From the IMG/VR virus record IMGVR_UViG_3300031753_000024, positions 1 to 37,762 of that record: a stretch of DNA of 37,762 nucleotides; one strand, written 5' to 3'. The stretch comes from a virus. Positions 1 to 37,762 of the stretch are shown here, in pieces. The notes under the pieces are model-generated. The model saw nothing but the letters and a program-made list of their open reading frames with translations. It searched no databases and was not told the DNA's origin. Made by a program: the position numbers and the translations under genes. Position 1 is the first letter of the stretch; the number at the start of each line of letters is the position of its first letter.

Positions 1-337
1 CCAAGTGCGTCGATGCCTTTCTCAAGTGGATTGGCGCGCCGTCGATATCCGACGTACCGGCCGCGAAATATGAGCAGGCCGTCGCCGCCCTCAGGGCGCG
101 TCAGGGCGCGCAAGGCGGGGCGCGCAACGACGACGACGGGCGCGGAATCGGCAATGGCGCAGCGGTGAGTGACGAGCAAGCAGCGGAGCTTACTCGCCTC
201 GCCACGGCCGCCAAGTGCGTCGATGCCTTTCTCAAGTGGATTGGCGCGCCGTCGATATCCGACGTACCGGCCGCGAAATATGAGCAGGCCGTCGCCGCCC
301 TCAGGGCGCGTCAGGGCGCGCAAGGCGGGGCGCGCAA
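1..337 (+). repeat. 127-bp perfect direct repeat (1-127 and 211-337)
   Basis: Positions 1-127 are identical to 211-337, an offset of 210 bp or 70 codons. Both copies lie in one open frame that ends at 341, so the protein tail is duplicated in frame. Because the first copy begins exactly at the window edge, an assembly-end artefact is possible as well as a real tandem duplication. Confidence 0.95.
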
Positions 338-341
338 ATGA
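3..341 (+). CDS. C-terminal part of a phage single-strand annealing protein (ERF/RecT-like)
   Basis: The open frame enters from the left edge and stops with TGA at 339-341. The visible 112 residues contain two copies of a module holding AAKCVDAFLKWIGAPS and SDVPAAKYEQAVAALRAR, joined by an Asp/Gly-rich linker. From memory, this resembles the C-terminal tail of ERF-type phage annealing proteins, in which a region ending in a short helix pair (about residues 70-110 here) follows the annealing core. The core itself is outside the window. The stop overlaps the start of the exonuclease gene at 338 (ATGA). Annealase plus exonuclease is the standard two-component phage recombination pair, and that context is the main support for the call. 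The in-frame duplication of the tail is unusual. Confidence 0.55.
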   Translation, partial: KCVDAFLKWIGAPSISDVPAAKYEQAVAALRARQGAQGGARNDDDGRGIGNGAAVSDEQAAELTRLATAAKCVDAFLKWIGAPSISDVPAAKYEQAVAALRARQGAQGGARK

Positions 342-1057
342 CCATGCAAATCCTGGATTGCGAGCAAGGGAGTGGCGACTGGTTCCGCGCCCGCATGGGA
401 ATCCCCACGGCCTCGGAATTCGCCACGGTTCTCGCGAACGGCAGGAACGGCGAAGCCTCAAAGACGAGACGCACCTACATGCTCAAGCTCGCCGGCGAGA
501 TCATCACTGGCGAGCCGATGGAGAATTACTGCAATGGGCACATGGAGCGAGGCATCGCGCTGGAGCCCGAAGCGCGCGACTTCTACTCGTTCATGAGCGA
601 CGTGCAATTGACCAAGGTCGGGCTGATCGTCAACGGGCCCAAGGGCTGTTCGCCCGATTCGCTGATCGGCGACAACGGCATTCTCGAAATCAAGACCGCG
701 CTGCCGCACCTGCTGATCGACCTGCTGCTCAAGGACGAATTCCCCACGGCGCACAAGGCGCAGTGCCAAGGCCAGCTTTGGATTGCCGAGCGCGAGTTTG
801 TCGATATCGCGGTCTACTGGCCGAAGCTGCCGCTCTTCGTCAAGCGCACCTATCGCGATGAGGCCTACATCGCGGCGCTTGCGGCGGCGGTCGATGCGTT
901 CAACGCCGAGCTTCAAGCGACGGTCGAGCGCGTGCGCAAGCTATTCCAGGAGGGCGCCGCAGCCGTGCGCGAATTCTGCGACGCCCTCGGCGAGCCAAAC
1001 GACGAGCTTCTCATCATGGACCGGCGCCAGGGCAGGCCGGGCTTGATGAGATACTGA
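338..1057 (+). CDS. YqaJ/lambda-exonuclease-type recombinase nuclease
   Basis: This 239-aa protein is of the YqaJ/lambda-exonuclease class, which resects double-stranded ends to give a strand for an annealing protein. Visible motifs are GSGDWFRARMGIPTASEF (residues 11-28), GIALEPEARDFY (72-83), the PD-(D/E)xK core with Asp107 (SPDSL) and E117-I-K119, and QCQGQLWIAER (142-152). Length and motif order match the family. The start codon overlaps the stop of the preceding annealing-protein frame; a second in-frame ATG lies at 344. The catalytic residues are all present, so the enzyme looks intact. Confidence 0.9.
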   Translation: MTMQILDCEQGSGDWFRARMGIPTASEFATVLANGRNGEASKTRRTYMLKLAGEIITGEPMENYCNGHMERGIALEPEARDFYSFMSDVQLTKVGLIVNGPKGCSPDSLIGDNGILEIKTALPHLLIDLLLKDEFPTAHKAQCQGQLWIAEREFVDIAVYWPKLPLFVKRTYRDEAYIAALAAAVDAFNAELQATVERVRKLFQEGAAAVREFCDALGEPNDELLIMDRRQGRPGLMRY

Positions 1058-1064
1058 GCGCGGG

Positions 1065-1376
1065 GTGATGGCGATGGGCCGATACCGAGGCGCAATTTGC
1101 GCGAATGTCGATGTCGACATTTATTTCAGCGATATCGCCGACCAAATTTCCGACGAGGAATTGGTCGCCGAGCTTGAACGCCGACGCCGCCCGGTAAACG
1201 ACGCTGCCGACGCCATCATAGCCGCGGCGCGCGAGCTTCACGACGCCGTCATTGGGCGCAACTTGGCCGAAGCCGAATATATCCTGGAACGGCTGCTGCT
1301 TCCAAAATGGCGCACTCGTGCGGCGTGCCAGATTGATTACGAGGGCCTGTTTCCAAGAGCAAAGAGGGCCGCGTAA
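1065..1376 (+). CDS. Hypothetical small acidic phage protein
   Basis: A 103-aa frame starting GTG at 1065, or ATG at 1068 or 1074, eight bases after the exonuclease stop. The protein has an acidic helical middle (SDEELVAELERRRR) and a likely helical tail. I do not recognise a family. It ends in TAATG, overlapping the next start, which places it in the same early operon. No catalytic motif or membrane segment is visible. Confidence 0.6.
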   Translation: MMAMGRYRGAICANVDVDIYFSDIADQISDEELVAELERRRRPVNDAADAIIAAARELHDAVIGRNLAEAEYILERLLLPKWRTRAACQIDYEGLFPRAKRAA

Positions 1377-1543
1377 TGCCCCGCGCAACTCCAAAATGGA
1401 TCGGCGAAACCGACGACTCGAAGCCGCCGCCGCAAGTTCGCCTCCGCGTGTTTCGCGAGTTCTTCGCCGAGCACCACAAGGCCAAGACGGCGGCCGACCT
1501 CGCGAAGCGGAATTTCGCGGAAGCGGCGGAGGGGCAGAGATGA
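1376..1543 (+). CDS. 55-aa protein resembling a truncated HNH endonuclease N-terminus
   Basis: ATG overlaps the preceding TAA, and the TGA overlaps the next start at 1540. The N-terminus has the pattern P-x-W-I-G-x-T-D-D, then PPPQVRLRVF, which I recall from the first 30 residues of phage HNH endonucleases (PEWIG..DD..PP.VRLRVF). After that point the His/Asn/His nuclease core and zinc cysteines are missing, and the protein ends in a short helical tail. It may be a remnant, or a short protein that keeps only the DNA-recognition head. The HNH link is based on a short motif. Confidence 0.5.
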   Translation: MPRATPKWIGETDDSKPPPQVRLRVFREFFAEHHKAKTAADLAKRNFAEAAEGQR

Positions 1544-2400
1544 AATTCGACATTCTCAACCGATTTACCGGCGCAGTACAGGTAACCGCCGAGATCGAAT
1601 GCGCCGAGAACGAGATCGCCTCGATAAATCTCGGCATGGCGGTTAAGTGGGCTTTGCAAGCCCGCGCAAGCCTCGACGGCGCGAACCTCGCCGGCGCAAG
1701 CCTCGCCAGTGCGAACCTCGCCGGCGCAAGCCTCGCCAGTGCGAACCTCGCCGGCGCGAACCTCGCCGGCGCGAACCTCGCCGGCGCGAACCTCGCCCGC
1801 GCGGACCTCGACGGCGCGGACCTCGACGGCGCGTACCTCGCCCGCGCGGACCTCGCCCGCGCAAGCCTCGCCGGCGCGAACCTCGCCCGCGCGAACCTCG
1901 ACGGCGCGAACCTCGACGGCGCGAACCTCGACGGCGCGAACCTCGCCGGCGCGAACCTCGCCCGCGCGAACCTCGACGGCGCGAACCTCGACGGCGCGAA
2001 CCTCGCCGGCGCGTACCTCGCCCGCGCGTACCTCGCCCGCGCGAACCTCGCCGGCGCGGACCTCGACGGCGCGTACCTCGACGGCGCGAACCTCGACGGC
2101 GCGAACCTCGCCCGCGCGGACCTCGCCGGCGCGAACCTCGCCGGCGCGCTGATCGGCAGTAAAAAAATCAAAGGTATCGTCCAGATCGGCTTTCCCGATG
2201 GCTGGGGCGCCTTTGCCTACGCGACGCAGGACGGCGAATTGCGGGTGCGCGTCGGATGCCGCGACAAATCGATTGCGGAAGGGCGCGCCTATTGGGTCGG
2301 CAAAGAGGATCGCCGTGAAGTCATGGCGGCGCTTGATTATGCGGAGGCGCTGGCGCGACTGCGGGGCTGGATCGCCGATCCGGCGAAGGCCGCGGCATGA
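1540..2400 (+). CDS. Pentapeptide-repeat protein
   Basis: A 286-aa protein. Residues 1-40 form a short non-repeat head (MKFDILNRFTGAVQV onward). Residues 41-205 are about 33 consecutive pentapeptides of the A(N/D/S/Y)Lxx type, which in known family members fold as a right-handed quadrilateral beta helix. The tail (about 206-286) is non-repetitive and contains KGIVQIGFPDGWGAFAY and a helical end. Some pentapeptide proteins mimic DNA and bind gyrase, but phage members are mostly uncharacterised, so no function is assigned. The start overlaps the preceding stop (ATGA). The stop overlaps a 19-aa micro-ORF at 2397-2456 that bridges to the next gene. Confidence 0.85.
   Translation: MKFDILNRFTGAVQVTAEIECAENEIASINLGMAVKWALQARASLDGANLAGASLASANLAGASLASANLAGANLAGANLAGANLARADLDGADLDGAYLARADLARASLAGANLARANLDGANLDGANLDGANLAGANLARANLDGANLDGANLAGAYLARAYLARANLAGADLDGAYLDGANLDGANLARADLAGANLAGALIGSKKIKGIVQIGFPDGWGAFAYATQDGELRVRVGCRDKSIAEGRAYWVGKEDRREVMAALDYAEALARLRGWIADPAKAAA
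1660..2154 (+). repeat. Tandem 15-bp repeats encoding pentapeptides
   Basis: About 33 units of 15 bp, most with the core GCGAACCTCG followed by CCGGC, ACGGC or CCCGC. Nucleotide conservation is much higher than protein function needs, so copy number probably changes by slippage or recombination. Long antisense frames over this block are shadows of the repeat. Confidence 0.9.
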
Positions 2401-2452
2401 CTCGGGGGCGCGCAACCGGCCTGCCGTACTTCCGGCGGGGAGCGAGGGGGAC

Positions 2453-2806
2453 ATGAAACAACCGCGCGCCATTCGGCAAATTCCGAGCACGGTCACAGAG
2501 GTTGACCTTGCAACCGGCCGCGAAACCCACAAGCCGGCGGCCTGGGACATCCTGCCGCCGGCGGCCGACAAGTGTCAGGTCTGCGCGGTTAAGCATGCGA
2601 CGGCGCAGCCTCACAATGTCCAGTCGCTGTACTACCAGGTGACCTTCAACAGCATGGTCGGCCGCGCGCCGACCTGGGCCGATGCTATGGCCCATTGCAG
2701 TGCATCGATGCGCGAAGCCTGGACAGCTGAACTTAAGCGTCTCGGCCATTGGTCGGAACCGCCGGATGGCGAAAAGCCGGTCGCTCACCACGGTATCGAG
2801 GCATGA
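2453..2806 (+). CDS. Conserved-looking hypothetical phage protein with CxxC
   Basis: A 117-aa protein with a CQVC motif (residues 42-45), several His residues and a C-terminal helix (CSASMREAWTAELKRLGHW). The strong Shine-Dalgarno stretch GGAGCGAGGGGG lies just upstream of ATG 2453. A 19-aa frame (2397-2456) overlaps both the previous stop and this start, so translation is probably coupled. The YYQVTFNSMVGR and WADAMAHCS segments look like a family seen in rhizobial prophages, but I cannot name a function. A single zinc-binding CxxC is possible. Confidence 0.65.
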   Translation: MKQPRAIRQIPSTVTEVDLATGRETHKPAAWDILPPAADKCQVCAVKHATAQPHNVQSLYYQVTFNSMVGRAPTWADAMAHCSASMREAWTAELKRLGHWSEPPDGEKPVAHHGIEA

Positions 2807-3403
2807 TCATGAGCGGACAGCATACACCGGGTCCGTGGGCGGCTGACGTGCCGGAAGGCGCCGATGCTTGGAACATCCACATATTCCAAGCGGGAACGGA
2901 AAGAGTTCGAGGCCGCGCCATGCGACCGCTCGCAATAGACCTTTTTGCGGGCTTAGGCGGCTGGGCCGAAGGGCTGCTCGCGGAAGGCTACGACGTAATC
3001 GGCTTCGACATCGAGCGCCATGTCTACGGCGATCATCGCTATCCCGGCCTACTGGTGATCCAGGATGTCCGCACGCTGCACGGCTCGCAGTTCAAGGATG
3101 CGGCGCTAATCGTCGCAAGCCCACCGTGCCAAGCCTACAGCTATCGGGCGATGCCGTGGAAGCGCGCCAAGGCGCTGCCGCCCCCCGACAACACGCTGTT
3201 CGAGGCGCGCTTCCGCATCCAGCGCGAGGCCTGCGCGGCGGCGGGAAGGCATATCCCGCTGATCGTGGAGAACGTGCGGGGAGCGCAGAAATGGGTGGGG
3301 CGGGCGCGGTGGTGTTTCGGAAGCTATTATCTGTGGGGCGACGTGCCGGCGCTGATGCCGCCGACGTTGCGGGCCCAAAAGATCAATCCAGATGGAACCA
3401 ACC
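2803..3403 (+). pseudogene. 5' part of a C5 cytosine DNA methyltransferase, interrupted by an IS
   Basis: The frame starts at ATG 2803 (overlapping the previous TGA) or at ATG 2920. Methyltransferase motifs are clear: motif I LAIDLFAGLGGW (residues 43-54), motif IV ASPPCQAY with catalytic Cys109, and motif VI VENVRG (155-160). Residues 1-39 are a separate piece, SGQHTPGPWAADV, that matches the start of a different small phage protein type, so an older in-frame fusion is likely and 2920 may be the original start. The element at 3404-5317 cuts the gene after the codons for D-G-T-N. Removing the element with one copy of the 10-bp duplication continues the frame as GTNHGQGSWFAVA, so the insertion is the cause of the break. 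The left fragment now reads a few codons into the element and stops at 3435. Confidence 0.85.
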
Positions 3404-3418
3404 GTGCCTATCCGGTTG

Positions 3419-4459
3419 TCACCCATGACCACTAACCGTAGGGTGCTTCCACTCGCCGCTGTAGAGCCCGTCATAGGTCGGGCTCTCGCCATTGGCGCCT
3501 ATGCCGAGCAAAGAGCGGAAGGCGTTGAACGGGTAAAAGCGACGGTTGAACCGGAAGGCAAACTCATTGAGGTAGGCTTGCAGGTGCTTGTCGCTAACGC
3601 CGTGATGTGTCCCGCGAAGCCAGCTTTTCAGGTTGCTGAACGCCAAGTGGATGATGGGCAGGTATTCTTCGGCCACCTTCGGGTCATTGGCTTCGACCAC
3701 CGGAAGGTGGGCATAGCCGAGCTTGCCAAGCCCGAAGTAGCTCGGGGCCGCGTCCGTGATAACCATTGCGCCCGGCTGCACCGCTTGCTCGACAAAGCCG
3801 CACAACGACTCAGCCGTTCGGTCTGGCACCACGTCCAGACGCAAGCGGCCAGCATACCGGCCCCCGCGCCGTTCGGGCTTGTCGCCCTTCTTGGGCGGTC
3901 GCTGGCGAACCTCAACCGCGCCGATTACCAGCGTTTGATTATGAACGCCCCGGCCCTCGCCACGGGTAGCGCCGCCGACCCAAGTTTCGTCAACCTCGAC
4001 GTGGTCGCCGCGTGCCAGATTACCGCCAATGCTATCCCGGTCAGGGCGCACCATACCAGCCCGCAGCTTGTGCAGGATTTGAAAGGCCGTCTCGTATCGG
4101 GTCAAGCCAAGCTGGCGCTGGAACTGCACTGCCGACATGCCGGGCGTCATGCTCGAAACGAGGTAGGCTGCCCAGAACCACGTTGTCAGAGCCGAATGCG
4201 TCCGCTCCATGATCGTGTCGGCCGTCAAGGACGTATCGCGGCGGCACTTGCGGCAGCGCAGCACGCCCGGACGCGCCTCGAAACGGAACGGCTCGCCCTT
4301 CTCAAAGCAGTGTGGGCACTCAAAGCCTTTGGGCCAGCGCGCCCCTTCAAGGTAGCGGGCGCACGCTGCGTTGTCCGGGAACAGTTTTTGGAACTGCGGC
4401 AAGGACTTGGGGAACGGCAGATGTTCCCATTTGTGAATGTCGTGGGTGACGGGGGACAT
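3419..4459 (-). CDS. IS1595-family transposase (DDE/DDN type)
   Basis: A full-length 346-aa transposase. The N-terminal zinc-binding part has CPHC (residues about 48-51) and CRKC (about 73-76). The catalytic core shows Asp in HVEVDETWVGG and Asp in VITDAAPSYF. The third position lies in the SNLKSWLRGTHHGVS region, and the C-terminus has KHLQAYLNEFAFRFNRR, the signature of this family. The stop codon abuts the left inverted repeat. The gene starts three bases after the stop of the 71-aa passenger gene, so it is read from an upstream promoter through the passengers. No frameshift is seen, so the element may still be mobile. Confidence 0.93.
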   Translation of the reverse strand: MSPVTHDIHKWEHLPFPKSLPQFQKLFPDNAACARYLEGARWPKGFECPHCFEKGEPFRFEARPGVLRCRKCRRDTSLTADTIMERTHSALTTWFWAAYLVSSMTPGMSAVQFQRQLGLTRYETAFQILHKLRAGMVRPDRDSIGGNLARGDHVEVDETWVGGATRGEGRGVHNQTLVIGAVEVRQRPPKKGDKPERRGGRYAGRLRLDVVPDRTAESLCGFVEQAVQPGAMVITDAAPSYFGLGKLGYAHLPVVEANDPKVAEEYLPIIHLAFSNLKSWLRGTHHGVSDKHLQAYLNEFAFRFNRRFYPFNAFRSLLGIGANGESPTYDGLYSGEWKHPTVSGHG

Positions 4460-4462
4460 GGC

Positions 4463-4678
4463 TTAAAGACCTGTTGCCTTGGCGACGGCCGCCGCATCTT
4501 CCGCTCTGCGCAATTTAGCTTCCTGCCAGCCAGCGAAATCCGCGAGGTTCTCGCGAATGTTCGGGGGACCATTCCAAGCCTCGATCAGTTCACGCAAATC
4601 GGGGTGCCCCATCTGGACAAGCACGCGGTCAATGCTTTTGAGCAGGCGCGCCAAGCGTTTGATTTGCTTCGGTTCCAT
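4463..4678 (-). CDS. 71-aa passenger protein of the IS1595 element
   Basis: A helical, charged 71-aa protein (MEPKQIKRLARLLKSI at its start). It lies between the transposase (three bases downstream) and the 97-aa gene (three bases upstream). I recognise no domain. Its tight packing inside the inverted repeats makes it cargo of the element rather than a phage gene. Confidence 0.65.
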   Translation of the reverse strand: MEPKQIKRLARLLKSIDRVLVQMGHPDLRELIEAWNGPPNIRENLADFAGWQEAKLRRAEDAAAVAKATGL

Positions 4679-4681
4679 GGC

Positions 4682-4975
4682 TCAATCCTCAAATATGCCG
4701 CTTCGAGCAAGCTTTTTGCCGTTAACGCCCCCGAGGTAGCCGTGCATCCGGCCTCTTCCGGTTTCTTCGGGGTAAATAGCCGTCCACCGAACCGAGATGA
4801 TTTTGTCGCGGCCGATATCGCAGCCGCCAAAATCACTCAGAAATTTGTTGAATTGCCGCGTTGCCCAGGCCCTCGACGGGCTCGTTTTCATGATGTCGCA
4901 TTCGGGCCACACCCTCGATTTGACGACTCTGCGGTCTACGCAAACCTCAACCTCGATTTTGCAGGTCTTTACCAT
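4682..4975 (-). CDS. 97-aa passenger protein of the IS1595 element
   Basis: A 97-aa mixed alpha/beta protein with Cys residues near the N-terminus (KTCKIEVEVCVDRR) and a Gly-rich end (GRGRMHGYLGGVNG). No family is recognised. It is second of three small genes read toward the transposase, with 15 bases to the upstream stop. Confidence 0.6.
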   Translation of the reverse strand: MVKTCKIEVEVCVDRRVVKSRVWPECDIMKTSPSRAWATRQFNKFLSDFGGCDIGRDKIISVRWTAIYPEETGRGRMHGYLGGVNGKKLARSGIFED

Positions 4976-4990
4976 GGCGAGCTTGGGGGC

Positions 4991-5194
4991 TTACGCCCCC
5001 ACCTCGTCGATCAGCGCCCCATCCTTCCAAATCTGGACCGTTGCCAACTTGCTGCTCGCCTCAGAGGCCCGGCGGTACTCTTCCGAGAGCATGTACTTGG
5101 CTTCTTTGCGGGCATCCTTAAGCGTCTCGGCAGTCCGCTCCGCGTCGTAGCCGCGCTCTGTGGAACCTTGGAAGCCTTGGAGTTGGTAGGTCAT
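4991..5194 (-). CDS. 67-aa passenger protein of the IS1595 element
   Basis: A 67-aa protein with a central charged helix (DAERTAETLKDARKEAKYML) and a C-terminal strand pattern (VQIWKDGALIDEV). A good Shine-Dalgarno GGAGA lies just upstream of the ATG at 5194. It is the first gene of the four-gene transposon operon. Function unknown. Confidence 0.65.
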   Translation of the reverse strand: MTYQLQGFQGSTERGYDAERTAETLKDARKEAKYMLSEEYRRASEASSKLATVQIWKDGALIDEVGA

Positions 5195-5317
5195 CTGTCT
5201 TCTCCGTTAACCAGTCCGGTCCATCCGTCCTGTGCCCTCAATATGGCACGGGGAGTTGTGGGTGGCAACCGGATAGATCGCATAGGAGGTATGCGTGGGA
5301 CGCAACCGGATAGGCAT

Positions 5318-5539
5318 GGAACCAACCATGGGCAGGGAAGCTGGTTTGCGGTGGCGCGTCGTGCCGCTTCGTCCGCGACACGGTCCAGTCCGGCACGCTC
5401 GATGTTCACGAGGAGATCGAACTACGCCGCCGGCTGGGCTGCGAGCGCCGCGCGGCGGCCGTCAGCACGGGCGGAGAGAGGTTTCGTTCGACATGCGGAT
5501 GTTGTGAGGACTCGCCATGCCAAGCGAAGCAGAGGTTGA
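5318..5539 (+). pseudogene. 3' fragment of the interrupted cytosine methyltransferase
   Basis: After the right-hand target duplication the frame reads GTNHGQGSWFAVA, the natural continuation of the methyltransferase, then RRAASSA and a basic low-complexity tail to TGA at 5537-5539. There is no start codon for it, so it is not expressed as a protein. The unbroken gene would be 270 codons from 2803. The 3' end overlaps the start of the next gene (5517) by 23 bases. Confidence 0.75.
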
Positions 5540-5885
5540 TGCGGCGGCGAAGGCGATTTACGAGCATAGGTGCCGAGAAATTAGCGGCCAATTTGCGCCG
5601 TTCGACGAGCTGTTGAAAGCCCGCGCTTATTACCTTGAAGCCGCCCGCGCCGCGCTCGCAGCGGCGGAGTATCTTGCCTCGCTCCCAAAGGGATTCCGCG
5701 AGTGGAATGATCAGATCGACGCCATCGAGGCAAAGACGATCGAGCGCTGCGCGAAGGTGGCGGACGAACGAACCACGTCGCGGGGCGAGGGTTACTATTC
5801 GATCGGCGCTTCCGATATGGCGCACGAAATCGCCGCCGCCATCCGCGCGCTGCGAAAGACCGACGCTGCGGAGAAGACAAAGTGA
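5517..5885 (+). CDS. Hypothetical helical phage protein
   Basis: A 122-aa Ala/Glu-rich protein with three predicted helices; a GAGG ribosome site precedes ATG 5517. MPSEAEVDAAAKAIYEH and the later IERCAKVADERTT segment are typical of a small protein family found in rhizobial phages and prophages, with no known role. The stop is overlapped by a 27-aa frame (GTGA at 5882) that leads to the Cas12-like gene, so it is probably co-transcribed with the CRISPR effector. Confidence 0.7.
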   Translation: MPSEAEVDAAAKAIYEHRCREISGQFAPFDELLKARAYYLEAARAALAAAEYLASLPKGFREWNDQIDAIEAKTIERCAKVADERTTSRGEGYYSIGASDMAHEIAAAIRALRKTDAAEKTK

Positions 5886-5965
5886 GCCATCAGATCCTCC
5901 TTGCCCAGGCTTGGCGCAACGGTGCCACCGATGGCGGCATGTCCTTCGGCATTGAGGTGCAGTGA
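5882..5965 (+). CDS. 27-aa micro-ORF between hypothetical gene and Cas12-like gene
   Basis: GTG 5882 overlaps the previous TGA, and the frame ends three bases before ATG 5969. It reads MSHQILLAQAW then a short Gly-rich end. Its position at both junctions suggests translational coupling into the effector gene. Being only 27 codons, it may be chance. Confidence 0.3.
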   Translation: MSHQILLAQAWRNGATDGGMSFGIEVQ

Positions 5966-5968
5966 ACC

Positions 5969-7252
5969 ATGAAGAAGCGAACCAGACCGGTCGATGGCGT
6001 GACGCGCCGCTACGAATGGGCGCTCTATCCGACGCTCGCGCAAGAAGAAACGCTGCGCCGGCACGCCGTAATGTGCGGCCAGCTATGGAACGCGTTGCTC
6101 GAAATGTGCGAAACCCGCTACCGCCGCGGCTGCCAGGGTGCCCATGTGTTTCATTGCGCGGCTTGCGCGGCCGCAAGCGAGGGTGCCGGCAAGGTCGTGC
6201 TCTGCGGAAATCACGACATGCCGAGCGAGTTCGACATGGGCGGCTGGATTTCGCAGCTGCGCGCTGAATGCCCGGAGTGGCGCGATCTCTCGACCTGGGT
6301 GCCGCGCCGCGTCGCGACCTCGCTTGGCGCTGCCTTCGCCGCCTTCTTCCGCCGCCTCAAGAACGGCGAAGCGGCCGGCTATCCGCACTACAAGACGACG
6401 CACCGGAATCTCGCCGTCCCGCATCGCTGCGTGTCCGGCTGTTCGTTCGCGCCCTACGATCCGGACATGCACGGCACCGTCAACGGGCATGCGCGCAAGA
6501 GCGGCCCCCGCAATTGGATCGTGACAATCAAGGGAATAGTAGGGCCGGTCTGGGCGATGGGCAAGCCGGCAGCCTCAGTTGCCGAATGGACCGATGTCGA
6601 TATTCGCCACCGCGACGGGCGCTGGACGGCATCTGCGGCCATGGCGGTGGCGCCACGCCGGATTGCGGGGTCTCGCCCGATGCAGGTGCGCTTCGATCTG
6701 CTCGACGGCCTTGCGCTCGTCGACAATGTGCCGGAGACGCCGCAAGAGCTGATCGACGCGCAGGCGATCTGCGAGGCCGCCGACGCCAGGAAGCGCGCCT
6801 GCGATCTCGCCTATCCGCGCGGCAAGCGGCTGACCGAGGCCGAGCGCGAAGCGATGCGCCAGCAGCGCGACGCCATCGCCGCCGATCTTGCGCGGGCGGC
6901 ACGCAAGCGGCGCAACGCGCTGCACGTGTGGACGGCGCGCCTGGTCGCGCGAGCCTCCTCGATTATCGTGGTGGCGCCCAAGATCAAGGCGATGACCTCA
7001 ACCGGGCGCGGTACTCGCGCCGCGCCAGGTGCCGCTGTCGGCGATGTGGCTCGCATCAACAGGGCCGTGTTGTCCCTGGCCCCGTCGCTGGCGATCCAGA
7101 TGCTGAAATACAAGGCGGCGGAGTCCGGCATCGAGTGTCGGATCATCGAGGATGAGACGCCGAAGATTGCCATCAGCGGCGCGCTCAAGGGCGCAGCCAG
7201 GGAAGTTCGCCGCCTAAGCCGCCGCGCCGTGCGGGAGCTGGCCAATGCGTGA
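5969..7252 (+). CDS. Compact TnpB/Cas12-like RNA-guided protein, apparently nuclease-dead
   Basis: A 427-aa protein with TnpB/Cas12 layout. Residues 13-50 are the OrfB-type N-terminus (RRYEWALYPTLAQEETLRRH, then MCGQLWNALLEM). Residues 62-82 form an inserted zinc-finger-like motif, C63xxC66 then C79xxH82, in the position where Cas12f proteins also carry a zinc finger. LSTWVPRRVATSL to AAGYPHYK (107-142) is the second helical lobe. RuvC-I is VRFDLLDGLALVDN with Asp243 in place. RuvC-II should read VVE-D-L; here it is IIVVAPKIKAMTS (332-344), so the Glu is missing. After MLKYKAAESGIEC (378-390) the usual CxxC...CxxC zinc ribbon and the RuvC-III DxN are absent; the protein ends in a basic helix. 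No frameshifted remainder is found downstream. The 99-aa gene overlaps its end, and a CRISPR array begins 415 bp after its stop, so it is most likely a type V-like effector that binds without cutting. A relic transposon TnpB is the alternative. Confidence 0.8.
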   Translation: MKKRTRPVDGVTRRYEWALYPTLAQEETLRRHAVMCGQLWNALLEMCETRYRRGCQGAHVFHCAACAAASEGAGKVVLCGNHDMPSEFDMGGWISQLRAECPEWRDLSTWVPRRVATSLGAAFAAFFRRLKNGEAAGYPHYKTTHRNLAVPHRCVSGCSFAPYDPDMHGTVNGHARKSGPRNWIVTIKGIVGPVWAMGKPAASVAEWTDVDIRHRDGRWTASAAMAVAPRRIAGSRPMQVRFDLLDGLALVDNVPETPQELIDAQAICEAADARKRACDLAYPRGKRLTEAEREAMRQQRDAIAADLARAARKRRNALHVWTARLVARASSIIVVAPKIKAMTSTGRGTRAAPGAAVGDVARINRAVLSLAPSLAIQMLKYKAAESGIECRIIEDETPKIAISGALKGAAREVRRLSRRAVRELANA

Positions 7253-7544
7253 CGGCGACCCGTCAATCAGGCGCGAGCTGGCCGGCATGGAGGAGGCCGT
7301 TGCCATGGCGCAGGCGGCGTTCGACGATGCCGTCAACATCCGCGCCAATCTCGCAACAATGCCGATCGACAGCGACGACAAATCGACGCTGCGGCCGGCC
7401 GTGGCGCTGTGCAACATACAGTTGGGTGCGGCCCGCGCAGTATTGACGGCGATGCGGTTGCGGCTGCTCGGGCGCCTGGCGGCGCCGAGACTGGTGATGC
7501 AAGAGGCAAAACAGCTTCGCCTGTCGCGCTCGCGGACGAAATAG
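7245..7544 (+). CDS. 99-aa hypothetical partner of the Cas12-like protein
   Basis: ATG 7245 lies inside the last codons of the Cas12-like gene (8-base overlap), so the two are almost certainly translated together. The protein is mostly helical: an acidic N-terminal helix (RRELAGMEEAVAMAQAAF), a middle segment (DDKSTLRPAVALCNIQLG) and a very basic C-terminal helix ending in SRSRTK. No family is recognised. It contains no Cys, His cluster or RuvC motif that would supply the missing catalytic parts. A role in stabilising the effector or binding crRNA is inferred only from position. Confidence 0.65.
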   Translation: MRDGDPSIRRELAGMEEAVAMAQAAFDDAVNIRANLATMPIDSDDKSTLRPAVALCNIQLGAARAVLTAMRLRLLGRLAAPRLVMQEAKQLRLSRSRTK

Positions 7545-7667
7545 CAAGTGATGGTAACTAGTTCTGGTTTGGGGCTTTGGCCCTTGCTGTTTGACATTGT
7601 GGATTTTGCGGCACCGCTCGAAAACGTGCGGAAAATGCAAATGGAAACATGCCGTTGCGGCCATGCG
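7545..7667 (+). promoter_or_regulatory. Candidate CRISPR leader
   Basis: 123 bases between the 99-aa gene and the first repeat. It is less GC-rich than its surroundings and contains TTTGGGGCTTTGGCCC and a -35-like TTGACA at 7589-7594, with no convincing -10 box. Its position next to the effector operon fits a leader if the array is read on the + strand. Confidence 0.4.
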
Positions 7668-8299
7668 GCAGCAACATCCGGCGCGCCGGACCGAAAGCGC
7701 GAGCTCGCGGAGCGCGGCGGTCAGTTCCTCATTGATCGTGGCAGCAACATCCGGCGCGCCGGACCGAAAGCGCGAGTGGCCTAAGCGGGCACAAGGCTGT
7801 GTCGTCCGCGGGGCAGCAACATCCGGCGCGCCGGACCGAAAGCGCGAGCGGAAGCGATGGAAAAGCTGCGGCAAGAAGCTTACGCGCAGCAACATCCGGC
7901 GCGCCGGACCGAAAGCGCGAGCTCCGTAAGACGAAGAACTACGGTCTCCCGGCGTCAAGTGGCAGCAACATCCGGCGCGCCGGACCGAAAGCGCGAGGCG
8001 ATGATCCGCCGAAAAGGGAGAGCCGCCGCCGGCGCACGGCAACAACGCCCGGCGCGCCGGGCCGAAAGCGCGAGCCACCTTTCGCCCGCGCTCAGCGTCG
8101 GTGCGTTTGATCCGCAACAACGCCCGGCGCGCCGGGCCGAAAGCGCGAGTGTGACCGGGAAACGTGTGGGCGTCGGAGGTGCCAAACTCGCAGCAACATC
8201 CGGCGCGCCGGACCGAAAGCGCGAGAAGTTCGCCATGCTGAGTGGGCTCGCCGCTTATCTCGCGCAGCAACATCCGGCGCGCCGGACCGAAAGCGCGAT
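7668..8299 (+). CRISPR. CRISPR array, nine 36-nt repeats and eight spacers
   Basis: Repeats at 7668, 7741, 7813, 7886, 7962, 8039, 8114, 8190 and 8264, each 36 nt. Each begins GCAGCAACATCCGG and ends CGAAAGCGCGAG, with the palindrome TCCGGCGCGCCGGA at repeat bases 10-23. Spacers are 37, 36, 37, 40, 41, 39, 40 and 38 nt. Repeats 6 and 7 share four changes (bases 4, 9, 10, 23), and the changes at 10 and 23 turn a T-A pair into C-G, keeping the hairpin. Repeat 9 ends in T instead of G. No cas1 or cas2 is in the window. Transcription direction is uncertain: the gene order favours +, while the match of spacer 6 (seed and TTC flank) would favour -. Confidence 0.96.
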
Positions 8300-8331
8300 A
8301 TGAGCGCAGCAAAGTGGCTCGGGAGGCCGAC

Positions 8332-8360
8332 TTGACCGGCCCGTCAGGAACTTTTAACCT
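8332..8360 (+). promoter_or_regulatory. Possible promoter after the CRISPR array
   Basis: TTGACC at 8332-8337, 17 bases, then TAACCT at 8355-8360. The -35 is good and the -10 weak. It would start transcription at about 8367, just before the structured segment and the gene that follows. Confidence 0.3.
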
Positions 8361-8366
8361 TCCCGT

Positions 8367-8450
8367 GCTATTCCCCGGTTGTTGCGTACCCGGCCCCTGG
8401 CACCCATCCGCGTCCCCACGCGTATCCCCCGCCAGGGGCCGGGGTTTGCA
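8367..8450 (+). ncRNA. Candidate structured RNA, possibly tracrRNA-like
   Basis: Starting 67 bases after the last repeat, this stretch holds GTTGTTGC (8378-8385). That is complementary to the first eight bases of every repeat: perfect for repeats 6 and 7, with one G-U pair for the others. It is followed by a 13-bp perfect stem, CCCGGCCCCTGGC (8389-8401) with GCCAGGGGCCGGG (8431-8443), whose loop contains a second hairpin (CGCGT/ACGCG, 8409-8422). Anti-repeat plus stems is the layout of a tracrRNA. The complementarity is short, so a terminator or mRNA leader structure is also possible. Confidence 0.35.
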
Positions 8451-8817
8451 CCCTGGGGAATCCCATGGCCACGACCACCAGCCGCCGCGCCGCGCCCGCA
8501 CCATCAAGCGCGAGGTCGCACCGAAGGTCGCCCGCATGGCCGCCATCGAGGCGCGCCTGAAGGTGATCGCCACCGACGCCGGAGAGCCCTTCAAAGAGAC
8601 ATTTCCGAACGGCGACTATGTCAGCGCGTCCGGCGCCGTCGCCGCCGAGTTCAAGGGCAGGGTCCCCGTCGTGCAGACCGAGGCGTGGCTTGCCCTGTCG
8701 CCTGCCGAGCAAAAGGCACGTATGAAGGGCGGCGTCATCAAGATCGAAGAGCAATGGGGACGGGCTTCGAGCGGGCGCGTCAGCGTCAAGATTTTCGGCG
8801 AGGCCGAAGCGGCGTGA
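8446..8817 (+). CDS. Hypothetical phage protein at the end of the left operon
   Basis: The convincing coding part begins near 8500 (RTIKREVAPKVARMAAIEAR) and runs to TGA at 8815-8817. It reads as a helical N-terminus, then strands (ETFPNGDYVSASG, RVPVVQTEAWLAL) and VSVKIFGEAEA at the end. Such proteins recur in phages of this host group, with no known function. The start is uncertain: TTG 8446 gives 123 aa and ATG 8536 gives 93 aa. The ATG at 8465 is in another frame. It is the last + strand gene before the convergent terminator. Confidence 0.6.
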   Translation: MHPGESHGHDHQPPRRARTIKREVAPKVARMAAIEARLKVIATDAGEPFKETFPNGDYVSASGAVAAEFKGRVPVVQTEAWLALSPAEQKARMKGGVIKIEEQWGRASSGRVSVKIFGEAEAA

Positions 8818-8906
8818 TCGGCGGCCCGCCGTGCCAGTGCTTTTCTCGTTTGATGCACATAGTTGCGGCTGCGCAAGCGCTATGAGCCCTATGAGGCGTC
8901 ATAGGA

Positions 8907-8941
8907 AACAAAAAACCCCGCCGCGGCACAGCCGGGCGGGG
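8907..8941 (-). terminator. Rho-independent terminator of the right-arm (minus) operon
   Basis: On the - strand CCCCGCC (8941-8935) and GGCGGGG (8922-8916) form a 7-bp GC stem, followed by a T run (8915-8907 read as TTTTTTGTT). It lies between the convergent operons, 70 bases past the last minus gene. On the + strand it is followed by a weaker T tract and could work in both directions. Confidence 0.75.
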
Positions 8942-9012
8942 GTAAATCTTTTCGGGAGGAAAGGCTCTGACGGGGCGGCGGACGGCGGCGCGAAGCTGCT
9001 GAGTTCAGGATC

Positions 9013-9246
9013 TCAATGTGGGGCGTCATCCTTCTTTTGATCGGCGCGGCCCTTCAACTCGCCAATGGCGTGGGCCGCCTCAGCCGTCGATTTAACCAAC
9101 TCATCCTTCATGCTGTTGGTCGCCTTCTCGATGAGGTTGATGTCCCTGCTCGTTGTCGCCAGCAATATGCCGTGGCGCCACGTCATGAATGCCGTCGCCG
9201 CGTTGCATATGGCGATCATCAACAATCCGATCAGATTCCAGTCCAT
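9013..9246 (-). CDS. 77-aa membrane protein, possible inner-membrane spanin
   Basis: One N-terminal membrane segment (NLIGLLMIAICNAATAFM) is followed by a charged helix rich in Lys and Glu. It is the last gene of the lysis-type block, and its start overlaps the stop of the lipoprotein gene (9246). A membrane-anchored helix beside a lipoprotein fits a spanin pair, but there is no sequence signature and the order (lipoprotein first) is not the usual one. Confidence 0.6.
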   Translation of the reverse strand: MDWNLIGLLMIAICNAATAFMTWRHGILLATTSRDINLIEKATNSMKDELVKSTAEAAHAIGELKGRADQKKDDAPH

Positions 9247-9629
9247 CAGCGGACGAACTTGCCCGTGACGGTCACACCGCGCACGTCGAAGCTCACCGGC
9301 GCCCCGTATCGTGCTCCATGGCGGACGCCATGGCGGATGCCAAGCGCGGCGGGCGGGGCCGGCGGCGCCGCGGTGCAGATCAGATTCGCGACCTCGTTAA
9401 CGAATGACGAGGCGGCCGAGATGTCGGTGAACTGCCCAATCACGGCTTCGGCTGAGGCGATTGTCGGAGCGAACCTGCATGCCGTGGCGGCCGCCGCCTG
9501 GACCTTCGCGGCAATCGACGCGACAGACGACACGACAGAGGACGGCACGAACGAGGACGTGCCGGTGGAGGCGCAGCCGCCAAGCGAGAGCGCGGCGATT
9601 GCAGCGACGGTGGCGAGTTTCGTGGTCAT
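9246..9629 (-). CDS. Small lipoprotein, possible outer-membrane spanin
   Basis: A 127-aa protein with a lipoprotein signal: MTTKLATVAAIAALSLGGC, lipobox LGGC with Cys19. The mature part is Ala/Ser/Val-rich and helical, then Pro-rich (APPAPPAAL), and ends in a short basic strand (VTVTGKFVR). Its stop overlaps the next gene's start. The location between endopeptidase-like and membrane genes suggests a role in lysis. Confidence 0.7.
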   Translation of the reverse strand: MTTKLATVAAIAALSLGGCASTGTSSFVPSSVVSSVASIAAKVQAAAATACRFAPTIASAEAVIGQFTDISAASSFVNEVANLICTAAPPAPPAALGIRHGVRHGARYGAPVSFDVRGVTVTGKFVR

Positions 9630-9678
9630 GGCAGATTTCCCTTTTTATTGTGTGGCGCCTATGAAGCCGGCGGCACCA

Positions 9679-10431
9679 TCATGCCGTCACCTTCGCCAGC
9701 GCCGCGCGCAGCTGCGCCTCGTCGAAGCCCCGTGGGTTTACGATCCCGCCCATCTGCTCGAACGACAGGTAGGCGATCCCCTCGTCCATGCATCGCAGAA
9801 GGAACGCCGGTGTGACTGCCTGGAGGCGTCCCCACGTCACGACCAGGAAGTTGCCGGCGCTGTTGCGCCCGACGCACGGCACGTAATGGCCGCCTTCGAC
9901 TGTCAACCCGCGCCTGCTCCAGGGTTCGGCATTATCGAACTCGTCCATCGCGCTCGTCGGTAGTTGCAATCCGATACCGGTGATGCCGAACATAAACGTG
10001 GCGAGTGCTATTTCGTCGATATTGCCGGGGTGCAGCGCCAGGTAGGCGTCGATCTTGTGGCGAACTCCGTTGCCGTCTGCGATGCCGGTTTTCCTGCGGT
10101 AGCTCGCCGCCTCTTGCAGGTCGGCGCCCTGGTCGGTGTCGGGTCGATCGGGTCTGTAACCAGTCGCATCGGCGTAATCGGCGAGCACCGTATCATCCGT
10201 GAATGCAGGGATGGGCGCGCCGCCCCATGCCCGCCACAGCATCGTCTCGTTGGCCGCGCCCGCGAACACGCAGTCGGAAACCTGGTCATTGGCGAACATG
10301 CCCCAGCGCGTGACGAGGCCAGGCTTGCCAAATACGGGCGGTGGCGTTGGCAGCGCGGTCGCATCGAAAAACGCGCCAAACTTGAGACTGACGGAGTTTA
10401 CGCGAGCGACTTTCTTGCCGAGTTTCAGCAT
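9679..10431 (-). CDS. Papain-like (C39/C1-type) hypothetical protein
   Basis: A 250-aa protein with a cysteine-protease-like pattern: NDQVSDCVFAGAANETM around Cys54, GGHYVPCVG around His182, then FLVVTWG (195-201) where a papain-like fold has its third strand. The spacing of Cys and His fits the fold. Such proteins occur in alphaproteobacterial phages next to lysis genes. Substrate unknown; peptidase or amidase activity is inferred. No signal peptide is seen. Confidence 0.6.
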   Translation of the reverse strand: MLKLGKKVARVNSVSLKFGAFFDATALPTPPPVFGKPGLVTRWGMFANDQVSDCVFAGAANETMLWRAWGGAPIPAFTDDTVLADYADATGYRPDRPDTDQGADLQEAASYRRKTGIADGNGVRHKIDAYLALHPGNIDEIALATFMFGITGIGLQLPTSAMDEFDNAEPWSRRGLTVEGGHYVPCVGRNSAGNFLVVTWGRLQAVTPAFLLRCMDEGIAYLSFEQMGGIVNPRGFDEAQLRAALAKVTA

Positions 10432-10449
10432 CTCACCCCTCTTTGGAAA

Positions 10450-10938
10450 TTATGTTGTTCTCGGGACGGCGAGCGGCAAAGTCTCCGCCTTTGCAGGCGT
10501 CGAGACGATCTTGTCGCTTTCGGTCATTTTGGCCAGGGATTCGGGTCCGATGATGGCCCGCACTTCCGGCAACTCGGCAGTGGCGTTGATGATCTTGTTG
10601 CGGCCGGCGGTATCAGGGATAGTGGCGAGCGCTTGCTTCACTTCCGCTGACGGCAGGCCGGCGACGGCCTTCGCCTGTTCGGACGGGCTGGCACTGTGCG
10701 CGGCGCGCAGCGCAGTGTAGATCGGCACGACGACTGCCGCGAGGCCGGCGATGCCTTTGGCGGCCTGCATTATGCCATTCCAGACCAGATCGATATTCGT
10801 CGTTATCTCGGCGGCATCATGCTGCGAGAATAGTCCCCATGCCGCGAGCACGGTGACGCCGCCTGCGACGTAGCTCAAGACGTTCCTTCCCGCCGCCGAA
10901 GTTTCGTTGACGTTCCAGGTGAGCGGATTCATGTTCAT
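10450..10938 (-). CDS. Holin-like membrane protein
   Basis: A 162-aa frame from ATG 10938, whose codon lies two bases from the stop of the upstream gene. Two hydrophobic segments (VLSYVAGGVTVLAAWGLF and IAGLAAVVVPIYTAL) surround a polar turn with an acidic patch, followed by a long soluble tail (PSEQAKAVAGLPSAEV onward). Two-segment topology and position next to lysis-type genes support a holin-type role. A longer frame from 10980 exists but overlaps the upstream gene. Confidence 0.6.
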   Translation of the reverse strand: MNMNPLTWNVNETSAAGRNVLSYVAGGVTVLAAWGLFSQHDAAEITTNIDLVWNGIMQAAKGIAGLAAVVVPIYTALRAAHSASPSEQAKAVAGLPSAEVKQALATIPDTAGRNKIINATAELPEVRAIIGPESLAKMTESDKIVSTPAKAETLPLAVPRTT

Positions 10939-10939
10939 G

Positions 10940-11188
10940 TCAAAACTTTCCGAGCAGTCCGGACGGGATGAATGGAACATGGACCCCCGCTACCGCCAGA
11001 AGGGAGACGATGGCCCACACGACGATGACGATCAATAAAAAGACAAAGACGATCACGATCAGAGTCACGAACGGTTCCTTGACATATGGCGTGATCATTG
11101 GCCACAGTTTGTCGCTGATTGCCCACCATACGAAGCCCATGAATACCAGGGCGATGAGGACGAAGATTACTTCACCGATCATCTGCAT
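10940..11188 (-). CDS. 82-aa protein with two membrane segments
   Basis: Two long hydrophobic helices (EVIFVLIALVFMGFVWWAI and TLIVIVFVFLLIVIVVWAIV) joined by a short loop with charged residues. It lies directly upstream of the holin-like gene and could be a second holin or an antiholin. No signature identifies it. Confidence 0.65.
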   Translation of the reverse strand: MQMIGEVIFVLIALVFMGFVWWAISDKLWPMITPYVKEPFVTLIVIVFVFLLIVIVVWAIVSLLAVAGVHVPFIPSGLLGKF

Positions 11189-11333
11189 TGGGTTCTCCGC
11201 TGAATTACAGTGTTCATGGTCGAGATCACAACGACGACCCTGCCACCAAGCGCCCCGAACCGTGCTCCGGTCTTGGCGGCGAATGCCTTGACAGCTTAGC
11301 TTCCAGAGTGATTGCCATTTAGCTTTCCTTTTT

Positions 11334-11663
11334 CTAACGCCACCCCAACGAGGGCGGCTCTTGGTTTGCAGTTTCGTTTGTGCGTTTCAGCGTCGCGAAC
11401 ACCGCCCAAGCTATTAGACGGCAGTAACCCTTCTTGCTGACAGGTACGTTGCTCCAACCGCGTGGTTCCCACCAGTGCCGTACCCACATCCAAACGACTA
11501 CTGCCGCTCTCTCGACTGCTTTCTCCTCAGCGCTGGTGGTGTCGATATCCTTGGCGGCCGTCAACGCGGCGCGCATCTTCTCGCGGGCGCTCTCGGTACA
11601 ATTGTAGTAAGCAGAGACCGCTGCATCGATCTCCTCCTCGCTGCAATTCCAGTACGCGGTCAT
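11334..11663 (-). CDS. Hypothetical protein, Cys/Trp-rich
   Basis: A 109-aa protein: YWNCSEEEIDAAVSAYYNCT at the start, a helix (ESAREKMRAALTAAKD), then WMWVRHWWEPRGW. Proteins with this early EEEIDAAVSAYY helix are common in rhizobial phages and of unknown function. 145 bases separate it from the next gene, with no feature I can identify there. Confidence 0.55.
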   Translation of the reverse strand: MTAYWNCSEEEIDAAVSAYYNCTESAREKMRAALTAAKDIDTTSAEEKAVERAAVVVWMWVRHWWEPRGWSNVPVSKKGYCRLIAWAVFATLKRTNETANQEPPSLGWR

Positions 11664-11667
11664 AGTT

Positions 11668-11871
11668 TTACCAATATGGTATCGACAAATAAAAGTGTGA
11701 CGCAGCGATCAGTATTGCAAATACTAGTCCGACAGCGAGAGCCATGCCGGCCACATTCATGGCGGCGCTATCAGGCACGCCAGGCGCCACTATCTCGGCC
11801 GTAAAAATAGCGACCAGAGCGATCAAGCAAGTCGATACGAAAACGATAGCACCAACGACGAAGGCCATCAT
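11668..11871 (-). CDS. 67-aa membrane protein
   Basis: Two hydrophobic segments (FVVGAIVFVSTCLIALVAIF and VAGMALAVGLVFAILIAASH) joined by a short loop. The start overlaps the stop of the 58-aa gene at 11868. Function unknown. Confidence 0.6.
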   Translation of the reverse strand: MMAFVVGAIVFVSTCLIALVAIFTAEIVAPGVPDSAAMNVAGMALAVGLVFAILIAASHFYLSIPYW

Positions 11872-12044
11872 AGCGCGCGGTACTCCCAGTAGTCGGTCAA
11901 GTCTCCGTTAGGCGCGACGGCGCCGCAGTGTCGATACTCGATCCAACGGAGCCAAACCAGTCTTCCCATACGCCCGCACGCATATAGCCGGATCGGATAC
12001 CACGCGAACCAGCGGTTCCACCCGTACTCGTTGCTGCGCTTCAC
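11868..12044 (-). CDS. 58-aa Trp/Arg/Tyr-rich hypothetical protein
   Basis: GTG 12044 overlaps the stop (TGA 12043-12041) of the frame upstream. The protein is rich in Trp, Tyr and Arg (RSNEYGWNRWFAWYPIRLY), which is more like coding than chance. The longer open frame to 12227 has a different, Arg-rich composition and is probably not translated. No family is recognised. Confidence 0.5.
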   Translation of the reverse strand: MKRSNEYGWNRWFAWYPIRLYACGRMGRLVWLRWIEYRHCGAVAPNGDLTDYWEYRAL

Positions 12045-12178
12045 GCGGCCCTCCCGATCTGGACTGCCGGCGCCAGCATCACCTTCGGCCGGCTCGGATC
12101 TGCGGCGGCGTCCGCCAACGCCAGGGCGACGCAGATGCAGCCGATCTGCGCCGCAAGACAGAAGTTGAAGCACTCCAA
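12041..12178 (-). CDS. Possible 45-aa secreted or membrane peptide (TTG start)
   Basis: A short frame with a Cys-rich hydrophobic start (FNFCLAAQIGCICVALALA) and a polar tail, ending in GTGA overlap with the 58-aa gene. The overlap and hydrophobic segment support translation. The TTG start and small size make it uncertain. Confidence 0.3.
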   Translation of the reverse strand: MECFNFCLAAQIGCICVALALADAAADPSRPKVMLAPAVQIGRAA

Positions 12179-12249
12179 AGTCAGTTGGCAGAAGCGGACA
12201 AAAAGTCACCGATCTCAAAAGCAGCAAAACGAAAAATACATGTCATGAG

Positions 12250-12960
12250 TTACGCCCCGTTGCCCGGCACGAAGCACCGGATCAGATACCGCTCCGTATC
12301 ATCGGGAAACTGCGGTCCGTAATCGCGATACCACACGATCGCGTCGTGGGTCGGATTGTCCGCGTTTTCGACCAGGGCATCTGGCGGCACCGGGCGCCAA
12401 TGCACGGTGCCGGCATCGTCGGCGATCGGCACCTCGTAGCCATCGGGTCCTGCCCGCCAGGTCGTGCGGTGGCCATCCGCCACATCGCAGCACAGCATGC
12501 CCTTGGGCGAGCGCACGCCCTTGAACCAGGCGCGCTCTTCGGGACTGTATTGGGCATACTGGCCGGGATAGAGTTCACGGCCATGGGAAGGTGCGACCGC
12601 ACCCAGCGCCATGAACGCGACAACGAGAACCGCGAGCGCCGCCGGTGGACGAAATGATGTGGCGGGACGCGTTTGCGGAATTGAAAACGCTGGCCGAACA
12701 ATAACTGCGCCCAGAGTGCGCTGCGCCAGAATTTCTAACTCGCTCATTGTTACCGCGCCGTCCCAACTGAAAATGATATCGGCGGCGGGAACGGCATCGA
12801 TTTCCTCTTCAGCCTCAATGCGCGCCGCGATATCATCAAGGAGGCCAGCCACATAATCGCGATGGGCAACGCGCGCCGGGATGGCGTCCTTTTCAGCTAT
12901 GCGGCATTTTTTTGCCAAACTGCGGAAGATCGCCCCTAGACGCTCATCGGATATAGACAT
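12250..12960 (-). CDS. Hypothetical protein with internal hydrophobic segment
   Basis: A 236-aa frame. Residues 1-70 form a helical soluble part (LGAIFRSLAKKCRIAEKDAI). An internal hydrophobic segment follows (ALAVLVVAFMALGAVAP), and then a conserved-looking domain: YPGQYAQYSPEERAWFKG, GMLCCDVADGHRTTW, and a C-terminal Cys. The second half alone, starting at its own signal-like segment, resembles secreted proteins known from Bradyrhizobium and its phages. The frame may therefore be a fusion of two genes. Role unknown. Confidence 0.6.
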   Translation of the reverse strand: MSISDERLGAIFRSLAKKCRIAEKDAIPARVAHRDYVAGLLDDIAARIEAEEEIDAVPAADIIFSWDGAVTMSELEILAQRTLGAVIVRPAFSIPQTRPATSFRPPAALAVLVVAFMALGAVAPSHGRELYPGQYAQYSPEERAWFKGVRSPKGMLCCDVADGHRTTWRAGPDGYEVPIADDAGTVHWRPVPPDALVENADNPTHDAIVWYRDYGPQFPDDTERYLIRCFVPGNGA

Positions 12961-13113
12961 GAGACCGCGCTCCGGTTAGAGTAAAATCAGACGGAATTAT
13001 GCACTTGACAAACCACATACGATAAGGCCCTGTGCCGTCGCCATCTTTGCCGCTCTGAGGCAAGGCGAGGCGGCCCCATGTTTTTGATCGCGATAGGCTC
13101 TAACCGTCGTGGC

Positions 13114-13338
13114 TTATTCCTCGCGTTTGGATTTTGTCCGCGAGGATCGCTCCCCCTTTTTGGGCGACTTATCCACAGGCTGTTTTCGCCCTGATTTAGG
13201 GGGCGGCCCGGTTTGTAGGGCTGCACCAAACGCTTCCTCCAGGCTTAGCGGATGCAGTGAAAGCGGCTTCCGTTCATTGGATCGATTCTGGATCGATTTT
13301 TTTGGCGGTTGACGCATTTCGTGATCTCGGCTATGCAT
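13114..13338 (-). CDS. Small basic hypothetical protein
   Basis: A 74-aa protein with the motif KPLSLHPLSLEEAFGAALQT followed by PPPKSG and a Lys/Arg-rich tail. The LSLHPL..EEA and PPPK pattern is a recurring small family in rhizobial phages. The preferred start may be the internal Met at residue 8. It is divergent from the winged-helix gene. Confidence 0.6.
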   Translation of the reverse strand: MHSRDHEMRQPPKKSIQNRSNERKPLSLHPLSLEEAFGAALQTGPPPKSGRKQPVDKSPKKGERSSRTKSKREE

Positions 13339-13387
13339 CTTCTTGAAGCTGTTGGCGTTTCAAAGTGTCTGCGTGATCTGTGTGGCC

Positions 13388-13765
13388 ATGGCGAAGGACC
13401 CGAAGATAATGGCTGACATGCTGGCCAAAGAGCTGGTGCATGATGGACTTATGGAGGCCGCAAAGACGCTCGAAAGATACGCGGCGGACCTTCGCCGGCA
13501 AGCCGGCAGCCCAAAGACACCTCCAAGACCGTTCTCGCGCACAAAGTCGGTGGCGCCACGAGCCAATTCCGACCAAGCCCGCGTTCTGGAATTTATTCGC
13601 AAGACGCCTGGGCAACGCGGGATGGAAATCGTGCACGCATTTGATACGAGTGATCGCCCCATGAGCGAAAGAACCCTTCGAACCGCTCTGCGCAGACTCC
13701 GATTGTCCGGGTACATCAAACAGGACCGCGCTGGCGGCTGGCAGCCCGCAAGGGGAGGCAAGTAG
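13388..13765 (+). CDS. Winged-helix DNA-binding protein
   Basis: From ATG 13388 the protein is 125 aa. The helical start (DPKIMADMLAKELVHDGL) is followed by a Ser/Pro/Arg linker and a C-terminal winged helix: ARVLEFIRKTPGQRGMEIVH, SERTLRTALRRLRLSGYI as recognition region, and KQDRAGGWQP as wing. Divergent from the small basic gene and outside both main operons, it is a candidate regulator. The open frame reaches back to 13343 (TTG), but the extra residues look like leader. Confidence 0.65.
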   Translation: MAKDPKIMADMLAKELVHDGLMEAAKTLERYAADLRRQAGSPKTPPRPFSRTKSVAPRANSDQARVLEFIRKTPGQRGMEIVHAFDTSDRPMSERTLRTALRRLRLSGYIKQDRAGGWQPARGGK

Positions 13766-13771
13766 CTTCGG

Positions 13772-13802
13772 TTTCTGGGGCAAGCGTACGTAGCCCCAGA
13801 AA
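13772..13802 (+). terminator. Strong stem-loop after the winged-helix gene
   Basis: A perfect 10-bp inverted repeat, TTTCTGGGGC (13772-13781) and GCCCCAGAAA (13793-13802), with an 11-base loop, seven bases after the stop. There is no T run behind it, so it may be a transcript-stabilising hairpin rather than a true terminator. Confidence 0.45.
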
Positions 13803-13863
13803 GCAGGGCGGGCCGGGGCGACTGTCTACCGCTTCCGGCCCGTCACTCACCAAACAGTCTTGC

Positions 13864-13951
13864 GACCGTGTGGCGAAATTGGCAAACGCGCTGGCTTTGG
13901 GTGCCAGTACCCTTCCCACGGGGTTTGTGAGTTCGAATCTCACCACGGTCA
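13864..13951 (+). tRNA. Class II tRNA with leucine-type body and UGG (Pro) anticodon
   Basis: A full cloverleaf can be drawn. Acceptor GACCGTG/CACGGTC (13864-13870 with 13944-13950), A73 at 13951. D arm GCG...CGC with the GG pair in the loop. Anticodon arm CTGGC-TTTGGGT-GCCAG with anticodon TGG at 13898-13900. Long variable arm (ACCC/GGGT). T arm GTGAG-TTCGAAT-CTCAC. The long variable arm and A73 are leucine-type features. A normal tRNA-Leu(UAG) loop reads TTTAGGT, and here the A is G, which gives a proline anticodon. CCA is not encoded directly after A73. It may be functional, or a drifted copy. Confidence 0.8.
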
Positions 13952-13990
13952 CACCATCCCTTGCAACGATTTTGAACGGTTCATTTCAGT

Positions 13991-14248
13991 TCATTTGTGA
14001 ATTGGATCACGGTACATCAGCCGCTTACCTTCCGCGCTCCTGATCGCCTCAGCGGTCCGCGCGCCGTCACCCATCTTGCGGCGGTCCCAGCGGAAGCAGA
14101 ATTCGTCGCAATAGCGATCCAAGTGCTTCGTGCTGACGTGATGGAAGCTTCCCGTGATCCCGCGCTTCAAGAGCGCGAAGTACCCTTCCGCGGTGTTCAC
14201 GTGCACCTTGCCGCGCGCATATTCGCCGCCGCATCGCTCATCAGCCGG
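13991..14248 (-). pseudogene. C-terminal remnant of an IS1595-family transposase
   Basis: Reading leftward from 14248, the frame gives EYARGKVHVNTAEGYF, LLKRGITGSFHH and KHLDRYCDEFCFRWDRRK, the family's C-terminal signature, and ends at 13991. An in-frame TGA at about 14250 and loss of homology upstream show that the N-terminal two thirds, including both catalytic Asp regions, are gone. It differs clearly from the intact copy at 3419-4459, so it is an independent, older arrival. It lies just after the tRNA. Confidence 0.8.
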
Positions 14249-14253
14249 TCAGC

Positions 14254-14565
14254 TTGAGGCGCGGCGTATGGTACTTCGATGTGAGCTATTGGGATGTTCC
14301 GATAGAATCGCACCTCGAAATCCATGTCAGCGATCACGAACAGCTAAGATCGGGCGAAGCACCGGCGCTCAATGTCGAAGATTTAAGGGCGCATCTCAGC
14401 GCCGTGACGGCTCTGCGGGATCGACTGAATCAATTCCTTCGTGACGTGCTGACAAAGCCTTTCGCAGCATCTCCTCCGCCATCTCATCCGCGGTCCACTC
14501 CGGAATCAAAAGAAATGGATCGCTCCACAGAACGCGGGAAGCCGCCGAAATCATCTCTGGAGTGA
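14254..14565 (+). CDS. Hypothetical protein overlapping a minus-strand gene
   Basis: From TTG 14254 the frame reads a strand-rich start (GVWYFDVSYWDVP, HLEIHVSDHEQL) then a helix (LSAVTALRDRLNQFLRDVL). That is good protein-like composition up to about 14455. The Pro/Ser tail overlaps the convergent 72-aa gene and is doubtful. No family is recognised, and the start may have been lost to the transposon remnant on its left. Confidence 0.4.
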   Translation: MRRGVWYFDVSYWDVPIESHLEIHVSDHEQLRSGEAPALNVEDLRAHLSAVTALRDRLNQFLRDVLTKPFAASPPPSHPRSTPESKEMDRSTERGKPPKSSLE

Positions 14566-14614
14566 TTTCGATCTCAGGAATATTATCCGCTTTGTGTTTG
14601 GGCGCGCCAGACAT
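14396..14614 (-). CDS. 72-aa hypothetical phage protein
   Basis: ATG 14614 is preceded by GAGG at a good distance. The protein has an acidic helical middle (ITPEMISAASRVLWSDPFLL, then WTADEMAEEMLRKAL), typical of small proteins in phage late operons. It is the last gene read after the large polyvalent protein. 120 bases separate them, with no clear signal. Confidence 0.55.
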   Translation of the reverse strand: MSGAPKHKADNIPEIEITPEMISAASRVLWSDPFLLIPEWTADEMAEEMLRKALSARHEGIDSVDPAEPSRR

Positions 14615-14734
14615 TGCAAAACCTCGATTATTAGAGCATTGCCTGGCGGCATCTAGCCCTAGGTGGATGTGGTGTCAACAATATAATTAGGCCGCAGTGG
14701 CATGGATCGATTCGCGCCAGTTTGCCAGCATGAG

Positions 14735-17700
14735 TTAATTTCCTGTCGCTCTCTTCATTTTTGCGTCGGCCGCCTCGCGCGGAATTTCAGGGGACTGCAT
14801 CATGATTCTTCCCCGCGCCGACTCGCGCGACTGCCGGAGCACTTCTGAGATCACGTCATGGCGGATGCCGTTAGGCCAGGTGCGCCAGTCGGGCGAGTGC
14901 ACGATGGCGTCGAGCCGCATCTTGGTCATGCGCCCCGCGATGCGGGCGAAGTCGTCGTACTGCTGCTCGCTCAATTCGACATTGCGGATTTTGCGTTCCG
15001 GCAGTGCCGGGTAGATCCCCAAATCAAGCATCGCCTGGTTGACTGGGTCGGTATTGACCTTCTTTTCATAGACTGCGGTGAGTCCCGCATGGAGCAGCGC
15101 ATCGGCATTGGGGATTTCCTCGCCCCAGACGTTGCGGCGCGGCAGCAGGGTCTCGCTCCAGCCGGGCACCTTCTGCTTGATTGCGTCGATGACGGTGCGA
15201 GCTTGGCGCGTGTAGGGATCGCTGGCGCGCGCCATCTGGGCAAGGCCGACCGAGAACGGCAGGAAGGATGAGACGAACTGCTTGAGATAAGCTTCGCCGT
15301 AACGGCCGGGATCCTCGACCGCGCGGATCAGGTCGGCGGGACCGCGCATGAAGCTCTCATCGAGGATATTCTGGGTCACGGCATGCTGGAGATGGGACGC
15401 GGCGAGCAGCATGTCGCCCTGGCTTGCGTCGTGGGCCACATCATACATGTCGGCGGCGATGCCCATCAGCATGCCCATCGGACCCAGCCGGTTCATCTGA
15501 TACCACATATCGCCGATGCGCACCGAATGCGCTTGGTAGACCTCGCGCGACATCAACGCCCGGTGTGGATCGGAGGGTTCCGAGCCGGTGATGTACCCAT
15601 CCATCGCCAGCGAGCCGAAGACGATGGAGAGCGCGGTCCCGGCGAGCATGCGCGCCAGGGCGGTATCCTGGGCGATGTTGCCGTTGTGGCCCATCAGGTC
15701 AGCGCGGATTTCGGGTGACAGGATAGCGCCGAGCGGGGTGCGCCGTAGTACCGCCTGGTTGATGACGTTGGCGCCGATATGGACGAACGGGTCGATGAAT
15801 TTCAGCGGACGGGTTTTACCGAGAATCGGCAAGTCGGTCGCGCTGTTGACGAATTCGGAGAGCTTGCGCACCATGGCGCCGCCTGGCGCCATCAGGGTCG
15901 AGGCATAGGCCTGCTCGTGGGCTGCCGTCATCCAGTCATCGGGCGGAGCCTTGATGCGCTGCCCGATATGGTCGGCGAGATCGTTGCCGGACAGGCCAAG
16001 ACCGACGCCTTCGCGATAGGCGCGCGCGGCGATTTGGCGCGAATAATTGGCAATGGTGTCCATGGAATGGATGGCGGCAACGAGCCGGCCGGGAACGCGG
16101 ATCAGACTGCCGACCGGAATCGTCGGCACGCCGCGAATGGCGATATCGGGGATCTGGCCAAGCGGCGACCAATGGGCCCCGATTGCCGGGGCTCCAGCTT
16201 CGCCGCCCGAGGCGATCAGCGATGCTCCACCGACAACGCCGTCACGTACGCCTCGGAGCGCCGAGAACAGATCCGTGGCGAATTCATGCCAGGTGACGGG
16301 ATCGTTGGTGACGTTGCGGGCGAGTGTCAGTGCGGTATCGCCATAGAACGGCGATAGCGGGCGCGCCTCCTGGCCGGGAAGGAGCGTTGCCTGGCCGGCA
16401 CGAACCGCTTCAAGGCCGCCTTGAAGGGCCTTGGGAATGACGCGGCCCAGTGCCTTGACTTGCTCCCAAGCCTCGCCTGGCCGGACATATTCGCCGGGGC
16501 GACCAGCAGCGACGCGGATGCGGCCGATGGCGCTCGCGAGCAACGTTTCCGGCACGGCCTCCTGGATCATCAGTATCTTGTTGCCGATGAGATAGGTCAT
16601 GTGCGTCGAGGGACCGGAAATCAGCGCATTGACGTATTCCTCAAGCAGCATGCCGCCGGCGCTGCGCTGCTGGGCATCGCGCAGGAACTTGGATACCTTG
16701 GCTGGCGTATTGAGCTTGGCGCCAAGCTTGGCGATCATCTTAAGCTGGAATAGGGTGCGCCCAGTATTTTCCTTGAGAAATTCGTTGAGGTCGGCAGCCT
16801 GCTGCCAGCCTTCGAGGTTCTTGAACGACATACCGAGGGTGCGCCCGGTCTCGGCGGTGACGCCGGAGAGTACCGACTGCATCATGTCGTGGCGGCTCAT
16901 CGCCACTGCGAAAGCCGCAACATCGGCGTCAGTGCCGCCGTCGCGCACCGCCTTCATGGCATCGGACACGATCTGCGCCGAGGCGACGATGGCTTGACGC
17001 AATTTCAGCACTTTGGCGGATAGGCCTTGAGCTCCGCCGAACAGGGTGGCGAGCTTCGCCTCGGTCACGGCATGCGGATCAATGTCGATTGCTTCGGCGG
17101 CATCAAGCAATTCGCCGGTAGTGATGCGGCCGGGACCCTGCGTCCCTACGCGGGCGGCGGATTCATCGATGGCGCGGACAAGGTCGGCGGTGGAGGTGAG
17201 GTTTTCGACCCGGATGTTGCCGTCGCGGCTAACCCAACGGGACTCGCCGCTCCGGCTGAGGTCGGGAACGGGAGTTGGAGCAAGCGGTACAGGTTGAGGT
17301 TCTTCTCGGTTTCCGGATCGGGATGCGGCGTCGCGTAGGCCAGCGCCTTCTCCCCCAGCACTAGCGACGCCTTGGCGCTCCGCGCCATGTTGCGCGCCCA
17401 CGCCGCCGCCCGCGGGCTGAGGTTCGGGCTCGCCGCCAGGCTCGTGTAGTCCTGGAGTTCCTGCGTTGTCAGCGCCTGGCGCAGCGCCAAGCTCGGCGGC
17501 GGCGTTTCTACCAATTTCGGCGGTGAGGCGGGCGAGTTCGGACTCGACTTCATGGGCGATATCCTCGGGAATATCAACATGGGCGCGGCGCAGTTCAGAG
17601 TCAACGCGAGCCTTGGCGGCGTCAGCGTCGTGGGGCGGGATGTGGGCGGCATCGGCCTCGTGGATGTCGGCCAGCGTCTTGCCGGCCTCGCGCTCCGGCG

Positions 17701-20700
17701 CGATCACGGTGCGCTGCGGCTCGGCTGACAGCAGCCGGTCGAACACGCCGCGGATATCGTCGTTGATCGGCGCGCCCAGGCCTTTGATGGTCTTGTAGAT
17801 TTGCAGCAGCCAATCCTTGAACCGAGCGAAGACCGAGGCGAGCTCGGGCGACGGGGCGATGCCCTCGCGCATGTACTGCTCGAAGCCGCGGGCGAATTTC
17901 TCGTGATGTTTCGTCTTGAGCGCATCGGCCGATTCGGCTCCCAGCCATTTCAGGGCGGTGGCGGCATCGGCCTTGAGTCCAGGCGGGGCCTTCTCATGCT
18001 CGGCATCGGCGAGCAGCTCTTCCAGAAAGACATGGCCGCTCTCGTGGATGAATGTCGAGGCGTCGGCCTCGCGCATGATCTGCATGACGGGACGGCGGCC
18101 TGCGGCGAAGGTGACCTTGCCGCGGGCACCCTGGAACAGCGGGAAGCCCTGCTCGACGGCGGCGTCGCGGAGCTTGTCGGTGATATCGAGGGCATGGACG
18201 GGCGTGGCGGTCGCAGGTTCACCCTTGCGCGTCGTGATTTCTATTGGTTCGTGACCGCCGCCGCCAAACTGTTGCGTTTCTGCGCCGCGCTCAGGAGCAG
18301 TTTCAATCTCGGCCTTTCCGACCCTCCCGCCGAATTTCTTCACCAGCTTGTTGACCGTCGCCGGGAGTATCTGGTCGTAGAAGCCGCGCATGCCTTCGCC
18401 GCCGACCACCAGATCGTCGCCGCGCAGGAATTTCACTGGCGTCTCGTCGTCTCCGCCGGGAATGTCATAGTGCGATTCGTCAGAACCCTCGCCCTTAATC
18501 ATGCGGTCGGCAATCTCTTTGCCAACGGCGGAGTCAAGTTGATTCTCGGGACCGATATGCTTCTGGTCGAAGACAACCCTTCCGTCGTGATCGACGGCGG
18601 TCATCTCATAATGCCCTCCCGGTGTTTTCCAATACGCGATTTCAGCGAGATGCTTACTCAGATGGTACCGCGCCGCCTGGGTTTCTCCCGTCGTCCAGGC
18701 GATCTTGTCGTAGCCGTTCTCGGCCGCGTAGCGGATCATCCGTTTCATCGCGAGCTCGGGCCAGGTGGTCTTAAAGGGGGCGTCGGGGACGGCGGAATAA
18801 TTGAGCCTGTTTAGCACCTTCTGAGTTGCGATCTCCTTGGTCGGCAGAGACGCACCCCAGAAACCTAATTGACTTTCCCCGGTGTTTTTGTCGACAGCGA
18901 TAAACCCATTTTTATGTTTAATCTCATAGTCTGAAATACGGCGCCCCCATCGCTCGGGAAACTTGTTGCGGGCATCCTCAAGCGAAAGGATTTCGATGTT
19001 GTCGGGCAATTCAGTCTGGTTGGCATACCCCTCCAGCCTCCCTTCCTGGTGCCGCTTGCTCTGCACCTCCTCGACAAACAAGGTCTTCTTGCCGTCGATG
19101 ACGCGGTCATTAAACCGGACCCAAGCGACCGCGGTCCCGCCGCCTTCGCTGGTGAAATGCACAGCATCCGGTTTATACGGTTCGATTTGTCCCGGCAGCG
19201 TGAGCACCAGCTCGCGATAGCTCTTGCCGCCGGGGAGGGTCACGTGGGAGAATTTGGCTCGATCAGATTCACCGCGCGTGCGGTCGTCAATGGCGCCATG
19301 CAACTCATCTTCTGCAATTTCCCGCGTCGTCGCGCGATTGACAAGATTGCCATCTACAAAAATGTCAAACGGATAGTTCGGATTATTACCGGCACGAATT
19401 TCACCGCGCGACAATTGCTCGGGCGTCAAGCCGCCCTTCTCGACCTCCTTCACCTCGATCCGGTTCGCCCGCACATAATCGGCAATCTCGCCCTTGGTGA
19501 CCGATCCCTTCTGCTCCTTCAGCCAATCCTCAAGCCCGAGCCATTCCATCTCCTCACTCTTCACTCCCGGCATGTTTTTGAGCATGCCGAGCCATTGCTC
19601 GGGGGAGGCCTTCTCCTGTTTGGCCGAAGTGACGGCGCGCTCGACGGCGGAGTAGAAGGGGGGGGCGAGGTCGCGCTGGAACAGTTCGCGCTGCTTCGCC
19701 CCTTCCCCGAACAGCCCCTCTTCCATCGGTTTCTGTTCGACGGTCGGCTTGAGCGGCGCGTTCGCCAACCGCTGCGCGCGCTCGGCATCAGAGATGCGTT
19801 CGGTGCCGGGCAGCCCCATCTGGCCCTCGGCTTCGCGCTCGGCGATGAGATCGCGGCGCTTGCGCTGGTAGAGCCCCATCTCCTCGCCGAGAACGCCCTC
19901 ATCCTCCGGGCGCATCAGTTCGCTGCGGCGGTAGGGTTCCTCCTCCGGCGGCTCGGTCAGGACGCGGGTCGCCTCCAGGAAATCGACGCGGTTCTCCTTG
20001 ACCAGGCCTTCATGCGGCCGGGCGCTGTATTGCTGGGACTCGCCTTCGGCGTCGGGCTTCGAAAGGAGAACGAACGAGCCGTCGGGACGCTCCTCGGCAA
20101 TCAGCAGGTTCTTGACGAAGCCGACATCGACGGTGTTGCCGGGCTCCCAGACCTGGGAAACCCGCGTGCGGTATTCCGGACCGCCGATCTTGATGTGCAG
20201 GTCATGGGCGCGCTTGATGCTCAGGTCGCGCTCCTCGCGCTGCTCCTGGAAATGATCCCACAATTCCGCCGCTCCGGCCGGCAGCGGCTTCGGCGGCTCC
20301 GGGCCTTCGGCATAGGCCGCCTCCGGCTCGTGGCCAGGCCGGTAGAGCTTGCGGCCTTTGGACTCGGCGGATAGCGCGGCGAGCAGATCGTTGATCGTGG
20401 TCTTGCCGCCGCCGGTCTCGCCGGGGGCTTCGTGGAGGTAGCCGGCTTCGACCGCGGCCGCGCGGCCGCGGTCGGGCGTCATACCGCCCTCGCGAAACAG
20501 CCGGCCGAAACCGGGGATGAAAGGGTTCTTGTCGAGTACCGCTTCGAGGTCCGCGGTACGCTGCAGCCCGCCGCGATGAGCGAGGAACTGGAATAGCGAA
20601 AGCTTTGTCTCGTCGATCTGGCGCGGGCCGCGCGGCTGCACGGCGCCGCGCGCCTGCTGCGATCGCATGCCGGGCCCGAGAATTTCCGGAGCCTCGGCGC

Positions 20701-22537
20701 GGTAGAGTTCCTCGGCGCTGCCGAGCGCGCCGCGGAACCAGCCGGCGCGGGCACGGTAACGCGCCGCTATCAATGCGCCCGCAGTCTGTGCCTCCTCGGC
20801 TGGCCGGCCGGCACGGGCGAGCTGGCGGGCGACGTCGTCGCGGATGAATTGAGACAGCGGCTCGGCAAGGACCGAAAGCGGCGGAATTTCCGGTCGCGGA
20901 GCGGCCGGCGCCTCCGGCGTCGCCTGCCCCGCAGTCTGCTCGCCCTCGCGTTTGAGGAATTCCGCTTCACGGTGCGGATAGGGCTTTGTGTAGAGGTCGT
21001 TCGGCGGCGTTTTCGCCTGCTCGTGCTCGGTCTCGCCCACGAGCTTGTGCATCTCTTCCTGATAGCCGTTCCAATCGATGCCGTCGGCTTCGACGGCGGC
21101 ACGTTCAACCTGGAGAGCTTCGCGGTGTGCGGTCTCGTAAGGCTCGCCCGCTTTGGTCATCAGATCGTGCTCGCGGGTCTCGTGCACGTCGAGATACTTC
21201 GCCGGGTCGAACGTAATGCCCTTGACCGTCAGCTCAGCCGGCACCCGCTTGTCGATGTAGGTGGTGCGGCCGTCATTGCTCGATCCGGCGAGGTAGGGAA
21301 CGTCGTGGCCGCGATCGATGGTGCGAGGCGTGGTCGGCTCCGCGACCGGAACGATCGGCGGCGCTTCCGGCTCGAGGATATGCGCTCCGGTCGCCTCCGC
21401 GGCACGGCGGTAAGCCGCATGGATCTGCGGTTCGATTTCGGCGAGTTCCTGATTCGTCGCTACGAGATGCTTGTAGGCCTGCTCGGTGACGCCGGGGCCC
21501 ATCACCTTGCCGTTCCAGGCCTGTAGCGAATTGCGCTGTACAACCAGGGCGTCAAAGCGCCGGAACAGATCCGCCTCCATGCGCCGCGCTGCGGCATGGG
21601 GATCCTCTTTTGCCGGCTCTCCGGTCAGGGATTGCTCGGTTTGCGCCGCGTCGTTGGCGGCCTTCGCGGCATCCGGCGCCATTTCGTGGCTGCCGCGGAA
21701 CACTTCTTCGGTGACGCCGGGGCCCATCACCTTGCCGTTCCAGGCCTGGATCAGGGTGCGCGCCGGTTTCGCGCCGATCTCCGTCAGTGACTCGCCGAAC
21801 CGCCTCGGCTTGTTGAAGATGACACCAAACCCGGTCGAGATCGCGACTTTGGCCCAGTCCGGAGTCTCCCCAGAAGCGGCTTCCTGGCCCAATTCGATGC
21901 CACCCATGACGGCGCCGCCGAACACGCGCGCCGTTGCCGGATGAGCCCTGATGCGCTGCAGGGCGGTGGCATTCTCGGGCGGTTCGAACTTGCCGAGGCG
22001 AGTCGGCTTCATCGTCAACGCGTAAGGCGCAAGCCCGCCCAGGAACGACGCGTAGGGATGCTGCTCCTGATCGAGCTTTTGCTGACGATCATCAAGACCG
22101 ATGGCCTCTTTCCAGGAATCGGGTGCTTTAGAAAGAAGGTAGTCTTGGGCTTTGGACAGCAGGTAACCGCCGCCAAGGGCGCCAGCAACGCCACCGGCAA
22201 CCGCGCCCCACGGACCGCCGACGGCGAAGCCGGCCTCGGCACCGGCGCCGATCGCCGGAAACGACAGCAGCGCCGGTGCGGCGCTACGGGCGGCGCCACG
22301 GGCGAATGCGCCGGTCGCGGACGACTCATCGGGTTCCGGCGGCGGCTTGGCGAAACCAACGATGTTGTCAAGGGCGCCGGGATAAGGCTCGAACTGCGCG
22401 AATGGATTGGCGGTGGATGATCCAGCAGGCGCGGGCACGGCGGATGCCGGGGCCGGAAATGGCATGACCTTGCGCTTGTCCGGATCGAACTGGTCGAACG
22501 GATTGGGCGATGGCGGCTCGAAGGCGCGGTCGGTCAT
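14735..22537 (-). CDS. 2600-aa polyvalent ejection protein (T7 gp16-like) with zincin motif
   Basis: The largest gene. A disordered Pro/Phe-rich start is followed by a Gly/Ala-rich membrane-active segment (about residues 85-130), a trait of proteins ejected with the genome. Residues about 1100-1300 contain FVEEVQSKRHQEGRLEG and MKRMIRYAAENGYDKIAWTT, seen in large polyvalent phage proteins. At 1498-1502 a zinc-protease HExxH (HESGH, inside FIHESGHVFLEEL) follows. The C-terminal third holds a long conserved-looking helical region (GGMLLEEYVNALISGP, then GSEPSDPHRALMSREVY). Position after gp14- and gp15-like genes matches T7 gp16. Residues 264-277 and 339-352 are an identical duplication. I infer injection into the host cell; the peptidase target is unknown. 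Confidence 0.8.
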   Translation of the reverse strand: MTDRAFEPPSPNPFDQFDPDKRKVMPFPAPASAVPAPAGSSTANPFAQFEPYPGALDNIVGFAKPPPEPDESSATGAFARGAARSAAPALLSFPAIGAGAEAGFAVGGPWGAVAGGVAGALGGGYLLSKAQDYLLSKAPDSWKEAIGLDDRQQKLDQEQHPYASFLGGLAPYALTMKPTRLGKFEPPENATALQRIRAHPATARVFGGAVMGGIELGQEAASGETPDWAKVAISTGFGVIFNKPRRFGESLTEIGAKPARTLIQAWNGKVMGPGVTEEVFRGSHEMAPDAAKAANDAAQTEQSLTGEPAKEDPHAAARRMEADLFRRFDALVVQRNSLQAWNGKVMGPGVTEQAYKHLVATNQELAEIEPQIHAAYRRAAEATGAHILEPEAPPIVPVAEPTTPRTIDRGHDVPYLAGSSNDGRTTYIDKRVPAELTVKGITFDPAKYLDVHETREHDLMTKAGEPYETAHREALQVERAAVEADGIDWNGYQEEMHKLVGETEHEQAKTPPNDLYTKPYPHREAEFLKREGEQTAGQATPEAPAAPRPEIPPLSVLAEPLSQFIRDDVARQLARAGRPAEEAQTAGALIAARYRARAGWFRGALGSAEELYRAEAPEILGPGMRSQQARGAVQPRGPRQIDETKLSLFQFLAHRGGLQRTADLEAVLDKNPFIPGFGRLFREGGMTPDRGRAAAVEAGYLHEAPGETGGGKTTINDLLAALSAESKGRKLYRPGHEPEAAYAEGPEPPKPLPAGAAELWDHFQEQREERDLSIKRAHDLHIKIGGPEYRTRVSQVWEPGNTVDVGFVKNLLIAEERPDGSFVLLSKPDAEGESQQYSARPHEGLVKENRVDFLEATRVLTEPPEEEPYRRSELMRPEDEGVLGEEMGLYQRKRRDLIAEREAEGQMGLPGTERISDAERAQRLANAPLKPTVEQKPMEEGLFGEGAKQRELFQRDLAPPFYSAVERAVTSAKQEKASPEQWLGMLKNMPGVKSEEMEWLGLEDWLKEQKGSVTKGEIADYVRANRIEVKEVEKGGLTPEQLSRGEIRAGNNPNYPFDIFVDGNLVNRATTREIAEDELHGAIDDRTRGESDRAKFSHVTLPGGKSYRELVLTLPGQIEPYKPDAVHFTSEGGGTAVAWVRFNDRVIDGKKTLFVEEVQSKRHQEGRLEGYANQTELPDNIEILSLEDARNKFPERWGRRISDYEIKHKNGFIAVDKNTGESQLGFWGASLPTKEIATQKVLNRLNYSAVPDAPFKTTWPELAMKRMIRYAAENGYDKIAWTTGETQAARYHLSKHLAEIAYWKTPGGHYEMTAVDHDGRVVFDQKHIGPENQLDSAVGKEIADRMIKGEGSDESHYDIPGGDDETPVKFLRGDDLVVGGEGMRGFYDQILPATVNKLVKKFGGRVGKAEIETAPERGAETQQFGGGGHEPIEITTRKGEPATATPVHALDITDKLRDAAVEQGFPLFQGARGKVTFAAGRRPVMQIMREADASTFIHESGHVFLEELLADAEHEKAPPGLKADAATALKWLGAESADALKTKHHEKFARGFEQYMREGIAPSPELASVFARFKDWLLQIYKTIKGLGAPINDDIRGVFDRLLSAEPQRTVIAPEREAGKTLADIHEADAAHIPPHDADAAKARVDSELRRAHVDIPEDIAHEVESELARLTAEIGRNAAAELGAAPGADNAGTPGLHEPGGEPEPQPAGGGVGAQHGAERQGVASAGGEGAGLRDAASRSGNREEPQPVPLAPTPVPDLSRSGESRWVSRDGNIRVENLTSTADLVRAIDESAARVGTQGPGRITTGELLDAAEAIDIDPHAVTEAKLATLFGGAQGLSAKVLKLRQAIVASAQIVSDAMKAVRDGGTDADVAAFAVAMSRHDMMQSVLSGVTAETGRTLGMSFKNLEGWQQAADLNEFLKENTGRTLFQLKMIAKLGAKLNTPAKVSKFLRDAQQRSAGGMLLEEYVNALISGPSTHMTYLIGNKILMIQEAVPETLLASAIGRIRVAAGRPGEYVRPGEAWEQVKALGRVIPKALQGGLEAVRAGQATLLPGQEARPLSPFYGDTALTLARNVTNDPVTWHEFATDLFSALRGVRDGVVGGASLIASGGEAGAPAIGAHWSPLGQIPDIAIRGVPTIPVGSLIRVPGRLVAAIHSMDTIANYSRQIAARAYREGVGLGLSGNDLADHIGQRIKAPPDDWMTAAHEQAYASTLMAPGGAMVRKLSEFVNSATDLPILGKTRPLKFIDPFVHIGANVINQAVLRRTPLGAILSPEIRADLMGHNGNIAQDTALARMLAGTALSIVFGSLAMDGYITGSEPSDPHRALMSREVYQAHSVRIGDMWYQMNRLGPMGMLMGIAADMYDVAHDASQGDMLLAASHLQHAVTQNILDESFMRGPADLIRAVEDPGRYGEAYLKQFVSSFLPFSVGLAQMARASDPYTRQARTVIDAIKQKVPGWSETLLPRRNVWGEEIPNADALLHAGLTAVYEKKVNTDPVNQAMLDLGIYPALPERKIRNVELSEQQYDDFARIAGRMTKMRLDAIVHSPDWRTWPNGIRHDVISEVLRQSRESARGRIMMQSPEIPREAADAKMKRATGN
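21483..21748 (+). repeat. 41-bp perfect direct repeat inside the polyvalent gene
   Basis: 21483-21523 and 21708-21748 are identical. Both encode QAWNGKVMGPGVTE in frame, 75 codons apart. The sequence between carries an Ala/Asp/Glu-rich helix. Either it is a local duplication or the motif has a structural role and was copied. Confidence 0.9.
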
Positions 22538-25479
22538 TTTTGCTTTAGAAGTTTTTCGCGTTCGCTGGCGATTTCTTCCAGCCGACGCTTTGCCACCATC
22601 GCCGTCATTGGCGTCTGCGCGGTCGCTATGCTGGCATTAAGTGTCCGTTCTTCGCTGTCGAGCGCCCCCAGTTGAGACCGGCGCAGATTTTCATTTGATT
22701 CATGCTTGGCTTTGGTGAGATTAGCGGCCCGCTGCTGACCGCGCGCCGCGACGCCGGCATTGTATTGCCGCTCGGTGGCGGCGCGCTCGACGGCGGCCTC
22801 TTGCATGCGCTGGCGGGCGGCAATGATCGCCTGCTCACGCCGCTCCGCGAATTCCTGCGAGCTTGGCTGGGCGGATGGCGGCAGCAATGCAGTATTCGAT
22901 TTGGAGGCCGTCGCCTGCGGGGAGATCGTTGCTGCAGGCGCAGCGGCAGCGGGCCGCGGCGGCACTGCTGTCTCGGGGGCCATGACGAATTTCGCTAATA
23001 CTTGGTCGGCATCGATCTTGAGGTTGGCAAAACTCCGATTGAACGCGGCCTTGACTTCCGGCGTTGGATTGTCGTGCAAGTACCGCAGCGAGTTTGCCCA
23101 TTCCGCCATCGGCCACGGTCGGCCGTTTTTGTCGAGCGGCGGTTTTTTGACCAACGGCACCCAGCCGGCGGCATTGATATCTGCGGGCGTCGGCGGCAGC
23201 GGCTCTTGGGGAGGAGCGCCTTTTTCGCCCGCGGCTTCACCCGTTGCCCATAGGCGGTCAGCTTCCATCTGGGCCTTGGTGCGCTTGCCCGGCAAGCCGT
23301 CGATGAACTTGTCGATGTTTTTCTTGTCCAGAAATTCCCATGGGCTCTTGCCAACTTTACCATTCTCGCCGGTAACCCAGCGGCTAAAGGCTGCCTCGAA
23401 GGCCGGGATGAAAGTTCCGTTGTAGAACTCCTCGCCATTCTCGTCGCGCTTGGGCGGCAGGTTGGGGAAGGAGAATTCGCCGTGGAAAGAGAGTATTCCA
23501 TGAGCGTAACGCTCGATTCCGGAGCGCGCCCGCTCGACCGCAAGCGCATCGGGACCTTTCTTAATGTCATTGAAGATTTCTTTAACTTTGTTCTCCCCTG
23601 CCGCTGTCAGATAATCCGGCGGTAGCTCGTAGATTTCCGCCATGTTGCTGATGTGACCTGGAGTCCCAGGTTCCGATAGGATCGCCGCCTTGACCTCGGA
23701 GAATTTCTCTCCATAGGTCATGGTCTGCTCTTTGCCGGATCGCTTGACAATGCGTTCCATGAGAGCCTCCTTGGCCGGCCCTGCCGTCGCGAGCCGCGGA
23801 TCGTGGTTAATCCTGTCAGCCAAAGCACCGAAATCCTTCTGCGGCGAATGGTCCATGTCCCAATATAGTGTCGTGTATTCGCCGAGCGCTTCGTTGATGC
23901 CGTCCTGGCGGGCGCGCTCCGATTGATTGTCGATGATTTCTTGATGTCGAATGTCACGATCGATGGTGACAAACGCTGCTTCTTTTACCTCGTCACTGAG
24001 ATTGGGATTGTCTCTGACAAATTGATAAGCGTCGGCCTTGATCGCGCCGCTTGGAGGAAGACTGACAGTGCCGAATGAAGGTTTAGCTGGCGATGCGGGG
24101 CTCCAAGCCGTAACGCTCGCGGCGCCCCTACCCGTAGCGCTCGGCGCTACGCCGATCTGCGGTGAAGCCCCGGCAAATTGCACGTGACCGGGATCGTTAT
24201 CGAAACTGCGTCCTTTAAGAAATTCAAGCCCGTAATGACCGGCGTTTTGATGCAGCCAATTAAGAAAAGCGCCGTCGGGTACGTCGGCGGCGAGGCCAAA
24301 CTCATGCATAGATTGACCGGGAGGCGCGGCGAGTCCCCCTTGGCCAATCCGATAGCGTCTATAGAGATCGGATTGTTCTTCAGTCGTGCGCCGTAGCGAT
24401 TCGAAGCGTCCAATGCGGCCCGGATTGGACGCTTCGAAATCGCTCGTCGCCTGCATTAGGCGGTCCGCGAAAGCAGAGTTGAGGCCTTGGACACGAGCGC
24501 TGCTACGTTCACGAAAGAAGGCCGCGGTCGCTGCAGGCAAATTATCCGCCACGGGCGCAGGCGCTGCGTTTCTCGCTTGTGCCAGCGCCTGAATGCCGAC
24601 TGCATGGCCGGTCTGTGTAATGAATCTGACACGCACATGATCCTTCAGCACCTGATATTCGGTGCCCAAATCCGCCTTATTTTTTTCTATGATGCGATCC
24701 GCTTTGGCCGCATCGGTTGCCGATACGGCGAGCGCCCACGCTTTCACGCCGTCGCGGCGCGCCGTCGCCATCGCGTCGGAAATGGCCGTCGGGTCATTGC
24801 GGGAGGCAACCTGCGCGGCCTGGGTGCGGAATCGCAACAGATCGGAAAAAGCGTGCGTGCGTTGCTCAGTTTCCAGCGGCGTGTCACCGACATTTGTGGC
24901 GATTATTTGCAGTTGCAGGTCGGCGCCGTCCTTGTTTTTGGTCTGCATCCAGGTCTTGGTCTGGGTATCGGCATGGGTGCCGATCTGGCTGTCCTCGATG
25001 GCGCGCAGCCGGCGGGTGAAATTATCGTATTCGAGCTGTTGCTCCGGCGTGGTGAGGTTGCTGCGGAACTGCTTGTCGAGATCGTCAAGCTGCTTCTTGG
25101 CGGCGGGCCATGCCCGCATTGCGTCGGCGCCGGTGCGCCCGAGGAATCCGGTATCCGGCAGCGGCTTGCCGTCCGGTCCCAATATGGGCTTGCCATCGGC
25201 ATCAGTCGCCGGGCGGGTCGGGTCGCCGTGCAAGATATCGACGCCCGCTTTTTGCCGTTGATTAGAAGCGTCGTCGGCCACCGTCTTGCCGTAAAAGGCG
25301 GCGGCGTTGAAGACGTTCGTGCTGGCCTCGCCGGCGCCGGCCCCCAGCTTCTCAACGCCCCTGGCGATGGCGCCGCCGAACTGCTCCGGCCGCGCGTCGA
25401 TGCGCTGATAGACATCGGCCGGCACCCGAGTGTCGGGTGTGGCCTGCGGAACGCCGCCGCCGTAAGGGACTTCGGCCAT
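22534..25479 (-). CDS. Internal virion protein (gp15-like) with M15 peptidase domain
   Basis: A 981-aa protein overlapping the next start by four bases. Residues 1-300 are helical with coiled-coil-like stretches. Residues about 340-440 form a VanY/M15-type D-Ala-D-Ala carboxypeptidase: RRTTEEQSDLYRRYRIG, GQSMHEFGLAADV with zinc ligands His392 and Asp399, and DPGHVQFAG with His432. The rest (450-981) is helical, ending in a long charged Gln/Ala/Glu coiled coil. Position matches T7 gp15, which forms part of the ejected channel. The embedded peptidase would cut peptidoglycan during entry. T7 instead carries a transglycosylase in gp16. Confidence 0.8.
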   Translation of the reverse strand: MAEVPYGGGVPQATPDTRVPADVYQRIDARPEQFGGAIARGVEKLGAGAGEASTNVFNAAAFYGKTVADDASNQRQKAGVDILHGDPTRPATDADGKPILGPDGKPLPDTGFLGRTGADAMRAWPAAKKQLDDLDKQFRSNLTTPEQQLEYDNFTRRLRAIEDSQIGTHADTQTKTWMQTKNKDGADLQLQIIATNVGDTPLETEQRTHAFSDLLRFRTQAAQVASRNDPTAISDAMATARRDGVKAWALAVSATDAAKADRIIEKNKADLGTEYQVLKDHVRVRFITQTGHAVGIQALAQARNAAPAPVADNLPAATAAFFRERSSARVQGLNSAFADRLMQATSDFEASNPGRIGRFESLRRTTEEQSDLYRRYRIGQGGLAAPPGQSMHEFGLAADVPDGAFLNWLHQNAGHYGLEFLKGRSFDNDPGHVQFAGASPQIGVAPSATGRGAASVTAWSPASPAKPSFGTVSLPPSGAIKADAYQFVRDNPNLSDEVKEAAFVTIDRDIRHQEIIDNQSERARQDGINEALGEYTTLYWDMDHSPQKDFGALADRINHDPRLATAGPAKEALMERIVKRSGKEQTMTYGEKFSEVKAAILSEPGTPGHISNMAEIYELPPDYLTAAGENKVKEIFNDIKKGPDALAVERARSGIERYAHGILSFHGEFSFPNLPPKRDENGEEFYNGTFIPAFEAAFSRWVTGENGKVGKSPWEFLDKKNIDKFIDGLPGKRTKAQMEADRLWATGEAAGEKGAPPQEPLPPTPADINAAGWVPLVKKPPLDKNGRPWPMAEWANSLRYLHDNPTPEVKAAFNRSFANLKIDADQVLAKFVMAPETAVPPRPAAAAPAATISPQATASKSNTALLPPSAQPSSQEFAERREQAIIAARQRMQEAAVERAATERQYNAGVAARGQQRAANLTKAKHESNENLRRSQLGALDSEERTLNASIATAQTPMTAMVAKRRLEEIASEREKLLKQK

Positions 25480-25495
25480 GGCCTACGTGCCGCGC

Positions 25496-26017
25496 CTACG
25501 ATTTGTTACCAAGCTGCGACCACTTCAGTCCGACGGCCGAAGCGCTGCCCAGCAAGCCGCCAGCCGCGCCGATGTCCGCGCCTGTCGTCGCCTGTTCGGC
25601 CTGGAGGCGGTCGAGTTCGGACTGCGACTGGAACGAGGTTGCCTGCGAGCGGTAGCCGTAGGCTTGGAGGTCGGCATTATTGAGCACGGTCTCGGTGTCG
25701 AGCTTGGAGGTTTCGCGTTGGCCTTCCTGCACCGCGACCGCGGATCCCGTATTGACATCGATGCCGCTTGCTGCCTGCGCCGCCTTGATCCGGCCGCCGG
25801 TCGCGGCGCCCCGCAAGCTTGTTGCGGCGGCGTGCGCTTGCCCCGCGGCTTCGGCATAGGCCGCGTTCTGCCGTGCGATCGTGGCGTTGTTGGCCGCGAC
25901 CTGCGCCGTATAGTTGGCGGCATTGGCCTGGGCCTGGCCGCCCTCGATGGCGCCGACGGCGGAAACGCCGGCCCCGGCGATGCCCGCCACGAGGGCGAGA
26001 GGAGCGGCGAAGGCCAT
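25496..26017 (-). CDS. Internal virion protein (gp14-like)
   Basis: A 173-aa protein with a hydrophobic Ala/Gly-rich start (APLALVAGIAGAGVSAVGAI) and a Gln/Asn/Ala-rich helical body (RQNAAYAEAAGQAHAAA, then QSQSELDRLQAEQA). This is the shape of T7 gp14-like core proteins, the first of three that form the ejection channel. Gene order (gp14, gp15, gp16) supports it. Its start overlaps the stop of the 78-aa gene. Confidence 0.75.
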   Translation of the reverse strand: MAFAAPLALVAGIAGAGVSAVGAIEGGQAQANAANYTAQVAANNATIARQNAAYAEAAGQAHAAATSLRGAATGGRIKAAQAASGIDVNTGSAVAVQEGQRETSKLDTETVLNNADLQAYGYRSQATSFQSQSELDRLQAEQATTGADIGAAGGLLGSASAVGLKWSQLGNKS

Positions 26018-26253
26018 CAGGCGTGCCTTGAATTATGCGCCCACGGGGCGCCGGCGCTGCTTTCGATCAGCACCATGTCATCACTGTAGAGGTTGTATTT
26101 ATCTGATGCCGAGAAAGCATGAAGCCTACCGCCGCGCTCGTATTCCCGCACCGTTCCTTTTTGGTTGGTTTGAAACCGCGTCACATCCGTAACGACATAA
26201 CGCGAGCGGGCGGGTGTTTCGCAATCCGTTGGGTGCCACGCGTGAAGGATCAT
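26017..26253 (-). CDS. 78-aa hypothetical protein
   Basis: A strand-rich short protein (SRYVVTDVTRFQTNQKG, then KYNLYSDDMVLIESS). It ends on the start of the gp14-like gene. Possibly a small tail accessory protein. No family is recognised. Confidence 0.6.
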   Translation of the reverse strand: MILHAWHPTDCETPARSRYVVTDVTRFQTNQKGTVREYERGGRLHAFSASDKYNLYSDDMVLIESSAGAPWAHNSRHA

Positions 26254-26258
26254 GAGAC

Positions 26259-26795
26259 TTATATCCCTGCCGTCCGATAGGCCATCGCCGTTGCGTATCC
26301 GCCGCCTACCGGCACGCGCCAGTCCGGATCGTCATCGAACCGTCGCGCGATGTAGCGCCGCCCGTAACGCGGGCTTGCGGGCGCATGGTCGCCCGAAACG
26401 AACCCCAGGAAGATTGCGAACCGCTTCGACGCCTCGTCGCCGTCGATGATCGTGGTGACGAGTTCACGCTTGCACACCATGATGATTTCAAGCTGCCGCC
26501 GCACTTCCTTGACGGCCGCTACCGGAAACCGCAGGGCATCGCGCGAAAGCGCGAGCCAGACATAGCCTGTCGCGGTAAGGATCGAGCCGGTGACGCCGCC
26601 GAGCCCCGCAAGCTGTCCGTCGATCAGCCACGCCCGGCGGAACGACGATTGATCGAACCGCGCCCGCAGTTCGCGATGGCTGTCGATACCGATGCTGGCG
26701 ATCAGTTCGCGATGCTCGGAGCGCAGCATGCGGCACATCTGGCCGCAGTGCCAAGGACGCGCTTCGATGATGGAAAAAGTGGTCACTTTATGCAC
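26259..26795 (-). CDS. GNAT-like structural-operon protein (T7 gp13 position)
   Basis: From GTG 26795 the protein is 178 aa; a longer frame to 26876 overlaps the DUF3800 gene. Segments RPWHCGQMCRMLRSEHRELI, FRRAWLIDGQLAGLGGVTGS and FAIFLGFVSG resemble the acetyltransferase-like fold of proteins found between nozzle and core genes in podoviruses. The CoA-binding RxxGxG/A motif is not clear, so enzymatic activity is doubtful. Confidence 0.65.
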   Translation of the reverse strand: MHKVTTFSIIEARPWHCGQMCRMLRSEHRELIASIGIDSHRELRARFDQSSFRRAWLIDGQLAGLGGVTGSILTATGYVWLALSRDALRFPVAAVKEVRRQLEIIMVCKRELVTTIIDGDEASKRFAIFLGFVSGDHAPASPRYGRRYIARRFDDDPDWRVPVGGGYATAMAYRTAGI

Positions 26796-26802
26796 CGTTA
26801 TT

Positions 26803-27582
26803 CTAGACGCAGCAATTGTATTTTTTCCGTCTCGTAACGATCTGTCGCCGAAATGGCCCATAGAAACGCTCCGCATCGGGAGCGTTGTTTGCTATGCGGC
26901 GAGTCGCCCAAGCACACACGTCAGCGATCTGCAAAAGTCTCGATTCTGCTTTGGTCGTGAATTGCAGGCCGTCGCGAATGCGCTTAAATGGAAAACAGGG
27001 GTGATCTAGAAACCCTTCCTTCGCCATCTCGCTCTTATTGCGTAGCATCATGTGCGCTTCTTTAGCCGCCAAGCGTACCTCATCGTTATTTTCGGCTATA
27101 ACGTGAGTGATTTCTTTTTCAGTGTGCTTACGCAGCCACAACTCTACGCCGACCTCGCATTGAATAATTGCAAGAGCATGAATGGCGACTGCAATTTCTT
27201 GGCGACTGTGTTTTGCTCCAGCCTTAATCGCGGATGCCACTAGGCCATCGATAAACTTGGCTTTTTGCATAATTCCTATGCTGATCGGAAGATCAAATTT
27301 AGCGGGCACCAACGCAAGATCATCTAAGATCGCCAAGCGCCTTTTGTCAGGCCATTCGTTTTTGTCGTGAAAGAGACATTTTTTGTTCCCGCCACCGTAG
27401 ATGTCGGTAGCGTGGAAATAGAAACCTTCCCGCTTATCAAATGGAATGTGCTTCTCGACCAGCATTTCTAGATGCTCTTCGACAGGCACAACCTGATCAT
27501 CGCCGTGAACGATGATGGCGGCCTCGACCAGAAGCGGTTCCTTCGGTGAAGCGCCGGATTCGTCCATGTAGGTAACGCGCAT
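26803..27582 (-). CDS. DUF3800-type protein (RNase-H-like fold), accessory gene
   Basis: From ATG 27582 the protein is 259 aa and starts MRVTYMDESG, the DUF3800 motif with Asp7 and Glu8. The middle holds FYFHATDIYGGG and a helix-rich part, and the end has LLQIADVCAWATRR, a conserved DUF3800 block. The fold is RNase-H-like, but activity is not established for most members. A GTG at 27651, overlapping the previous stop, would add 23 residues. Lower GC than its neighbours and a function unrelated to tail assembly suggest a transferred accessory gene inside the structural operon. Confidence 0.8.
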   Translation of the reverse strand: MRVTYMDESGASPKEPLLVEAAIIVHGDDQVVPVEEHLEMLVEKHIPFDKREGFYFHATDIYGGGNKKCLFHDKNEWPDKRRLAILDDLALVPAKFDLPISIGIMQKAKFIDGLVASAIKAGAKHSRQEIAVAIHALAIIQCEVGVELWLRKHTEKEITHVIAENNDEVRLAAKEAHMMLRNKSEMAKEGFLDHPCFPFKRIRDGLQFTTKAESRLLQIADVCAWATRRIANNAPDAERFYGPFRRQIVTRRKKYNCCV

Positions 27583-27647
27583 CAGCCTATTGCCTTCGAG
27601 CGGAACGCCCGAAGCGCTAAGCAGTCCGCTTCGCCTTAAGGGCACGT

Positions 27648-27785
27648 TCACGATTCGGCCCCCACACTAGCATTGGCGGATGGGGCCGCCAAGTGTAACG
27701 TCGCCATAAACGACGACATCCATGCGATTGGGCGCGCCGCAAGAGCCGAAGCGATGCCTACAAGCAGTGACCGCCGATGAATCAC
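27648..27785 (-). CDS. 45-aa protein with signal-peptide-like sequence
   Basis: GTG 27785 overlaps the stop of the nozzle gene (GTGA), and its TGA overlaps a GTG at 27651 (GTGA). It reads MIHRRSLLVGIASALAARP, a basic then hydrophobic start like a signal peptide, and a short Ala-rich remainder. The double overlap supports translation. Function unknown. Confidence 0.45.
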   Translation of the reverse strand: MIHRRSLLVGIASALAARPIAWMSSFMATLHLAAPSANASVGAES

Positions 27786-30700
27786 GCCACCCTCCTCCCA
27801 CGCTCTTGCCGCTTCGGCGCCTGGGTTTGCGGCAAGTCTCCCGGATATAGCTCGGGGACGAGCGCCAGCACGTTCATCGGCAGCGGGTTGTCCTGCTGTA
27901 TAGCGACCTGCCCCGGTGTCGCATAGCCTCCGCTCACGACAATTCGCAGATCTCCTGTGTAGAGCGGCACGACGCCGCTGCCGTAGGGCGAGACGCCTTT
28001 GTCGGGGACTGCCGTCAAACCGCTCCAGGCGGGAGCGATCTGAGGCGGCGACAGCGTCGAGCCGTCAGGCTGATTGGAGCCGATCTTCAATCCGCGCGAG
28101 GCTTCGATGCGGGCGGTCGCCGCCGCGATCTTCTTGCGCTGGCCCTGCACCGTTGGTTCGCCGGCATCGAGATAGACCGACTGGAGCTGAGCCTGGAAAC
28201 CCAAGCCCACGACGACGCTGCTTGCTGGCTGTGGCAGCACTATCGTGCCAGCGGCCGACACCACTGTCGGCGGGATGACAGCGCCGTCGGCGACGCCGGT
28301 CACCGTCGCGCCGATGAGATGGTTGAGGCCGGCGATGATGGCGTCCGGGGCCGTCATGGTCCAGTTTCCGGCGGTGGCCGGCTGCGGCACGCCGCCGCTG
28401 TTGGGAATCGTGGCAATGATCGGCGACGTGATATTCGCGGTGACATGAGTCGGATCGGTGTAGGCGGTGATCGTGGCGCTGCCGTCGCCCATGCGGATGA
28501 CGCTGCCGACATTGCCGATTGAGAACACTGGCGCCGAAGTGGTAAAGGTCGCGGCATTGCTGAGAATGGCGACCGCCGATGCGCCGCTGCCGGTATTGGC
28601 CGGATCGGAAAATACGATGGCGGGCGATACGTAGCGGGCGCCCTGGTGTCCGGCAAACGAGATCGCGGTAATGACGCCGCCGACGATCGTGAGTGCGGGA
28701 ACGGCGCCGGCTCCGGGACCTTGGCCATTCTGGTCGACAACAATGGCGAACGTACCGCCCGAATAGTTCTGACCGCCGACGAGAGCCGTCACGCCGGTGA
28801 TCGAGCCGAGCCCGGTCGCGGAGCTTGCCGTGAGCGTCGCATTCGGTGCCGGTTGCGGCAGCGCGAGGCCGCAATCGACGCACCAGCAGTCATCGACATC
28901 CGACCAGAGGCGGTTGTCCATCCGCTCGATCATGTAGGCGGTGTTGGCGCCAGGGAAGCGTTGCACCGCGAGATAGAGCGCATCGACCGGCGGTTCGGTC
29001 ACCGCGCAGACGCTCTGCACGAGCCCGTTGGTATCGTGGCGGGACCAGCTGGCGACCTCCTGCGGTTTGAGGTAAGCCAGACTGAGGAGCACGCCGTCGT
29101 TGCGCACCGCCCACATCAGCTTGTACGGCTCCTCGCACCACGCCCATTCGCGGACCGTGTAGCCGCTGAACAGATGCGACGAATTTAGTGTGAGGTCGGT
29201 CCCGGTATAGATGTTGGTATAGAACTGATAGGACAGATCGCGCACGATCGAGCCCTTGGCCTGCACGTACAGGATATCGTAATCGATCTTGACTGGCGGG
29301 ACCGTCGCCGAGCAGCCGTTATAGGCCTGCGGCTGGGCCTGCTGGGTCGCCGGCCCGATCGGCTGCGGGTTGAGCGCGGAGCCGCCGGCGCCGGTCAATT
29401 GCCATGCCGACAATCCGGTCAGCACCACGAGGCCGCCTGGCATCGGCACCATGAACTGGATGCCGTTGACCTGGATCGACCACGGTGCGCCGATGATGGC
29501 GTCGGAGTCGATGGTCGGACTTCTTGCATCGAAATTCGTGAACGAGCCCGGCTGCGACATGAAATAGGTGTCTGGGTTGTTGAGCGTGTTGGCGTAGGCG
29601 CGCCGCTGTTGAAAATAGGCGACGACCGACGGGTAGGTGCCATTGGCGGCGCCGACCTGGAGGGTCGCGGTGGCGCCCGAGCCGTCGCCGGTCACGGTGA
29701 TGGTGTCGCCGGTTTTGTAGTTCTGGCCGGCGTCGTTGACGATCCATCCGACCAGTGCGCCGTTGACCACGATGCCGGTAAGCCTCGCGCCAGAGCCGGT
29801 CGCCGTGTTGATGGTGTAGGCAAAGCCCGTCTGGCTGTAGCCGGAGCCTCCTGCGATCGCGGTCGCGCCGATGACCTGGCCCTGAGCGAAGGGATTCTGG
29901 TGAGTCGGTGGGACCTGGGTGAAGTCGGCGACGATATTGGAATCGAGAAACTGGGTGCCATACGCGGCACCAGCAAAACCGAACAGGGCGCCGACCGGTG
30001 GCGCGGCATTGAAGCCGGGCGTTGCCTTGTAGACGTTGTATCTGTTGACGCCGGTGACGGCGCCCCAGGTCACGGTGATGGTGCCGGCTGTCGCCGTGAT
30101 GTTGACAGCGCCGGAAACGCTGGCGATCGGCGATGCGATGCTCTCGGTGCCGTCGTCCGGACTGACCGCGGTGACCTGGTATTGATAATCCACCGTCCCG
30201 CCGGCGCTGGCGCTGGCCGAAGCGGTTGCGGGCGGAGCGACTGCGGGAGCCGGCACGACGGGCATCAATGACCAATTGGCGGCGGCGGTGCGCGTCAGAT
30301 CCTGCGGCTGGTATTCCGTGAGCGTCGCCTGGTTGACGCACGCAACCGACATCACGTCAGCGCTCTCGGTGAACTTGAGATAGGAGAGATCGGCTTCGGC
30401 GTAGGGTGTCGCCAGGGTATAGATGCGAGCGACGGCGCCTCCTGCGGTGTAGGCCGGGAATGCTGTCGAATCCACCGGATTGCCGTACACGTCGTTCAGC
30501 TGGAACGTGGTCATCGTGGCGCCGGCGACGACATAGGTCTGACCGTTGAGCGGAATCATGCCGCCGACACCGGCGATGTAGACCCAGTCGCCATTTGCGA
30601 ACGAGGCGACGCCAGTCGTCGTCATCGTCCATTCGGCGCCAAGGCCGCTGCCGCTCGATGACGCTTGAGACACGGGATTAGGCGGAAATGCCGAATAGAT

Positions 30701-31702
30701 GCCGGGCGTGGCGACGGTCGCAGCGTGAGGGCCCATCAGGGCATATTGGAAAGTTGCTCCGACGCCTGCACCTGAGCTCGATGCCTGGGTGAAGGTGCCC
30801 CCTGTCGGATTGGCAGTGAAAACGCCGCCGTTGAAGATGGCGATGGTGCCGACGCCCATTTTTACCGACAGCTGCGCGCCGGCGAGGCCTGCACCCGTCA
30901 CCGGCTCGGTGGCGATGGCGGCCGGGTTGACCGTGTAGTTGCCGGGCACGGTGATGGAAAGTACAGCCGTGATGGCGCCGCCTGCGACCGTCACGGAGGC
31001 CTGGAATTTAGTGCCGGTGCCGGTGGTCCCGGTTACGGCCTGGGTGCCATTGGCACCGCCCGCGCCGCCAGCGGCGACCGCCGCCGATACGACCTGCGTC
31101 GTCGCGACCGTGAGCACCGCGGGCGTCGTCTGCGTACCGCCGGTGAGATTGACGGTATCGCCGGGGACATAGCCGGCAGTGCCTGGCGAATTGGGCTGGA
31201 CGGCCGCGAGATAGGTATTGGTGACGGCGAGTGAGGCGGGGACGGAATAGGCGCCGCCAGCAAGCGTGATTGTGTCCGCGGGAGCATAGGATGAAAGGAT
31301 GGCGCTGTGCGCGGCATCGAACGTTGCCGTTGCCGCGCCGATCGCCGCGGCCGTGATCACCGCGGGATTGGCCTGCGTCACCCCGGTGATGGCGATCGGG
31401 TTTTCGGTCACGAACGCGCCGGCCGATACGACGCGCATGTAATGGTGGCCAAACTCAAGCGCCAAGCCCTGGTTGATCGAGAACTGGAAGGTGATCAGGC
31501 GCGGCGGATAGGCGCGGCCGGTTTGTTTCGAAAATCCGACGAACTTGGTACCCGCCCGGCTGTAGGCGCCGCCGCGATAGCTGACGAACAGGTTGCGCAT
31601 CGTCGCGGCGGCGGTGTGCAGCCGGGCGAGATCGAAGCGGCCGAACAGGCTCGGGGAGACCTCACCGGTGGTGAAGGCAGGCTGAAGGACAGGAACAGTC
31701 AT
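27782..31702 (-). CDS. Tail nozzle-like protein (T7 gp12-like), 1306 aa
   Basis: The start (MTVPVLQPAFTTGEVSPSLF, then TMRNLFVSYRGGAYSRAG) and the block ANGDWVYIAGVGGMIPLNGQ, an E1-FCCH-like segment, are typical of podovirus nozzle or tail tubular B proteins. Between about residues 100 and 330, and again later, the protein has many Gly/Thr/Ala-rich beta repeats (SGSGLGAEW, TGTGTKFQA and similar), which makes it longer than T7 gp12 (about 790 aa). Position directly after the adaptor-like genes supports the call. Confidence 0.8.
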   Translation of the reverse strand: MTVPVLQPAFTTGEVSPSLFGRFDLARLHTAAATMRNLFVSYRGGAYSRAGTKFVGFSKQTGRAYPPRLITFQFSINQGLALEFGHHYMRVVSAGAFVTENPIAITGVTQANPAVITAAAIGAATATFDAAHSAILSSYAPADTITLAGGAYSVPASLAVTNTYLAAVQPNSPGTAGYVPGDTVNLTGGTQTTPAVLTVATTQVVSAAVAAGGAGGANGTQAVTGTTGTGTKFQASVTVAGGAITAVLSITVPGNYTVNPAAIATEPVTGAGLAGAQLSVKMGVGTIAIFNGGVFTANPTGGTFTQASSSGAGVGATFQYALMGPHAATVATPGIYSAFPPNPVSQASSSGSGLGAEWTMTTTGVASFANGDWVYIAGVGGMIPLNGQTYVVAGATMTTFQLNDVYGNPVDSTAFPAYTAGGAVARIYTLATPYAEADLSYLKFTESADVMSVACVNQATLTEYQPQDLTRTAAANWSLMPVVPAPAVAPPATASASASAGGTVDYQYQVTAVSPDDGTESIASPIASVSGAVNITATAGTITVTWGAVTGVNRYNVYKATPGFNAAPPVGALFGFAGAAYGTQFLDSNIVADFTQVPPTHQNPFAQGQVIGATAIAGGSGYSQTGFAYTINTATGSGARLTGIVVNGALVGWIVNDAGQNYKTGDTITVTGDGSGATATLQVGAANGTYPSVVAYFQQRRAYANTLNNPDTYFMSQPGSFTNFDARSPTIDSDAIIGAPWSIQVNGIQFMVPMPGGLVVLTGLSAWQLTGAGGSALNPQPIGPATQQAQPQAYNGCSATVPPVKIDYDILYVQAKGSIVRDLSYQFYTNIYTGTDLTLNSSHLFSGYTVREWAWCEEPYKLMWAVRNDGVLLSLAYLKPQEVASWSRHDTNGLVQSVCAVTEPPVDALYLAVQRFPGANTAYMIERMDNRLWSDVDDCWCVDCGLALPQPAPNATLTASSATGLGSITGVTALVGGQNYSGGTFAIVVDQNGQGPGAGAVPALTIVGGVITAISFAGHQGARYVSPAIVFSDPANTGSGASAVAILSNAATFTTSAPVFSIGNVGSVIRMGDGSATITAYTDPTHVTANITSPIIATIPNSGGVPQPATAGNWTMTAPDAIIAGLNHLIGATVTGVADGAVIPPTVVSAAGTIVLPQPASSVVVGLGFQAQLQSVYLDAGEPTVQGQRKKIAAATARIEASRGLKIGSNQPDGSTLSPPQIAPAWSGLTAVPDKGVSPYGSGVVPLYTGDLRIVVSGGYATPGQVAIQQDNPLPMNVLALVPELYPGDLPQTQAPKRQERGRRVA

Positions 31703-31718
31703 AAAACCGCGCTAAGAC

Positions 31719-32603
31719 TCAATACGCGGAATTATCGGCAAACCCAATTGCATCCCAGACGTAGCCGAGAACGCCGGGGCTGCCGTCCAAGGCCCCCAAT
31801 CCGCCGCCGCCATAGCCGGCAACGCCGCCGGTGTTGCGAGCCGTCATCCAATCCGGGATATGCGAAGTCGTGTACCAGCCCTCATTGCCGTCGGTGATGC
31901 GGGCCTGCGTGATCTTCTCCTTGGCGATCTTGATCTGCTCCGCGCGCAGTTGCAGGCCGAATTTCTTGTCCTTTGACAACGGTAATGCGACCTCGCTCGC
32001 GAGATAGGCGACCATGGCCGCCCGGAACAACGGGTCCCACACGCTCGGATAGAGCATGAGTGCGGTATAGACCAGCTGCGCCTGCTTGACGTTGGTGAGC
32101 ACGACGGTGCGGCCCTGCGGGCTGACGCCCTGGACTTCCCAGGTGACCTGGCCCTGGATCGGCGGATAGTTGAAATCGGTCGCGACCGTGAAGCGCGCGG
32201 GACGCAGGCGTTGTCCCGTCGGCGGCTGCTGGCCAAGGCCGGGCGATAATGGGACTTGAGGGAGGGCGATGTTGCCGGCCGGAGCGCCGGGGTTCTGCAA
32301 TGGATTCCACGGCACGAAGCGAGCCTTCATGCAGTCGATCGGATAGGCATATTCATAGAGCCATGGCACCGGTACGAGAGTGCCGACATTAGGCGTGTTG
32401 GTGGTGGCATCGGCGAGCAGCGTAAGGGGGGCCGTCTTTCTCGCAAAATCCCAGTGGGCGGCGCGCAGCAATTGCATCAGGCATTGCCGATAGGCGCGGA
32501 GGCAGACTTGTGCCGGCCGCGTGCCGTCTTCGAGGTCGCCAAGCGATACATCGATGCCGACGGCGTCTAAAGCCTGGTTGGCAATGTCGGTTGGTAGATT
32601 CAC
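31719..32603 (-). CDS. Tail adaptor-like protein (T7 gp11-like), paralogue 1
   Basis: A 294-aa protein of the gp11 (tail tubular A) type: DIANQALDAVGI at the start, HWDFARKTAPLTLL, VPWLYEYAYPIDC, and WDPLFRAAMVAYLASEVALP at the C-terminal half. It has a Gly-rich extension at the end (about 255-294). These proteins join portal and nozzle. Three such paralogues occur in this window. Confidence 0.75.
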   Translation of the reverse strand: MNLPTDIANQALDAVGIDVSLGDLEDGTRPAQVCLRAYRQCLMQLLRAAHWDFARKTAPLTLLADATTNTPNVGTLVPVPWLYEYAYPIDCMKARFVPWNPLQNPGAPAGNIALPQVPLSPGLGQQPPTGQRLRPARFTVATDFNYPPIQGQVTWEVQGVSPQGRTVVLTNVKQAQLVYTALMLYPSVWDPLFRAAMVAYLASEVALPLSKDKKFGLQLRAEQIKIAKEKITQARITDGNEGWYTTSHIPDWMTARNTGGVAGYGGGGLGALDGSPGVLGYVWDAIGFADNSAY

Positions 32604-32606
32604 CGA

Positions 32607-33224
32607 TCATCCCTCCTCGGCTTCCGCCATCGCCGTACTCGCGCCCTCGTCGCTAGCTTCCATCTTGGCGACATCGAGCCCGACCAGCACTGGGGCAAGC
32701 CGCCGGCCCAGCGCCGCACACAGCGCCTCGACGAAATCCGCTTCCCAGGTCGAGGGATCGGTAATTTGCCCAGTATAGACCATGACCGGATTCGGAACGT
32801 TGCACAGCACAACCTTGGCCGGCGGCGCCAGCGCGTTGTCGTTCTCGACCGAAAACACGTTCGGTTGCGGGTCGAAATTCGGGATGAACAGCGGCACGCT
32901 CTTGACGGCGCGGACCTTGAGGCAATCGTCCGGGTAGACATATTCGAACAGCCATGGCAGCGCCGGATAGACCGGCGTCCATGTCACCGGTGGAATATAG
33001 CCGTTGACCGGAGCCTGCTTGAGCAGGGTCATGTTGATGTTGCGCTCGGCGAAGCCCCAATCGTCCTGCCGCAGGATTTCGTCGCGAGTCTGGGCGTAGA
33101 TGTCGAGCGCTTGCTTGGCTGCAAACGAACCCTCGTACAGATTACCGACGCGCAACTTATAGCCGATGCGGCGCAACGCGACATTGATCACGTCGGCGGG
33201 CGAAGTGACGGAAGAGGTCATCAT
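32607..33224 (-). CDS. Tail adaptor-like protein, paralogue 2
   Basis: A 205-aa protein: DVINVALRRIGYKLRVG, DEILRQDDWGFAERNINM, LPWLFEYVYPDDCLKVRAV and a C-terminal helix (FVEALCAALGRRLAPVL). It shares the W-F-A, W-L-(Y/F)-E-Y-x-Y-P-x-D-C and second-half pattern of the two other adaptor-like genes. Its stop is three bases from the next start. The start codons are ATG ATG at 33224. Confidence 0.75.
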   Translation of the reverse strand: MMTSSVTSPADVINVALRRIGYKLRVGNLYEGSFAAKQALDIYAQTRDEILRQDDWGFAERNINMTLLKQAPVNGYIPPVTWTPVYPALPWLFEYVYPDDCLKVRAVKSVPLFIPNFDPQPNVFSVENDNALAPPAKVVLCNVPNPVMVYTGQITDPSTWEADFVEALCAALGRRLAPVLVGLDVAKMEASDEGASTAMAEAEEG

Positions 33225-33256
33225 GCCGTCCCAAAGAGGGTAGGACGCCCCAAGAC

Positions 33257-33514
33257 ACCGTCAATCACAGTCAAGGCGAATACGTCCGCGACGACGTGAC
33301 TACAAACGGGATCGAGAGCGTTTTCGCGGTTCTCAAGCGCGGCATTTATGGCGTCTATCATCACACGAGCCAAAAGCATCTTGGCCGCTACGTCGATGAA
33401 TTTTCCTTCCGGCTGAATGAAGGCAACGTCAAGAACCACACCCTGACGCGGCTCGATAGCTTCATTGACGGCGTTGCCGGCAAGCGGTTGACATACAAGA
33501 GGCTCACACAATGA
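33257..33514 (+). pseudogene. C-terminal remnant of another IS1595-family transposase
   Basis: The + frame reads TVNHSQGEYVRDDVTTNGIE, SVFAVLKRGIYGVYHH and KHLGRYVDEFSFRLNEG, the family C-terminus, and stops at 33514. The upstream two thirds are missing: 33 bases upstream the tail adaptor gene begins on the other strand. Its sequence differs from both other transposases in this window. It is coupled by ATGA to the small gene at 33511. Confidence 0.82.
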
Positions 33515-33684
33515 GTAAACCGCAGGATACGCCGAAGGAATTGGACGCCATTGTTGACATGGTGCTCGCCTATCGGCCGAAACCGAAGTCGAAACCAGCC
33601 AAGAAACGCAAGAGAATGCAGAAACGTCTAATCGCCGCTCAGACCATGGACGGCAGCAAGAACAATCCTCGGAAGACCGATTGA
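33511..33684 (+). CDS. 57-aa Lys/Pro-rich protein downstream of transposase remnant
   Basis: The ATG overlaps the transposase stop. It reads a helix (PKELDAIVDMVLAYRP) then a strongly basic stretch (KPKSKPAKKRKRMQKR). This kind of small gene is typical cargo behind some IS1595-type transposases. Probably a passenger of the same element. Confidence 0.55.
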   Translation: MSKPQDTPKELDAIVDMVLAYRPKPKSKPAKKRKRMQKRLIAAQTMDGSKNNPRKTD

Positions 33685-33696
33685 GAACCATGACGG

Positions 33697-34698
33697 TCAT
33701 TTGCGCCAAAGCTCCCGCATTCGATCAAGGTGTCTACGGCTCAAAAAATTAGATAGCTTAAAGCCAAACAAGAAAGATGTACCAATTGCTAATAGAATCG
33801 GAAGAAAGTCATCATGACCTTGCCCGGTTGGAATTCTGTCCAAACCACTACAATTCTCCATAACTTTTTCGAGTTGGGTGGTATCATTCTGTTTCTTATC
33901 GTCGTCGCCTTTGAACTCTTGGCTTACTTCTATGGGCACCGCAAAGATTGGTTGGTAGAAGAAAGCGTTCGCATAGCCGCCATTGAAAGACAGCAGGTTG
34001 AAGAAGAGACACAACGTCGCCATGATGCTGAAATAGGCAGTGTAAGGCAGCAACTTTCCGAAGCCGGCACGAAAGTTGACGAGCTTCAAAAACAGCAAGC
34101 TGCCGATCACAGCGTGAAGAAGCGAATGCGCGACTTGCTGGCGGCAATTGATCCGCAGATACTTCGTCACATTGACGCTGGCGAGACCACGCTTACAATT
34201 CGCATGCAGCCGAGTGACATAAGAGCGCTTCAGTTGCTCATAATAGAAGCCGATAATGAAAAGCTTCTCGAAATCAAAGGCTTTGGGGGAACTCTGCGCT
34301 TTTCCACCATTATGAATGGAAGCTTGGGACCATCCGCATCGGTTCCCGAACAAACCCAAGTTCAAGTTGAAGTGTCGCCCATGCTGAGAGGGCAATGAAG
34401 CGGTAGCCTGTCGTCTCAGCCGATGCCATGGCCGGCTAAGGGAGTCAAGTACATAATTCCCCAAGATTTCCGTAACGTAGGCCGGCTCGATCGGAATACG
34501 CAATTGCAGAGCATCAACGGACACCCGCGGATCAGCAAAAGCCCACCCGGCTTGGCATCCGACAAAGCGGAACGGTAGATCACATTGCGTGCATTTGACC
34601 TGCACCTCGGCAGAATAACCCGTGATGTGCATCGGATCGCCATCAGTCAGACGGAAAATTGTGACTTTGGACTCAAACTTTTCGTGCTTAGAGGTCAT
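33697..34698 (-). CDS. Hypothetical phage protein, C-terminal part probably replaced
   Basis: The first 100 residues are convincing: VTIFRLTDGDPMHITGYSAE, then VKCTQCDLPFRFVGCQAGWA with a CxxC, then SVDALQLRIPIEP, a pattern of small proteins in alphaproteobacterial phages. From about 34400 leftward the frame continues open but lies antisense to the + strand gene at 33814-34398, so I think the real protein ends near there and its tail was cut off by the inserted block. Confidence 0.45.
   Translation of the reverse strand: MTSKHEKFESKVTIFRLTDGDPMHITGYSAEVQVKCTQCDLPFRFVGCQAGWAFADPRVSVDALQLRIPIEPAYVTEILGNYVLDSLSRPWHRLRRQATASLPSQHGRHFNLNLGLFGNRCGWSQASIHNGGKAQSSPKAFDFEKLFIIGFYYEQLKRSYVTRLHANCKRGLASVNVTKYLRINCRQQVAHSLLHAVIGSLLFLKLVNFRAGFGKLLPYTAYFSIMATLCLFFNLLSFNGGYANAFFYQPIFAVPIEVSQEFKGDDDKKQNDTTQLEKVMENCSGLDRIPTGQGHDDFLPILLAIGTSFLFGFKLSNFLSRRHLDRMRELWRK
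33814..34398 (+). CDS. Membrane-anchored coiled-coil protein, likely cargo gene
   Basis: A 194-aa protein: an N-terminal membrane segment (LGGIILFLIVVAFELLAYFY), a charged coiled coil (IAAIERQQVEEETQRRHDAE) and a C-terminal globular region (TLTIRMQPSDIRALQLLI). It is on the opposite strand to all tail genes, AT-richer than them, and follows a transposase remnant, so it was probably brought in with the element. Function unknown. Confidence 0.65.
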   Translation: MTLPGWNSVQTTTILHNFFELGGIILFLIVVAFELLAYFYGHRKDWLVEESVRIAAIERQQVEEETQRRHDAEIGSVRQQLSEAGTKVDELQKQQAADHSVKKRMRDLLAAIDPQILRHIDAGETTLTIRMQPSDIRALQLLIIEADNEKLLEIKGFGGTLRFSTIMNGSLGPSASVPEQTQVQVEVSPMLRGQ

Positions 34699-34719
34699 TT
34701 CAGAGTGGCTCCCTAGGCG

Positions 34720-35298
34720 CTAATTCGACCTCCCCTCGCCCAAGCTTTCGAAAGCCGCGCCGCTCTCGATCAACGCCTGGGCGCTGTCTGGCCGGCCGGC
34801 GATAGCCATCGCGAGTTCGCTCGCCAATAATCGAACCACCGCCTCACGGAACAGCGGGTCCCAAGTGGCCTCGGTCGGATTGTTGTTGTAGACGCAACGC
34901 GCCGCAGCGAGATTTGTCCAAATCACCTTTGCCTGCGAACCGAGAACGATGGCATTGCCGACGTTCCAGTTGATGGGCAGCGGGTTATTGACATCGACCA
35001 AGGCCGACGGCACGAGTTGCCACACCTCGATGCCATTCGGGGGATAGAGATATTCGATCGCCCAAGGAAGCGGCGCGACATTGCCGGAAAGCACAAGCGC
35101 GATGCTGCTACGAGCAAGATCCCACTCCCATTGTCGGGCGATTGTCGCGACGGTAGGAGCATAGAGGCTCTGGAGCGCGATTCCAGCGGGCGAGTTATCG
35201 AACGTCGGGGAAAGTCCAGTTACCGGCGGCTGATTGTCGCCCATGAACTGGATTGCCTGATTGGCGATGGCGTTGCTGTCTACGGCCATCCTTTTCAC
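34720..35298 (-). CDS. Tail adaptor-like protein, paralogue 3
   Basis: A 192-aa protein: SNAIANQAIQFMGDNQ, RQWEWDLARSSIALVL, LPWAIEYLYPPNGIEVWQL and WDPLFREAVVRLLASELAM. It is the third copy of the gp11-like pattern, separated from the other two by the inserted + strand block. It is closest to paralogue 1 in the WDPLFR segment. Confidence 0.7.
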   Translation of the reverse strand: MKRMAVDSNAIANQAIQFMGDNQPPVTGLSPTFDNSPAGIALQSLYAPTVATIARQWEWDLARSSIALVLSGNVAPLPWAIEYLYPPNGIEVWQLVPSALVDVNNPLPINWNVGNAIVLGSQAKVIWTNLAAARCVYNNNPTEATWDPLFREAVVRLLASELAMAIAGRPDSAQALIESGAAFESLGEGRSN

Positions 35299-35317
35299 CT
35301 GTCGGAGGGCTTAAGCA

Positions 35318-35962
35318 TCATGACATCAGTTCTCTCTTCCACAATGCAATCTGCCGTTGCCGCTCGCCGAGGCCGTTCGTGCCGCCGTTAAGAGCGCGCG
35401 TCTCGCGGAGCGTGTCATCATGCTCCGCGTGAGGGAGACACCCGCACACAATCCAGTCAGCGATGCCGCACTCGAAGGTATGCTCGGGATCGGTGATCAA
35501 TTCGGGATTTTCGAGAACGTTAAAGCCGGCCTTCATCTCGTCCAGCTTCTTCTGGAGCCGCGTGAAGCCCTCGCGCCCGGTCACCTGCGACAACCCGGCA
35601 CCGCGAAAGTCAAAGCCATCGGTGCTGGGTGGCGGCGCGTTGCCCATTCGGCCGCCGTAAGCGATCTCGCCAATCATCTTTTGATTGTGTGCCCACCGCG
35701 CTGCCATACTCGCCGTAAAATGCGTTGGAAATATCTGCCGCAGCCGCGCGGCGGTATAATTCAAACTTTCAATCATTTCCAGGCCGCAGCCGCATTCCTC
35801 AGAGAATTGCCCCATAGCGTGGGCGAGCACGAGCGCTGGCTTTGCTAGAATGCCGTAGCGATCGAGCACGCCAGTCGCCGAAGTGACGATGCCTTCAATT
35901 AGTCCGGGCACGTGCTGGTCGCCGTGCGGCCAACGGCGGCGCATCATCTCCAATGTCAACAT
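35318..35962 (-). CDS. GH19-type (chitinase-like) endolysin
   Basis: A 214-aa protein with the glycoside hydrolase 19 lysozyme pattern: LVLAHAMGQFSEECGCGLEM around the catalytic Glu region, ESLNYTAARLRQIFP, RMGNAPPPSTDGFDFRG and GLSQVTGREGFTRL. Length fits an endolysin. There is no signal peptide, so release would depend on a holin such as that at 10450-10938, although the two genes are 24 kb apart. It would cut the glycan chain of peptidoglycan. Confidence 0.8.
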   Translation of the reverse strand: MLTLEMMRRRWPHGDQHVPGLIEGIVTSATGVLDRYGILAKPALVLAHAMGQFSEECGCGLEMIESLNYTAARLRQIFPTHFTASMAARWAHNQKMIGEIAYGGRMGNAPPPSTDGFDFRGAGLSQVTGREGFTRLQKKLDEMKAGFNVLENPELITDPEHTFECGIADWIVCGCLPHAEHDDTLRETRALNGGTNGLGERQRQIALWKRELMS

Positions 35963-36048
35963 TTAGCTTACTCCCAGCGCCTTCACAAAAAGGACGCACC
36001 GAAGTTGAAAATTCCGGTGCCGAGCCGGTGCCTCCTTCGGACAAAATA

Positions 36049-37762
36049 TCAGCCTGTCATGGCCAAGCCGAGCGGATGATAGTCGTCGTTGTCGTGGCCA
36101 AGATCACGTTCGAGCAGCCACGATGTTGTCGCAAACGCGGTCCAGGTCGTGCCGCCATCGGTGTTGATGTAGAGCCGGTTATTCTGGGTGCCGTCGCTGC
36201 GTAGATAGATCGAACCTTTCGCCGCACTCAGCGTCGGTGCGTTTGATCCGAAGCAAATACCAAAATTTGCGGTAGAGGATATAAGGATGCAAGTCCCGGT
36301 GGTTCCGCCGGCCGGGATCGCGGTGCCGCTCCACGCGGTAACCGAAGACGCGGAATTGATCAGTCCACCGAACCAACCGGCGCCAGCAACGCCGAGGCCG
36401 CCGCCTGCTTGCAGCGACCCGGTCGAGGTCGATGTCGCTGCCGTGGCGTCAGAGGCAATCACCGGGCCGCCAGATAGCGTCCAATTGGTAGCGTTGTAGC
36501 GCGCCCTGATAGTGCCGGCACCATCAGAAAGGATGACGTTGCCCGCAGTCGCGGCGCCTAGTCCGGTGACCTGGGCACCGAGCACCGTATTGTTGGAGCC
36601 AGTGGCAAGCCCGCGGCATGTGTCGAATCCGACGCAGGTGTTGCTGCTGCCACCCGCGAGGTCATAGAGGGTATTGGGACCGATCGCCGTGTTCTGGCTA
36701 TCCGTGACCGATATGCCGAGTGCTTGGTAGCCAAACGCCACATTGTCATGTCCGGTCGTGATCGTTGTTGCCGCCTGATAGCCGAAGGCATCGTTCCGCG
36801 TCCCCGTCGTGCTCGATATGAGGGCAGCACTGCCGAAGGCGTCATTGAACGATCCGGTGCCCTGGTTCAGGGCCGAATAACCGAATGCACTATTGTCCGT
36901 TCCGGTCGTGACCCGCGCCAGCGTTCCGTAGCCGACTGCGGTGCTGCGCGATCCGGTCGTATTGAAAAGAAGCGCAGACCAACCGAGGGCCGTATTCGAA
37001 CTCCCGGTTGTGTTCGACCACAGCGATTGGAATCCAACGGCCGCGTTGAACGTGCCCGTCGTGTTGACCTGCAGCGATTGGCTCCCGACCGCCGTGTTCT
37101 GCGAGGCGGTATTGTCATAGAGCGCCGCTTGGCCGACGGCAGTGTTGTCGGTGCCGGTCTTGTTGGTCAGCAGCGCGTTGAAGCCGAATGCGGAATTGCT
37201 GTAGCCCGTCGTCGTCTCGCCGAGCGCCAAGTTGCCGAACGCCGCATTGCGGTATCCGGTTGTGATCGCCGCACCGGCGCTGGAGCCGAAAGCATCGTTC
37301 GGTCCGAGCAGGCCCACCGCGGCGAAGAGCGCTTGGGCGCCGAATGCGGTGCTGTTGCTCCCGGTGCTGATAGTGAACAGCGCCGAATATCCCATGGCGG
37401 TGTTGAACGTGCCCGTGGCGTTCGAGTGCATCGCCGCCGAGCCGAATACGGAGTTCGCATATCCGGTCGTGTTGTAAGAAAACGTGTCGTAGCCGAGTGC
37501 GGTATTGCGAAAACCGGTCGTGTCCAGCCGCCCGGTCCCGATGCCGTAGAAGGAGTTTCCCATGTTGGCGGCCAGCGCGTACCCGGCATTGAAACCGGCC
37601 ATCTGGCTTTCATTGCCGTTCTGCAACGCATCGTAGATCAGTTGCGCGAGGACGATATAGCCAGCGGGGCTGGGATGCAGTCCATCAAGCGGCGCATAGG
37701 GAAGCGTCCATAAATTATCCGGGTCGCCGCCAGAGTAGTACACACCCATGGGATCTGGCGAG
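36049..37762 (-). CDS. Tail spike or fibre with YadA-like repeats and esterase end (partial)
   Basis: The frame is open to the right edge (an ATG at 37749 is internal, because the frame continues upstream as S-P-D-P). The first visible part has DGLHPSPAGYIVLAQLIYDA with the Asp-x-x-His pair of SGNH/GDSL esterases, so the catalytic domain lies mostly outside the window. Residues about 60-400 are repeats like NTAVGSQSLQVNTTG, the trimeric head repeat of YadA-type adhesins, about 14 residues each. The C-terminus has NAPTLSAAKGSIYLRSDG and a closing TWTAFATTSW segment, common in phage tail proteins. Spacer 6 of the array matches the DNA for NAPTLSAAKG. It probably binds and de-acylates host surface glycans. 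Confidence 0.85.
   Translation of the reverse strand, partial: SPDPMGVYYSGGDPDNLWTLPYAPLDGLHPSPAGYIVLAQLIYDALQNGNESQMAGFNAGYALAANMGNSFYGIGTGRLDTTGFRNTALGYDTFSYNTTGYANSVFGSAAMHSNATGTFNTAMGYSALFTISTGSNSTAFGAQALFAAVGLLGPNDAFGSSAGAAITTGYRNAAFGNLALGETTTGYSNSAFGFNALLTNKTGTDNTAVGQAALYDNTASQNTAVGSQSLQVNTTGTFNAAVGFQSLWSNTTGSSNTALGWSALLFNTTGSRSTAVGYGTLARVTTGTDNSAFGYSALNQGTGSFNDAFGSAALISSTTGTRNDAFGYQAATTITTGHDNVAFGYQALGISVTDSQNTAIGPNTLYDLAGGSSNTCVGFDTCRGLATGSNNTVLGAQVTGLGAATAGNVILSDGAGTIRARYNATNWTLSGGPVIASDATAATSTSTGSLQAGGGLGVAGAGWFGGLINSASSVTAWSGTAIPAGGTTGTCILISSTANFGICFGSNAPTLSAAKGSIYLRSDGTQNNRLYINTDGGTTWTAFATTSWLLERDLGHDNDDYHPLGLAMTG
36214..36250 (-). other. Sequence matched by CRISPR spacer 6 (candidate protospacer)
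   Basis: 36227-36249 is identical to spacer bases 17-39 (23 bases, 24 with the repeat's first G). 36214-36225 matches a further 12 bases after one extra C in the spacer, with one mismatch at 36226. On the - strand the sequence just 5' of the match is TTTGCTTC, so the three bases next to it are TTC, a TTN-type flank. Confidence 0.85.

What the first reader, a model, noticed from the sequence alone, without database searches (positions are those of the whole stretch)
8075..8113. Spacer 6 matches the phage's own tail-spike gene
Spacer bases 17-39 are identical to 36227-36249, and most of the rest matches with one extra base and one mismatch. A 23-base identity by chance in this window is extremely unlikely. 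The target encodes a motif common to many phage tail proteins, so the spacer may come from a competing phage with a related spike. If the effector does not cut, a self-match would not be lethal and could even regulate the phage's own late gene.
Basis: seen in the sequence. Interest (0 to 1): 0.92.

Follow-up and report, generated by a model that had tools for sequence, protein, structure and literature searches.

The report
Phage CRISPR guide matching its own gene
A virus of soil-type bacteria carries a small CRISPR system whose DNA-cutting enzyme looks disabled, and one of its eight guides matches the virus's own tail-spike gene, so the virus may switch that gene off, in itself or in close kin, rather than cut it.

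Summary
Spacer 6 (8075-8113) shares 23 exact bases with 36227-36249, and the homology continues to 36214 with one inserted base and one mismatch. The longest match in 60 simulated windows was 16 bases, and no other spacer exceeds 12.

Read on the minus strand, the exact 23 bases lie next to the repeat. The target then carries a 5' TTC, like a Cas12 PAM, and the guide would pair with the template strand of the tail-spike gene.

The adjacent 427-aa effector is a TnpB/Cas12f/Cas12u4 relative that has lost two of three RuvC catalytic residues and the C-terminal zinc finger. It should therefore bind and not cut.

The match is private. Spacer and own gene share a rare Asn codon and all synonymous choices (23/23), whereas the best of 79 related viral motifs has 18/23. 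So the source is most likely this phage's own lineage, not a generic competitor.

Spacer 6 is also the only spacer flanked on both sides by a variant repeat.

Best reading: a phage-borne CRISPR-interference guide, against close kin and tolerated on self. Self-regulation and a decaying relic remain open. Function is untested.

The parts
5969..7252 (+). Effector gene, 427 aa: TnpB-superfamily protein nearest to Cas12f/Cas12u4 profiles, predicted nuclease-dead (RuvC-I Asp243 kept; RuvC-II Glu replaced by Val335; RuvC-III Asp and C-terminal zinc finger absent)
   Evidence: PADLOC Cas12f 5.9e-18, Cas12u4 1.6e-16; Pfam HTH_OrfB_IS605 1.7e-07; alignments; residue numbers
7245..7544 (+). Small ORF (99 aa) overlapping the effector's end; no family found
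7668..8299 (-). CRISPR array, 9 repeats of 36 bases and 8 spacers of 36-41 bases; inferred to be transcribed from the minus strand
8075..8113 (-). Spacer 6, the self-matching guide (minus-strand reading GGATCAAACGCACCGACGCTGAG... lies next to the repeat's GTTGTTGC end)
8039..8074 (-). Variant repeat R6, four transitions from the common repeat, on one side of spacer 6
8114..8149 (-). Variant repeat R7, identical to R6, on the other side of spacer 6 (the 5' handle of crRNA 6 if the array is read from the minus strand)
36214..36249 (-). Self target (protospacer) in the tail-spike gene; 36227-36249 identical to the PAM-proximal 23 bases of the guide
36250..36252 (-). TTC directly 5' of the target, a TTN-type PAM; it is also a conserved Phe codon of the tail motif
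36049..37762 (-). Tail-spike gene, 5' end cut by the contig end; target lies near its 3' end
   Evidence: PHROG 4636 tail spike 3.1e-40 and phrog_23837 2.7e-51; ORF open at the contig end

Best explanation
The phage carries its own minimal, RNA-guided DNA-binding system: one compact, nuclease-dead TnpB/Cas12f-like effector and an eight-spacer array read from the minus strand, without cas1 or cas2. Shown by sequence: spacer 6 is homologous to, and most likely derived from, the tail-spike gene of this phage's own lineage. Inferred: crRNA 6 guides the effector to 36227-36249, next to a TTC PAM. There it pairs with 23 bases of the template strand and blocks RNA polymerase, as Cas12m and dCas12a do. 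Because nothing is cut, the phage tolerates the match to itself. The gain is most likely the silencing of late (tail) gene expression of closely related phages that co-infect or superinfect the same cell. Its own copy would be silenced too whenever effector and array are expressed.
For: Match far beyond chance and unique among eight spacers. Catalytic Glu and third Asp lost, zinc finger lost. Perfect complementarity is PAM-proximal, with TTC 5' of it, only in the minus-strand reading. Cas12m effectors bind at T- and C-rich PAMs without cleavage and protect E. coli from phages (PMC11013384). The Cas12m2 guide-target duplex ends near position 17, so 23 pairs would suffice (PMC10442227). [quoted passage not shown] The repeat hairpin has six pairs on the minus strand in both repeat types, but five in the common type on the plus strand. 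Private Asn codon and 23/23 against at most 18/23 in relatives.
Against: No expression data, and no promoter-like site near the array. No target found for the other seven spacers, so there is no direct sign that the array is aimed at phages. A dead effector with a self-match might be inert. Blocking its own spike gene during lytic growth would be costly unless timed. The effector has no close relative in the collections searched, so activity is inferred only from distant homologues. A terminator-like site at 36071-36049 may limit polar effects on the genes downstream.
Confidence: 0.4

Rival explanations
1. Dedicated self-regulation: spacer 6 with its variant repeats is a private guide by which the phage represses its own tail-spike gene at some stage (lysogeny or early infection). 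Natural analogues are the TldR repressors, and the atypical-repeat homing guides of CRISPR-associated transposons.
For: Spacer 6 is the only one bounded on both sides by the variant repeat, and the variation keeps the minus-strand hairpin (GU to GC, UA to CG). The 23 PAM-proximal bases are intact while the differences lie at the PAM-distal end, and most of those look derived in the spacer (frameshifting base; no relative lacks the Ser codon it changes). Type I-F3 CASTs use divergent repeats for self-genome homing guides (PMC12774636). Prophage TldRs repress genes with guides as short as 6 nt (PMC13418256).
Against: The target is near the 3' end of the gene, not a promoter. The chance that the self-matching spacer is the one between the two variant repeats is about 1 in 8. 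Lysogeny is not shown: no integrase or resolvase family found.
Confidence: 0.2
2. Relic: a self-derived spacer was picked up by accident (or by recombination with another array). A binding-only, perhaps unexpressed, effector makes it harmless, and it is decaying.
For: Four differences have accumulated at the PAM-distal end, including a frameshifting base. The middle-of-array pair of variant repeats suggests import by recombination, since stepwise end-acquisition would need several back-mutations. cas1 and cas2 are absent.
Against: The effector ORF is intact at 427 codons and seven of nine repeats are identical over their first 35 bases. The part of the guide that would be used is unchanged.
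Confidence: 0.25
3. Foreign origin: the spacer comes from a different, competing phage with a related spike, and the self-match is a by-product of the conserved motif.
For: The motif and the preceding Phe codon (TTT or TTC in 56 of 79) are widespread in viral tail proteins. An unrelated gene on two viral contigs matches 22 of the first 23 bases.
Against: None of 79 relatives of the motif exceeds 18/23, and none of 64 has Asn. The two contigs with 22/23 carry another gene, lack the TTN PAM (TCG instead) and do not match the distal bases. The exact 18-base seed is absent from IMG/VR as searched.
Confidence: 0.1
4. Assembly chimera: array and spike gene come from different genomes joined in one contig.
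For: An IS1595-type transposase (3419-4459), a tRNA-Pro and an IS fragment (13864-14206) lie between or beside the modules, and bases 1-127 repeat at 211-337.
Against: The private match itself links the two parts. A phage recombinase gene lies on the array side and phage structural genes on the other.
Confidence: 0.05

Closest known systems
Type V-M CRISPR-Cas (Cas12m)
   Same: Compact type V effector without working nuclease; PAM-dependent DNA binding that silences transcription and can stop phages; carried by plasmids and some prophages (PMC11013384, PMC11656645)
   Different: Cas12m is about 596 aa with a non-canonical HDD site in Cas12m2; here 427 aa, two acidic residues and the zinc finger are gone, and no Cas12m profile was among the PADLOC hits
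Type V-U2 system of cyanophage vB_AphaS-CL131
   Same: Phage with a TnpB-like effector next to a 10-spacer array of 36-base repeats, no other cas genes (PMC6293099)
   Different: No match of its spacers to its own genome is reported in the passages read; one spacer partly matches a host primase pseudogene
TldR, TnpB-like nuclease-dead repressors of prophages
   Same: TnpB-derived, RuvC-inactivated, phage-encoded RNA-guided repressors (PMC13418256)
   Different: TldRs use one guide RNA beside their gene and target host flagellin; here a multi-spacer CRISPR array and a phage gene
Type V-F (Cas12f) and putative V-U4
   Same: Best profile matches for the effector
   Different: Those are treated as nucleases with a DED site; here the site is lost, and no tracrRNA could be pinned down
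Viral mini-CRISPR arrays (SPV1/SPV2)
   Same: Virus-borne spacers against related viruses, interviral conflict (PMC6858448 abstract; PMC11656645)
   Different: Those use the host's effector and host-identical repeats; here the phage has its own effector and a repeat not found elsewhere

Membership tests
Class 2 type V CRISPR-Cas (broad) | Single TnpB/Cas12-like effector gene beside a CRISPR array | tested here: met
   Effector 5969-7252 with Cas12f/Cas12u4 profile hits, array 7668-8299
Class 2 type V CRISPR-Cas (broad) | RuvC catalytic triad D-E-D | tested here: not met
   Asp243 kept, Glu to Val335, third Asp absent
Class 2 type V CRISPR-Cas (broad) | 5' T-rich PAM beside the protospacer | tested here: inconclusive
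   TTC beside the only known target, in the minus-strand reading; one target only, and the Phe codon is conserved anyway
Type V-M (Cas12m) | Member of the Cas12m sequence family | tested here: not met
   No Cas12m model among PADLOC hits up to E 10
Type V-M (Cas12m) | Binds target DNA without cleaving and silences transcription | not testable with these tools
   Needs an in vitro or reporter assay
Type V-F (Cas12f) | Sequence family membership | tested here: inconclusive
   Best hit Cas12f at 63 bits, Cas12u4 close behind at 58 bits, each over part of the profile
Type V-F (Cas12f) | tracrRNA with anti-repeat | tested here: inconclusive
   Duplex and similarity scans near the locus gave many weak candidates and no clear anti-repeat in this GC-rich region
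TldR | TnpB homologue with inactivated RuvC | tested here: met
TldR | Single guide RNA encoded at the gene, no CRISPR array | tested here: not met
   Nine-repeat array
Autonomous adaptive system | cas1 and cas2 present | tested here: not met
   No PF01867 or PF09827 match in the record, with controls positive

The most novel reading that the evidence does not exclude
A phage has turned one unit of its own CRISPR array, marked by a variant repeat, into a private guide with which a nuclease-dead Cas12-like protein represses the phage's own tail-spike gene: natural CRISPR interference used by a virus on itself.
Probability: 0.2. Interest if true: 0.92.

Novelty: new variant of a known kind. Interest (0 to 1): 0.7.

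Why it matters
Known natural uses of nuclease-dead Cas12/TnpB proteins are plasmid conflict (Cas12m), transposition (Cas12k) and host-gene repression (TldR). A phage whose non-cutting system points at its own late gene would add self-regulation, or kin exclusion without suicide, to that list. It would also make a simple test possible: one guide, one site, one reporter.

Tried and rejected
Generic-competitor origin: weakened by comparison with 79 viral relatives of the motif. Two viral contigs with 22/23 of the seed (L116, L117) were checked and are a different gene without a TTN PAM and without distal homology. Plus-strand reading of the array: would put the mismatches next to the repeat and leave no T-rich 5' flank. 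Targets of the other spacers: nothing convincing in the window, phages, plasmids, fetched loci or 39 related viral records. Relatives of the effector: none close in viral contigs, genome contigs, phages, plasmids, nor in 48 viral records with the tail motif. A Cas12f-profile hit in one sister phage proved to be a short stretch with a stop inside and no TnpB-like gene around it. Structure prediction from a single sequence failed (pLDDT 41.5), so no fold search was made. tracrRNA search was inconclusive. Covariation of the hairpin rests on two repeat types only and does not beat the shuffles (161/500); it is used only as a consistency check.

Full report
OBSERVATION. The window is an IMG/VR virus record of 37,762 bases. 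It holds a CRISPR array at 7668-8299 with nine 36-base repeats and eight spacers. Spacer 6 (8075-8113) has bases 17-39 identical to 36227-36249. The homology continues to 36214 with one extra base in the spacer and one mismatch (35 of 37 aligned columns identical). The array's only other match in the record is this site (E 4.5e-11). The other spacers share at most 12 bases with the rest of the window, and 60 simulated windows gave at most 16.

SURROUNDINGS. The effector gene 5969-7252 (+) encodes 427 aa. Profiles place it near Cas12f (5.9e-18) and Cas12u4 (1.6e-16), with an OrfB/TnpB N-terminal domain and sub-threshold similarity to guided TnpB. Alignment with three TnpB proteins and with a TnpB-like PDB chain deposited as a transposase (9j09) shows that the first RuvC Asp is kept (Asp243). 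The RuvC-II Glu is replaced (Val335 in the alignment). The C-terminal CxxC...CxxC finger and the third Asp are absent; by eye the C-terminal residues align with Leu at the Asp position. A nuclease-dead protein is therefore the strong prediction. No cas1 or cas2 is present. The rest of the window is a tailed, podovirus-like phage: tail and internal virion proteins, endolysin and tail spike on the minus strand and a YqaJ exonuclease on the plus strand. The exonuclease is closest to those of Bradyrhizobium prophages (59%). No integrase or resolvase was found, so a temperate life is not shown.

ORIENTATION. Three signs favour transcription from the minus strand. First, the exact 23 bases then lie next to the repeat, where Cas12 guides have their seed. 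Second, the target then has TTC at its 5' side. Third, the repeat's hairpin has six pairs on the minus strand in both repeat types (G-U and U-A become G-C and C-G), but the common repeat has only five on the plus strand. The third sign is weak, because only two repeat types exist and shuffles often do as well. In this reading the guide has the sense of the spike mRNA and would pair with the template strand. That is the strand with which dCas12a blocks elongation best (PMC8053165).

ORIGIN OF THE SPACER. The target encodes G-S-N-A-P-T-L-S-A-A-K-G-S, a widespread tail motif; 193 viral stretches encode relatives of it. Among 79 of the best relatives none matches more than 18 of the 23 seed bases. 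All 79 have G-S at the end of the motif, and 56 have TTT or TTC just before it (the G-S count is partly conditioned by the search pattern, which allowed S, T, D or A after the G). None of 64 has the Asn that the window and the spacer share. Two contigs carry 22 of 23 seed bases in an unrelated gene without TTN PAM and without the distal homology. The spacer therefore most likely comes from this phage's own lineage. The extra base would shift the reading frame, and the two end bases change a Ser codon that is constant in the relatives. Those changes therefore look derived in the spacer, and they lie in the PAM-distal part. The part a Cas12-type effector would read (about 17 pairs in Cas12m2, PMC10442227) is intact.

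VARIANT REPEATS. Seven repeats share one sequence over their first 35 bases. The other two, R6 and R7, share four transitions, and they are the two that flank spacer 6. Ordinary growth at one end of an array would not easily give two variant repeats in the middle. Import of the unit by recombination, or a private guide as in CRISPR-associated transposons (PMC12774636), would. With eight spacers the coincidence has a chance of about one in eight, so this is a lead only.

MECHANISM. Shown by sequence: the self-match, the lost catalytic residues, the TTC, the variant repeats and the absence of adaptation genes. Inferred: crRNA processing, binding and transcriptional block. Cas12m offers the working model, since it binds without cutting at T- and C-rich PAMs and protects against phages (PMC11013384). 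I put most weight on interference with close kin that share the private site, tolerated on self because nothing is cut (0.40). A decaying relic (0.25), dedicated self-regulation (0.20), foreign origin (0.10) and a chimeric contig (0.05) share the rest. The target sits near the 3' end of the spike gene, and a terminator-like site follows at 36071-36049, so an effect on downstream genes is uncertain.

COMPARISON. The nearest described case is cyanophage CL131, with a TnpB-like V-U2 effector beside a 10-spacer array (PMC6293099). Phage-borne TnpB or Cas12 genes with arrays are also reported from landfills (PMC12607003). TldRs are nuclease-dead TnpBs of prophages but use single guides against host flagellin (PMC13418256). 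I found no report of a phage CRISPR guide against the phage's own genome in the papers searched; this is not an exhaustive search. The system works like Cas12m or TldR, but it is filed only as an unassigned, nuclease-dead type V-U-like system.

Noticed in passing
window 5969-7252, residues 55-82 of the effector: A cysteine-rich insertion (C55, C63xxC66, C79xxH) absent from aligned TnpBs, perhaps a zinc finger in the recognition lobe.
   Followed up: partly
window 3419-4459 (-): An intact-looking IS1595/ISXO2-type transposase; the preceding C5 DNA methyltransferase reading frame (2749-3435) matches only the first third of its profile and may be cut by the insertion.
   Followed up: partly
window 13864-14206: A tRNA-Pro (TGG) followed by a fragment resembling an IS1595 transposase C-terminus, between the early and late gene blocks; may be an attachment site or host DNA.
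   Followed up: no
window 1-127 and 211-337: A perfect 127-base direct repeat at the left contig end, possibly an assembly or terminal-repeat feature.
   Followed up: no
window 1559-2233: A long array of 15-base units encoding pentapeptide repeats (A[NDS]L[AD][GR]).
   Followed up: no
window 14735-22537 (-): A 2600-aa virion protein with weak internal-virion and endolysin profile matches and a repeated QAWNGKVMGPGVTE segment.
   Followed up: no
L116 4507-4529 and L117 1443-1465: An unrelated viral protein (about 167-aa stop-to-stop frame) whose gene shares 22 of 23 bases with the spacer 6 seed, without a TTN flank.
   Followed up: yes
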